Of a stretch of 42,975 nucleotides of DNA, positions 1 through 42,975 are shown piece after piece. The position numbers were made by a program, and so were the translations under genes. The DNA is from a virus: the IMG/VR virus record IMGVR_UViG_3300015262_000007, positions 1 to 42,975 of that record, one strand, 5' to 3'. Position 1 is the first letter of the stretch. Each line of letters opens with the position of its first letter. The notes beneath the pieces were generated by a model, which saw only the letters and a list, made by a program, of their open reading frames with translations, had not been told where the DNA came from and did no database searches.

Positions 1-123
1 AGATGTGCTCGCCCACATCGTACTGCGGGAAGTTGGCCACGGTTTCGTTAACGCACGGCTCACCCACTAAACAAAAGGTCATCAGTAGTTCAAACATTTC
101 TCAGGCTCTCCGACATAACAGCC
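1..123. repeat. Left copy of terminal overlap
   Basis: These bases are identical to 42853-42975. The copy carries the 3' end of the Cys-rich gene 90..995 and the first codons of the gene complete at 42656..42949, with the two genes overlapping by 8 bp across the join. Because coding sense continues through it, it is best read as the overlap of a circular or circularly permuted assembly rather than a physical terminal repeat. Confidence 0.95.
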
Positions 124-995
124 GTCAACGTTGCGACAATCAACGAGCCCTTATCGGTAGTCCCGAAGTCCTCGTGGTCGCGTTCGAAAATCAAACCTTT
201 AGCTTTGAAGCCTTCAACAATTGCCCGCTGCGCTTCTGGCCAGCAACTTACAGGTGCAGCAATGAACCGTTCGCGGTAAGCATGGAAGTGCATTAACATT
301 TGAATAGCGAGCGGGCTTGCCAGACTTGGTCTGAGCGGCATGCCGACAAACTGCTGAATACGTACAGCAGTTTGCCAATCTTGCAACCCCTTAGTCATCG
401 ACTCGCCACGATCCGCAAGTGTGATGAGCAAATAGGGCGTCACACCACGGGTGAGATAAAGCGCTTGAGCTGAGTCAGCCTCAATGCTGTCGCGCTCACT
501 TGTCATGGTCAGCTTGATACGGTCGATCCTACCAACCCGCTGATGCAGCGGCTCAATCGTTTCGCCGGTTTCGATGTTGTACGAGCCTTGCACGAACGTC
601 ACCGGCAGCTTGTTCGCATCGCTTCGGCGCCACGCTTTGCAGTTGTCACACTCGCAGCAGGGCCAAGCGTCGGTGCCATCGTGAATAGGGTTGTGGGCTT
701 TCACAGCCTCAGGCGAAGCGCCGAACGGTGAGCGACGGGAAGCGTTGCAAATCTCGCAACCACACGAGCCGCCATACCCAACGATGTTTGTGCATTTCTT
801 TTGCACATTGAAGTTTTCCAGCTCGCCCATGCTCAGCTCTTGAAGCAACAGGTTCTCACCGCAGCCTTTACACCAAAGGTGCGAGCCGTGAACAAAGCCA
901 GGGTGCAGCACGTGGCGCTCTTGGCATTTAGGGCACTGGGTGAACCGCAGGCCCGTAAGCGTGCTGATGATTACTGCGTTGCTGTGCATTGTCAT
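90..995 (-). CDS. Cysteine-rich hypothetical protein (zinc-binding-like)
   Basis: The 301-residue product is not a family I recognise. Cysteine pairs CPKC (about 21-24), CKGCG (42-46), CGCEIC (78-83) and CCECDNC (113-119) suggest two structural zinc sites in the N-terminal 120 residues. The rest is mixed helix/strand with no motif I can name. I chose ATGACAATG at 995 because GGAG lies 5 nt upstream; an in-frame TTG at 1025 lies inside the promoter -10 region. It is first in the operon driven by the promoter at 1022-1050. Its TGA overlaps the start of the next gene, whose complete copy is at 42656..42949. Confidence 0.75.
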   Translation of the reverse strand: MTMHSNAVIISTLTGLRFTQCPKCQERHVLHPGFVHGSHLWCKGCGENLLLQELSMGELENFNVQKKCTNIVGYGGSCGCEICNASRRSPFGASPEAVKAHNPIHDGTDAWPCCECDNCKAWRRSDANKLPVTFVQGSYNIETGETIEPLHQRVGRIDRIKLTMTSERDSIEADSAQALYLTRGVTPYLLITLADRGESMTKGLQDWQTAVRIQQFVGMPLRPSLASPLAIQMLMHFHAYRERFIAAPVSCWPEAQRAIVEGFKAKGLIFERDHEDFGTTDKGSLIVATLTAVMSESLRNV

Positions 996-1021
996 TGCTC
1001 CGTGTGCGTTCAAGTGAGCGA

Positions 1022-1050
1022 ACAATAGAACGCTAATAACGGTCTGTCAA
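1022..1050 (-). promoter_or_regulatory. Sigma70-like early promoter P1
   Basis: Reading leftward, TTGACA (1050-1045) and TATTGT (1027-1022) are separated by 17 bp. The spacer carries GACCGTTATTAGCGTTC, which closely matches the promoters at 40162-40190 and 37421-37449. It lies directly downstream of the terminator at 1057-1080 and about 30 bp before the start at 995. Confidence 0.85.
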
Positions 1051-1056
1051 CAGGTA

Positions 1057-1080
1057 TTAAAAAGCCGCAATTAAGCGGCT
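1057..1080 (-). terminator. Intrinsic terminator after TetR-like gene
   Basis: Leftward, the 6-bp stem AGCCGC/GCGGCT with a 6-nt loop is followed by TTTTTAA. The stop codon of the upstream gene (1071-1073) lies in the loop. Transcription restarts at promoter P1 immediately beyond, forming a terminator-promoter cassette. Confidence 0.85.
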
Positions 1081-1586
1081 ATGATTTCGCGGGCTCGTGT
1101 CACAAGGTCCGGGGGTACATGATGGATGTTCATGTCCAACTCAATGGCATCGGCAACAACGTCAACGTGCTGGCTCACCACAGCCTTTGCAAGCACCGCA
1201 TCACGCAGCCCGAGCACCGTGCCAAAGTAGCGGCTGATCAACCCGTCACTGATACCCAGCGCGGTTGCCACGCTGGCTCGTGTCACCTTCGACAAGCCAT
1301 CAGCAACTGCTTGATCGAAAGCATGGTCAAGGATTTCATTCTTGCGGTCAGCAGGACTGAGGCGTGGACACCGTACAGCCAGGTCAGCAGCCATGGTGCC
1401 GTTCTTAACCCCGTACTCTTTTACCGCTTCCCGAAAGCTTGCAATGCTGCCGTAATGATTGGTCACGGCAAAGTGATAGAAGCCGGTTGCGTCACTCATA
1501 ACCTTGCTGGTCAGGTGGCCCAATCCGTGTACCAAGGCCAGCGCGTGCCCCTTGATCAGTAGTTCATGTTTCGTGTCGCGTTGCAT
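1071..1586 (-). CDS. Small TetR-like HTH DNA-binding protein
   Basis: The 171-residue product has a TetR_N-like helix-turn-helix in its C-terminal half (about 82-130). The pattern is an ILDHAF helix, a turn at DGLSKVT, the recognition segment ALGISDGLISRYFG, then LRDAVLAKAV. TetR proteins normally carry this domain at the N terminus with a ligand domain after it, so the placement and small size are unusual. The start at 1586 is set by AGGAGG about 7 nt upstream; an upstream in-frame extension to 1748 would lie over the VRR-NUC gene. It is last in the helicase operon. It is a candidate phage regulator, but its target is unknown. Confidence 0.7.
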   Translation of the reverse strand: MQRDTKHELLIKGHALALVHGLGHLTSKVMSDATGFYHFAVTNHYGSIASFREAVKEYGVKNGTMAADLAVRCPRLSPADRKNEILDHAFDQAVADGLSKVTRASVATALGISDGLISRYFGTVLGLRDAVLAKAVVSQHVDVVADAIELDMNIHHVPPDLVTRAREIIAA

Positions 1587-1620
1587 CGCGCAACCTCCTA
1601 GTGCATTAATTACGGACACT

Positions 1621-2103
1621 TTATAGACTACCTGGCCCAGTTGCAAATAACGCCCTACCACCACCGGCAACCACAAGGTCAGCCCAGGTCTGTTGGGCCT
1701 GCTCGTGCTCATCGCCAGTGAACACCCATCCTTCCTCTTTGACCTCAACGCTCAAGAAGCGGGCAATTTTATAACCCACCATCCACTGTGCAATGACCAC
1801 GGGTTCCCATCCGATAAGGTCGGCGGACTTGATTAAATCGTTTTGCTTCTTTGACTCGTTGGCCAGGCCATAGCGCACGTAGCGCCCGCCCTTGTCGGGA
1901 AGCGCACCCACGTTGTTGCGGAATAGGTGGATGTCCTTCTGACCAGCCTCAAGCAGAATGAGGGATTGTTGGCGCCCCTCGCTGCCAAGCGGGTGATCAT
2001 CAGGGTTAGGGGTAGGCGCGTGCGTCACGCCCATCAGTGTTTCAAGTTCAAGGATGGCCCCGAAGGGCACCCCATGTCTTGCCGCCCAACTGCGCAGGAT
2101 CAC
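1621..2103 (-). CDS. VRR-NUC domain nuclease
   Basis: The 160-residue protein fits the VRR-NUC group of the PD-(D/E)XK nucleases. After a variable N terminus, it shows LFRNNVGALP (about 60-69), SADLIGW with Asp95, and SVEVKE with the E-x-K pair at 120-122, which would bind the metal and cleave DNA. The GTG start overlaps the TGA of the upstream gene (GTGA), so the two are translationally coupled. Phage VRR-NUC genes commonly sit beside SF2 helicases, as here, which suggests a role in processing replication or recombination intermediates. Confidence 0.85.
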   Translation of the reverse strand: MILRSWAARHGVPFGAILELETLMGVTHAPTPNPDDHPLGSEGRQQSLILLEAGQKDIHLFRNNVGALPDKGGRYVRYGLANESKKQNDLIKSADLIGWEPVVIAQWMVGYKIARFLSVEVKEEGWVFTGDEHEQAQQTWADLVVAGGGRALFATGPGSL

Positions 2104-3002
2104 TCAGGTTGCTCGCCAAAGATCGCCATGTATTGCAAGCGGGTCAACGCAACACTATTGCCGTCAGCCTGGTAGCTGCTCAGCAGTGCATGAGCGCGTG
2201 CTTTGGCTTTCTTCAACACTCGACGCTGACGATTCAATTTCTTTTCCAGTTCTTCAACGCGGTCATACCAACCGTGTGCGGTGTCCGCATCAATCTCAAT
2301 CTGCGTGTCCTCGGGTGGCTCAAGCCCGTCATCACGCAAGCCGGGGTGCGCGGGTTGATAGTCGAAGCGTGGTTGAGCATTTGTTGACCACGGCTGCGCG
2401 GACTCAGCAGGGGTGAAAGGCTTGCCCGCTTCTGGTGGTGCCAACTGAGGCTGCGAGCGTTTGCGTTCGATAGGGTGCGTGACACCATCAACCACAACAT
2501 CAAATGCGTAACGCGGCACGCCTACAACGTCGCTACCGAACGACACGCCGCCCAACGCGTCAACAGTCACGCGGTTCTCATGCACCTTGGCAAAGTCCCA
2601 CAGCTTGCCGTTCTCGGTGGTGAGTCGGGTTTGCCAAGGTGCAGGGGCTGGTGCGGGCATTTGTTGTGTTGGCATGACCGGCGCGGGCATTTGTTGTGTT
2701 GGCATGACCGGCGCGGGCGGTGGTGGTACATAGCCAATCAACGCTCCAAACGAATCAGTGTCACGGTCTGGCCCGTTGCTGAAATTGGTGCGTTCCCAAA
2801 TCTGCGGGACCATGCCGTCTTCGGGGCTTGCTGCGTCAAAGGCTTCGCAACGCGCAGTCACAGCAGCGTTGCGATTGTAGAAGAGCACGCCATCGTCGGT
2901 TATCACTGGCAGTTCGGTGTGAACGCGGGCGGTTCCAATAGACGTGAAGCTTGCCCATTTCCAGTTTGGTCCAAGGTTGTTGAAAATCTTTTGCATAGTC
3001 AT
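2100..3002 (-). CDS. Hypothetical protein with Pro/Met-rich repeats and C-terminal coiled coil
   Basis: The 300-residue protein matches no family I know. It has an N-terminal domain (about 1-90) and a Pro-rich linker (about 92-125). The linker contains PAPVMPTQQM in perfect tandem, encoded by 30-bp repeats at 2653-2712. A central beta-rich segment (about 128-180) is followed by a charged Lys/Arg coiled coil (about 245-280). It begins ATGACTATG and overlaps the helicase stop, and it ends coupled to VRR-NUC. The three-gene coupling suggests a DNA transaction role, which is inference only. Confidence 0.7.
   Translation of the reverse strand: MTMQKIFNNLGPNWKWASFTSIGTARVHTELPVITDDGVLFYNRNAAVTARCEAFDAASPEDGMVPQIWERTNFSNGPDRDTDSFGALIGYVPPPPAPVMPTQQMPAPVMPTQQMPAPAPAPWQTRLTTENGKLWDFAKVHENRVTVDALGGVSFGSDVVGVPRYAFDVVVDGVTHPIERKRSQPQLAPPEAGKPFTPAESAQPWSTNAQPRFDYQPAHPGLRDDGLEPPEDTQIEIDADTAHGWYDRVEELEKKLNRQRRVLKKAKARAHALLSSYQADGNSVALTRLQYMAIFGEQPE
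2653..2712. repeat. Two perfect 30-bp tandem repeats
   Basis: The unit beginning GCGGGCATTTGTTGTG occurs twice head to tail, plus a short partial copy. The repeats lie in frame within gene 2100..3002 and encode two PAPVMPTQQM units. Identity at the DNA level indicates a recent slip or duplication. Confidence 0.95.
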
Positions 3003-4801
3003 GCTGCTAATCCTGCCTGTTGGTTGGTGTCGGGGAATGGTAGGTCATTAATAACGTATCCCGCAAGCAGCATTTTAGCTGTGATGGATTCGCGTAATTC
3101 TTTGGCGTCTTGAGCTTTCAAACCCATAGCCGCCAGCACGTCAAGTTTGAACGTGTGATAGAAGCGCATGGTTACGCTTTCCAAGTCGTCAGCCGGGAAC
3201 ATACCTGCCCAACAGTTCATGCTGTGCCGCAGGTTGCGCTGTTCGCGTTGCAGCTCGGCCTGCATGTTGGCGATGTTGCGACCAATAGGGGTGCCTTGGT
3301 GCTGCTGCGCGATGTACTGCGGTTTGTCGATCTTGTTGGCAGCAGTGCGCAGGGCTGCCAGTTCCTCATCGCTGTACAGATAGATATCACCGTCCACCAC
3401 TTGCGGGCCACTGGCCTCAGTCGGCGGTGCAGGGTCTTGGCGCTTACCGCAATAGGGGCACGTGTGCTTGATGCGCTCAAAGTGCTTGGCGCACACCTGA
3501 CGTGTGACACCATCGTTGGCAACCTTGCGGTCACACGTGCGCAGCGGGATACCGTCGTCAGCGCCCCCACGGCTGCGGCTGGCCATGCTCCAAAGCTTGT
3601 CTTGGTCTGGTGGTCCACCGTGGCGTATCAAGTTACCCACGTGGTCATGGATCACGCCACGCGGCTTGTCAGACTGGCTGATGAGCATCAGGCGTTGCAA
3701 TGGCGTGTAGGTGTCCCAGGCTGCGGCAAGTATCGGGCTGATCATCAGACGCAGTACCCGACCCCACTGCTGTGCGTATAAAGAGAACGAAGCGGTTGCC
3801 CTGGCCATGATTACAATTTCAATGGCTGGCAGGTCAAAGCCCTCACCGAACAGGTCAACGTTCACCAACATCAACAGTTCACGGGCACGGAACCTGCGCA
3901 GGATGTTGCGGCGCTCGGCGCTCGGCGTGTCAGCGGTCACCAGGGCTGCGGGCACACCCGACCGATTAAACTGGTCAGTGAGCTTCTGCGCCTCTTCAAT
4001 GTTCTGCGCGAAGCAAACACCCAGCTTGCCCATGGCCTCGCTGACGTACGTGCCGACAACCTCACCGACAAAGTATTTGGAGCTACGCATAAGCGCGGCT
4101 GCTTCCTCTTTGCTCAGCTCACCGGTTGAGGTCGTCTTGACCTTGGCTAAGTCCAGGTCGCGAACCTTGAAGCCCCGATAGTCATAGTCGGTCAGATAAC
4201 CGTTGTCGATGCACCAGCGCATGCCGGGGCCTTCAATCATTTCGTCAACGATACCGTCAAAGTCTCGCCCGAGCCCCTTGCCATCAGCACGACAAGGCGT
4301 AGCGGTGTACAGCAGGCCGGCAACCTCGGGGCTGAAATAGTTGAAGACCTCACCCCACTTGTTCTTCTTGAGCGCGTGGTGTCCTTCGTCGATCACCCCG
4401 AGCGTTGCGCGTTTGAAGCGATCACCCCAATCAGAATTTTTGGACTTCACGGTGTCCACGCTGGCGATGGTCCAATCAGCCTTATTCTGGTTGATGTAGC
4501 TGCGGCCAAATTCCTCATAGTGCTCGGTCTGGATGTCGGCAACCGTAGCCTTGGGTGCAGCTACTGAATGCACAATCCCCTCACGCGCAAAGGCTTTTGA
4601 GATTTGACCGACCAGCTCTTTGCGGTGCGCCATCGACACGCCCCAGCCATCGTGATGACGCGCCATGTCGCCCATGCAGACGGTTTTGCCACCACCCGTG
4701 GGAATCACAACCATCACGTTGCGCTTGCCCCGTGGCAGCGTTCGGTGAGCGTGCCGGGTCTTATCGTTCGCTTCTTGTTGGAAGCCCCGTAAATTCGCCA
4801 T
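2999..4801 (-). CDS. SF2 DEAD/DEAH-type DNA helicase
   Basis: The 600-residue ATP-dependent helicase has Walker A PTGGGKT (34-40), the DEAH-like box DEGHH (138-142) and motif III-like TATPCR (166-171). A second RecA domain ends in QQWGRVLR (motif VI, arginine finger). A Cys cluster with CPYCGKR follows, probably a zinc ribbon. The overall plan is RecG/UvsW-like, as in phage helicases that unwind or remodel branched DNA. I chose ATG 4801, with GGGGA about 10 nt upstream, over the in-frame TTG at 4834. It is first in the leftward operon from the divergent promoter and overlaps the next gene by 4 bp. Confidence 0.9.
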   Translation of the reverse strand: MANLRGFQQEANDKTRHAHRTLPRGKRNVMVVIPTGGGKTVCMGDMARHHDGWGVSMAHRKELVGQISKAFAREGIVHSVAAPKATVADIQTEHYEEFGRSYINQNKADWTIASVDTVKSKNSDWGDRFKRATLGVIDEGHHALKKNKWGEVFNYFSPEVAGLLYTATPCRADGKGLGRDFDGIVDEMIEGPGMRWCIDNGYLTDYDYRGFKVRDLDLAKVKTTSTGELSKEEAAALMRSSKYFVGEVVGTYVSEAMGKLGVCFAQNIEEAQKLTDQFNRSGVPAALVTADTPSAERRNILRRFRARELLMLVNVDLFGEGFDLPAIEIVIMARATASFSLYAQQWGRVLRLMISPILAAAWDTYTPLQRLMLISQSDKPRGVIHDHVGNLIRHGGPPDQDKLWSMASRSRGGADDGIPLRTCDRKVANDGVTRQVCAKHFERIKHTCPYCGKRQDPAPPTEASGPQVVDGDIYLYSDEELAALRTAANKIDKPQYIAQQHQGTPIGRNIANMQAELQREQRNLRHSMNCWAGMFPADDLESVTMRFYHTFKLDVLAAMGLKAQDAKELRESITAKMLLAGYVINDLPFPDTNQQAGLAA

Positions 4802-4828
4802 CCTTTGAAATCCCCGTGAAAATAATAT

Positions 4829-4857
4829 TTGCAACCGGCGTTAATTATGCTTAATCT
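4829..4857 (+). promoter_or_regulatory. Rightward early promoter P5
   Basis: TTGCAA (4829-4834) and TAATCT (4852-4857) are separated by 17 bp. The spacer (CCGGCGTTAATTATGCT) resembles the conserved spacer of promoters P1-P4. It precedes the rightward replication operon, whose first start is at 4893. Confidence 0.65.
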
Positions 4858-4872
4858 TGCCCAACTTCACAA
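4844..4872 (-). promoter_or_regulatory. Leftward promoter of the divergent pair
   Basis: Leftward TTGTGA (4872-4867) and CATAAT (4849-4844) are 17 bp apart. It would transcribe the helicase gene starting at 4801. It overlaps the rightward promoter at 4829-4857, so a protein bound there could switch both. Confidence 0.6.
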
Positions 4873-4892
4873 CCACCCAGGAACACAAAGCA

Positions 4893-5807
4893 ATGCAAAT
4901 TTCCCTCAGCTTCAACCCCGTCGAAGACAAGCACGAACACGTCAATGCCGTGGTCGATGCAGTTTACGGCGTTAAGACTTCCCCAAAGTCAGTGAGTGTT
5001 GCCGATGTGCAAGTTACTGTGAACGGTACGGTTGCAGAAGGCGTATTGCTCCCTTCCCCGGCGACCAGCCCTGCCCCGGTCGCTAGCTTCCCAAACCCCT
5101 TGACTGCCCCTACAGCGGTGGCATTGGATGGCCCTGCCGTGAATGGCCCTGCGGGTGTCGATCTTGATAAGAACGGTATCCCTTGGGATGCGCGTATCCA
5201 CTCGGGCGGCGTGAATGATGACGGCACCCACAAGAAGAACAAAGACGGTTCGTGGGCCAAGAAGAAAGGCGTTGATGACCTCACCGTCAGCAACATCACC
5301 AAAGAGCTGCAAAACCTGATGGCCGCTCAGATTGGCCACGCTGCGCCGCCTGCTGGCCTTCCTGCCGGTGGTGTGCTGGGTAACCCGGTCAACGTACCGC
5401 ATCAAGAAGCTGTGCCGCTGCCGACCGACCCAAACGCTTACGTCGTTGTTCCGTCTGGAACCGCAATTGCACCGATGCCTGCCCCGGTGCTGGAACCTGC
5501 GCCAGTCACATTACAGCCGCAAATCGCACCAATGCCAATGGCAGACGCCCCACAGGTCGCACCAATGCCGCTGCCAATCCCGGCACCAGCCGCAGCGCCG
5601 ACAACCTATCAAGACCTGGCCGTGTGGCTGGCTCCAAACCTGCAAGACTCGGGTGGTAAGCTGAGTACTGCACACGTTGAGCACTTCTGTCGTCAATGCA
5701 ACATCGTCAACGCTCAAGGCGTCGGTGAGTTCGCCTTGGTCGCCAATCGTCCTGACGCGGTGGCCTGGCTGTACCAAGCGTTCACCGCTCAGATTGCGGC
5801 CTCCTAA
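4893..5807 (+). CDS. Conserved phage replication-cluster protein with PWDxRIH motif
   Basis: The 304-residue protein has three parts. The N-terminal part (1-60) is short and beta-rich. A conserved segment (about 91-130) contains LDKNGIPWDARIHSGG and KNKDGSWAKKKGVD, a motif I know from phage proteins encoded beside recombination and ssDNA-binding genes. A long Ala/Pro/Met-rich linker (about 160-240) leads to a C-terminal helical domain (about 245-304). ATG 4893 has AGGA upstream; an in-frame TTG at 4857 lies inside the promoter. It is first in the operon with DUF2800, DUF2815 and PolB, so a replication role is likely but its biochemistry is unknown. Confidence 0.75.
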   Translation: MQISLSFNPVEDKHEHVNAVVDAVYGVKTSPKSVSVADVQVTVNGTVAEGVLLPSPATSPAPVASFPNPLTAPTAVALDGPAVNGPAGVDLDKNGIPWDARIHSGGVNDDGTHKKNKDGSWAKKKGVDDLTVSNITKELQNLMAAQIGHAAPPAGLPAGGVLGNPVNVPHQEAVPLPTDPNAYVVVPSGTAIAPMPAPVLEPAPVTLQPQIAPMPMADAPQVAPMPLPIPAPAAAPTTYQDLAVWLAPNLQDSGGKLSTAHVEHFCRQCNIVNAQGVGEFALVANRPDAVAWLYQAFTAQIAAS

Positions 5808-5809
5808 TC

Positions 5810-6967
5810 ATGGATACCCCACAATTCACTCTGCGCCCTAGCGCTGCTGGGTTGTGGGTTCGGTGTGCGGGCTACGCCACTATGGCCGCCCGCTTTCCCG
5901 AACTCCCCGGCGATAATGAGGTACGTGAGGAAGGAACGGCGGGCCATTGGGCTGCGTTTGAAATCGGCAACAACCGGCCAGTTCCAGAAGGTACGGTAGC
6001 GCCGAACGGTGTCACGCTGACTGAGGAAATTCTAGACGGTGTGGCTGAGTACCTGGCGGTCCTGCGGTCTTGGGGCTCCCCGATTTACCTTGAGTCACAG
6101 GTTGCAATTCCAAGCATTCACGCTGAGTGCGGGGGCACCGTCGACGCGTGGTCATGGGATGCACCGAACCGCACGCTGTACGTTGCGGATTTGAAGCTTG
6201 GGTATGTTCCGGTTGACCCTTTCGAGCTTTGGCAATTGCTCGCGTATTTCCGGGGGATTCTGGATTACCTGCAAGCGATTCACGGTCTGTTCACTGAGCA
6301 CTTCACCGTTGTATTCGTGATCGTGCAACCACGGGGTTACGGTCACGACACCGTGAAGACCTGGCGGGTTAACAGTGAGCGCTTGATTCCGTACATGACC
6401 ACGCTACGCACGGCAGCACACAACGCAATCGCCTTTCGTGACGGTGAGTATGGTCAGCGTGTCGGGAGCGAGAAAGGCGCCTTTACGGCTGGCCCACACT
6501 GTGAGAACTGTTCGGCCAAAGCTGACTGCGCAACCTTGCAAGCTGCATCACTGCAACTGATCGACGTGTCAACTGATCACGGTGCGCTTGAACTGACGTA
6601 CGACCAGGCGGCGGCTGAGCTGCGCAGGTTGGACCGTGCAATCAAGGTGATGGAAGCTCGCCAATCGGGGCTTGAAGGCAAGTTGACGCACGGTATTCAG
6701 AAGGACGGATACATACACCGCAACTTTGAAATGAGTGGCGGCAATGGCAAGTTGGCTTGGGAGGACGGCAAAATGTTGCAGGCTATCGCCCTCGCCAAAG
6801 TGCTCGGTTACGATATCGCTAAACCGCTACAGGCTTTGACGCCCACCCAGGCAAAGGCCAAAGTTCCAGGCGCCGTGCTTGACGCTTTCACGGTGCGCAA
6901 ATCAGGCACGCTTAAACTGCGCCGCCTGGCAGACAATCACGCTGACAAACTTTTCAATCAGGAATAA
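5810..6967 (+). CDS. DUF2800 Cas4/RecB-like nuclease
   Basis: The 385-residue protein is a PD-(D/E)XK exonuclease-like enzyme. Visible motifs are EGTAGH (41-46), GGTVDAW with Asp112 (108-114), VADLKLG with the D-x-K pair (125-131) and QLLAY (142-146). Cys19 together with Cys231, Cys234 and Cys240 (CENCSAKADC) matches the layout that holds an Fe-S cluster in Cas4 and AddB. This family is usually encoded between a DUF2815 gene and a family B polymerase gene in phages, as here. It probably resects DNA ends for recombination-dependent replication. Start lies 2 bp after the previous stop. Confidence 0.88.
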   Translation: MDTPQFTLRPSAAGLWVRCAGYATMAARFPELPGDNEVREEGTAGHWAAFEIGNNRPVPEGTVAPNGVTLTEEILDGVAEYLAVLRSWGSPIYLESQVAIPSIHAECGGTVDAWSWDAPNRTLYVADLKLGYVPVDPFELWQLLAYFRGILDYLQAIHGLFTEHFTVVFVIVQPRGYGHDTVKTWRVNSERLIPYMTTLRTAAHNAIAFRDGEYGQRVGSEKGAFTAGPHCENCSAKADCATLQAASLQLIDVSTDHGALELTYDQAAAELRRLDRAIKVMEARQSGLEGKLTHGIQKDGYIHRNFEMSGGNGKLAWEDGKMLQAIALAKVLGYDIAKPLQALTPTQAKAKVPGAVLDAFTVRKSGTLKLRRLADNHADKLFNQE

Positions 6968-6972
6968 AGACA

Positions 6973-8139
6973 ATGCCACTTAAAATGCTTTCGCCAACTG
7001 GCCGTATCGTTCAAGGCAACCCGCTGTTCAAGTCCCCGGTGATGGACGACGTGACCAAGCAACAGAAAATCGGTAAGGACGGTCAACCGTCGTTCAACTG
7101 GTGGATCACCGTCGCCTTCGACAAGAAAGACCCGTCAACGTGGCCAATGATCTGCGCCATCAAGCAGGAAGCCGCAGCCGCGTACCCTCAGTTGTTCCCG
7201 CAAGGCTGGAACCCGAACAGCCCCAACGAAGGCTGTGTACGCCCCGACTTCGCGTTCAAAGTTGTTGACGGCGATGGCATGGACCTCAACGGCAAACCGC
7301 ACAGCAACAAAGAAGGCTGGGGCGGTCACTACATCCTGAAAATCAGCACCTACGCTGGCACTATGAAGTGCTATGACGGTCTGCAAAACAACCTGCCAAT
7401 CACCGATATGGAAGCGATCCACACCGGCAAGTTTGTTCGCGTCTCGCTGGACATCAAGGGCAACGGTTGGACGGGCCAGGGCAACAGCAAGCCGGGTCTG
7501 TTTATCAACCCGGATGGCGTACAGCTTGTTGGCCACGGTGCCAAGATCAGTGGCGGCCCTGACGCTGAAACCATGTTCGCCGCACCGGTCAGCACGTACG
7601 TTCCTGCGGGCATGTCGACCACTGCACCGGTCGCAGCAATCGCAATGCCTGGCCAACCTATGCAGATGCCAGGGGCGGTACCACAACCAGCACCTCAAAT
7701 GACCCCAGCGCCTCAAGCAGCACCGCAGATGCAAATGGCAGCCCCTCAGCCGGTCTACACCATGACCCCGCTGGCTCAGGGCTACACCCGTGAGCAGTGG
7801 ATTGCCAACGGCCAGACCGACGAAAGCTTGATTGCTGCGGGTTACATGACCGTCAGCACCCCGGCGCCTGTGATGGTTGCACCTCAGCCGGTACTGCAAA
7901 CCCCTGCGCAGATGGGTAATCAGCCGCAGATGCAAGCACCTATCGTGCAACAGGCCCCGGCGCCTCAAGCAGCACCGCAGATGCAAATGGCAACCCCTAA
8001 CGTTGCGTTCACGCAGTCCGCGATTGCACCGGTCTACACCATGACCCCACTGGCCCAAGGTTTCACCCGCGAGCAGTGGATTGCCAACGGTCAGACTGAC
8101 GCTCAGTTGATTGCAGCAGGTATGATGCTCGTTGCCTAA
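6973..8139 (+). CDS. DUF2815-type ssDNA-binding protein
   Basis: The 388-residue protein has an N-terminal OB-like DUF2815 domain (about 1-200). It includes GGHYILKISTYA, KFVRVSLDIKGNGW and LVGHGAKISGGPDAE, features of phage single-strand DNA-binding proteins. The C-terminal half is Pro/Gln/Met-rich and carries two near-identical modules (residues 262-293 and 354-385). Each begins VYTMTPLAQG, contains TREQWIANGQTD and ends LIAAG-x-M. Such a module normally occurs once at the C terminus of these proteins. ATG 6973 follows AGGA. It should coat ssDNA for the polymerase and nuclease beside it. Confidence 0.85.
   Translation: MPLKMLSPTGRIVQGNPLFKSPVMDDVTKQQKIGKDGQPSFNWWITVAFDKKDPSTWPMICAIKQEAAAAYPQLFPQGWNPNSPNEGCVRPDFAFKVVDGDGMDLNGKPHSNKEGWGGHYILKISTYAGTMKCYDGLQNNLPITDMEAIHTGKFVRVSLDIKGNGWTGQGNSKPGLFINPDGVQLVGHGAKISGGPDAETMFAAPVSTYVPAGMSTTAPVAAIAMPGQPMQMPGAVPQPAPQMTPAPQAAPQMQMAAPQPVYTMTPLAQGYTREQWIANGQTDESLIAAGYMTVSTPAPVMVAPQPVLQTPAQMGNQPQMQAPIVQQAPAPQAAPQMQMATPNVAFTQSAIAPVYTMTPLAQGFTREQWIANGQTDAQLIAAGMMLVA
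7708..8127. repeat. Intragenic duplication in the SSB C terminus
   Basis: A 33-bp stretch starting GCGCCTCAAGCAGC occurs at 7708-7740 and 7960-7992. A longer stretch starting GTCTACACCATGACCCC occurs at 7753 and 8032. Together they give two copies of a linker plus the TREQWIANGQTD module, with different spacing (252 and 279 bp) from an in-frame indel. Confidence 0.9.
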
Positions 8140-8160
8140 CTGACCCCTTCCCAACCTACA

Positions 8161-8187
8161 AACCCCGGCATGTCCGGGGTTTTCTTT
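8161..8187 (+). terminator. Intrinsic terminator/attenuator before polymerase
   Basis: AACCCCGG, a 5-nt loop and CCGGGGTT are followed by TTCTTTG. It lies 20 bp after the SSB stop and 13 bp before the likely polymerase start, so it could lower polymerase expression relative to SSB. No separate promoter for the polymerase is evident. Confidence 0.85.
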
Positions 8188-8199
8188 GAGTGCACCAAT

Positions 8200-10143
8200 A
8201 TGGGCAATTACTCCCAGGCGCCAACAGACGTCGAGTGTTACCGCAACTATTTCCTGATCAAAGCACCCGGCTACAGTTTCGAGGTTCGCCCGCACTGGCA
8301 GCTTCCAAACGTGATGGGCCTGCGGTTCTTCCTGGCCTCGCACGAACTCATCACGTTCAACGGCAACAACTATGACGTGCCGATGATCGCGGCGTGCCTG
8401 CACCTCATCACGAGCAACCCAGCGATCACACCCACCCAGCTTTGCGCGGCGCTCAAGGCATACAGTGACAGCATCATTGTCGGGCGCGTCAGGGGCTGGC
8501 AGTTCTACAAACAGAACAACATTCCCGAGCTGCCTTGGCTCAAGCACATCGACTTGTTTGAGGTGGCGCCAGGCGTGGGAATCGGCCTCAAAATGTACAT
8601 GGGGCGCATGCACTCAGAAACCCTGCAAGACCTGCCAGTTGAGCCAGGCGCCAACCTCACCAATGATGAAATGGACATCCTCGAAAACTACTGTGGTAAT
8701 GACCTGGCCGGCACGCAAGGGTTGAAGGACACCATCAAGGGTCGCCTTGAGCTGCGCCGCCAAATCAGTGCAGACCTCGGCGTTGACGTCATGAGCAAAT
8801 CAGACGCCCAAATCAGCGAGTCAACCATTATTGCTAAGCTCGGTTGGCGCCCGCAGAAGGTCGTGTATCCACACGGTTATCAGTTCCACTACCAGGCCCC
8901 GCCGTTCATCAAGTTCAAGACTCAGCAAATGCAGCAAGTGTTGGCCACGGTGCTGACGAATGCGTTTACGGTCAACGATGTCGACCAGCTCAAGATACCT
9001 GGCGAGGACGATGAGGTTTGTGACGCTGACGGGCGCAAGATCAAAACAGGGATCATCATTCCCCCAGCGATCAAAGCCATCCGCGTTGCGATGGGTATCA
9101 GCGTTTACAAGTTCGGCATTGGCGGCTTGCACAGCCAAGAGAAATCAATATTCCACCTGACAGAACCGGGTAAGTGGTCGCTGTCTGACCATGACGTTGC
9201 GAGTTACTACCCGTCGCTCATCCTGTTGATGAACATGTATCCCGGTGCTATCGGTGAGGCGTTCATTGAGATTTACCGCAGGGTCTACACCGAACGTCTG
9301 CACGCTAAAAACATGGCAGGGGCGTGCAAGAAGGCAGGTGACAGCGAAGGCGCCAAGCGTTGGAAGACCATCGCAGACAGCTTGAAAATTGTGCTTAACG
9401 GCGCGTTTGGCAAACTCGGCTCGAAATACTCAATCCTGTTTGCCCCCGAGCTGCTTATCCGCACCACCATCACCGGCCAGCTTGCGCTGCTCATGCTCAT
9501 TGAGGATATGGAACTTGCGGGTATCCCGGTCGTGTCAGCGAACACTGACGGTATTATCGTCAAGACGCCCCACGGTCTGGAAGCAACCCGCGACAGCATT
9601 CTAAAAGCATGGGAAGCGGCCACCGGCCTTGAGACTGAGGAAACCAAATACACCGCCGTGTTTAGCCGCGACGTCAACAATTACATTGCGTTCAAACCTG
9701 ACGGCACGCACAAGGCCAAAGGGTGCTTTGGTGAGTCTGGTGTCTCGCCCGAGGCCAGCCCGACCGGCAAGAACCCTGACATTGATATCTGCTCAGACGC
9801 GGTGATTGCGTACCTGGCAAGGGGCACGCCGCTCTATACGACCATCAGACAGTGCACGGACATCAGACGCTTCCTCACCGTGGCCACGTGTGCCGGTGGC
9901 GGCTATTGGGAAGGGACCGGTGAGGTGCTGGGCAAGACGGTTCGCTGGTATTACGGCAAGGGCTCGACGCACGCCATCAGGTCAACCAAGCTGCGCGCCG
10001 GCCAGACCATCGGCAACATGGTTGCGGGTAGCACTGGCAGCGTTCCGTGCATGCGCTTACCTGCTCAGCTCCCGGCAGACATCGACTATGAATTCTATGA
10101 GCGGGAAGCCTACAAAATGCTGGGAACAATTGGTGTTCGATAA
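8200..10143 (+). CDS. Family B DNA polymerase with 3'-5' exonuclease
   Basis: The 647-residue replicative polymerase shows Exo I as DVE (10-12), Exo II as FNGNNYD (53-59) and Exo III as YCGND (164-168). Polymerase motif A is DHDVASYYPS (330-339), motif B is LKIVLNGAFGKLGSKYS (395-411) and motif C is ANTDG (447-451). Motif C reads NTDG instead of the classical DTDS, a form I know from phage enzymes of this type. I chose ATG 8200 because the in-frame ATG at 8170 lies in the loop of the terminator hairpin. It acts with the SSB and DUF2800 nuclease upstream and probably the Prim-Pol helicase at 34518. Confidence 0.93.
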   Translation: MGNYSQAPTDVECYRNYFLIKAPGYSFEVRPHWQLPNVMGLRFFLASHELITFNGNNYDVPMIAACLHLITSNPAITPTQLCAALKAYSDSIIVGRVRGWQFYKQNNIPELPWLKHIDLFEVAPGVGIGLKMYMGRMHSETLQDLPVEPGANLTNDEMDILENYCGNDLAGTQGLKDTIKGRLELRRQISADLGVDVMSKSDAQISESTIIAKLGWRPQKVVYPHGYQFHYQAPPFIKFKTQQMQQVLATVLTNAFTVNDVDQLKIPGEDDEVCDADGRKIKTGIIIPPAIKAIRVAMGISVYKFGIGGLHSQEKSIFHLTEPGKWSLSDHDVASYYPSLILLMNMYPGAIGEAFIEIYRRVYTERLHAKNMAGACKKAGDSEGAKRWKTIADSLKIVLNGAFGKLGSKYSILFAPELLIRTTITGQLALLMLIEDMELAGIPVVSANTDGIIVKTPHGLEATRDSILKAWEAATGLETEETKYTAVFSRDVNNYIAFKPDGTHKAKGCFGESGVSPEASPTGKNPDIDICSDAVIAYLARGTPLYTTIRQCTDIRRFLTVATCAGGGYWEGTGEVLGKTVRWYYGKGSTHAIRSTKLRAGQTIGNMVAGSTGSVPCMRLPAQLPADIDYEFYEREAYKMLGTIGVR

Positions 10144-10147
10144 GTGT

Positions 10148-10177
10148 TTGACAGGACCGTCAATAGTGGTCTATCTT
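10148..10177 (+). promoter_or_regulatory. Rightward promoter P4
   Basis: TTGACA (10148-10153) and TATCTT (10172-10177) are 18 bp apart. The spacer GGACCGTCAATAGTGGTC shares the GACCGT-(T/C)-AATA box of P1-P3. It drives the three small genes 10211..10862. Confidence 0.8.
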
Positions 10178-10210
10178 TGACTCATCGTAACCAACAACGG
10201 GAACACGAAC

Positions 10211-10504
10211 ATGGCAACTTTCATCACCTGCAAGCGCTGCGAAGGTACAGGCCGACTGGCTCACTTCGGTCACGTAAACAATGGTGTTTGCTTGAAGTGT
10301 CACGGCGCTGGCAAGGTGATGAAAATGCGCAACGTTGTAACCTTCGTGACTCACTACCAGGCCGTAACCGATACCAACGACCGTGTTTACTGCGATGCTG
10401 ACAAAGGCCGCGCTGAAGCATTGGTTGCTGAATGGGCAACCATGAACGTACAAGGGGTTGTTGAGACTCGCGAAGTCAAGAAAACTGAAAAGGTGCCAGC
10501 ATGA
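10211..10504 (+). CDS. DnaJ-type zinc-finger small protein
   Basis: The 97-residue protein begins with two C-x2-C-x-G-x-G motifs, CKRCEGTG (about 7-14) and CLKCHGAG (about 27-34), the zinc-binding pattern of the DnaJ cysteine-rich domain. A beta-rich half and a charged tail follow. There is no J domain. Its role in the phage is unknown; it may bind host chaperone or nucleic acid. GGGAA lies upstream of the start. Its stop overlaps the next gene (ATGA). Confidence 0.75.
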   Translation: MATFITCKRCEGTGRLAHFGHVNNGVCLKCHGAGKVMKMRNVVTFVTHYQAVTDTNDRVYCDADKGRAEALVAEWATMNVQGVVETREVKKTEKVPA

Positions 10505-10659
10505 ACGAAGCAATCAAGGCCCTGCAAAGAGCCATTGAATTTCTTGACGCTGCAAAGGCTGACCCTTCTGGCGTTGAGGTTGGGGCTGTTCGTGACGCTC
10601 GCGAATGGTTAGAGGACGCTGCGCGTGCGGTAGTTGCCGCGCAAGGACAACAGCAATGA
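10501..10659 (+). CDS. Small acidic helical protein
   Basis: This 52-residue ORF encodes an alanine-rich, mostly helical protein of unknown function, beginning MNEAIKALQRAIEFLDAAK. Its ATG overlaps the upstream TGA, and its own TGA overlaps the ATG of the next gene. This double coupling in one operon is the main support for it being real. Confidence 0.65.
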   Translation: MNEAIKALQRAIEFLDAAKADPSGVEVGAVRDAREWLEDAARAVVAAQGQQQ

Positions 10660-10862
10660 GCATGCCCGACCCAGGCCGCGACCTGATGCAGACCAAGCTT
10701 GATATGGCGTTGAAGACCAGCGATGAGCGGGCGCAACAGTTGTTCCTTGAGGTGTTCGCGATGCTTGATTATGCGATGGTTGTTGGTCACCTTGAACCCG
10801 GTGAGTTCAGCAACTGGCGCCGGCTGGTCGACATGCACAAGCTCAGACGGCAATACCAATAA
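10656..10862 (+). CDS. Small hypothetical protein
   Basis: The 68-residue protein is predicted mostly helical; I do not recognise it. The ATGAGCATG start overlaps the preceding stop, and the TAA is followed directly by the terminator, so it closes the rightward operon. An in-frame GTG upstream at 10605 would run through the previous gene and is less likely. Confidence 0.65.
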   Translation: MSMPDPGRDLMQTKLDMALKTSDERAQQLFLEVFAMLDYAMVVGHLEPGEFSNWRRLVDMHKLRRQYQ

Positions 10863-10863
10863 G

Positions 10864-10888
10864 AAAAGCCCTCATTGCGAGGGCTTTT
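10864..10888. terminator. Bidirectional terminator between convergent operons
   Basis: AAAAGCCCTC, a 5-nt loop and GAGGGCTTTT form a perfect 10-bp stem with T tracts on both strands. It ends the rightward early operon and, on the other strand, the late/lysis operon, whose last stop codon is within it. Confidence 0.93.
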
Positions 10889-11363
10889 TAGTTTCTGCGT
10901 AGGCTTTGCACAGCCTGAGGGTGTTCAACTGCTCGGCGTACCTTCGTCGGAACTCCAAATAATCCGATTCAGCAGCGGCAGTAAGTCTTGCACCGGCTGT
11001 ACTATCTCGCTCGGCACCGTCGTCTGCGGGGGTGTGCACAGCGGTGGGGCACTTTGCCGCGACCCGCAGCCCGCAAGTACCAGACTTAAGGCAACGATTA
11101 AGGCGGTCAAGCTCAGCGGCTTGCAGCTCGGTTGCTTTTGCATTGTCTTCTCTCTGCTTGGATATAGCAGCCTCACCGGCCTGCACCTTCTCACCGGCTG
11201 CTTCCAGGGCCATCAGCACCGCTAGGGCACGGTCTTCTGCATCCTTGGCCACGCTGGCCTTGTATTGCTCGTGCTCAGCGCTCAGCGCGTTGTCAGCCAG
11301 CCAGGCGCCCGCACCCAACCCAACCGCAAAGGCTGCCGCATACAGCCAGCCCTGCGCGATCAT
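10872..11363 (-). CDS. Inner-membrane spanin (Rz-like)
   Basis: The 163-residue protein has one N-terminal membrane segment (about 5-22, WLYAAAFAVGLGAGAWLA) and then a long charged, helical periplasmic domain, the i-spanin layout. The outer-membrane lipoprotein is encoded inside it in another frame, the Rz/Rz1 arrangement. Together they would fuse inner and outer membranes in the last step of lysis. I chose ATG 11363 because it overlaps the endolysin TGA (ATGA) rather than the longer form from 11402. Confidence 0.82.
   Translation of the reverse strand: MIAQGWLYAAAFAVGLGAGAWLADNALSAEHEQYKASVAKDAEDRALAVLMALEAAGEKVQAGEAAISKQREDNAKATELQAAELDRLNRCLKSGTCGLRVAAKCPTAVHTPADDGAERDSTAGARLTAAAESDYLEFRRRYAEQLNTLRLCKAYAETKKPSQ
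10925..11143 (-). CDS. Outer-membrane spanin lipoprotein (Rz1-like), nested
   Basis: The 72-residue lipoprotein lies entirely within the i-spanin gene in a different frame. It has a basic start, a hydrophobic stretch and the lipobox LAGC at about residues 23-26, then a Pro-rich segment, as in Rz1 proteins. AGAGAGAAG lies upstream of the ATG at 11143. The lipobox plus nesting makes this call firm. Confidence 0.85.
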   Translation of the reverse strand: MQKQPSCKPLSLTALIVALSLVLAGCGSRQSAPPLCTPPQTTVPSEIVQPVQDLLPLLNRIIWSSDEGTPSS

Positions 11364-11836
11364 GCGCACGCCAACACGGCAGCGGCATAGCGTGCCGGCC
11401 ATTTGTCAGGGTGGGGTTTGCCTGGTCGCCAGACGCGCAAGTAAAGCTCCCATGCCGCGTTGCATTGACCAACCGCAGGAAGTGCGAAGGGATCACCGTA
11501 CAGGTTCAAGCGGGCAAAGGCTGCGGCCAGTACATCGTCAAATTCAAGATTGCCCCAAATGACCTCACGATCCCATGGGCAATTGCGGGCTGCGCATACT
11601 TGGCGTGCTAGGTCGCGGACGATTTTCAGCGGGTGTTCCATGACGCCCTTGACCCCGCCGTTCTCTTCGAACTGCCAGAAGCCACGAGCTGGACCGTTGC
11701 CCATCTGACGACGATAGTTGTAGTCCTGAGACTCTTGAGCGCCGATGGCCAGCAACTGCACCAGTGCGGCACGCGTGGTCATCTTGGAAGGCAACAGGCT
11801 CAGGGCCTCGTTGATAGCAAGAAGGGGGTAGTTCAT
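11360..11836 (-). CDS. Endolysin, lysozyme-like fold
   Basis: The 158-residue muralytic enzyme matches a phage endolysin group I recognise by GAQES (about 32-36; Glu is the probable catalytic acid), GPARGFWQFE (about 48-57), a DVLAAAFARL segment and WRPGKPHPDKW near the C terminus. It has no signal peptide, so release would need a holin. It sits between the membrane proteins upstream and the spanins downstream. It overlaps the upstream gene by 4 bp. Confidence 0.85.
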   Translation of the reverse strand: MNYPLLAINEALSLLPSKMTTRAALVQLLAIGAQESQDYNYRRQMGNGPARGFWQFEENGGVKGVMEHPLKIVRDLARQVCAARNCPWDREVIWGNLEFDDVLAAAFARLNLYGDPFALPAVGQCNAAWELYLRVWRPGKPHPDKWPARYAAAVLACA

Positions 11837-12129
11837 TTCTCACCCTTGGCTTCGATTGCGGTTTTGGTGGCGTCACTAGATTTAGAGGCAAGGCTTGCGA
11901 TCTGGTTCACAAGGAAGGTATTGCGCTCGGTGAGCTTGGTCACTTCGACCTTGTGCGCCCTGCGGATGGATGCACGTTCCTTGCTGTAAATGTCTGCCAG
12001 CTCTACAGCGGCTTGGCGGTTTTGTGATGCGCTGATTGAGTAGCCGCACCCCATTGATAAAACAACTGCAATTGCGACGTAAAAGGGCACTGCCGATTTG
12101 TTCCAGGCGTTACGGATTTGTTCGGGCAT
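11833..12129 (-). CDS. Membrane-anchored coiled-coil protein, possible holin or lysis accessory
   Basis: The 98-residue protein has one membrane segment (about 15-33, including VPFYVAIAVVLSMGCG) and then a charged helical region. One-span proteins next to endolysins can be holins, pinholins or accessory proteins, and the sequence does not decide which. It overlaps both neighbours in the lysis cassette. Confidence 0.6.
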   Translation of the reverse strand: MPEQIRNAWNKSAVPFYVAIAVVLSMGCGYSISASQNRQAAVELADIYSKERASIRRAHKVEVTKLTERNTFLVNQIASLASKSSDATKTAIEAKGEK

Positions 12130-12463
12130 TTTGCGACCTCATAAACTCTTGAATCTGTTGGGTTAGCTCGCCGTTACGCTGACGCAAGGTATCAAGTTGT
12201 TCACTCATGCGAGCGTTCGAAACCTTCAACTCAGTCAAGTCGGCGTTGAGCTTGTTTACAGTTGACCACGCCTGCTCAGCTTTTATCTCAAATGCTTCGG
12301 CTTTTTCTTTCCAGTCGTCGCGGTCGGCTTGGATGATTGCAACTTGGGTCGTCTCATTCTTTTGCAGATCGAACCATTTGTTGACCGCTGCCAACCCTAC
12401 AAAGAACGTCGCAACGCCTGACGCAATGATTGGCGACAGTCCCTCAAAGGAAGGTGCGTCCAT
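12110..12463 (-). CDS. Membrane-anchored coiled-coil protein, holin candidate
   Basis: The 117-residue protein has an N-terminal hydrophobic segment (about 10-28, SPIIASGVATFFVGLAAV) followed by about 80 residues of heptad-rich coiled coil. It is first in the lysis cassette, just after the stem-loop at 12483-12509, which is a usual place for the holin. With its partner at 11833 it could form a two-component holin/antiholin system, which is inference. Confidence 0.6.
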   Translation of the reverse strand: MDAPSFEGLSPIIASGVATFFVGLAAVNKWFDLQKNETTQVAIIQADRDDWKEKAEAFEIKAEQAWSTVNKLNADLTELKVSNARMSEQLDTLRQRNGELTQQIQEFMRSQNARTNP

Positions 12464-12482
12464 GGGTAACCCTCAGATATGA

Positions 12483-12509
12483 GAACGCCAGGCAAAGCGC
12501 CTGGCGTTC
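12483..12509 (-). terminator. Perfect stem-loop between tail and lysis modules
   Basis: GAACGCCAGGC and GCCTGGCGTTC form an 11-bp stem with a 5-nt loop in the 71-bp gap after the fibre chaperone gene. The downstream T tract is poor in both directions, so it may be a partial terminator or mRNA processing/stability element. Confidence 0.6.
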
Positions 12510-12534
12510 AAAGGATACCACTCAGCCTGTGATG

Positions 12535-13059
12535 TCAGGAAGCCTGCACTACTTTGGCGACGGCTGACACGCTGAGGTCCATACCCTCAGCAGGTTGCAC
12601 CGGCCACACAACCGTTGCGTACCAACCGGCTTGCGCAGTCACCCGACCCAGCAGCACCGCGTAACGCTTCCACTCAAGTAGTTGTGCTTGACGGATGGGC
12701 AGCTCGGCCTCTTCCTCAGGCGTGGCCATTTCCAGCTCAACCGCATCTGTCAGAACACCGATGCGGTTGGTCAGTGCTGTCTTTTGAGCTGATGCCAGTT
12801 GGGTAGCTTGCTGTAATTTGGCACTTTGCGCTGCCAAAATTTCGGCTTCAGTTGGTGGTGGTGGTAATACCCACGCTGGTCGCCCTTCGCTGGTTGACCC
12901 AAGCTGATAACCAGAAGGGGCGCTTTGCTTCCAATACATTGCCTCTTCCTCAGGCGTGCATAATACGGCGTCTGCCGGCCAAGTTTCCTCGGTGTACGTG
13001 CCGTCGTCTTTCCACTCACCCGGAATGAAATACCCGAGACTTGCGCTGAAATAAACCAT
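12535..13059 (-). CDS. Tail fibre assembly chaperone
   Basis: The 174-residue protein fits the Caudo_TAP family. It has an N-terminal domain with YFIPGEWKDDGTY, a central Pro-rich PPPPTEAEI segment leading into a long helix (about 80-125), and a conserved C-terminal W-x3-V-L-L-G region (WKRYAVLLG, WYATVVWP). It lies directly after the fibre gene, the usual position. It would help the fibre trimer fold. AAGGGG lies upstream of the start. Confidence 0.85.
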   Translation of the reverse strand: MVYFSASLGYFIPGEWKDDGTYTEETWPADAVLCTPEEEAMYWKQSAPSGYQLGSTSEGRPAWVLPPPPTEAEILAAQSAKLQQATQLASAQKTALTNRIGVLTDAVELEMATPEEEAELPIRQAQLLEWKRYAVLLGRVTAQAGWYATVVWPVQPAEGMDLSVSAVAKVVQAS

Positions 13060-13068
13060 GTCAACCCC

Positions 13069-13875
13069 TTAGTTACCGCCTGCAAAGAAGAAACCCTGCA
13101 CCGCACCGATAGTCGGTGACAGAACCGGAGCCGAACCACCCCCAGCCGCAAACCCGGACCATACAAACGAGCCGTTACCCGCACTATTGAGTACTGCGTA
13201 TGCTTGCTGGTTGCCGGTGCCTTGAAGACCGGTCAGTACTACCCCCCTGAGCGCATTCGGAAATCCGGTCGCGTACGATTCGGTCTTGGACGCTGACGAA
13301 GCGTTAGTGATTGGCCCCCACTGAAAAATAAACCCGTTCGTAACGTCAGGGATGCGAATAAAGTCTTTCGCCCCAAACACCCGCTTGGGGAACATTGCGG
13401 TGATGAGCGCCAAGACCCCCGCAGGGTTGGCCGCAACAGCTGTGAGAATGCCCGCAACCTGCTCGGTAGGCGTGCCAAACCGCATGTATGCGGGGTTCGT
13501 ATCCGATGCAATGTTAGTGTTTACCCAACCTGCACCAACACCAGGCTCAGCGCTGTTGTTGGCCACGGTGTTGCGCCAGTTAAAGCCGCTGTGCCGCACG
13601 TGTGCATTGATCGCGTACGGGGTCACCAAGCCGGTTACAGCCACCCACTCGGGGTATCCCAGCGTTTGCACTTCGGCTATTGCCCCGGTGATATCGTTTA
13701 GTACCCCGTTCATTTCTTGGCGCCCTACAGGGCGATAAGACGGGTCAGTATCAGGTAGTTGATATTGCGAACCCCACCCCTGCGAGTAGCTAATAGCACC
13801 AGCTGGGTCGGTTGCGTCAGGTGTTACAGTCTTGTCGCCGGTTGCGGCGAACGGAACTACAAAACGCTTAGCCAT
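13069..13875 (-). CDS. Short tail fibre protein
   Basis: The 268-residue protein has a baseplate-attachment N terminus (about 1-90, including PVGRQEMNGVLNDI), a middle domain and a C-terminal receptor-binding region. That region starts near GFIFQWGPI and ends with GFFFAGGN, the pattern of fibre tips of the T4 gp37/gp53-like type. It is the only clear host-recognition protein here. Host specificity would therefore rest on a short fibre, unless another structural protein contributes. Confidence 0.82.
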   Translation of the reverse strand: MAKRFVVPFAATGDKTVTPDATDPAGAISYSQGWGSQYQLPDTDPSYRPVGRQEMNGVLNDITGAIAEVQTLGYPEWVAVTGLVTPYAINAHVRHSGFNWRNTVANNSAEPGVGAGWVNTNIASDTNPAYMRFGTPTEQVAGILTAVAANPAGVLALITAMFPKRVFGAKDFIRIPDVTNGFIFQWGPITNASSASKTESYATGFPNALRGVVLTGLQGTGNQQAYAVLNSAGNGSFVWSGFAAGGGSAPVLSPTIGAVQGFFFAGGN

Positions 13876-13877
13876 AA

Positions 13878-14540
13878 TTATGCACCAAAGTTCCCGTTTT
13901 CAAAATTGAGGTGGTTTGAACCGAAACCGAAAGACGGTCGCGTCTGAATTTGATATTTGATGCCCACGGTTGCCGGTCGTGGCAGCAGGTCGTAATGGTC
14001 TAAAATGAACTGTACCTGGCTGTTCGGCGCTTGTTCAAAAAAGTATGTCACAAAACTCATGTCGTAAGGGTCGGTAACGAACACGCGCCCCTGACCCTCG
14101 TCGGTGAATATCTGTTTTAGGAACCGGTTCGTTTCTGGCACCGTCCCGCGTGAGGTGAGCTTGAAATAGCGCAAGCGGATAATCAGACGCTGTTGGTCGA
14201 CCGTCAAACCAATGGTGTTGCTCGCCTTGTTTCCAAAGTTCCCGTTTCCAAAGTTTCGGTTAGCCGTACCGAAACCAAAGGCGTGCTTGCCGACATCGGG
14301 CGCAGACGTGACCTGCATTGGCACGTCGAGGATACGCCCCCACACCGCAAGGCCAAACTGATTGGCCGTATCAATGTTGAAAACGTCGCGCACCCAGTTG
14401 TTCCAAAACTCGCTTTGGTTTTGCTCGTACCATTGCTGCTTCAGCGTGGCCAACAGAACCAACTTATCAGCGCCGTCATGCTGCCAAAGCAACGCCTTGA
14501 GAACGTTAACGCTCGTGTCCAGGGCTTGAATGCGACTCAT
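13878..14540 (-). CDS. DUF2612 baseplate protein (tail protein I-like)
   Basis: The 220-residue protein matches the DUF2612 baseplate family that follows the gpJ-like protein in simple contractile tails. Conserved features are an N-terminal helical part with WNNWVRDVFNIDTANQFGL and the region QQRLIIRLRYFKLTSRGT. A Gly/Phe/Asn-rich motif occurs twice, FGFGTANRNFGNGNFG (about 88-103) and FGFGSNHLNFENGNFG at the C terminus. It would link the wedge to the fibre. It overlaps the J-like gene. Confidence 0.82.
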   Translation of the reverse strand: MSRIQALDTSVNVLKALLWQHDGADKLVLLATLKQQWYEQNQSEFWNNWVRDVFNIDTANQFGLAVWGRILDVPMQVTSAPDVGKHAFGFGTANRNFGNGNFGNKASNTIGLTVDQQRLIIRLRYFKLTSRGTVPETNRFLKQIFTDEGQGRVFVTDPYDMSFVTYFFEQAPNSQVQFILDHYDLLPRPATVGIKYQIQTRPSFGFGSNHLNFENGNFGA

Positions 14541-15733
14541 GCAGCCACCACTAGAACCCGCGCAATGGTCAAGTCAGCTTGCTGATTGAGTGCAATGGCA
14601 AGCACGTTAGAGTTCCAGGTTACACCATCGGTCGACAGCTCAACCTTAGTAACCTTGATACGTGGTTCCACCTGATTGATAGCCCCTGCGAATTCCCACG
14701 GGCTCACCGACGCGCCAACGATCAAGCCTGCGTCACCTTCAATCTCACCGGTCGCATAGGCCATTGCCGCGTTAGGAATGATGGTCGCCCCATCGGTGTT
14801 GTTGAACTTGGCGGTGATGCGAACAAACAGCGTAACCAGGGTTGGGCGGTCGAATTTGATCACGTAGGTTTGACCGCTTGAAGGCTCAACCACACTGACC
14901 GACACCGCGCCGTTATAGCCACCACCAATGCCCTTGGTTTCGAGTAACGATTGCGCAATCTGCACATCTGACCCGCCACGCACGCAAACCCAAATGCTAT
15001 GCGCAACGAGGGATATGCCGTCAATGACCTGCGTTGTCGGCGCGATGTTCTCGCGGAACTGTAGCGAGTCGACTTCCTCAATCGCGTAGAGCCCTGAAAT
15101 GATCGCCTCGGGCATTGCGACCGATTGCAGCGCCAGGGTCAGGCGACGGCGACGGCGACCGGCAATGTCAGACTCAGCGAGCTTGCCAGGCACTGCCGCG
15201 TATGGATTGTTGACGGTTTCCCAACCAAGCACACCCGACGCAACAGCATTGAGCCCACCAGTAATCACACCAATCGGCCCGTAGTCCTCAGCGATAAAGT
15301 CAACTGTTGCTTGACCTGGCGTTGACTCGCCAATGACAACCGCAGTGGTCGTAAAGAACCTGGCGCCAGAAGTTGTAACAACCGCTGCTGACCCAGCAGG
15401 TACGGTTGTCCCGTTCTGCCCACCAAGGATCACGCCCGCAATTGTGCTGCGCGTGGCGCCCTTACGACTACCACGAGTTAGCGCCCAAATAGCATCAAGG
15501 AACGGGCCACCCGCGTAGTCAGGGTTGATCTGGTTGGCCACGGCTACGTTGTTGCGAACGGTGGCGTCACGAATCTCGGTGTCTTGAACAACGATCACAC
15601 CTTGAGACGTTTCAGGCTCAAGGATTACATCTGCACCATAGGCTTCGCGCCACTCATCCTTGACTTCCTCAAGAATTGTTGCGGTGTCGGGGACAAGCAA
15701 GCCCGTTGCAACTACATACTCATAGTTAGCCAT
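14537..15733 (-). CDS. Baseplate J-like wedge protein
   Basis: The 398-residue protein has the baseplate J-like pattern. GGPFLDAIWALTRGSRKGAT comes early (about 75-95), then a beta-rich central region with GAVSVSVVEPS, and the C-terminal segment NLTIARVLV-like (LTIARVLVVAA). In P2, Mu and T4-related tails this is a main wedge component. It sits between the gp25-like and DUF2612 genes and overlaps both. Confidence 0.9.
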   Translation of the reverse strand: MANYEYVVATGLLVPDTATILEEVKDEWREAYGADVILEPETSQGVIVVQDTEIRDATVRNNVAVANQINPDYAGGPFLDAIWALTRGSRKGATRSTIAGVILGGQNGTTVPAGSAAVVTTSGARFFTTTAVVIGESTPGQATVDFIAEDYGPIGVITGGLNAVASGVLGWETVNNPYAAVPGKLAESDIAGRRRRRLTLALQSVAMPEAIISGLYAIEEVDSLQFRENIAPTTQVIDGISLVAHSIWVCVRGGSDVQIAQSLLETKGIGGGYNGAVSVSVVEPSSGQTYVIKFDRPTLVTLFVRITAKFNNTDGATIIPNAAMAYATGEIEGDAGLIVGASVSPWEFAGAINQVEPRIKVTKVELSTDGVTWNSNVLAIALNQQADLTIARVLVVAA

Positions 15734-16070
15734 TAATGACTAGCTCCCCTTCGGTGGTTTCCAGGGTCGCAGTGTACTTTAAAATATCGCCAACCCGGAT
15801 GATTTCAAATGCGGTTACTGCCGTCACCCCTTCAACCTGTAGCAGACGTTGGCGTTGAGCCACCTCAAACGCCGCCTCGTTGGGATCAGCAGCCCAAGCA
15901 ATCATTACATATGGGATGCCCTCATCGGCCTTGTAAATCATTTCGTCACGTCTGGCCTGTGAGTACTGGCGGGCGGTCTGGATGATTGACGGCAGCGGTC
16001 CAACGATTGGGATTTGACCATCTGCGCCAATGACAAAGTTGTTGTTTTCATCGACCTGAAAAGTGCGCAT
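15726..16070 (-). CDS. Baseplate wedge protein, gpW/gp25-like
   Basis: The 114-residue protein is small, with IIQTARQYSQARRDEM and AAFEVAQRQRLLQVEGV. Size and place directly before the J-like protein fit the gp25/gpW sheath-initiator family, though the EPR-core signature is not obvious. It would nucleate the first sheath ring. Confidence 0.7.
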   Translation of the reverse strand: MRTFQVDENNNFVIGADGQIPIVGPLPSIIQTARQYSQARRDEMIYKADEGIPYVMIAWAADPNEAAFEVAQRQRLLQVEGVTAVTAFEIIRVGDILKYTATLETTEGELVING

Positions 16071-16780
16071 TACGTTGGAACCCCTGTAGTGCCGGAACCG
16101 GTAGTTACACCGCTGTGCGTGTGGGTATCACCGACGTTCTTGCCGTTGTGCTTGAACGTGCCAGGCGGGCTAATCATGTTGATACCTGCCGCTGTCAGTT
16201 CAATCGAAACGCCCCCAAGTGAGAGCTTTACGTGCGCAGCAGTGACATCAATAACGGCGGTCAGTCGGTTAATCTTAACGCCGTTAGCACCAAGGGCAAT
16301 ACACGTTGTGCCGTCCAGGGTCTGCCAAACCGCATTGTCTGCGTTGGCCCCGTCGATGATCCAAGACTTGAGCGTGTCGGGGAAGAATACAGCGTCACTG
16401 AATTTGCATTGACGTTCGGTGTTTGGCCAGTCTTCAACACCGCCACCCTGCATGATCAAACTGATGTCGTTATCATTGGCAGCCAACCAACCCAGGTCGC
16501 CGGCTTTGAGTGGGAAGCGCATAAAGATACCCCCGCCCCCGAAGCGGTACACCGGGATGTTGTGCACGTCGGCGCGGGCGATCTTGCTGCCGTCAGTGCC
16601 ACCCATCATGACAATAGGATGCAGGATTGCGCGGTTGGTGGTGTCGTCATAGCTGACCACGCGGGCGGGCACCATGCCGTCAACCTCATTGCGCAACCAG
16701 TTGGCAAGGAACTCATTGGTGATACCGCCCATGTTGCCGCTGTTGGCCTGCTGGGTGTTGGGCTTTTGAATGTCGGTCAT
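16070..16780 (-). CDS. Baseplate spike protein (Gp138/gpV-like)
   Basis: The 236-residue protein has an OB-fold region with VPARVVSYDD and GDLGWLAANDND, a beta-helical region and a tip. The tip shows PPGTFKHNGKNVGDTHTHSG, and the HxH pair is typical of iron-coordinating spike tips of phage tails. It punctures the cell envelope as a trimer at the end of the tail tube. Confidence 0.88.
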   Translation of the reverse strand: MTDIQKPNTQQANSGNMGGITNEFLANWLRNEVDGMVPARVVSYDDTTNRAILHPIVMMGGTDGSKIARADVHNIPVYRFGGGGIFMRFPLKAGDLGWLAANDNDISLIMQGGGVEDWPNTERQCKFSDAVFFPDTLKSWIIDGANADNAVWQTLDGTTCIALGANGVKINRLTAVIDVTAAHVKLSLGGVSIELTAAGINMISPPGTFKHNGKNVGDTHTHSGVTTGSGTTGVPT

Positions 16781-17598
16781 GCTCGGGTCGCCAATGCGGT
16801 GTAGTAAAACGGTGCATCATGGGTTGCTACGTCAAACGCAAGCTGCGTGATCACGTAGTCACCATTGGCTGCCGGGTTGATCTGCGACACAAGCCGCAGG
16901 GCACCACCGAGGACCGTATCTGCATCAATGAGGAAGGTCACTTTTAGGCCCTTCTCCGTTGGCTTGGGTACACCTACCATCCCGGTGTTTTTATTCAGGA
17001 TGCGGATGCGACCAGTGAGCGGCATTTTTGCGTCTTTGACAACCAGCTTGCCGTCATCAATGTAGGCGCTGACTCCGCCCGCCTGTTGCAACAGCTCAAC
17101 CTGTTTAAGCTCAGGGCCGCTGTGCGTGTAGTTGCCGATATTCTTGTCTTGTGCCTGGAAGTCGAGCGTTACGCCGATGTCATCGGCAATTGACTTGGCT
17201 ATTGCACTTAGCTTGCTCTGAGCCCCTGCGGACTTCGCAGAGAGCTTGCCCTTACTCGCGTTGGCAGTCTTCGCGGTGATGGTGAGTTCGATGTCTGGCG
17301 GTATGCTAGGCTCAGCCGCAGTGATGTCCCCAACGAATATGCGAGTTAACCCCGTGGACACCCTACCAACCTCAAGGATTAGCCGCTTGGGGGTCGGGTT
17401 GCTGTTGAATGGGCTCGCCTCGGTCACCAGAAAGTCACGGGTCTGACGCTTGAGGTTGGTGATGGTCACGGTGCAATCATTCTGCTCGGGGTTGGCGTAC
17501 TTCGTGCCGGTCGCTTTGACCTTCAAACCCTCGTACCAGTTGATGCGCCCGCTCACCTCAATTCCGACGCGCACCCGGCGCAAGTCAACAGCCCCCAT
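16777..17598 (-). CDS. Baseplate hub protein
   Basis: The 273-residue protein fits the hub family (gp44/gpD-like) in order and sequence. It has an early TVTITNLKRQTRDFL, FVGDITAAEP, a middle SAIAKSIADDIGVTL helix and GRIRILNKNTGMVGVP. It forms the trimeric hub between tube and spike. ATG 17598 has GGAGG 7 nt upstream; an in-frame TTG at 17604 overlaps the previous stop. Confidence 0.85.
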   Translation of the reverse strand: MGAVDLRRVRVGIEVSGRINWYEGLKVKATGTKYANPEQNDCTVTITNLKRQTRDFLVTEASPFNSNPTPKRLILEVGRVSTGLTRIFVGDITAAEPSIPPDIELTITAKTANASKGKLSAKSAGAQSKLSAIAKSIADDIGVTLDFQAQDKNIGNYTHSGPELKQVELLQQAGGVSAYIDDGKLVVKDAKMPLTGRIRILNKNTGMVGVPKPTEKGLKVTFLIDADTVLGGALRLVSQINPAANGDYVITQLAFDVATHDAPFYYTALATRA

Positions 17599-17600
17599 TT

Positions 17601-17897
17601 TCAAACCTCCCCAAAGCTCATGTAAATAAATTGCTGATCGACGCCAAAGCGGTCGTAATAGGGTAACTCATCGCCCTCGGTAAGAATCCAAAAGTTACCC
17701 GACCCCTGCATATGCTTGTACGGGATGAGCGGTGAGCCCGCAACAATGCGCTGGCCCGACAAAAGTAGCACGTCATTCAGCACCAGGGTGCAACACATCA
17801 CCCCATTGCATTCCTTGATTGTGATGTCCCAACGGTTGCCGTCTAGCGTTACCGACAGCTCTTGGTTTGGGATAGAGTCAAGCGAGATAGTTCTCAT
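17601..17897 (-). CDS. Baseplate plug-like protein (Pam3 gp18-like)
   Basis: The 98-residue protein is beta-rich, with LDSIPNQELSVTLDGNRWDI at the start and GSPLIPYKHMQGSGNFW later. This resembles the small plug protein encoded between the Dit-like and hub proteins in Pam3/XM1-type contractile tails. The assignment rests on pattern memory and gene order. Confidence 0.72.
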   Translation of the reverse strand: MRTISLDSIPNQELSVTLDGNRWDITIKECNGVMCCTLVLNDVLLLSGQRIVAGSPLIPYKHMQGSGNFWILTEGDELPYYDRFGVDQQFIYMSFGEV

Positions 17898-18454
17898 CTG
17901 TTGTATAACCCCGCCAGTACCGAACCTTTGCGTTTGGTTGGTGCGTTGCTTTCGGTGGTCTGTACCTGGCCTTTCTTAACGGTGCTCGCCTGCGACTTGT
18001 TGCCGTTCGGGCCACCAACTTTGCTCGGTGGTAATGCGCCGTACTCAGGTTTGATGGTGTCGAAAACCCGCATCTTGATTTGCACAACAGTGCTGTTGCC
18101 CTGCTCGGCGTTTTCATCGTGCGGCATTTCGTAAATCAGCATGCTCGAATAGGTGTCAACCTTGGTCTGCACCACCAAACTTTGCTGAGTTTTCCACGCT
18201 CGCTTGAAGGCTGCGTAGACGTTGCGCATGTCCTCGGTGAGCAAGAACGGGATGTCTATTTCAATCGGCAAATAGACGATATGGTCTGACTTCTCGCTGC
18301 CGTCCTCAGCCGTAAAACTGAGGATTTTGGAAAGCTCCCGCACCGTAACCTGCATCGGTGCCGCAAGCGGGAACAACTGAGCCAAATTATCAGCGTCAAG
18401 AATCGCGATCATGTCCTGACTCAGCGAGTTGACGTTTGTGTCAGTTGACGCCAT
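17894..18454 (-). CDS. Dit-like baseplate adaptor
   Basis: The 186-residue protein has a beta-rich N-terminal domain (about 10-135) with DHIVYLPIEIDIPFLLTEDM and a Gly/Lys/Ser-rich disordered tail. Position after the tape measure and before the plug and hub matches the Dit-like/LysM-type protein that joins tube to hub in simple contractile tails. The start overlaps the tape measure stop. Confidence 0.72.
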   Translation of the reverse strand: MASTDTNVNSLSQDMIAILDADNLAQLFPLAAPMQVTVRELSKILSFTAEDGSEKSDHIVYLPIEIDIPFLLTEDMRNVYAAFKRAWKTQQSLVVQTKVDTYSSMLIYEMPHDENAEQGNSTVVQIKMRVFDTIKPEYGALPPSKVGGPNGNKSQASTVKKGQVQTTESNAPTKRKGSVLAGLYNR

Positions 18455-20028
18455 TAGCGCGCCCTCCCGTTGGCCGAACTTTCCTGCATTGATTTGAGCT
18501 GCTTATCAAGGGCACCTGTCGATTCCTTAGCGATACCGTCAGCGTCCTTGGCTTGCGGTGCATTTACGGTGATTTCACCAACGCTCAAGTTATTCTCAAC
18601 CTTGCTGTTGCTATTGGCGTTGGTGATTGCGCTGCTTGTTGTCGAATTGAGCGGGCTGGCAGCGGCAGCGGCCAACTGTTGCTGACCCATACGCACAGTG
18701 TCGTTACCTGGGATGTCGCTTGCGTCCTGGCCGCTACCACTCGGGCGCGCACGACCTACCTGCTCTTTCGGGCCTGCATTTTTACCGTCTTCCCCGTCCT
18801 CACCCTCGCTACCAATACCGAAGAACTCAGCCACCGTGGACACCCCGGCAGCGATCTGCTTAACGCCACGCATGATGAAATCAATCATCTGTTGGAAGCC
18901 GACAGTGATTGCCCGCCAAACGTCGCTTGCCATCTGACCGAGGAACTTGAAGGCTATTGCAATGCCGTCAACCAGTGCTTTGACGACGGGGTACTTTTCG
19001 ACCATCTGACCAATGAACGAATCATTACCATCAATGAAGTTCATGATGTCGTCATAGATCAGCGCGAAGGCAGCAGCAGCAAGCGCGATGGCCGCACCAA
19101 TAGCAATGATTGGCCAGGTTGCAGCCAAGGTCGCAGCAGCAGCAGCAAGCATTGGCGGGACATACATCACCGCAACCACTGACCCGATAGCGATAAAGAA
19201 GCCCGCCACTAAATCCTTGTGGTCTTCCAGCCAATCGAAACCAACAACCAAGGCGTCAATGACCTTGGTGAAGTAGGGCATCAAGCTTGTGCTGATGCTC
19301 AAGCCCGCCCGCTCAAAGCCAGCGCTTAATTCGTTCCATGCCGACTTGAACTTTAGCGCCTGCTCGGCGTTCTCCTTGGTGACCACACCTTGCTCTTTCT
19401 GCTTGGCAAGCAGCCGCTCAAGTTCTGTGCGCCCCTTCAACAGCATTTCAACGGTGCGGTTGTCGGTGATGCCAAGCTCTTTGATTTTAAAAACGGCTTC
19501 GTTCTTTGGCAGCTTCTCGACGGCAGCAGCCAAGTCGAGCATGCCAGCTACTGCACCCTTTGCGTTCCCGTCTGTACCCTTGAGCCCTACGTTGAGAGCC
19601 TTGAACGCCTTAGCGGCGCCGGACTCGGCGTCACTCATTGCCTCGCCCATTTTCTCAGCAAGGTCCGTGAGCGAGTCGCGTGCCCCTTGGGCGTCACCAC
19701 CCGCAGCCTCAGCCGCTTTACCGAAGGCGTCAACGTTCTCAATCGTTTCACCCAACGCGTCTGACGTCTGCTGCAAGGCGACGATCATGTTGGCAGACTC
19801 AAACACCCCGCCTATGCTCGCCTTCGCAGCCAGGAAGCCAGTCAGCGCGCCAGCAGCCCCAGTGATAAAGCCGGCCATGGATGAGCCAGTTTTGGCTGCA
19901 ACTTCATCGGTTGCTTTGAGTTTGTGAATAAGGGCATCGGCTGACAGGGTTGCCTTTTTATTGCCGTCATCAACCGACTTGGTGTCGGATTGAAAGACCG
20001 TGACCCAGGTGTCGAGAATACCGCCCAT
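18454..20028 (-). CDS. Tape measure protein
   Basis: The 524-residue protein has long Ala-rich helices in its N-terminal half, a strongly hydrophobic segment (about 265-335) including FFIAIGSVVAVMYVPPML, and a C-terminal Gly/Ser/Asn-rich region. Its short length predicts a short tail, as tape measure length sets tail length. The ATG overlaps the TAA of the -1 frame of the upstream chaperone (TAATG), which supports the frameshift call. Confidence 0.88.
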   Translation of the reverse strand: MGGILDTWVTVFQSDTKSVDDGNKKATLSADALIHKLKATDEVAAKTGSSMAGFITGAAGALTGFLAAKASIGGVFESANMIVALQQTSDALGETIENVDAFGKAAEAAGGDAQGARDSLTDLAEKMGEAMSDAESGAAKAFKALNVGLKGTDGNAKGAVAGMLDLAAAVEKLPKNEAVFKIKELGITDNRTVEMLLKGRTELERLLAKQKEQGVVTKENAEQALKFKSAWNELSAGFERAGLSISTSLMPYFTKVIDALVVGFDWLEDHKDLVAGFFIAIGSVVAVMYVPPMLAAAAATLAATWPIIAIGAAIALAAAAFALIYDDIMNFIDGNDSFIGQMVEKYPVVKALVDGIAIAFKFLGQMASDVWRAITVGFQQMIDFIMRGVKQIAAGVSTVAEFFGIGSEGEDGEDGKNAGPKEQVGRARPSGSGQDASDIPGNDTVRMGQQQLAAAAASPLNSTTSSAITNANSNSKVENNLSVGEITVNAPQAKDADGIAKESTGALDKQLKSMQESSANGRAR

Positions 20029-20587
20029 TACTTGCCTCGCTCTCTTGCGTACTCAGCCGCTCGGTACTCGTTATAGCGATTGACCTGCACCATTTCCCAC
20101 AGGTCAAACGCTTCCTCCATGTCTATCGAGGTTTTGAGGTCGGTGAAGCTGACAGATCCCGCGTGCCCGGTGAGGATGCACGCAATGAATCCGTCACTGT
20201 TTGGATAAGCAACGGTAGGTGCTTGGCAATCAATCCGCTTAAGAAAGTCGAGAGATCGCCTTGACCGAAAAAACTGGTGTTGTATTGCAACATGGCGTAC
20301 TCGATGCGCAACAGTTGCTCGCCGTCAACCACGTGGTTATTGATCAGCGCTTTGTTGACCAACGCAAGCTCTTGACCATTATCAAGCCGAACCGCGACGT
20401 GCCGCATGAGCAACTGCATCACCTCCTCAGAGACGTTGTATTCCCCGAGTTTCGGAATGTTGCTCACTGGGTATTTCGCCATCACTTCCCGCATTGGGAT
20501 TGCGGGAATCTTTGAAATGATGAACGTTTTCACGTCACCATCAGAGTCCTTGATTTCAACATCCTTCGGCTTGATTAGGTCAGACAT
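20028..20587 (-). CDS. Tail assembly chaperone, -1 frameshift fusion product
   Basis: Translation starts at 20587 and slips back one base on T-TTT-TTC at 20273-20267, after codon 107. The shifted frame stays open for 79 codons and stops at 20030-20028, overlapping the tape measure start. The 186-residue fusion replaces the basic tail of the 154-residue form with a sequence including SDGFIACILTGHAGSV and MEEAFDLWEMVQVNRYNEY. This is the G/GT strategy used to make two chaperone forms at a fixed ratio. The slippery site is canonical and in the correct frame. Confidence 0.85.
20123..20587 (-). CDS. Tail assembly chaperone, unshifted form
   Basis: The 154-residue product lies between tube and tape measure genes, the invariant place of the gpG/gpE-type chaperones that load the tape measure for tube assembly. 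It begins MSDLIKPKDVEIKDSDGD, with KTFIISKIPAIPMREVM later. The last 47 codons overlap the -1 frame coding region. Confidence 0.82.
   Translation of the reverse strand: MSDLIKPKDVEIKDSDGDVKTFIISKIPAIPMREVMAKYPVSNIPKLGEYNVSEEVMQLLMRHVAVRLDNGQELALVNKALINNHVVDGEQLLRIEYAMLQYNTSFFGQGDLSTFLSGLIAKHLPLLIQTVTDSLRASSPGTRDLSASPTSKPR
20267..20273 (-). promoter_or_regulatory. Programmed -1 frameshift slippery heptamer
   Basis: On the coding strand the heptamer TTTTTTC is read as (AG)T TTT TTC in frame 0, an exact X-XXY-YYZ site. The -1 frame after it is open for 79 codons and ends in TAATG at the tape measure start. Confidence 0.85.
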
Positions 20588-20589
20588 TG

Positions 20590-21051
20590 TTAGTTCCCCG
20601 TTGGCTTGGTTGTTGCGATGTTTTCAAATGTGAAGCTATACACGCTGTCTTTGTAACGACCGGCAGACGTGGCTGAGCGACCAGGCATGTACGCGCCGCA
20701 GTGACCGCCTGAGAGCGTCACAGTACCGCCGTCAGGGTAGTTGCCGATAAACGACACTTCGTCACGTGCAACGCGCTTACCCTTGGCCGCACGGTTGGCG
20801 TCAAAGAGGTATTGCAACGCAATGTCATCCTCGCTGCCAGGTACAACCGCAACCTTGATTGGGATGGGCTTAGGTGCCGACCAGTGCACCAAGGTGCCGT
20901 TGGCGGTCATTGCGCTGTCAGCAATTTGCACCTCGGGAATGTCGAGCGGGTCAGTACCATCAGCAATCTCGCTTACGGTAACCCCGTTCGGGTAGGTGTT
21001 GCTCCCAACGACGCGAAAGCTAATACCCGTCGAACTGATATCTAGCGGCAT
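20590..21051 (-). CDS. Tail tube protein
   Basis: The 153-residue, beta-rich protein directly follows the sheath gene. It includes NGVTVSEIADGTDPLDIPEV and YSFTFENIATT. Size, order and fold pattern fit the inner tube subunit of contractile tails. It would be made at high level, and the gene precedes the chaperone as in most myoviruses. Confidence 0.82.
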   Translation of the reverse strand: MPLDISSTGISFRVVGSNTYPNGVTVSEIADGTDPLDIPEVQIADSAMTANGTLVHWSAPKPIPIKVAVVPGSEDDIALQYLFDANRAAKGKRVARDEVSFIGNYPDGGTVTLSGGHCGAYMPGRSATSAGRYKDSVYSFTFENIATTKPTGN

Positions 21052-21066
21052 AATTAACGCTCCAAG

Positions 21067-22590
21067 TTATACGAGGTTGTGCGAGCCTTCAATTTTGCGC
21101 ACGACATCATTTTTCGAATAGACGAGAGTGTACACGGCTTTGTATTCCGTGGTGTTGCTCGGGCCAGTGTACGGAACAATCACAACGTCAGCCCAATAGC
21201 CGTTGGTTTGCACGTCGCGCCAGGCGTCAGTGTCGCCAGTGATCTGCGTTACTGCGATCTGTTGCAGTGCGGTGAACGGCTTGCCGATGCTGATAACACC
21301 GTTGCGTTTTGCTTGAATCACGCGACCCAGCAGCAGGCCCATGACCACCCCGCGCCCTGCGTCATCCGCGCCAATTTGAGCAAGGGAAAGTTGACCGCTA
21401 AGGAAGTCAGCTTGCAGCGAGGATTTCAACCACTGCTCATTGAAATGGACGTTCATGTCCAGCGGCGCAGTGGCACCACCAAGCAGATAACCGCGCTGGA
21501 AGAACGCAAGCTTTTGACCGGCGTTCGACGTGGTGCCGTAGTAGTTCACACGCAAGGCGTCCATTGCGTTCGCGGTGGTGTCATCGCTTACATCGTTTTC
21601 ATTGGCAAACGGGCCTTGACGATACATCACGTTGACCACGCAGTTGGTGCGGGCATAGTCAATCGCAGCGCCGATGGCTGCTGGTAGCGATTCCTTGTAC
21701 TCACCTGCCAGGCCGTTGAGAATCAAACCGGTCGATGCGTATTGCGACAACTGCGCGTACACCTGCGCCGCGTTGGCCAGGGTGACTTGATAGTAGAACT
21801 GATATTTGATGTTCAAGCCGGCGTTGTACAGCGCCACGGCTTCGGCTTGGTCAACAGTTACAGCACCCGCAGCAGCGTACGAGAACGAGCCAAACGAGTC
21901 AGTCACTTGCTCAGCAATTTGCAACGCCTGCACCGGTTGCTGTGGGGCTGCACCAGGCGAGAAGATAGACAGCGCAGCGCGCCAGCCAAGCAGCGTGCCG
22001 ACGTCGCCAGTGACAGCAACGCCAAGAGCTACAGGCGCAACACCAGTTGCACCACCGACCAGATTGAACGCACTTGCAACGGCGTCATAGGTAACGGTTG
22101 CAGTTGCCCAAACAGGCGCAACGTTCGCGGCACGGATAGCGGTTTGCAGGATGCTCGCAACATCGGCCAGGGTCAGCGCCGTGGAAAAGTTCAAGCCGGC
22201 CAGGGACACCGAAACCGCGCCGAGGGTCAGCGGTAAAGTGCCCGCAGTGATAGCGGTGAAGCTTGCGAGAACCGGGTTGGTCTTGGCACCGAAAACACGC
22301 GGCTCGCGAGCAACGTCAACATAGGCTGCGAATCGCAGTTCCTTTGCCTTGCTTGCAGGCGGTGGCGAGATATAAGCCGCGTACTGCGCAGCGAACTCAG
22401 CATCCGGGGAAGAGCTACCGAACAGAGCAGCAGCAAGAGCACCGATGTCATCGCTCAGGGTTACCACGCTGCCTGCTGGGACTTTCGGGTCAGTGGTGAA
22501 ACGAAGCCCGCAGCGCGACCGCTCAGCGACTACCTGAGCGCCGACAACCCCGGACGTGATTGGAACGTAGCGGTTAATGCTAATAGGCAT
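21067..22590 (-). CDS. Contractile tail sheath protein (DUF3383)
   Basis: The 507-residue protein starts with NRYVPITSGVVGAQVVAERS and ends with a conserved region YTLVYSKNDVVRKIEGSHNLV-like (VYSKNDVVRKIEGSH), features of DUF3383 sheath proteins. The centre is variable and Ala-rich. It polymerises around the tube and contracts on infection, which establishes myovirus morphology. Confidence 0.92.
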   Translation of the reverse strand: MPISINRYVPITSGVVGAQVVAERSRCGLRFTTDPKVPAGSVVTLSDDIGALAAALFGSSSPDAEFAAQYAAYISPPPASKAKELRFAAYVDVAREPRVFGAKTNPVLASFTAITAGTLPLTLGAVSVSLAGLNFSTALTLADVASILQTAIRAANVAPVWATATVTYDAVASAFNLVGGATGVAPVALGVAVTGDVGTLLGWRAALSIFSPGAAPQQPVQALQIAEQVTDSFGSFSYAAAGAVTVDQAEAVALYNAGLNIKYQFYYQVTLANAAQVYAQLSQYASTGLILNGLAGEYKESLPAAIGAAIDYARTNCVVNVMYRQGPFANENDVSDDTTANAMDALRVNYYGTTSNAGQKLAFFQRGYLLGGATAPLDMNVHFNEQWLKSSLQADFLSGQLSLAQIGADDAGRGVVMGLLLGRVIQAKRNGVISIGKPFTALQQIAVTQITGDTDAWRDVQTNGYWADVVIVPYTGPSNTTEYKAVYTLVYSKNDVVRKIEGSHNLV

Positions 22591-22600
22591 GGTGGCCCCT

Positions 22601-23140
22601 TTATACTCGGTGGATTGCGATATCTGCGGTTTCGATTATCGCAGACTTTTGGATTATGGAACGTCGGTAGCTCATAGTAAATTCAAACATCGGCCCAGCT
22701 TCAAACTGTGCACGGTCATTGACTACAAAGTTAGGCTTAGTTGACGGTATCTTTTCAATCCCCATGTTGTTCGCTTTGAGCGCTTTGATGAACGGCGGTG
22801 ACTTCAGCAGCATCAACGCCAACTTGACGACATCCCCCGCACGCAGCGCGGTAAGGTCGGTTTTGTTGACCGGTGCGAACCCCTGCACCTGATAGGTGAT
22901 GCGCATCCGCTGCGTTGACGTATCGACCGTTTGCCCTGTGCCAATGTCGTGCGTTGTGTTGTAACCCTGCGCACCGTGCGGGTCATCAGCAATCTCAACG
23001 AAGTACAACACCGGACCATCTAGGCGCCCTTGGTTGTCGGTTTGAAAACTGGATACAACCTTGACCTCAGGGTGCCCTTGCTCGGTCAGCATTGCCAACA
23101 TCTGCGCCCGAAAGAACTCTGCAATTTCGTTATTGTTCAT
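22601..23140 (-). CDS. Tail terminator / neck gp12-like protein
   Basis: The 179-residue protein contains FRAQMLAMLTEQGHPEVKV, RITYQVQGF and a C-terminal MFEFTMSYRRS. This resembles the neck/terminator family that caps the tail before head joining. It lies directly before the sheath gene, as expected. Confidence 0.72.
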   Translation of the reverse strand: MNNNEIAEFFRAQMLAMLTEQGHPEVKVVSSFQTDNQGRLDGPVLYFVEIADDPHGAQGYNTTHDIGTGQTVDTSTQRMRITYQVQGFAPVNKTDLTALRAGDVVKLALMLLKSPPFIKALKANNMGIEKIPSTKPNFVVNDRAQFEAGPMFEFTMSYRRSIIQKSAIIETADIAIHRV

Positions 23141-23514
23141 CAGTCCGCAACCCCAATGTCAACAAACATGGCTGACTGCCAACCATCTACGTCGTTCCAC
23201 GGAACATCCGATACCGTGCTGTACTTGCGCCCGTTGCGCTCGCACAGGTCAGGCGACTCACCTCGGTTGATAGAGTTGATTTGCTCAGTGGTGTAGAACA
23301 TGAAGTATTTCTTTGTCAGGTCGAGCCCTAGCGATTCATATTTTGTTTGGTCCACCGGCTGCCATGAGCCCTCAACAGGCACCTGCGCGGCATACGTGGT
23401 CACCCATTCACCAATAGCGTTCTCCACGCGGGCTGTGGCTCGGCTCAGTGCGATCTGCTGGGGTGTGATGACCGTGAGCGCGATGGATAAAAGGTTGCTG
23501 CCGGGTACGCTCAT
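23140..23514 (-). CDS. Neck / head-tail joining protein
   Basis: The 124-residue protein lies between the gp10-like and terminator genes. It contains VEGSWQPVDQTKYESLGLDL and KYFMFYT, a pattern shared with small neck proteins of this tail type. I cannot name the family with certainty; position makes a structural role likely. The start overlaps the upstream gene. Confidence 0.65.
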   Translation of the reverse strand: MSVPGSNLLSIALTVITPQQIALSRATARVENAIGEWVTTYAAQVPVEGSWQPVDQTKYESLGLDLTKKYFMFYTTEQINSINRGESPDLCERNGRKYSTVSDVPWNDVDGWQSAMFVDIGVAD

Positions 23515-24011
23515 AGCGCTGCATCCTTAGCTGTGGTCTGGTTGGTCAAACTGGTCTGCATATAGCCAGTGTCATGCAACGGGTCTTTGTTCACTTCCTC
23601 AACGCTGAGCCCCCGCTTCCTTGCCCGAGCTGCAACAGTTGAGTCTGCGAGCTTTTCGAACTCGGCGGTTGCCAGGGTCTTGCGAATGTCGCCGGCTATC
23701 TGCAACCCAACAAGGTCGTACATGTTGGTCGCGGTGTGCTTGCCGTCCATCACTGACTTCGAACCCTTGGCTATGAGAACGCTCCACCCCTTCTGTTTCT
23801 CGGTCTGCGTTGCGCGCACAAAGGAACGCGGGGGTTGCCCGTTCTCAGGGTTACCAAACTCAGCAATGACCGCAGCGTATGCAACCGGTACGTTACTGTC
23901 AGGGTATTTGGCAGTCGAGAACCAGCCAACCGCAGCTTGCTTGCTTTGAAGCTCGGCAAGTCGCTTGGCCAGCACCTGGCGCCCAACCCCCGCCCCTCTG
24001 CTAACGATCAC
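23511..24011 (-). CDS. Neck protein, HK97 gp10-like
   Basis: The 166-residue protein has VAYAAVIAEFGNPENGQPPR followed by SFVRATQTEKQKGW. The EFG...PPRSF pattern is typical of gp10-like tail completion proteins. The C-terminal part has AARARKRGLS and a conserved LHDTGYMQTSL. The GTG start overlaps the upstream stop (GTGA). Confidence 0.78.
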   Translation of the reverse strand: MIVSRGAGVGRQVLAKRLAELQSKQAAVGWFSTAKYPDSNVPVAYAAVIAEFGNPENGQPPRSFVRATQTEKQKGWSVLIAKGSKSVMDGKHTATNMYDLVGLQIAGDIRKTLATAEFEKLADSTVAARARKRGLSVEEVNKDPLHDTGYMQTSLTNQTTAKDAAL

Positions 24012-24466
24012 CGTAAGCGCATCCGACCACGAGGAACACCGAAGACACCCCGGAACGCCAAGCCCTCAGGTGCGCCCCCAACGATGCCACCGCCCCGCGA
24101 CAGAATACGCAGTAGGGCCAACAGTTGCTTGCCGTATGGCGTGGTGTTAAGCCAGTAGGCCCAGGCGCTCTTGCTCTCAGGCGGCACCAGGCTCACCGAT
24201 ACCTTGTCGATAGTGGCCCCGGCAACCGGCGCGGTGCTGGTGTTGCCCGCAACGATGAGCTGATTGAGCCACGCAAGGTGAGCGGTCATCAAGTCGAGGG
24301 CGAGTTGCAGTTGCGCCCCGCTCATGCCGCCCCAATCGCTTGGGAAAATGTACGCGGTCGCCATAGTAAAATACCCCGACAGTTGCCCATCGGGGTATTT
24401 GGTTGTGCTCGTGAACGCTGGGAACTGTTCGCGAAAGGCGACCGAGTTAAAAGTATGCTCGGCCAT
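24008..24466 (-). CDS. Head-tail adaptor (DUF4054-like)
   Basis: The 152-residue protein has FREQFPAFTSTTKYPDGQL, an AYIFPSDWGGMSG segment and a helix LALDLMTAHLAWL, all typical of DUF4054 adaptors that sit on the portal. A perfect 11-bp hairpin (24367-24398 region) is embedded in the codons for KYPDGQLSGYF. Confidence 0.8.
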   Translation of the reverse strand: MAEHTFNSVAFREQFPAFTSTTKYPDGQLSGYFTMATAYIFPSDWGGMSGAQLQLALDLMTAHLAWLNQLIVAGNTSTAPVAGATIDKVSVSLVPPESKSAWAYWLNTTPYGKQLLALLRILSRGGGIVGGAPEGLAFRGVFGVPRGRMRLR

Positions 24467-24477
24467 GGTGTCTCACC

Positions 24478-24900
24478 TTATTTGCGGTTGCGGCGTGGTG
24501 TGCCAGTTGGTGGCGGGGTATCAAGCTGCACAGTGTTGACCACGGTGGGGGCTTTCAAGCCCTCGGCCAAATAGTCCTGCTCAACGTCAGGCGCCGAGTC
24601 GTCGCGGCCTTCCATGTCGCTTGCAGCCAGATCAGCGTCACGAATGTCCTTAACACTATCAATGGTGATGAATCCGCCTTTCTTGTGGAACTTGAACACC
24701 GCGTCATTTTCGAGAAACGCCAGCTCATCGTCAGTTACCTGAGTGCCGACGCCACGCGGGGTGATGATGGTCTTGCGGTGAGCGACGTTCGCACCACCAT
24801 TGATGGTGACGGATTTACCGGCAACGCTCAGGCCACCGGGTGAAGTTTTCCATTCGGTGTAAGTCACTGCACCGGTCATGGTCGAAAAAATCAATGGCAT
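24478..24900 (-). CDS. Hypothetical virion protein
   Basis: The 140-residue protein lies between the capsid and adaptor genes. It has a beta-rich first half with VTYTEWKTSPGGLSVAGKSV and a charged, Pro-rich C terminus ending in basic residues. It might be a head completion or decoration protein, but I do not recognise a family. I chose ATG 24900 with AAGGG upstream; the TTG at 24945 is less likely. Confidence 0.65.
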   Translation of the reverse strand: MPLIFSTMTGAVTYTEWKTSPGGLSVAGKSVTINGGANVAHRKTIITPRGVGTQVTDDELAFLENDAVFKFHKKGGFITIDSVKDIRDADLAASDMEGRDDSAPDVEQDYLAEGLKAPTVVNTVQLDTPPPTGTPRRNRK

Positions 24901-24960
24901 GTCAAAGCCCTTCTGTTGTTTGGATAAGGGCGCCCAACATAGCACGCCCTTGACGGTTTG

Positions 24961-26076
24961 TTAAACGCCAGTGATGCGGTACACGGCGAACGGACGGGTC
25001 ACCATCACACCGGCCAGGGCGTTGGTATAATCCTCAACGGTGGTTTTGACGTGCTTTTCAATGCCCAGCGGGTGGACCTTGGAAGCGATCAGTTGTTGAA
25101 TCACCTGACCTGCGTCATCACCGGTTGCGTCAACCTTCTCGACATAGATGTAGCAGACGTTGGCGCCGCCGTTGGCCGCGTCGAATTCCGGCGCGTCTTC
25201 GGTACGAACGTTCGGGTAGTTCTCTTTCAGCCACTCGCCAACCGTGGTGGTGCCCAGGTCGTTAGGGATGCTCAAGAACTCAATAACGCTGACACCCGTG
25301 GCCAAGGTGATTGGCGCTTTCTTCGGATCGATGTTGCCGCCCGAGCGGGTGCGCAGTGCAGCGAACGCGGTGCGCAAGTCCTTGATGATTTCGAGGAAGG
25401 TTTTATCCATCCACTTGGTGGAACCACCAGCACCGGCAGGCACGGTTGCGTAAGCCAACAGACCAGGGTCGTTGAGCAGGCCGTAGGTGCGGTTGCTGCC
25501 GTTGTTGAACCCTTGGAAGCCCAGGCGGTTACGCGAGATTTCCAGCGCCATCATGGCCGCGTCACGCTTCTCGCCCGCTGCGTTATCTTTCATCAGCGCG
25601 GCGCGTGCGTCTTCCAGTGCACCAACCTGGAAACCTTGTTCGAAGCGCACGATGTCGCGCTCTTCGTACGTTGCGTTGTAGCTGGAAAACGGAACGTTGC
25701 CGTGGTCGCTGTAGACCTGTGCAGCGCCGACCGATTCCATGACCTTTTGAACAACGCTGCCCATTTCCCAGGAACCAACAACACGCTCACCCAGCAGTGC
25801 GTCAATCTTGCGCGCCGAGGTGAGAATACGGATGGTGCCAGGTAGCCACGCCTGCGTGAATTGCAGCAGGGTTGCAGCACTTGGCGTGGTGATCATCGCG
25901 GCGTCCATCGCGAAGGTCATACGGCGGAAATCGGCCTCGGTCAAGTCAACGCCGATGGCGTCCAGACCCAAGCCACGGATACCGTGAGCTTTGATTTCCT
26001 CGGGGGTGATGTTCATCACGCCAACATTTCGGGCGTGAGTAGTAGAGCGGGTGCGGCTCGGTTGCAAGTGTGCCAT
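24961..26076 (-). CDS. Major capsid protein (DUF2184)
   Basis: The 371-residue protein has the features of DUF2184 HK97-fold capsid proteins: a basic N terminus, FSSYNATYEERDIVRFEQGF, GFQGFNNGSNRTYGLLNDPG and a C-terminal AGVMVTRPFAVYRITGV. It follows the protease-scaffold and cement genes. It builds the icosahedral head. Confidence 0.92.
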   Translation of the reverse strand: MAHLQPSRTRSTTHARNVGVMNITPEEIKAHGIRGLGLDAIGVDLTEADFRRMTFAMDAAMITTPSAATLLQFTQAWLPGTIRILTSARKIDALLGERVVGSWEMGSVVQKVMESVGAAQVYSDHGNVPFSSYNATYEERDIVRFEQGFQVGALEDARAALMKDNAAGEKRDAAMMALEISRNRLGFQGFNNGSNRTYGLLNDPGLLAYATVPAGAGGSTKWMDKTFLEIIKDLRTAFAALRTRSGGNIDPKKAPITLATGVSVIEFLSIPNDLGTTTVGEWLKENYPNVRTEDAPEFDAANGGANVCYIYVEKVDATGDDAGQVIQQLIASKVHPLGIEKHVKTTVEDYTNALAGVMVTRPFAVYRITGV

Positions 26077-26090
26077 GTTCGCGGCGTCCC

Positions 26091-26612
26091 TTAGTTGGTC
26101 AGTTTGATGCAGATGACGTCGCCGCCAGCCAGGTCAGTGCCGATGCGATACACCACGGCGTTAGGCACAGCCAGGCTCAAGGCCGGTACTGCGGTTTCAG
26201 CAGGTACGGTTGCGATCACACCGGTTGCGATGGTGTAAATCACTTTGTCGCTGATCTGAGCCGGGGCCGCAACGCTCACCCACACCATGCCCATTTCGAA
26301 GAACGTTGCGATGCTGCCAGGCTTGACCAGCAGGCTTGGTGCCAGTGGGCCACCGGCTGCGGTGCCGTAGTTGATCAGCTCTTTTGGAGTGCCAGCGATA
26401 CCGCCGAATTGCAGGTCGACGTTGCCAGCGGTGTCACCACCAGGGCCATACAGACCGGTATCGCGGTTCTTGGTGAAGTAGCGGCCAAGCACGCAGTTAG
26501 CTGCGGTGGCGGCTGGGTCGATGGTGCCAGGGGTCGCACGCAGCGGGCCGTCAAATGCCAGCTCGCCAGGAATACCCGCGCCAATGTCTTTGTTCACGGT
26601 TTGCTGAAACAT
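26091..26612 (-). CDS. Structural cement / head decoration protein
   Basis: The 173-residue, beta-rich protein begins GIPGELAFDGPLRATPGTID (about 13-32) and has LGRYFTKNRDTGLYGPGGDT. This is the pattern of the cement proteins encoded just before DUF2184 capsid genes. It would clamp capsomers on the shell surface. Confidence 0.82.
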   Translation of the reverse strand: MFQQTVNKDIGAGIPGELAFDGPLRATPGTIDPAATAANCVLGRYFTKNRDTGLYGPGGDTAGNVDLQFGGIAGTPKELINYGTAAGGPLAPSLLVKPGSIATFFEMGMVWVSVAAPAQISDKVIYTIATGVIATVPAETAVPALSLAVPNAVVYRIGTDLAGGDVICIKLTN

Positions 26613-27205
26613 TATGCTTTGCTCCGTTCGGCTTGCTTGAGTTGCATCAGAGTCGGCTTACCGTCTGCTGCGTCCATTGCGTCAACCATGCCATTGCGCA
26701 CGGTGACGTCTTTGCTTGGGTCGCCCTTGGCGATCAGCCAACCCTTGAGGCTCGAAACCTCAGTACCCTTGTCGACGTTAAGACCAAGCTTCTTGACGCC
26801 ATACGCAGCAATCTGCGCTTCTGTCTTGCCCGAGTGGTCAAAGACACCGACGTGTGGTTTCAGTTTCTTTGCCAGTGCGTCACCTGCTTGCAGGGCTTTG
26901 AACTGCGCCAGCACGCGGGAGTTGACAGCCGCGTCCATCGCTTCGACGGTTACCGGGGCTTCGTCCTTGGCTGGAACGTCGGCATCAGCAGCGGCTGCGG
27001 CTTTAGCTGCATCGTCTTCGTCCTTGGCCGCGACAACTTCTTCATCAGTGGCTTTGACTTCTTCGTCCTTGGCCGCGACAACTTCTTCATCAGTGGCTTT
27101 GACTTCTTCTTCGTCTTCGACCACAACCTTTTCAGGGTCGGTGGACGGAACGAGCTTTGCAATTGCCTCGGCCAATGCGGCCAAGAGTTTTTGGATTTCG
27201 TCCAT
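26612..27205 (-). CDS. Possible internally initiated scaffold protein
   Basis: An in-frame ATG at 27205 (MDEIQKLLAALAEAIAKL) sits exactly where the protease domain ends, with AAAGG 10 nt upstream. Separate expression would give a 197-residue scaffold sharing the C terminus of the protease, as in lambda C/Nu3. Evidence is limited to the ribosome site and domain boundary. Confidence 0.45.
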   Translation of the reverse strand: MDEIQKLLAALAEAIAKLVPSTDPEKVVVEDEEEVKATDEEVVAAKDEEVKATDEEVVAAKDEDDAAKAAAAADADVPAKDEAPVTVEAMDAAVNSRVLAQFKALQAGDALAKKLKPHVGVFDHSGKTEAQIAAYGVKKLGLNVDKGTEVSSLKGWLIAKGDPSKDVTVRNGMVDAMDAADGKPTLMQLKQAERSKA

Positions 27206-27778
27206 TGCGGATGCACCTTTAATGTCGTTGTGGTCGAGAACTGCAACGCTTGGCCCCATCCGCCCATCATCAACTGATGCTAAGTGGTTGCCACGCAGAT
27301 TCCGCTGTATTAAATCATATTTCTCACCGTTGTACTCACCAGGCTTCCATTCGTATGCGCACTGGTAACCCAACGACAATTCACGCTTGCCGTTTGCAAC
27401 TTCGTTCTTGTGCGCTTCGGAAAACAACTTGATGTTCGAATAGACCGTTTCGTCATTCGCATCAAACAACACTTGCTCACCGGTAACGCCGCCAATCCCC
27501 TTTTCCTCAGGGCGCGTATAGCCCTTGTCGTCGCTGCCTAACATGGTGTGGTCATTGATCCACGGGATGAGCGTGCAGCTCAACAGGAACTCAGGTTTTG
27601 CAAGTTCCTCAGCAGAACGGAAAACCATGTAAACCTTCTCAGGGTCAAGGTTCTGCTCTTTGATCATGTCGGGGCCGAGGCTGGAACCCAGGTACGGGAA
27701 CACACCAACCTTGCTGATTGGGTTGCGCGCAACTTCAAACCAGCCGTTGAAATCCTCGACGCGTTGCGTGCTCGCCAT
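26612..27778 (-). CDS. DUF2213 prohead protease fused to scaffold
   Basis: The 388-residue protein has an N-terminal DUF2213 protease domain (about 1-185). Candidate catalytic residues are His77 in NDHTML and Ser135 in RELSLGY, and NHLASVDDGRMG is a family hallmark. A linker leads to a highly charged, repeat-rich scaffold region (about 192-388). Two identical 15-residue units EEVKATDEEVVAAKD lie at about 225-254. The protease would mature the prohead and remove the scaffold. A possible internal start is at 27205. Confidence 0.88.
   Translation of the reverse strand: MASTQRVEDFNGWFEVARNPISKVGVFPYLGSSLGPDMIKEQNLDPEKVYMVFRSAEELAKPEFLLSCTLIPWINDHTMLGSDDKGYTRPEEKGIGGVTGEQVLFDANDETVYSNIKLFSEAHKNEVANGKRELSLGYQCAYEWKPGEYNGEKYDLIQRNLRGNHLASVDDGRMGPSVAVLDHNDIKGASAMDEIQKLLAALAEAIAKLVPSTDPEKVVVEDEEEVKATDEEVVAAKDEEVKATDEEVVAAKDEDDAAKAAAAADADVPAKDEAPVTVEAMDAAVNSRVLAQFKALQAGDALAKKLKPHVGVFDHSGKTEAQIAAYGVKKLGLNVDKGTEVSSLKGWLIAKGDPSKDVTVRNGMVDAMDAADGKPTLMQLKQAERSKA
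27014..27103. repeat. Two 45-bp tandem repeats in scaffold region
   Basis: The unit containing CTTGGCCGCGACAACTTC is present twice, identical apart from its edges. Each encodes EEVKATDEEVVAAKD. The repeats lengthen an acidic helical segment of the scaffold. Exact edges are approximate. Confidence 0.85.
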
Positions 27779-28623
27779 TATTCGTCATCCTCATCGTCAA
27801 ACGTAACTATTGGTCGCATTGTACAGCGGCAGTTGTAATCGTCACCAGGCAATCCACGCTCACCGGTTTTCTTGTCAATAATAGGTGGGTCGTTGATGTC
27901 GAATATCCCGCCGTTCAATCCACCCTGAGCCGGCGTGTGCAGGTGATACGGGCGCGGCTCTTGGCTGCCACCACTGTGCACCCACTCAAATTTGGTGACC
28001 CCGTTGGCGCGCATCCGCTCGCTGTTGATGGCGGTGTAGGCCTTGCGCGTCTGGTCGAGGGCCACCAACTGCGCGTGCCGCTTGGCCTCACCGTACCGCT
28101 CTTCCATCTTGGGTTGAAGGTCAGCCAGGCCGTTACCCTTGCGCAGCGAATCGTTGACGTCCTGTTTCACCTTGTCCAGAAACTCAGCGGGAATGCGGGT
28201 GATCAGGTCAACGTTGTCAGCAATGCGCGACTTGATAGCCTTGGTGACTGCTGGTGTGTTTTTCATCTTGAGCGTCATATCGGCGCTCGTTGACTTAAGG
28301 GACCGCTCAAGGTTGGTGGTTGCGTTGCGGTCTACGCGAGTTAGAAACCCCGTGGCCAACGGCGTTGCTTTCGCTGCGAACTTGGAAGCCAGGCGTTTGG
28401 CGAGACGCGACCAGAAGTCGTCGGCAGCGTCTGCCGCAGCAGTATTTGAAAACTCGGCCAATACTGCCTTGGCAACCTCTTCGTGCATTTCAGTTGTGAG
28501 CGCTTCCAAGTCGCGAGCGTACGCAGCCCCCACTGACACCGAGGGCTTGAGGGTCAACGCCCGCTTAGACTCAGTGCCCAGCGGGGTTGGCTTGCGCACA
28601 AGACGCACCTTCTTTTTGATCAC
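27778..28623 (-). CDS. Phage Mu gpF-like minor head protein
   Basis: The 281-residue protein has a helical N-terminal half and a C-terminal domain with ALDQTRKAYTAINSERM, FEWVHSGGSQEPRPYH and LPGDDYNCRCTMRPI. These are the hallmarks of the gpF/SPP1 gp7 head morphogenesis family (conserved H and CRC). It acts at the portal vertex during assembly. The GTG start overlaps the portal stop, and the tail is strongly acidic. Confidence 0.9.
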   Translation of the reverse strand: MIKKKVRLVRKPTPLGTESKRALTLKPSVSVGAAYARDLEALTTEMHEEVAKAVLAEFSNTAAADAADDFWSRLAKRLASKFAAKATPLATGFLTRVDRNATTNLERSLKSTSADMTLKMKNTPAVTKAIKSRIADNVDLITRIPAEFLDKVKQDVNDSLRKGNGLADLQPKMEERYGEAKRHAQLVALDQTRKAYTAINSERMRANGVTKFEWVHSGGSQEPRPYHLHTPAQGGLNGGIFDINDPPIIDKKTGERGLPGDDYNCRCTMRPIVTFDDEDDE

Positions 28624-30473
28624 AGTGGCGAGCCGCTATCAGCGTCGAAGTAATGCGACTCGCCATAGCCGCCCTCAACCAGCTCAGGCGGCACACCGTC
28701 CAACTTGGCCGCCTCAAGGGAATGATGACCGTCGATGACCACGCGGTACTGCTTGCCGGTCACAACGTCCATGATGACGGGCGACACCTGCACCTGATAG
28801 TCCTTGGTGCCGCGCTTGGCCTCAACAATCTGAGGGTCTATGCGCAACTGGTTGGTGATCAACTGCGGCTCATCAATACCCGCGTCAAAACCTGGCTGTG
28901 CGGGCGCTGGGGGCTGACCAACCTTTGGCGCATCAGGCGTACCGTCAAGGTTCTCATCAGGGCGCAGCGCCTCAGCGATCCCGGTGTAGCCGCTATCCTT
29001 GTCAGCACGAATGCGGTCGCGAGCGTCATAACCGTCAATCGCCCCGGCAGTGACAAGTGCGTCATCCGTCTGCGCTTTGATAAGGTTGATTTCCGCGTAC
29101 TCTTTAGCTGTTGGGCTGTCGAGCGGTGCCCAACTGATGACAGTTTCCAGCGGCTCCCATGCAACGTCCTTCTTGCGCATGTACGGCAGCACGACCGAGT
29201 GCATGACCAGTAGGTGATGACGCTCAACCAGCTCGGTTGGGGCGCCCGCCTGGATCGACTCAAGCTCTTCGTGATAGCTGGCCTCATCGTACTCACCAGT
29301 CGCGTTGAAACCCTTGGGTGCTGTCATCAGCAACTTGGTGCCAGGGACGTTGAGGATTGCCGCGACCAATTGAAAGTTGGTCATGATCACAGCGTCAAGG
29401 TCTGCCAGGCTGGTATCGAACTGCGTGTACTTGTCGTTGGTGTCACCGACCGTGACCGCGTAGTTGCTTTGCAGCTCAGCCTGTTGACCAAGGCGCTCAG
29501 CGTAGCGAGGCCCGAGCGCAATACCTTCCTCAAGCTCAGTTTGCAGGATCACCGTGCGCTTAGTCAGAGCGAGCTGCGGGGCTTCGTTGGCTGTGCGCTC
29601 TGACGCATAGACGCGTTCGAAAACCTTTTGAGGAACCGGAATCCCGCCGTACAGATAGGACGGCTTGAGGATGTCGATCACGTCACCCTCACGGTAAATG
29701 ATGAGGTGTGAGCGGTGATAGCGCTTGCCGTTGATCACCCAAAACTTCGGCTCATAGAAGTGCATTGAGTCAGGGCGGGTGCTGCCAGCGATGTCAAGTT
29801 CTGGAATGCACCAGTACGGGTCGACCTGCACAATCCCCTTGTAGCTGCCAGGTGTCACCGCGTCGATGTTGAACGGCAGTTCATAGAACTGAGGGTCTGT
29901 GCTTTCGATCTGGAAGAACGCAATACGGATGCCGAAAATCTTGCCCTTATAGATCAGCTCGACCATGTTCTTGTGCAGCTTAAAACGCTTGTCGAGGCGC
30001 TTCATCATGTTGAGCACGTCGGGCGCTTCAAGGTCGCCGCCGTCAGGGGCATGGATGTCGAAGCCGTGGCGAACAGCATCACGTGCTGGGATCAAACAAC
30101 CTTTATCAATCAGCCAGTGCTGCGCCAGCATGCCGGCCAACTGGTGACCGATAAACGTCTGGCTCAGGAACCAATCAATGATGGCTGGCATAGGACCGGG
30201 ATCGATGCCCACGCCGTAACCCTGCTTGATAAACCCGTTAGCCCCCTCGCTACTGTCAAGGCTGTCGAGGCCGATACTGACGGCAGGCTTTGGCGCCAAA
30301 CCCACCAGGGTGCGCAGACGGTCAGGCAGTGACACGCGATCATCTGCTAGGCGTCCTTCGGCCTGATCAGTCGAGAACATGCCCGAGCTGCGAGGCGCCT
30401 TGGCTTCGGGTTCAAGCGGTGGCACAGGGTCACCCTTAGGCCCAAGCAGCCAGCTAAAGAAACGTTTGAACAT
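28620..30473 (-). CDS. Portal protein (DUF1073-like) with C-terminal ParB/Srx-like domain
   Basis: The 617-residue protein has a portal core (about 60-500) with LAGMLAQHWLIDKGCLIP, VDPYWCIPELD, PGTKLLMTAPKGFNATGEYD and a long helix near 405-440, as in DUF1073-type portals. A Pro-rich linker (about 510-535) leads to an extra domain (about 545-617) containing RVVIDGHHSLEAAKLDGVP. This resembles the DGHHR-type core of ParB/sulfiredoxin-like domains. The portal is the DNA channel for packaging and ejection; what the added domain does there is unknown. Confidence 0.88.
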   Translation of the reverse strand: MFKRFFSWLLGPKGDPVPPLEPEAKAPRSSGMFSTDQAEGRLADDRVSLPDRLRTLVGLAPKPAVSIGLDSLDSSEGANGFIKQGYGVGIDPGPMPAIIDWFLSQTFIGHQLAGMLAQHWLIDKGCLIPARDAVRHGFDIHAPDGGDLEAPDVLNMMKRLDKRFKLHKNMVELIYKGKIFGIRIAFFQIESTDPQFYELPFNIDAVTPGSYKGIVQVDPYWCIPELDIAGSTRPDSMHFYEPKFWVINGKRYHRSHLIIYREGDVIDILKPSYLYGGIPVPQKVFERVYASERTANEAPQLALTKRTVILQTELEEGIALGPRYAERLGQQAELQSNYAVTVGDTNDKYTQFDTSLADLDAVIMTNFQLVAAILNVPGTKLLMTAPKGFNATGEYDEASYHEELESIQAGAPTELVERHHLLVMHSVVLPYMRKKDVAWEPLETVISWAPLDSPTAKEYAEINLIKAQTDDALVTAGAIDGYDARDRIRADKDSGYTGIAEALRPDENLDGTPDAPKVGQPPAPAQPGFDAGIDEPQLITNQLRIDPQIVEAKRGTKDYQVQVSPVIMDVVTGKQYRVVIDGHHSLEAAKLDGVPPELVEGGYGESHYFDADSGSPL

Positions 30474-30484
30474 GGTGAACCCTC

Positions 30485-32080
30485 TTAGAAGCCTGAACGG
30501 CGTGCGCGCTTGGAATAAAGCATCATGCAGGTGTCCGCATAGTTTGGCGAGCGTGAGCCCTGCGGCGCCTTGTCAATGAGGATCTTACCACTACCGTTTT
30601 GCGACCACGTAGGTTGACTGAGTTCTTGAGTCAATTTAGTCAGCGCCTTTGCCGGAATCTTTTTACTGTCAAAGCTGACGATTTCAGCAGGGTCATACGG
30701 CAGACCTTCAACGACGGCACGATACGTCATCTTGAAACGTTCCATCAGACGCCACCATTCTTGCGCTTTACGGTTCGCAAAAAAGTCCTCGTTGGTGCGA
30801 CCCTTGCGACCATGCTCACCCTTGAAAACCTCTTTGTCTTTTTCGATCACAGCGCCCGAGCCGCGAAACGGGTTCGCCTTCTGCTTGTCCTTGTTGCGCT
30901 TCTCGTTGAGAACCCTGGCGTCACCGCGAACACCAACACCCAGGCCGTCACTGTCAAAGTCCCAATCATCTATACCGTTGTCGTCGGCAAGCTTAAAAGC
31001 GTAGGCCGTCGTGGCGAACGTGTCAGAACCTTTACCTGACCAGGCTTCTATGAATTCCATGACCACGCCGTGACGGTTGCCCCAGCAGTTCAAGTCAATG
31101 CCTTCGTCAGCAACGTCAAGCGCACCCCGTCGCTCACCGCTCGCTGTGAATCCAAGTTTGACATGCGCGTCAATCGCGGCCTGCACCCATTCACTTGGAA
31201 TGAGGATGCCAGATTTGGAAGCGCTGAAATTCAGGTCGATTTCTTGAGCGATGATTATCGGGTTGTCGATGTCCTCGCATTTCTTCTTGTACCAGGCGTC
31301 ATCCTTGCGAGGATCATCGCGCCAGTGGAACGTGAAGACCCGGTGTTCTGGCCAACTGTGCACCTTGTCAGCGAACGGATTGTCACGACCGTTGACCGAG
31401 CTGACCGATATCCGGCAGTTAGTGGTTGCCGATAGCGCAGCGTCGATCAGTTGCGGGCGAGGCTGAAAGGCTGATTCATCGTCGAAGTACAGCGCGGTAC
31501 GACCACCCCGCCCAATGTTGTCGCCGGCCTCGCCCTTGATGATTGATTGGGTTTCAGGGATGTAAATCTTGAGGTGACTGCTGTGGTCCTTGTTGGCCGA
31601 GTTGAAGCCGCCCCGGAACTCTTCGGGTAGGTGGTCAAGGAACATGCGTCCTTTATAGAACAGGGTGTCAGGGTCACCCACCTTGTCCACCAAGTCTTCC
31701 TTGCGCGAGCCAAACCCAATGTTCATGTTGCTGCGGAAAAGGCACAGCGTTGCTGCCAGTTGCTGGCAGACCACCGAGAGCCCCATATCCCGAGACTTTG
31801 GCGCAACCGCAGACTCGCCCGCACGCCAGCGCTCAAGCACCCAGGCTATAAAGTCCAGTTGCTTGGGGAACAGGATCATTGGGACGATGGGCGACAATCC
31901 GCGCTCAATCAACCGGGGGTCGTAAGTAACGCCCCAGTCTGAAACAAAGTCGGCGGGGTTCTCCCGGTAGTGCAGCTTGAGCGCGGGGATGATTGCGGGG
32001 TTCTTGCGAATAGCGGCTAGATTGTCTAGCCGCTCTTGCAGTACCGCACGATAGTCAGGGTGCTTGAAATCAAACGCCAT
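30485..32080 (-). CDS. Terminase large subunit
   Basis: The 531-residue packaging ATPase-nuclease has a Walker A-like APKSRDMGLS (about 93-102), Walker B ALYFDDESAF with the catalytic Glu (about 194-203), and a coupling SSVNG segment. The RNase H-like nuclease domain has acidic residues in LDVADEG, DFDSDGLG and SPNYADT. It pumps DNA through the portal and cuts it. Four small genes separate it from TerS. Confidence 0.93.
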   Translation of the reverse strand: MAFDFKHPDYRAVLQERLDNLAAIRKNPAIIPALKLHYRENPADFVSDWGVTYDPRLIERGLSPIVPMILFPKQLDFIAWVLERWRAGESAVAPKSRDMGLSVVCQQLAATLCLFRSNMNIGFGSRKEDLVDKVGDPDTLFYKGRMFLDHLPEEFRGGFNSANKDHSSHLKIYIPETQSIIKGEAGDNIGRGGRTALYFDDESAFQPRPQLIDAALSATTNCRISVSSVNGRDNPFADKVHSWPEHRVFTFHWRDDPRKDDAWYKKKCEDIDNPIIIAQEIDLNFSASKSGILIPSEWVQAAIDAHVKLGFTASGERRGALDVADEGIDLNCWGNRHGVVMEFIEAWSGKGSDTFATTAYAFKLADDNGIDDWDFDSDGLGVGVRGDARVLNEKRNKDKQKANPFRGSGAVIEKDKEVFKGEHGRKGRTNEDFFANRKAQEWWRLMERFKMTYRAVVEGLPYDPAEIVSFDSKKIPAKALTKLTQELSQPTWSQNGSGKILIDKAPQGSRSPNYADTCMMLYSKRARRSGF

Positions 32081-32083
32081 CAG

Positions 32084-32323
32084 TTACGCCTTGATGAATT
32101 TTTGGGCGGCAATACTCAGCAGTCCCACAACGCGGGCGTTATCACAAGGACCACCAGCAACCCAGGTGTCAAGCTCACCGTCAACTTCAAACACCACCAG
32201 CGCTTGGCGCACATCACCAAGACAGTTACCCTCGACGGTGTTTGCCAGCTCCCGCAGGAATACCGCCACATCGCCGTTGCAATTCGCAAAGCCTGTTATC
32301 GGTAGAGCTTTGATGTTGCTCAC
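32084..32323 (-). CDS. Conserved small phage protein
   Basis: The 79-residue protein has an FLRELANTVEG helix, VRQALVVFEVDGELDTW and VVGLLSIAAQKFI. This pattern is common in short phage proteins of unknown function located near packaging genes. The GTG start overlaps the upstream TGA. Confidence 0.7.
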   Translation of the reverse strand: MSNIKALPITGFANCNGDVAVFLRELANTVEGNCLGDVRQALVVFEVDGELDTWVAGGPCDNARVVGLLSIAAQKFIKA

Positions 32324-32736
32324 AGCTTCACCTCACCTATCCAGTTCCAGCAGTCCGCCTGATCACCCATCACGCACCGGCAGTGCTCACCAAGTTCGCA
32401 GCGTTCAATGATGGCCACGCTGTTGGCTTTGATTGGGTATTGCTCGGTGCTGTACAGAGTTGCGCACAAACACGGGTTACTTGAGCAGCACTCACAGACG
32501 CCACCCTTTATGCGTTCGCTCAGGCTCTCTGCCTGTTCGCAAAAGCACTGGTTGAAATCAAGGTCCGTGCCGCACGACTTGCACAGCGTCGGAACCCTTG
32601 TGGCAGCGCACGGACCTTTGTGACCGCGCTCCCGAGAACACGTCCAACCCTCTGGCGGTACTTCACAGGGCTTGGCGATTACCGTGACCAGGCCGTTGGG
32701 CAGCGTGACGAATTCTTTAACGTCGTTGATGTTCAT
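32320..32736 (-). CDS. Cysteine-rich hypothetical protein
   Basis: The 138-residue protein has 15 or so cysteines in pairs, such as CKSCG, CFCEQ, CECCSSNPCLC and CRCVMGD. It is probably zinc-binding. I do not recognise a family. It lies between TerS and TerL, overlapping the next gene. Confidence 0.65.
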   Translation of the reverse strand: MNINDVKEFVTLPNGLVTVIAKPCEVPPEGWTCSRERGHKGPCAATRVPTLCKSCGTDLDFNQCFCEQAESLSERIKGGVCECCSSNPCLCATLYSTEQYPIKANSVAIIERCELGEHCRCVMGDQADCWNWIGEVKL

Positions 32737-32740
32737 CGCC

Positions 32741-32932
32741 CTATCTCCAATTCAAATCTTTGACGACTTCATTGACGTACTCACGGCGCTTGGCGTCATC
32801 AATAGCCGCCTGCTCAACCGTGATGATTGACATGTCCTGATAGCGCCCAGCTTTATAAGCCTCGTGAATCTTGGCGCGGAATTTGCGAACGCTCATATGC
32901 AGCTCGCTTGTGCCACTGCGGTTGTTGTTCAT
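32741..32932 (-). CDS. Small basic hypothetical protein
   Basis: The 63-residue, charged and probably helical protein includes MSVRKFRAKIHEAYKAGRY. Function is unknown. The start overlaps the stop of the gene before it, which supports translation in the packaging operon. An internal Met at residue 13 is an alternative start. Confidence 0.65.
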   Translation of the reverse strand: MNNNRSGTSELHMSVRKFRAKIHEAYKAGRYQDMSIITVEQAAIDDAKRREYVNEVVKDLNWR

Positions 32933-33132
32933 GGCAGCACCTTAAAGGTTGGCAGCTTCTCGCACAGCGCCCGCAGGTCACCGCTACCAACCCAAGAGCA
33001 TTTGATAACCCGCAAATCGTGCTCGTACATGATCTGATAGAAATCAATTTCAAGCACCCCGCCAACGCTTAGAGTGAGGTCAACGAAGTTAACTGTCTCG
33101 GTTGCGCGCAGGGTTTTGAATGGAAAGTTCAT
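32929..33132 (-). CDS. Small hypothetical protein
   Basis: The 67-residue, beta-rich protein contains FVDLTLSVGGVLEIDFYQIM. I chose ATG 33132, overlapping the previous stop (TGATG), rather than the longer frame from 33156. Function is unknown. Confidence 0.6.
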   Translation of the reverse strand: MNFPFKTLRATETVNFVDLTLSVGGVLEIDFYQIMYEHDLRVIKCSWVGSGDLRALCEKLPTFKVLP

Positions 33133-33431
33133 CACAGCACCCCTACAGATTTGCAAATGTTGGCCAGTGCCTGCGACCGTAGGTGGTCCCCTTTCTGCGC
33201 GTACAGGATTGCCATTGCTTTGAGGTCAGGCGCCAAGAGGGCCAGCACATCTCGCAGGGTGTCGCGTTCGTGGGTGATGGGTGCGATGCAGAATTTAAAA
33301 ACCTGCTTTGCCAAATCGTGCGTTTCAGCCTCGGTATATTGCAGCCCCATTTCCATTTGGCGCACGTCAGAACGTTGCACGTACAACCTGTTAAGCAGGT
33401 CAAACACTTCGTTTTCATTTTGCATTGTCAT
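33132..33431 (-). CDS. Hypothetical helical protein
   Basis: The 99-residue protein is all-helical by pattern, including VFDLLNRLYVQRSDVRQMEM and HERDTLRDVLALLAPDLKAM. It starts with the recurrent ATGACAATG, with AAGGGG directly upstream, and overlaps the TerS stop. Function is unknown. Confidence 0.68.
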   Translation of the reverse strand: MTMQNENEVFDLLNRLYVQRSDVRQMEMGLQYTEAETHDLAKQVFKFCIAPITHERDTLRDVLALLAPDLKAMAILYAQKGDHLRSQALANICKSVGVL

Positions 33432-34201
33432 CCCCTTGCGTTCTTTTTGATGAATTCCGCGTAAACGTTCGCGGCTTCAACCGGGTCAGCCGGCAGCGGC
33501 ATAGTAGCAGTTACTAACGGCTCACCGTTAGCGCCAGTTACGCGCAGGTTGTCAGGCGTCATTCCGTGGAACTTGGCCAGGTTGGCAAGCGCTGCATCCT
33601 GATCGCGTGTCAGCACCTGCATGCCCTGCGCGGTCTGCTTGACCCCTGCGTACAGGCGCCGGCCTGCGCGGCTCAGTTTGCGGGTGTCAGCAAAGAACGT
33701 ATCAAGGTGCCCCTCACCTTTGCACTCGCTGCACTCAGGGTGCGGGCGGAACGTGAAGTTGAAACCATAGCCGCCCTCATCGCTCGGGATGGCCTGGCGG
33801 GGTTCGCCTTTACCTGGCTTGCTTTTAAGTGCCTGGCCCAACACGAACGCGAATTCCGCTTTGTCCTTCCACTGATAAAGGTGACCACGCCCGTAGCAAT
33901 GTCGGCAACAGCGCCTCAAGTTGCTCATCAGCTCGTTAGGATCAGCGGTCGCGATGTCCTGCCAAATTTCAAGAATTTGCTTAATTCCAAATTCAGCATC
34001 CTTGCTCACCTTTTTTTGCAACGTCTCAATAAGCTCTTTGACCTGCTTGCGGTTCTTAACCTGATAGCCTTTTTGACTAATCTCAGAATTTGAGAGTCCT
34101 TTTGTGACGTACGCAAATTTGTAAGATTCACCAGGTTTGCCACACTCGACGTATTTCTTGGCAAATTCAGCCTCTTCCTTCGAAATTCGACGTTTTTTCA
34201 T
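33428..34201 (-). CDS. Terminase small subunit
   Basis: The 257-residue protein has a basic N terminus (MKKRRISKEEAEFAKKYVE) and a DNA-binding helical region with GESYKFAYV and SEISQKGYQVKNRKQVKEL. A zinc site is likely from CRHCYGRGHLYQW and ECSECKGEGH, followed by DQDAALANLAKFHGMTPDNL. These are features of Terminase_2-like small subunits with a CxxC insert. It would recognise the packaging site. ATG 34201 is followed upstream by the repeat cluster; the TTG at 34300 would overlap the repeats. Confidence 0.85.
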   Translation of the reverse strand: MKKRRISKEEAEFAKKYVECGKPGESYKFAYVTKGLSNSEISQKGYQVKNRKQVKELIETLQKKVSKDAEFGIKQILEIWQDIATADPNELMSNLRRCCRHCYGRGHLYQWKDKAEFAFVLGQALKSKPGKGEPRQAIPSDEGGYGFNFTFRPHPECSECKGEGHLDTFFADTRKLSRAGRRLYAGVKQTAQGMQVLTRDQDAALANLAKFHGMTPDNLRVTGANGEPLVTATMPLPADPVEAANVYAEFIKKNARG

Positions 34202-34225
34202 AATCTCAGCTCTCAAATGTGAAAA

Positions 34226-34514
34226 GGTCCCAAGATGGGGTCCCAAGCCTGTTACCCCTGAAACCCTTATAAACCGTGGCCTGTAGCCAAAAGGTCCCAA
34301 GTCCCAAGTTGAAAATATCTAAATGCATAATGTACGAGACATACACGACTATAAATGATGACCACCTATACAGAATTGCGAGTCTCTTGTGTGTAGCTAC
34401 TTTTACTTCTACTTGGGACCTTGGGACCTAAAAGAGAAGAAAGCTATATAAACCGGGGCTCTCAGCGGGTCCCAAGTCGTTTTAACCTGGGACCTACTTG
34501 TTACCCTTGGGACC
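34226..34514. repeat. Cluster of eight GGTCCCAAG / CTTGGGACC elements
   Basis: Elements lie at 34226-34234, 34239-34247, 34293-34301 and 34468-34476 (GGTCCCAAG), and at 34412-34420, 34420-34428 and 34506-34514 (CTTGGGACC). A one-mismatch copy lies at 34486-34494, and an overlapping partial copy at 34301-34308. They flank an AT-rich core (about 34310-34410) in the 316-bp gap between primase and TerS genes. The arrangement fits an origin, a cos/pac recognition region or a multi-site operator. Confidence 0.9.
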
Positions 34515-34517
34515 TGA

Positions 34518-37115
34518 TCAATTATTGACCAACGCTTGAAGGTGCTGAATTTTCGTCAGCTCCAACATGGACCGCAGAGTCTCGTTGTCATTGTTCGCCA
34601 CCGTCCCACGCTTCCACCAAACACGGTGGGGCTTGCCATCCCACTTGAGCTGACGTACCGGTGAGAAGCCCATTCTCGTGAGCACGTGGTTAACCGCAGT
34701 CGTTTTCGGAATGTCCAACCCGTCCTGCACGCAAACGGTCCTCATAGCCGCTGTTAAGCTGCTGGAGCTTAAAACGAACTGACCGACACCCACGGCCCCG
34801 GTTTCGATACATTGACGCGCCACGGCCTCATGAGCGTCTTCCCCACCCGCTTGCATTTCATGCTTCTCTTCGGTGTCCGGCGCTTTTGAGTTTGGCTTGA
34901 AATTCGCGCTAACCGTGTACTCAGTTAGGAACTTGCGCCACTCACCACGGCGGACATCGGTGAGGCTGTCAAAGATCATGTCGTAATGCGCGGTCAGCCC
35001 TTCGGTCGTCAGGCTCAACGCACCTGCCAAACCTGTCAGGCTGTTGAATGGCGAAAAGATCACCCACCACCGCCTGTCGTTGTCTTCCAGCGGCACCGCG
35101 TCAACAAAGTTGGTGAACGCAATGTAGTTGGTGACGTTGATAATCGACGCACCAGCAGGGCGACCCTTGCGGTTGATCTTGAGCGTGTTGTTGGTGATGG
35201 GCTCTTTGATCGCGTTGGCCACGGCATAACGCTTGGCCCCGGTGATCATCAGTTCTTCAAACGCCGTGACGCACGAGCCCTCTTGCCAGTCCCCGAAATC
35301 TGAGCAGACCAACTTGGCGCCAACGCTGGTGGCATTGGCAAATCCCATCACCGCCTGCATGACGTTAATGATGAGCGACTTGCCGTCACCTGGCATACCT
35401 TTAATGATTGGCGCGTACCGGCATTTCTTGCCAGGGTTCTGCGCACACCAGGCCATCCAGTCGAGTAGGTTTAGATAGACCTCATTCCGGTTACCGCACA
35501 GCGCTTGAAGGTGGCGCAAGAACGCTTGAATGGCATCAATCCCACCTTGGGTATAACCGAGGGCGATTTCAGGCACGGTGCTCGGGCTGTAGAGGTTGGC
35601 GTACCAACGACCCTCATGGTTGAAAATGCTCTCTTTGCCTGGCAGGTACATCGTGTCACCCACGGTGGCGGTGTTCCAACGCTGCAAGCACCACTTGGCT
35701 GCATCCTCACGGTCGCCGTTCGGCTTCTGCGGCATCATGCGCTCATATTGCGCATTGAACGCGGTGCGGCTCATCGTGCTGGCGGTCATCAGGTCAAAGA
35801 AGCAATCGGTGGCCATGACGTACACGTGGCGGTTTGCCCACTCAGGAATGATCCCGCCGTCTTCGTCCTCAACCACCTGCAAGCGCACCATGGCCTTGCA
35901 ATCACTGATGCTGACCGGGAACCCCCAATCACTCATGCGCTTCTTTATAGCCGCTGCCAGCCAGTCACGGTCGAGCATTGCAATTGAGCGGTCAGCAGCT
36001 ATTTGCGGCACCACGTCATTGCGCAGGTCCGCGTCATCGTTGCAGCTCATGATGAGGTCAAAGTATTCGCCACGTGTGGTGCCGGCCTCAACGGTCACAG
36101 CGCTCTCAAGGCGCTGCACAGTCTCCTTGTCCTGGCACACGTTGCGGGTCTGCTCACAAGCCTTGCGCACCGTCAGCTCAGCCAGGTACGTGCGGTGGTC
36201 GGTCCACTTAGGGCGCACCAACTTTGACTGCCACATAAGCCGCACCATGCGCTCAGCATCGCAACCGGTCCAAAAGGCCAGGTGGGAAGCAAGCGCAAAG
36301 TCAGCCCCGGTGCCGTCGTACGGCAGATCATCAAGGCGCTCATCAGGATAATGCTCGGCCAGCACCTGCACGTTGCCGGTCCAAAGGTCCGCAAAGGTCG
36401 CCTTACCACCAAACATGGCTGCACCTGAGCGCGACTGCATCGCCCGCCTGATCAGCTCATTGTCATCGGTGGGACCGTTCCAGTCACTGCGCGGGCCATC
36501 ACCCTGCAAGACCGCCACGGCAGTGTCAGGGGTAAAGATGTTGGCTGCGATGTACTCGGCCTGATGCTGTAGGTGGGTGTCGGCTGATCCCCACGCTTGG
36601 CCGCTGGTGCCAAACGCAATACCGCGACCGCTGGTGTAGAGCTCAAGACCAACGCCAGGGTTCGCAACAGTCCAAGCTTTGGTTGGTCGGGTACGGTGAC
36701 CGGGTGGCGGGCAACCTCGCCCTATGAAGTGAATGCCCTTGCCTGATGAGCTGTACTCAAAAAAGGCGCCTGGCAGGTTTTGGTAGAACCAGGCTCCCCA
36801 TGGTGAAAGGCTACCATCAGGGTTAACGCAATTGTCGACATCAAGGAACCAGTAACCACAGCCACCAGTAACCATAAAACCGAGCGAGTAGGCATAGCCG
36901 TCAAGTCTCCCCAGGTGAGCATTAAGCTGAGCCGTGGCTATCTCGTGCGACGTCCAGTTCTCGGCAAGTTGTGCATCCATCGGTGCAACGCGACCGTCAG
37001 GGTAAACAGGTCGCTTTATGAATTTCCCCGGTTTCGCAGGGTCGGGGGTTAGCCGCCACACGAACCATTGATTGATGGCGGTCATTCCCGCCAAAGCTGT
37101 TGCGAGCATTGTCAT
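34518..37115 (-). CDS. Primase-polymerase / SF3 helicase
   Basis: The 865-residue replication protein has an N-terminal Prim-Pol domain (about 1-200) with the metal site FLDVDNC and GKGIHFIGRG. A linker and PriCT-like helical region follow. The C-terminal SF3/D5-type helicase (about 530-720) has Walker A GMPGDGKS, Walker B-like VTAFEEL and arginine-bearing LEDNDRRWW. It would prime and unwind at the origin for the family B polymerase. It starts with ATGACAATG, with AAGG upstream, and is preceded by a perfect 18-bp inverted repeat. Confidence 0.9.
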   Translation of the reverse strand: MTMLATALAGMTAINQWFVWRLTPDPAKPGKFIKRPVYPDGRVAPMDAQLAENWTSHEIATAQLNAHLGRLDGYAYSLGFMVTGGCGYWFLDVDNCVNPDGSLSPWGAWFYQNLPGAFFEYSSSGKGIHFIGRGCPPPGHRTRPTKAWTVANPGVGLELYTSGRGIAFGTSGQAWGSADTHLQHQAEYIAANIFTPDTAVAVLQGDGPRSDWNGPTDDNELIRRAMQSRSGAAMFGGKATFADLWTGNVQVLAEHYPDERLDDLPYDGTGADFALASHLAFWTGCDAERMVRLMWQSKLVRPKWTDHRTYLAELTVRKACEQTRNVCQDKETVQRLESAVTVEAGTTRGEYFDLIMSCNDDADLRNDVVPQIAADRSIAMLDRDWLAAAIKKRMSDWGFPVSISDCKAMVRLQVVEDEDGGIIPEWANRHVYVMATDCFFDLMTASTMSRTAFNAQYERMMPQKPNGDREDAAKWCLQRWNTATVGDTMYLPGKESIFNHEGRWYANLYSPSTVPEIALGYTQGGIDAIQAFLRHLQALCGNRNEVYLNLLDWMAWCAQNPGKKCRYAPIIKGMPGDGKSLIINVMQAVMGFANATSVGAKLVCSDFGDWQEGSCVTAFEELMITGAKRYAVANAIKEPITNNTLKINRKGRPAGASIINVTNYIAFTNFVDAVPLEDNDRRWWVIFSPFNSLTGLAGALSLTTEGLTAHYDMIFDSLTDVRRGEWRKFLTEYTVSANFKPNSKAPDTEEKHEMQAGGEDAHEAVARQCIETGAVGVGQFVLSSSSLTAAMRTVCVQDGLDIPKTTAVNHVLTRMGFSPVRQLKWDGKPHRVWWKRGTVANNDNETLRSMLELTKIQHLQALVNN

Positions 37116-37134
37116 TGCCTTATTTTAACGAAAA

Positions 37135-37203
37135 CGCCCGATGCACTCTAGAATGGCTGCCAAGCTCCAAGGGTCAGTACCCCTGTCTAGAGTGCATCGG
37201 GCG
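37135..37203. repeat. Perfect 18-bp inverted repeat upstream of primase
   Basis: CGCCCGATGCACTCTAGA (37135-37152) is repeated inverted at 37186-37203 around a 33-nt spacer. Leftward, the stem is followed by TTTT and then the primase ribosome site 20-25 nt on. It could act as attenuator, operator or part of an origin. Confidence 0.92.
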
Positions 37204-37282
37204 TCTTACTGATTGGGTGAACTTGGCGGGGTGAGTAGACCACAAATTACAGCAGGGGTGCCAGCATCAAATCGCAGGCAAA

Positions 37283-37314
37283 GAAAAGCCCCGAGGTAGG
37301 AACCCTACGGGGCT
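37283..37314 (-). terminator. Intrinsic terminator, copy A of twin cassette
   Basis: Leftward, the AGCCCCG/CGGGGCT outer stem with an inner GTAGG/CCTAC stem is followed by TTTTCTTTG. It shares flanks with the terminator at 37445-37481, and both lie in the noncoding 37116-37517 region. Confidence 0.85.
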
Positions 37315-37420
37315 GAGGTGACTCACAGGAAGCGCTGACAAGGAAACTTTATCACATTGTGCACATAATAAAACCCTCAAATGATCGAATGGGTAAAACA
37401 GGGAACGCTTGGTGTGATGC

Positions 37421-37449
37421 ACAATAGACCACAAATAACAGACAAAGAA
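37421..37449 (-). promoter_or_regulatory. Promoter-like element P6 with weak -35
   Basis: Leftward, TATTGT (37426-37421) and spacer GTCTGTTATTTGTGGTC closely match P1, but the -35 position reads TTCTTT. A weaker relative (CTGTAATTTGTGGTCTA) lies at 37235-37252. Either could feed the primase gene. Confidence 0.5.
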
Positions 37450-37481
37450 AAGCCCCGGCGCTGGGGAAAGCAACCGGGGCT
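37445..37481 (-). terminator. Intrinsic terminator, copy B of twin cassette
   Basis: AGCCCCGG and CCGGGGCT form an 8-bp stem with a 15-nt loop, followed leftward by TTTTCTTTG. It ends the small-gene operon about 37 bp after the last stop at 37518. Confidence 0.88.
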
Positions 37482-37517
37482 CAGGTGTAGCCAAGCAATG
37501 ACAATGCACGGGCGACT

Positions 37518-37700
37518 TTACGCACTCACCGGAACACTGTCAAGCAGCTCTTTGGCCCGCAGCTCAATAGCACTGCTCGCGTCCTTGTAGCCTTCCAACC
37601 AGTGACGGCGCTCCCAATCCTTGCAGGCTGGTGGCGGTGTGCATGGCTTGCCGCTGCGGCGCTGACTGGCCCCGCCGTGATACCAACGTGTCTGAGTCAT
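37518..37700 (-). CDS. Rmf/CrpP-like miniprotein D
   Basis: The 60-residue protein has an aromatic-Gly start WYHGGASQRRSGKP, a central Pro/Cys segment TPPPAC and the C-terminal signature HWLEGYKDA. This is the W-x2-G-aromatic pattern of the Rmf/CrpP fold, whose founder RMF binds and dimerises ribosomes in stationary phase. The CPY/NPY motif is degenerate here. It is last of four consecutive similar genes and overlaps the previous one by 4 bp. Confidence 0.65.
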   Translation of the reverse strand: MTQTRWYHGGASQRRSGKPCTPPPACKDWERRHWLEGYKDASSAIELRAKELLDSVPVSA

Positions 37701-37873
37701 TGCGGCTGCTCCGCTGTTGGTAGTTTCATGTCGTCGCGCTGCTTCTGGTTAAACCCCTCATGCCAGATATAGAACTTTGGGGTGCGGTCAAGATACGGGC
37801 ACGGGACCGCACCGCTCGCGTCATCGGTCTTGGCGGCTTCATAGCCCTCTTTAAACCATTTGCTATTGCGCAC
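37697..37873 (-). CDS. Rmf/CrpP-like miniprotein C
   Basis: The 58-residue protein has WFKEGYEAAK (about 6-15), the canonical CPY motif in VPCPYLD and YIWHEGF. It is the closest of the four to RMF: G-Y-x-A, CPY, then W-x2-G. I chose GTG 37873, with AAGGGG 7 nt upstream; a TTG at 37879 is an alternative. It overlaps miniprotein B by 11 bp. Confidence 0.72.
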   Translation of the reverse strand: MRNSKWFKEGYEAAKTDDASGAVPCPYLDRTPKFYIWHEGFNQKQRDDMKLPTAEQPQ

Positions 37874-38030
37874 TATCAAACCCCTTATTCCAAAATTGAT
37901 GTTCCGGCGAACCCTTCTTGTGTGGGTTCATTCCCCGACCGCCACCGCCAGTGCGCAAGCACGCTCTTGCATATTGCGCACCCCGGTCAAAAGCGCACTG
38001 CTCACGTGTATTGCTGGGTTTCTTCTGCAT
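37863..38030 (-). CDS. Rmf/CrpP-like miniprotein B (easily missed, 55 aa)
   Basis: This 55-residue ORF fills what would otherwise be a gap between two annotatable genes. It reads AFDRGAQYARACLRTGG, then GMNPHKKGSPEHQFWNKGF. This matches the Rmf/CrpP plan: R-G-x-x-Y-A, NP(H), W-x2-G-aromatic. ATG 38030 has AAGGA 8-9 nt upstream. It overlaps miniprotein A by 29 bp and C by 11 bp. Its length equals that of E. coli RMF. I checked every codon on the reverse strand. Confidence 0.72.
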   Translation of the reverse strand: MQKKPSNTREQCAFDRGAQYARACLRTGGGGRGMNPHKKGSPEHQFWNKGFDSAQ

Positions 38031-38172
38031 CAATCAGTTCCTTGTCTTTATCGTTCCAGCCGGCCAACCACCACGACCAGGCCCATTGCATATAAGCGTT
38101 CGGGTTCGTCAACTTCCCAACACCATCAAGTCTTGCTTTCTCACCTTGGTAATAGGGTCGCGGATACTTCAA
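38002..38172 (-). CDS. Rmf/CrpP-like miniprotein A
   Basis: The 56-residue protein has YYQGEKARLDGVGKLTNPN followed by WWLAGWNDKD, again the G-x3-A, NP and W-x2-G-W layout. The most likely start is TTG 38172. It overlaps the previous TGA (TTGA) and has AAAGGGG 8 nt upstream; a GTG at 38214 would give 70 residues. First of four tandem relatives. Confidence 0.68.
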   Translation of the reverse strand: MKYPRPYYQGEKARLDGVGKLTNPNAYMQWAWSWWLAGWNDKDKELIDAEETQQYT

Positions 38173-38531
38173 ACCGGAAACCCCTTTGCAACGTTGGTGA
38201 CCACGGCGTTGCACATCTGCAAGTGATACTCAACGTCGGTGTTCGGGGTGCGTACCTCATGCTCTTGTGAGTTGCCAACCTTGAGGTTTATTTTTCCGTC
38301 GATGATAAACGTTTGATCCATGTCAACAATCAACCGCACGCACTGGCCCCAATTGGCCAGCGGATAAAAGTGCTTGCCGTTCGCGAACACCATGAACTCA
38401 TAGCGAATGTGGCGAACGTCCACGGTGTAACCAGCCGCCAGGGCTGCGCGGGCTTGCAGTTGCAAGTCAGCCTTTGGCAATGCCGCAACATCCTCGGCGG
38501 TCACAACCGGCTTGATAGTTCCAACGCTCAT
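38169..38531 (-). CDS. Hypothetical protein, weakly NinX/DUF2591-like
   Basis: The 120-residue protein has KADLQLQARAALAAGYTVDV, FANGKHFYPLANWGQCVRLI and an Asn/Ala-rich helix at the C terminus (CNAVVTNVAKG). The middle segment resembles NinX-type DUF2591 proteins, but the match is from memory and weak. It overlaps the upstream gene by 4 bp. Confidence 0.6.
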   Translation of the reverse strand: MSVGTIKPVVTAEDVAALPKADLQLQARAALAAGYTVDVRHIRYEFMVFANGKHFYPLANWGQCVRLIVDMDQTFIIDGKINLKVGNSQEHEVRTPNTDVEYHLQMCNAVVTNVAKGFPV

Positions 38532-38950
38532 CGCACAACCTCCTTGCGCAGCTCTTGGTACTCAAGCTGCTCGTACGAGTCCAGCGGGTCACCCGACAAC
38601 ATGCGGTCGCCAAGTTCCTTGAAACGGTCAAAGCTGCTGACACCTTTGGGTATTGGAACAACAGGCGTCATAGTGCAACCGAACCGCATTTCGCCATCAG
38701 CCCCAACTATCACGCGGCGCCCCAAGTCATCAACGAAGGTTCGCGCAGGTGCTTGAGCCCATGCCGTATTTGGCTGCAACCGCTCAGCTTCATACTCGTT
38801 GGACTTCTCAACCCGACCAGCCGCTTTGCCTGCGCGGTATCCACGGTTGAACATTTCGGTTGTCGCGATCACGATCACATAGACCGGCAACCACAACCCG
38901 CCAGTGAGCAGGGCCAACAAGATGTGCAGCCAGTGTTTTACCTTTTTCAT
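38528..38950 (-). CDS. Small inner-membrane protein
   Basis: The 140-residue protein has an N-terminal membrane segment (WLHILLALLTGGLWLPVYVI, about 6-25), then FNRGYRAGKAAGR and a mostly polar C-terminal domain. Positive residues before the membrane segment suggest N-in topology. Function is unknown. ATG 38950 has AGGAGC upstream. Confidence 0.68.
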   Translation of the reverse strand: MKKVKHWLHILLALLTGGLWLPVYVIVIATTEMFNRGYRAGKAAGRVEKSNEYEAERLQPNTAWAQAPARTFVDDLGRRVIVGADGEMRFGCTMTPVVPIPKGVSSFDRFKELGDRMLSGDPLDSYEQLEYQELRKEVVR

Positions 38951-38951
38951 T

Positions 38952-39146
38952 TCAGCAGCTCCTGCGCATGTAACGATAAAGTTTGTCGAGGTGTGCAGCC
39001 TTTGCACCGGTAACTTTAACGTGGCTGCGGTTCCTATCGCTGTACCAGAATTTGTGGATCAGAACGACCCGCTCGGCTTCGATGTTGGTCCGGTAATCAA
39101 AGTCACCTTTGGTATCTTTACCGACGTATTTAATTCGCTTTCCCAT
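38952..39146 (-). CDS. Small basic hypothetical protein
   Basis: The 64-residue, Lys/Arg-rich protein includes MGKRIKYVGKDTKGDFDY and HLDKLYRYMRRSC. It may bind nucleic acid. ATG 39146 overlaps the upstream TGA (TGATG), with GAGGGG upstream. Confidence 0.65.
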   Translation of the reverse strand: MGKRIKYVGKDTKGDFDYRTNIEAERVVLIHKFWYSDRNRSHVKVTGAKAAHLDKLYRYMRRSC

Positions 39147-39487
39147 CACTCATACCCCTCAGAACATTCTAAACACACGTCGCCCAAGTCTTTGCAGATG
39201 CTGCACTCGGGCGCCTTTCCAATCTTGCGCAACTGCTTCTCGCTTGGAACAAACCCACTAGCAGGTATTGCAACCAACTCGACCGCACCACCGTGGGCAA
39301 CACGAATCATATTGATGACCAGCTCCCGCCAGTCGGTGAACTCGTGCCGCTCGCACAGCTCGTTGAGCATGGTGTTGATCGTGGCCGGCAACGGTAGCAT
39401 GCGGTTGGTGATACCCAGCTTCTCGGCAGTCTCTTTGGCACGGGCGTACTGCTCGGCCTTGTACTGCGCGTTGGACTTCTTAGCCAT
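39146..39487 (-). CDS. Hypothetical protein, RHH-like helices plus C-terminal zinc pairs
   Basis: The 113-residue protein starts MAKKSNAQYKAEQYARAKET and has MLNELCERHEFTDWRELVIN, which could be ribbon-helix-helix-like DNA binding. It ends with CSICKDLGDVCLEC, a probable zinc site. Its ATG overlaps the stop of the small membrane ORF upstream (TAATG). Confidence 0.65.
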   Translation of the reverse strand: MAKKSNAQYKAEQYARAKETAEKLGITNRMLPLPATINTMLNELCERHEFTDWRELVINMIRVAHGGAVELVAIPASGFVPSEKQLRKIGKAPECSICKDLGDVCLECSEGYE

Positions 39488-39621
39488 TAGCGGGTGCCCC
39501 AAATCCGAACCGCAACGTACGAGACTGGGAGTAGACCAATAAACAACCGGTGTACGTCGAGCACGTCGGGTGCGGTGAGCATGGCAGCGATAATAATCGC
39601 GAGGTGAATTAGGTTAGCCAT
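39487..39621 (-). CDS. Small two-span membrane protein
   Basis: This 44-residue ORF lies in what would otherwise be a 140-bp gap. It has hydrophobic segments IHLAIIIAAMLTA (about 5-17) and LFIGLLPVSYVAVRIW (about 26-41). The TAA overlaps the next ATG. Function is unknown. Confidence 0.55.
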   Translation of the reverse strand: MANLIHLAIIIAAMLTAPDVLDVHRLFIGLLPVSYVAVRIWGTR

Positions 39622-39627
39622 GGCAGT

Positions 39628-40029
39628 TTATTGCCCCATCCCGAATACTGCCATAGCGATCAGCGACACCCCGAACACCAAGCCGGCGCCGTACCAGATA
39701 GCCCGAACACGAGTCATTGGGTAGGCTGCACCGAACGCGAGCGGGGTGCCCATGGCGCGCATGTCTTCCACTGTTAGCGGTGTCGCGCCGACGTAAGGAA
39801 CACCGGGCTCACGGTCGGCTGCGTAGAAATCAAAGCGCTTGCTGTCAGGCAGCGGTGAGGCTGAGTAGGTATCGCCACACCCACAAGCCAAGCGCCCTTG
39901 GTTGCAGTTGCACAGCGCGTGGCGGGCTTGGCGGTCTTCGAACGCTTTACCGCAAAGGCGATTCCAGCGGAATGCGCGGTTTGCAAAGTCTTGGTCGGTT
40001 TCACCGGTACGGCGACTGATCATCAGCAT
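39628..40029 (-). CDS. Hypothetical protein with C-terminal membrane segment
   Basis: The 133-residue protein has a Cys motif ALCNCNQGRLACGCG (about 38-52) and a C-terminal membrane segment (IWYGAGLVFGVSLIAMAVFG, about 111-130). This is a tail-anchored layout. GGAG lies 9 nt upstream of ATG 40029. I recognise no family. Confidence 0.65.
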   Translation of the reverse strand: MLMISRRTGETDQDFANRAFRWNRLCGKAFEDRQARHALCNCNQGRLACGCGDTYSASPLPDSKRFDFYAADREPGVPYVGATPLTVEDMRAMGTPLAFGAAYPMTRVRAIWYGAGLVFGVSLIAMAVFGMGQ

Positions 40030-40030
40030 G

Positions 40031-40135
40031 TCAAATGCTCCGCAGTGCTTGAGCGTTCAACAAGGCCGCTTCCTCAGCGGTTGGGTAACGCGGCTGACCC
40101 GCGAGCTTTTGCAAAATGGCTTTCAAGAGTTTCAT
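40031..40135 (-). CDS. Very small hypothetical protein
   Basis: The 34-residue ORF starts MKLLKAILQKLAGQPRYPTA, with AGGGCAGGA just upstream. The stop is 1 bp before the next start. It is first after the promoter at 40162-40190. The ribosome site and spacing support it, but length makes it tentative. Confidence 0.5.
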   Translation of the reverse strand: MKLLKAILQKLAGQPRYPTAEEAALLNAQALRSI

Positions 40136-40161
40136 GTCCTGCCCTCGTGTTGGTAAGGCGA

Positions 40162-40190
40162 ACGATAGAACTCTATTAACGGTCTGTCAA
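40162..40190 (-). promoter_or_regulatory. Sigma70-like early promoter P2
   Basis: Leftward TTGACA (40190-40185) and TATCGT (40167-40162) are 17 bp apart, with spacer GACCGTTAATAGAGTTC. It drives the small-gene operon ending at 37518 and lies directly after the terminator at 40195-40221. Confidence 0.87.
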
Positions 40191-40194
40191 CAAT

Positions 40195-40221
40195 TAAAAA
40201 GCCCCACCGGTTGGCAGGGCT
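40195..40221 (-). terminator. Intrinsic terminator after gene 40241..40786
   Basis: Leftward AGCCC/GGGCT with an internal CCAACCGGTGG-type stem is followed by TTTTTAATTG. Five bases later the -35 box of P2 begins, giving the same terminator-promoter order as at 1022-1080. Confidence 0.82.
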
Positions 40222-40240
40222 CTTAACGACGTAAAGAGTT

Positions 40241-40786
40241 CTAGGCAACAAGGCGCAACTCCATTTGTGCACTCTTCAAATACTGGTCCAAAAGCTTACG
40301 TACCTTGGCTTCCAGCTCTTGCTGCTTGTTGGCGGTGAGATTGTCCCGCACCACGATCACGTCATGCCACAGCACCCCGGTCAGCGTGTGCGGTTCGGTC
40401 ACCTGTACACCAATTAAAGCAGGGTCAGCTTTTGGTGCAGGCTTTTTCAGATTGATAGCCCTGCGGATTTCTTCCATGTTTTTGCAGTTCGCAATTTTGA
40501 TTTTGAACCCCAGCGCCCTGCGCACCGTGGACACGTATACCCCGACCACGTGAGGTGCTGGGGTATCGCCGGCCTTCGGTCTACCCTGGCGCCGGGTCCA
40601 CTTGTTCTGCGCGTACGCAGCAGATACCACGTCGTCCAGCTTTTCCACGGTGTCGACCTTCTCAGCCGCCAGGTACGCAATAAAGCGAGCGGCTACGGTG
40701 TCCAGGCCAGTGCGTGCAGCCGTCAGCTTGGTCTGTGCTTTTTGAGCGTCGATAAAGATAGTTGCAAGTTCAAGGCGCATTGTCAT
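40241..40786 (-). CDS. Hypothetical protein, own transcription unit
   Basis: The 181-residue protein is helical at both ends, with a basic centre (WTRRQGRPKAGDTPAPH, YVSTVRRALGFKIKI) that may bind nucleic acid. It starts with ATGACAATG and is the only gene between promoter P3 and the terminator at 40195. Function is unknown. Monocistronic control suggests it matters early in infection, which is inference. Confidence 0.72.
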   Translation of the reverse strand: MTMRLELATIFIDAQKAQTKLTAARTGLDTVAARFIAYLAAEKVDTVEKLDDVVSAAYAQNKWTRRQGRPKAGDTPAPHVVGVYVSTVRRALGFKIKIANCKNMEEIRRAINLKKPAPKADPALIGVQVTEPHTLTGVLWHDVIVVRDNLTANKQQELEAKVRKLLDQYLKSAQMELRLVA

Positions 40787-40833
40787 TTACCCCTACTGTC
40801 AGTAAGCCGGCGCGTATCGCCTGCCTATCTAAA

Positions 40834-40861
40834 AGCGTAGTGTATTATTGACGGTCTACAA
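40834..40861 (-). promoter_or_regulatory. Early promoter P3
   Basis: Leftward TTGTAG (40861-40856) and TACGCT (40839-40834) are 16 bp apart. The spacer has ACCGTCAATAATACAC, sharing the P1/P2/P4 box. It is weaker by consensus than P1 and P2. It follows the terminator at 40883-40906. Confidence 0.65.
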
Positions 40862-40882
40862 TGGCCGTTCGTCGGGCAACAA

Positions 40883-40906
40883 AAAGCCCTCAAATTTGAG
40901 GGCTTT
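40883..40906. terminator. Perfect 24-bp palindromic terminator
   Basis: AAAGCCCTCAAA and TTTGAGGGCTTT form a perfect palindrome; leftward it continues with TTGTTG after the T run. It ends the ParB-like operon, 4 bp after the stop at 40910. Confidence 0.9.
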
Positions 40907-40909
40907 AGG

Positions 40910-41086
40910 TCACTTCACCAGTTCGCGGAGCTTGTCGTATCGGCGGCACTCTTTGCAAATACTGCCCGCTGCGTGCCGGCTGTCACCGTCCCACCTCCCC
41001 GGCACTTGATGTCCGTGACGCGGCGAACCGGCACCTTTCAAGTGCGCAAGCAAACGCTTGACGGCTTTGCGCAACTTCTTGCTCAT
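40910..41086 (-). CDS. Small basic protein with CxxC
   Basis: The 58-residue ORF is not obvious by length alone. It is strongly basic (MSKKLRKAVKRLLAHLKG) and has HGHQ and ICKECRRYDKLREL, possibly one zinc site. ATG 41086 overlaps the TGA of the ParB-like gene. Function is unknown. Confidence 0.6.
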   Translation of the reverse strand: MSKKLRKAVKRLLAHLKGAGSPRHGHQVPGRWDGDSRHAAGSICKECRRYDKLRELVK

Positions 41087-41916
41087 GCCCGCACCCCATC
41101 AATTTCAGCCAACACCGCAAGCAGTTCTTTTTCGTCGTCTGAAAAACCATCAATCTCATGCGCCACTTTGCGCAGGCTTGCAATTAGACGCTCTACCAGG
41201 GCCTCAGGGATGCGCTTAGGTTTGAGTACGGCGTTGGTTACCCGAGTCTTGCCGATTGCCTTGGCCTCAACGAGAGCTGCACCCAGCACCGCCCCAGCCT
41301 TGTCACCGTGAGTCTTCACAGCCTGCGCGGCAATAGTTGGCTTGACCTCACCAGCCTTGACCATTTCGTGCACGTCGGTGTTGCCACCGGCCAGGGTGAG
41401 GATGCGTTGAATCGTGGCCAACTTCTCACCGCTACGGTCAGCTATCTGCTGTGGCGTCCAACCGAACCCAAGCAGCTTGTTATAGACCCGCCCGAGCCCG
41501 AGCACGTCAACTTCGGCACGCTTAGTGCTGGTTGCCTGGCGCAACAGTTGCTCAGCGTCATTGCCGACAAAAGGTTTGACTGATACCCACGCTTCAAGAA
41601 TTGTCGGGTCATCCTTGTTCGGGGTGCGGGGCAACGTTCCGCGCTCATCCATTTTCTTAAAGGCAAAGCGGCGCGTATGGCCCTGTACAACCCACACGCC
41701 ACCCTCAGCACGCGGCACAACCTCAAGCGCCTCAACGGTGCCACCCGCTTCAAGGTATGCCACCAGCGCGTCAACATCCTCTTGATACTTTGGCGAATTG
41801 TAGTCGCGAACGATGTTGAAGCCTGGTCGCTCGTGAATGTCTTCCAGGCGAACGCTGTTAGCTTCACCGCGCTTTACGGTGCCGTCGTGACGCATGGATT
41901 TAAAGGTTGGTTGCAT
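41083..41916 (-). CDS. ParB-like protein
   Basis: The 277-residue protein has a ParB N-domain-like region: SVRLEDIHERPGFNIVRDY, then VWVVQGHTRRFAFKKM in place of the usual GERR/DGHR box. A helix-turn-helix follows at GWTPQQIADRSGEKLATIQR. There is no ParA gene, so partition is unlikely; phage ParB-like proteins can be DNA-binding regulators or CTP-binding switches. It is a candidate binder for the palindromes or repeats in this genome. AGGGCAAG lies upstream of the start. Confidence 0.8.
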   Translation of the reverse strand: MQPTFKSMRHDGTVKRGEANSVRLEDIHERPGFNIVRDYNSPKYQEDVDALVAYLEAGGTVEALEVVPRAEGGVWVVQGHTRRFAFKKMDERGTLPRTPNKDDPTILEAWVSVKPFVGNDAEQLLRQATSTKRAEVDVLGLGRVYNKLLGFGWTPQQIADRSGEKLATIQRILTLAGGNTDVHEMVKAGEVKPTIAAQAVKTHGDKAGAVLGAALVEAKAIGKTRVTNAVLKPKRIPEALVERLIASLRKVAHEIDGFSDDEKELLAVLAEIDGVRA

Positions 41917-42286
41917 TGTCTTGCCCTATTCTTAGTTTGATTCGCCAAAGTTCTAATGCTTGGCACTGACGACCATGTTGCCCGAACACGTCTGAGAATC
42001 CTGTTGCCGAACTTAACACGCTCGCTAGTTCTGGATTTTCCCATATGTATTGGTCCCACAAGTGCGCGTAATAACTTGCGCACCATTCCGCGTTTACTGC
42101 TGCACGCCCTTTAGCCGCTCGCCAATCTAAACCGGTTGCACCGCATTCGAAAACCTTTGACGCTTGATATAAGTTTTCGATAGTTCCGCCGTAGCGCTTA
42201 ACGTAAGCAAAGAACGCGCTGAAACGTTTGTCACCCTTTGATGAGCACTCAAGGAACGGTGCAGCGCCAACACTAACCATTGTCAT
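41900..42286 (-). CDS. Conserved hypothetical protein
   Basis: The 128-residue protein has SSKGDKRFSAFFAYVKRYGG, LDWRAAKGRAAVN, YYAHLWDQYIWENPEL and FGQHGRQCQALELWRIK. I recall this conserved layout from phage and bacterial proteins of unknown function. ATG 42286 begins ATGACAATG; the TTG at 42304 is less likely. It overlaps both neighbours by about 14-17 bp. Confidence 0.68.
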   Translation of the reverse strand: MTMVSVGAAPFLECSSKGDKRFSAFFAYVKRYGGTIENLYQASKVFECGATGLDWRAAKGRAAVNAEWCASYYAHLWDQYIWENPELASVLSSATGFSDVFGQHGRQCQALELWRIKLRIGQDNATNL

Positions 42287-42659
42287 GTTCCGCCGTATCA
42301 CCAATTGGAAAGAAATCGTTAAGCAATTGAACTTGCGTCAAATGAAAGTTTGCGCGCTTATTGTAGTGTTCGGAATCACTCTTGCGCATGTCAGCATCAG
42401 CCGCGTACGCCCGCAGTCGCAGGACCGCTTGCCAGTGGTGCAACCGAAGAGCCCGCAGACCTTCAACGATATACGGCTGCATGCTTGGGACTTCTTCGGT
42501 CGTGCAGTCTTCGTCGCCCCACTTGTGACAGAACATCAACGCGAGTTCATTACCACCGCAATTGGTTTCAGCGCATTTGCGGACCTCGTACGCTAACTGC
42601 TGGTCAGTAGTTGCAAAGCCCTCAGTCTTTGCATTGTTCCAAACGATCCAATGAGTCAT
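42273..42659 (-). CDS. Hypothetical protein
   Basis: The 128-residue protein starts THWIVWNNAKTEGFATTDQQ and has several Cys and His residues (CAETNCGG, FCHKWGDEDC). Function is unknown. It overlaps the upstream gene's stop by 4 bp, in the operon from promoter P1. Confidence 0.65.
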   Translation of the reverse strand: MTHWIVWNNAKTEGFATTDQQLAYEVRKCAETNCGGNELALMFCHKWGDEDCTTEEVPSMQPYIVEGLRALRLHHWQAVLRLRAYAADADMRKSDSEHYNKRANFHLTQVQLLNDFFPIGDTAEHDNG

Positions 42660-42949
42660 TTCAAGTATCCCCCGAATTGTTGAAGTAGCCCCGGTACGCG
42701 GTCTAAAAGCTCAGGTTGCGCTTGCCTGGGTGCTGAGTACTCGTATTCAACCGGACCACTACCAACAGCCTCACGGCACTTGAAGGTGATGCGGGTTCCT
42801 GCCGGTGCACGGCTACGCACACCCTGTTCGATAGCAGGCTTGGCCAGGTTGCAGATGTGCTCGCCCACATCGTACTGCGGGAAGTTGGCCACGGTTTCGT
42901 TAACGCACGGCTCACCCACTAAACAAAAGGTCATCAGTAGTTCAAACAT
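42656..42949 (-). CDS. Small hypothetical protein spanning the circle junction region
   Basis: The 97-residue protein starts MFELLMTFCLVGEPCVNETV, with a weakly hydrophobic N terminus, and has ICNLAKPAIEQGV and ITFKCREA. It may form disulfides if exported, but no clear signal peptide is seen. Its start region is the part duplicated at 1-97, directly after the gene 90..995 on the circle. Confidence 0.65.
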   Translation of the reverse strand: MFELLMTFCLVGEPCVNETVANFPQYDVGEHICNLAKPAIEQGVRSRAPAGTRITFKCREAVGSGPVEYEYSAPRQAQPELLDRVPGLLQQFGGYLK

Positions 42950-42975
42950 TTCTCAGGCTCTCCGACATAACAGCC
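42853..42975. repeat. Right copy of terminal overlap
   Basis: This is an exact copy of bases 1-123. Joining the ends gives a circle of about 42,852 bp. A short overlap of this size is typical of k-mer assembly of a circular or headful-packaged genome. Sequence alone does not show the real virion ends. Confidence 0.95.

What the first reader, a model, noticed from the sequence alone, without database searches (positions are those of the whole stretch)
37518..38172. Four consecutive Rmf/CrpP-like miniproteins, one hidden below usual ORF cutoffs
Four overlapping genes (56, 55, 58 and 60 aa) share a layout: aromatic/Gly-x3-Ala helix, central NP or CPY, then W-x2-G-(W/F/Y). This is the pattern of ribosome modulation factor and the related CrpP fold. 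The sequences are divergent, so this looks like an old paralogous array, possibly giving different partners such as ribosome states, host factors or nucleotides. A single Rmf/CrpP-like gene in a phage would be ordinary; a tandem set of four is, to my knowledge, not a described system. The 55-aa member (37863..38030) would be skipped by most gene callers.
Basis: partly seen in the sequence, partly recalled or inferred. Interest (0 to 1): 0.85.

Follow-up and report, generated by a model that had tools for sequence, protein, structure and literature searches.

The report
Phage cluster of four RMF-like miniproteins
A bacterial virus carries four tiny, overlapping, distantly related genes whose proteins resemble the bacterial protein that puts ribosomes to sleep; the cluster is real, conserved and reshuffled among related viruses, but what each protein does is still untested.

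Summary
Four short ORFs of 56, 55, 58 and 60 aa (A-B-C-D) lie head to tail on the minus strand at 37518-38172 with overlapping stops and starts. None of 40 shuffles of the window gives the layout. Counting the window, nine closely related genomes cover the site: A, B and D are intact in all nine, C in four. All evolve under purifying selection, and junctions stay overlapped even where C is missing or the order is A-B-D-C. A divergent phage (57% primase identity) also carries A, B and C. Profile comparisons link A to B, D and RMF (E about 1e-6). The divergent phage's A and B reach Pfam's RMF cut-off, although the window's own proteins do not. A template-free model of D finds RMF as its two best PDB matches.

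So this is an old paralogous array of RMF-superfamily miniproteins. Single and paired phage RMF-like genes were known, and I found an overlapping pair in Agrobacterium phages. Three to four in a row, with modular turnover, is a new variant. Only B and D are basic like RMF; A and C are not, so ribosome binding by all four is unlikely. The 55-aa gene is not especially hidden.

The parts
38002..38172 (-). Gene A, 56 aa, TTG start overlapping the stop of the upstream 120-aa gene; the hub of the array by profile comparison; single A-like genes also occur in Pseudomonas phages and prophage regions
   Evidence: phrog_10492 E=4.5e-9; relatives; profile links
37863..38030 (-).
   Evidence: intact in 9/9 genomes, pooled pN/pS 0.45; L011 orthologue passes Pfam RMF cut-off; two-helix model, pLDDT 68
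37697..37873 (-). Gene C, 58 aa, GTG start; present in 4 of 9 close genomes and in L011; after D in L004
   Evidence: pooled pN/pS 0.52; C-RMF profile E=6e-4
37518..37700 (-). Gene D, 60 aa, ATG start; last gene of the array in the window
   Evidence: NCBIfam PRK14563 (RMF) E=0.022; model pLDDT 85.9 with RMF as the two best PDB matches
37515..37543 (-). Promoter-like TTGACA-N17-TAAAGT inside the 3' end of the last array gene; the stop codon TAA is the first half of the -10
   Evidence: TTGACA identical in 10/10 and TAAAGT in 9/9 genomes although the last gene differs
37444..37481 (-). Conserved intrinsic terminator after the array (stem 37452-37481, then a T-rich run)
   Evidence: alignment and consensus fold, 2 pairs with changes on both sides; not listed by the simple scan

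Best explanation
The locus is the 3' end of a run of small phage genes that ends in an old paralogous array of four RMF-superfamily miniproteins, probably made as a block through overlapping stop and start codons. SHOWN by sequence: the genes are real and under purifying selection; they are related to one another and to RMF, chiefly through A; order and content change between relatives while the overlaps are kept. INFERRED: the products are accessory factors acting on the host during infection. Each would be a two-helix adaptor whose Gly/Pro/Trp-Gly core is kept while surfaces diverge, so that each binds a different partner. The likeliest partner for the basic members (B, D) is the small ribosomal subunit near the 16S 3' end, as for host RMF, giving the phage a handle on host translation. 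The neutral or acidic members (A, C) more likely bind other host or phage proteins. I give about 0.93 to the array and superfamily assignment and about 0.3 to ribosome binding by at least one member.
For: Open and selected in nine genomes. Array also in L011. L011 B and A reach the Pfam RMF cut-off. Array profile retrieves RMF as top three in the PDB, E 7.6e-4. Profile links A-B, A-D and A-RMF near 1e-6, above shuffled controls. D model: RMF as the two best PDB matches, a phage 'ribosome modulation factor' as best viral match. B and D basic. RMF's site on the 30S: PMC6746590.
Against: The window proteins miss the Pfam cut-off. B-RMF and D-RMF profiles are not significant on their own. A and C are not basic and none of the four has RMF's N-terminal arm. 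B's model is weak and finds no RMF. Foldseek E-values are poor. No experiment, expression data or known host; early expression is assumed from position only.
Confidence: 0.5

Rival explanations
1. Counter-defence or nucleotide-signal module: RMF-fold miniproteins bind host defence proteins or NAD/ADP-ribose-type ligands, and several diverged copies cover several targets.
For: Presence/absence and reordering of C, a variable middle in B. An ORF of the SLOG family beside the array in L004, with a homologous ORF in L008. In Agrobacterium phages an RMF-like domain is fused to what the Milano depositors call a macro domain, near DprA-like or DUF2493 genes.
Against: Association not tested against background; Pfam did not confirm the macro domain at E<=0.01; no PADLOC match for the array proteins.
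Confidence: 0.25
2. The four proteins work together as one complex (hetero-oligomer) rather than on separate partners, which would explain the coupling.
For: Overlapping genes kept in every arrangement.
Against: C is absent from five of nine genomes and D was not found in L011, so a fixed four-part complex is not required; A occurs alone elsewhere.
Confidence: 0.1
3. Chance or non-coding ORFs that only look alike.
For: Each is short, two start with TTG or GTG, and each misses Pfam's RMF cut-off.
Against: A, B and D unbroken in nine of nine genomes, indels keep frame, pN/pS well below 1 for all four; 0 of 40 shuffles show the layout; significant profile homology.
Confidence: 0.02

Closest known systems
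Ribosome modulation factor, RMF (Pfam PF04957; E. coli 55 aa, Pseudomonas 71 aa)
   Same: Size, two-helix fold (D model), Gly core, [NC]P before W-x2-G-[WFY] in A, B and C; profile homology through A
   Different: Sub-threshold sequence scores in the window; no KRxKRD arm; A and C not basic; RMF is a single host gene, here four in a row
Phage RMF-like proteins (NCBIfam NF041887 Rmf_like_phage; Milano QBQ72082 and QBQ72098; OLIVR4 gp45; RHph_I4 EVC24_167)
   Same: Short phage proteins or domains of the same layout among small early-type genes
   Different: Mostly one or two scattered copies; no run of three or four described in the papers I could search
RMF-like pair in Agrobacterium phages 7-7-1 and Milano (7-7-1 gp079-gp078)
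   Same: Two RMF-like coding units that overlap by a few bases
   Different: Only two, and the second is the N-terminus of a longer protein annotated in Milano as macro-domain-containing; in OLIVR4 one gene lies between
CrpP / Rmf-CrpP family (NCBIfam NF041886)
   Same: Same nominal fold family; one of 17 array proteins matches at E=3.5e-4
   Different: Gly7, reported as essential in CrpP (PMC7918633), is not Gly by residue number in any of the four; no evidence of enzyme activity

Membership tests
RMF (Pfam PF04957) | Score over the curated Pfam cut-off (27.9 bits) | tested here: not met
   Window proteins: at most 14.6 bits. Met only by L011 orthologues of B (29.2) and A (28.5). So the window proteins are filed as RMF superfamily, not as RMF.
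RMF superfamily (remote homology) | Significant profile similarity to RMF | tested here: met
   Array profile vs PDB: RMF top three, E 7.6e-4; A-RMF 1.4e-6, C-RMF 6e-4; B and D linked through A
RMF superfamily (remote homology) | Two-helix RMF fold | tested here: inconclusive
   D: RMF as two best PDB matches, TM 0.59/0.65, but E about 3. B: two helices, pLDDT 68, no match. A and C not modelled.
RMF | Strongly basic protein with a basic N-terminal arm | tested here: not met
   Net charge A -1, B +6, C 0, D +3 against +5 to +7 for RMF; arm absent in all four
RMF | Binds 30S/70S and promotes 100S dimers | not testable with these tools
   Needs a ribosome gradient
Phage RMF-like (NCBIfam NF041887) | Match to the NCBIfam model | tested here: inconclusive
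   2 of 17 array proteins match, best E 0.037
CrpP | Essential residue Gly7 (PMC7918633) | tested here: inconclusive
   By residue number none of the four has Gly7 (sequences); no alignment to a CrpP sequence was made
CrpP | ATP-dependent modification of ciprofloxacin | not testable with these tools
   Needs an enzyme assay

The most novel reading that the evidence does not exclude
A phage-made, modular set of RMF-fold adaptors in which each paralogue has been re-targeted to a different host component (a ribosome state, a defence protein, a nucleotide signal), with gene gain, loss and reordering acting as a swappable counter-host repertoire, as at anti-CRISPR loci.
Probability: 0.15. Interest if true: 0.75.

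Novelty: new variant of a known kind. Interest (0 to 1): 0.43.

Why it matters
RMF-fold miniproteins are widespread in phages, but I found no paper that tests what any of them does. An array with several diverged copies, kept by selection and present or absent among close relatives, offers natural variants for comparing partners. It could show whether phages manipulate ribosome hibernation or have re-used the RMF fold for something else.

Tried and rejected
Chance ORFs: rejected on selection, conservation and shuffles. Close relatives in named phages: a DNA search found none. tblastn with C hit F116-group phages and with D hit Xanthomonas phages, weakly; in the records inspected (F116; Xanthomonas BsXeu269p/3) the matches run opposite to the annotated gene there, so I treated them as chance. 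Host RMF found only a Rhizobium phage. A profile search of 200 Pseudomonas genomes gave 12 genomes with one match each and no adjacent pair, though at most 33 candidates per genome were scored. Gene conversion between A and D for the shared GWNDKD stretch: looked at by codon, not decided. PADLOC: nothing. Rfam on the region after D: nothing. Papers on phage RMF arrays: none found; one genome announcement mentions two phage RMF proteins.

Full report
OBSERVATION. The window is a whole IMG/VR virus record of 42,975 bases. On the minus strand four ORFs follow each other: A 38002-38172 (TTG, 56 aa), B 37863-38030 (ATG, 55 aa), C 37697-37873 (GTG, 58 aa), D 37518-37700 (ATG, 60 aa). Every stop overlaps the next start (29, 11 and 4 nt), and A's TTG overlaps the stop of the 120-aa gene upstream. 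A pattern of the described layout hits exactly these four ORFs and none in 40 dinucleotide shuffles. The pattern was written after seeing them, so the homology below is the real test.

ARE THEY GENES? One search found nine viral contigs with 80-94% identical primase; eight of them cover the site, so with the window there are nine genomes. A, B and D are intact in all nine, and indels between them keep frame. C is present in four (window, L004, L005, L008). Pooled pN/pS is 0.28 (A), 0.45 (B), 0.52 (C) and 0.39 (D). Gene order is A-B-C-D (window, L005, L008), A-B-D (L002, L003, L007, L009, L010) and A-B-D-C (L004). In every arrangement the junctions keep their stop/start overlaps, so whole genes are gained, lost or moved without breaking the coupling. 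A divergent phage, L011 (primase 57%), has A, an unrelated 63-aa gene, B and C in the same place.

ARE THEY RMF-LIKE, AND RELATED TO EACH OTHER? Singly they are weak: Pfam RMF is the only Pfam hit for B (E=0.077) and D (E=0.036), below the cut-off, and A matches phrog_10492 at 4.5e-9. The L011 B protein passes the Pfam cut-off (29.2 against 27.9 bits) and its A scores 28.5. A profile of 17 array proteins, with no RMF in it, retrieves RMF as its top three hits in the PDB, best E 7.6e-4. Profile-profile comparisons give A-B 8e-7, A-RMF 1.4e-6, A-D 2.7e-6, B-C 1e-4, A-C 3e-4 and C-RMF 6e-4, each above the best of 30 shuffled-column controls. Direct B-RMF and D-RMF are not significant. So A is the hub, and the placing of B and D rests on the chain through A and on L011.

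STRUCTURE. AlphaFold2 without templates gives D as two helices (5-15, 28-55; pLDDT 85.9). Its two best Foldseek matches among 350,542 PDB chains are RMF from Vibrio (2jrm) and RMF from an E. coli hibernating ribosome (9iot, TM 0.59/0.65, rmsd 1.5 A over 40 columns). The E-values (2.7, 3.1) are weak for so small a protein, and Foldseek also uses residue identity, so this is not fully independent of sequence. In BFVD the best match is a phage protein named ribosome modulation factor (prob 1.00). B is predicted as two helices but with pLDDT 68 and no RMF match. A and C were not modelled.

WHAT DO THEY DO? RMF sits on the back of the 30S and stabilises the 16S 3' end, including part of the anti-SD (PMC6746590). 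RMF is basic (+5 to +7) with a KRxKRD arm. B (+6) and D (+3) are basic, A (-1) and C (0) are not, and none has the arm. I therefore favour re-targeted RMF-fold adaptors, with B and D the best candidates for ribosome binding. This is inference. A rival is nucleotide-signal or counter-defence work. L004 and L008 carry homologous ORFs beside the array, and the L004 one matches the SLOG family. In the unrelated Agrobacterium phages 7-7-1 and Milano an RMF-like gene overlaps a second RMF-like domain, which is fused to what the Milano depositors call a macro domain; in OLIVR4 one gene lies between the two. The association was not tested against background.

NOVELTY. Phage RMF-like proteins are known: NCBIfam has a model, Milano has two reported (PMC6588377), and BFVD holds many similar models. 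Tandem occurrence is not unique either: besides the overlapping pair just described, BcepSaruman has two copies about 1.1 kb apart. I found no description of three or four in a row with modular turnover, but the paper library holds only openly licensed papers. Verdict: a new variant of a known kind.

REGULATION (side observation). The 3' end of whichever gene is last carries TTGACA-N17-TAAAGT, with the stop codon inside the -10. TTGACA is kept in 10/10 and TAAAGT in 9/9 genomes, and a conserved terminator follows. The 5' part of the RNA this would make is complementary over 9-13 nt to the primase start region in nine genomes but not in L011. The match was found after the fact, 3 of 2000 random segments reach 13, and no compensatory change is seen. 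It is a lead only.

Noticed in passing
37444-37543 (minus strand): Conserved promoter-like TTGACA-N17-TAAAGT in the 3' end of the last array gene, its stop codon inside the -10, followed by a conserved terminator: possibly a promoter for an RNA of about 65 nt. The tail belongs to the position, not the gene: in L004, where C is last, C carries it.
   Followed up: partly
37103-37118 and 37495-37510: The first bases of that putative RNA (GCATTGTCATTGC) are complementary to the primase start region; 13 nt in four genomes, 9-11 in five, absent in L011. Could be start-codon pairing or chance.
   Followed up: partly
37131-37152 and 37186-37207: A 22-nt, 95% complementary inverted repeat just upstream of the primase gene, with T-rich sequence after it on the minus strand.
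   Followed up: no
40162-40190 (minus strand); L011:2619-2635: TTGACAGACCGTNAATA recurs after a terminator in the window and in several relatives, including L011; looks like a phage-specific promoter.
   Followed up: no
L117:23451-24066, L128:1501-2116, L127:1501-2877: Agrobacterium phages: an RMF-like gene followed by an RMF-like domain fused to an apparent macro domain; in the Milano record the second one's RMF-like N-terminus is left out of the annotated gene.
   Followed up: partly
L004:2043-2642, L008:5501-6004: Homologous ORFs between the array and the primase, the L004 one matching Pfam YpsA/SLOG; absent from the same place in the window.
   Followed up: partly
L011:8373-8657: A further RMF-like ORF after the primase of L011, apart from its array.
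   Followed up: no
L125:2483-2662 and 3765-3908: Burkholderia phage BcepSaruman has two RMF-like genes about 1.1 kb apart, either side of a tRNA-His guanylyltransferase gene and two small genes.
   Followed up: no
37863-38030 (gene B) and its orthologues: B's central stretch varies in length (55-66 aa overall) and falls into a few types (for example L003/L009 and L008/L010) while both ends stay fixed, which hints at allele exchange or diversifying pressure.
   Followed up: no
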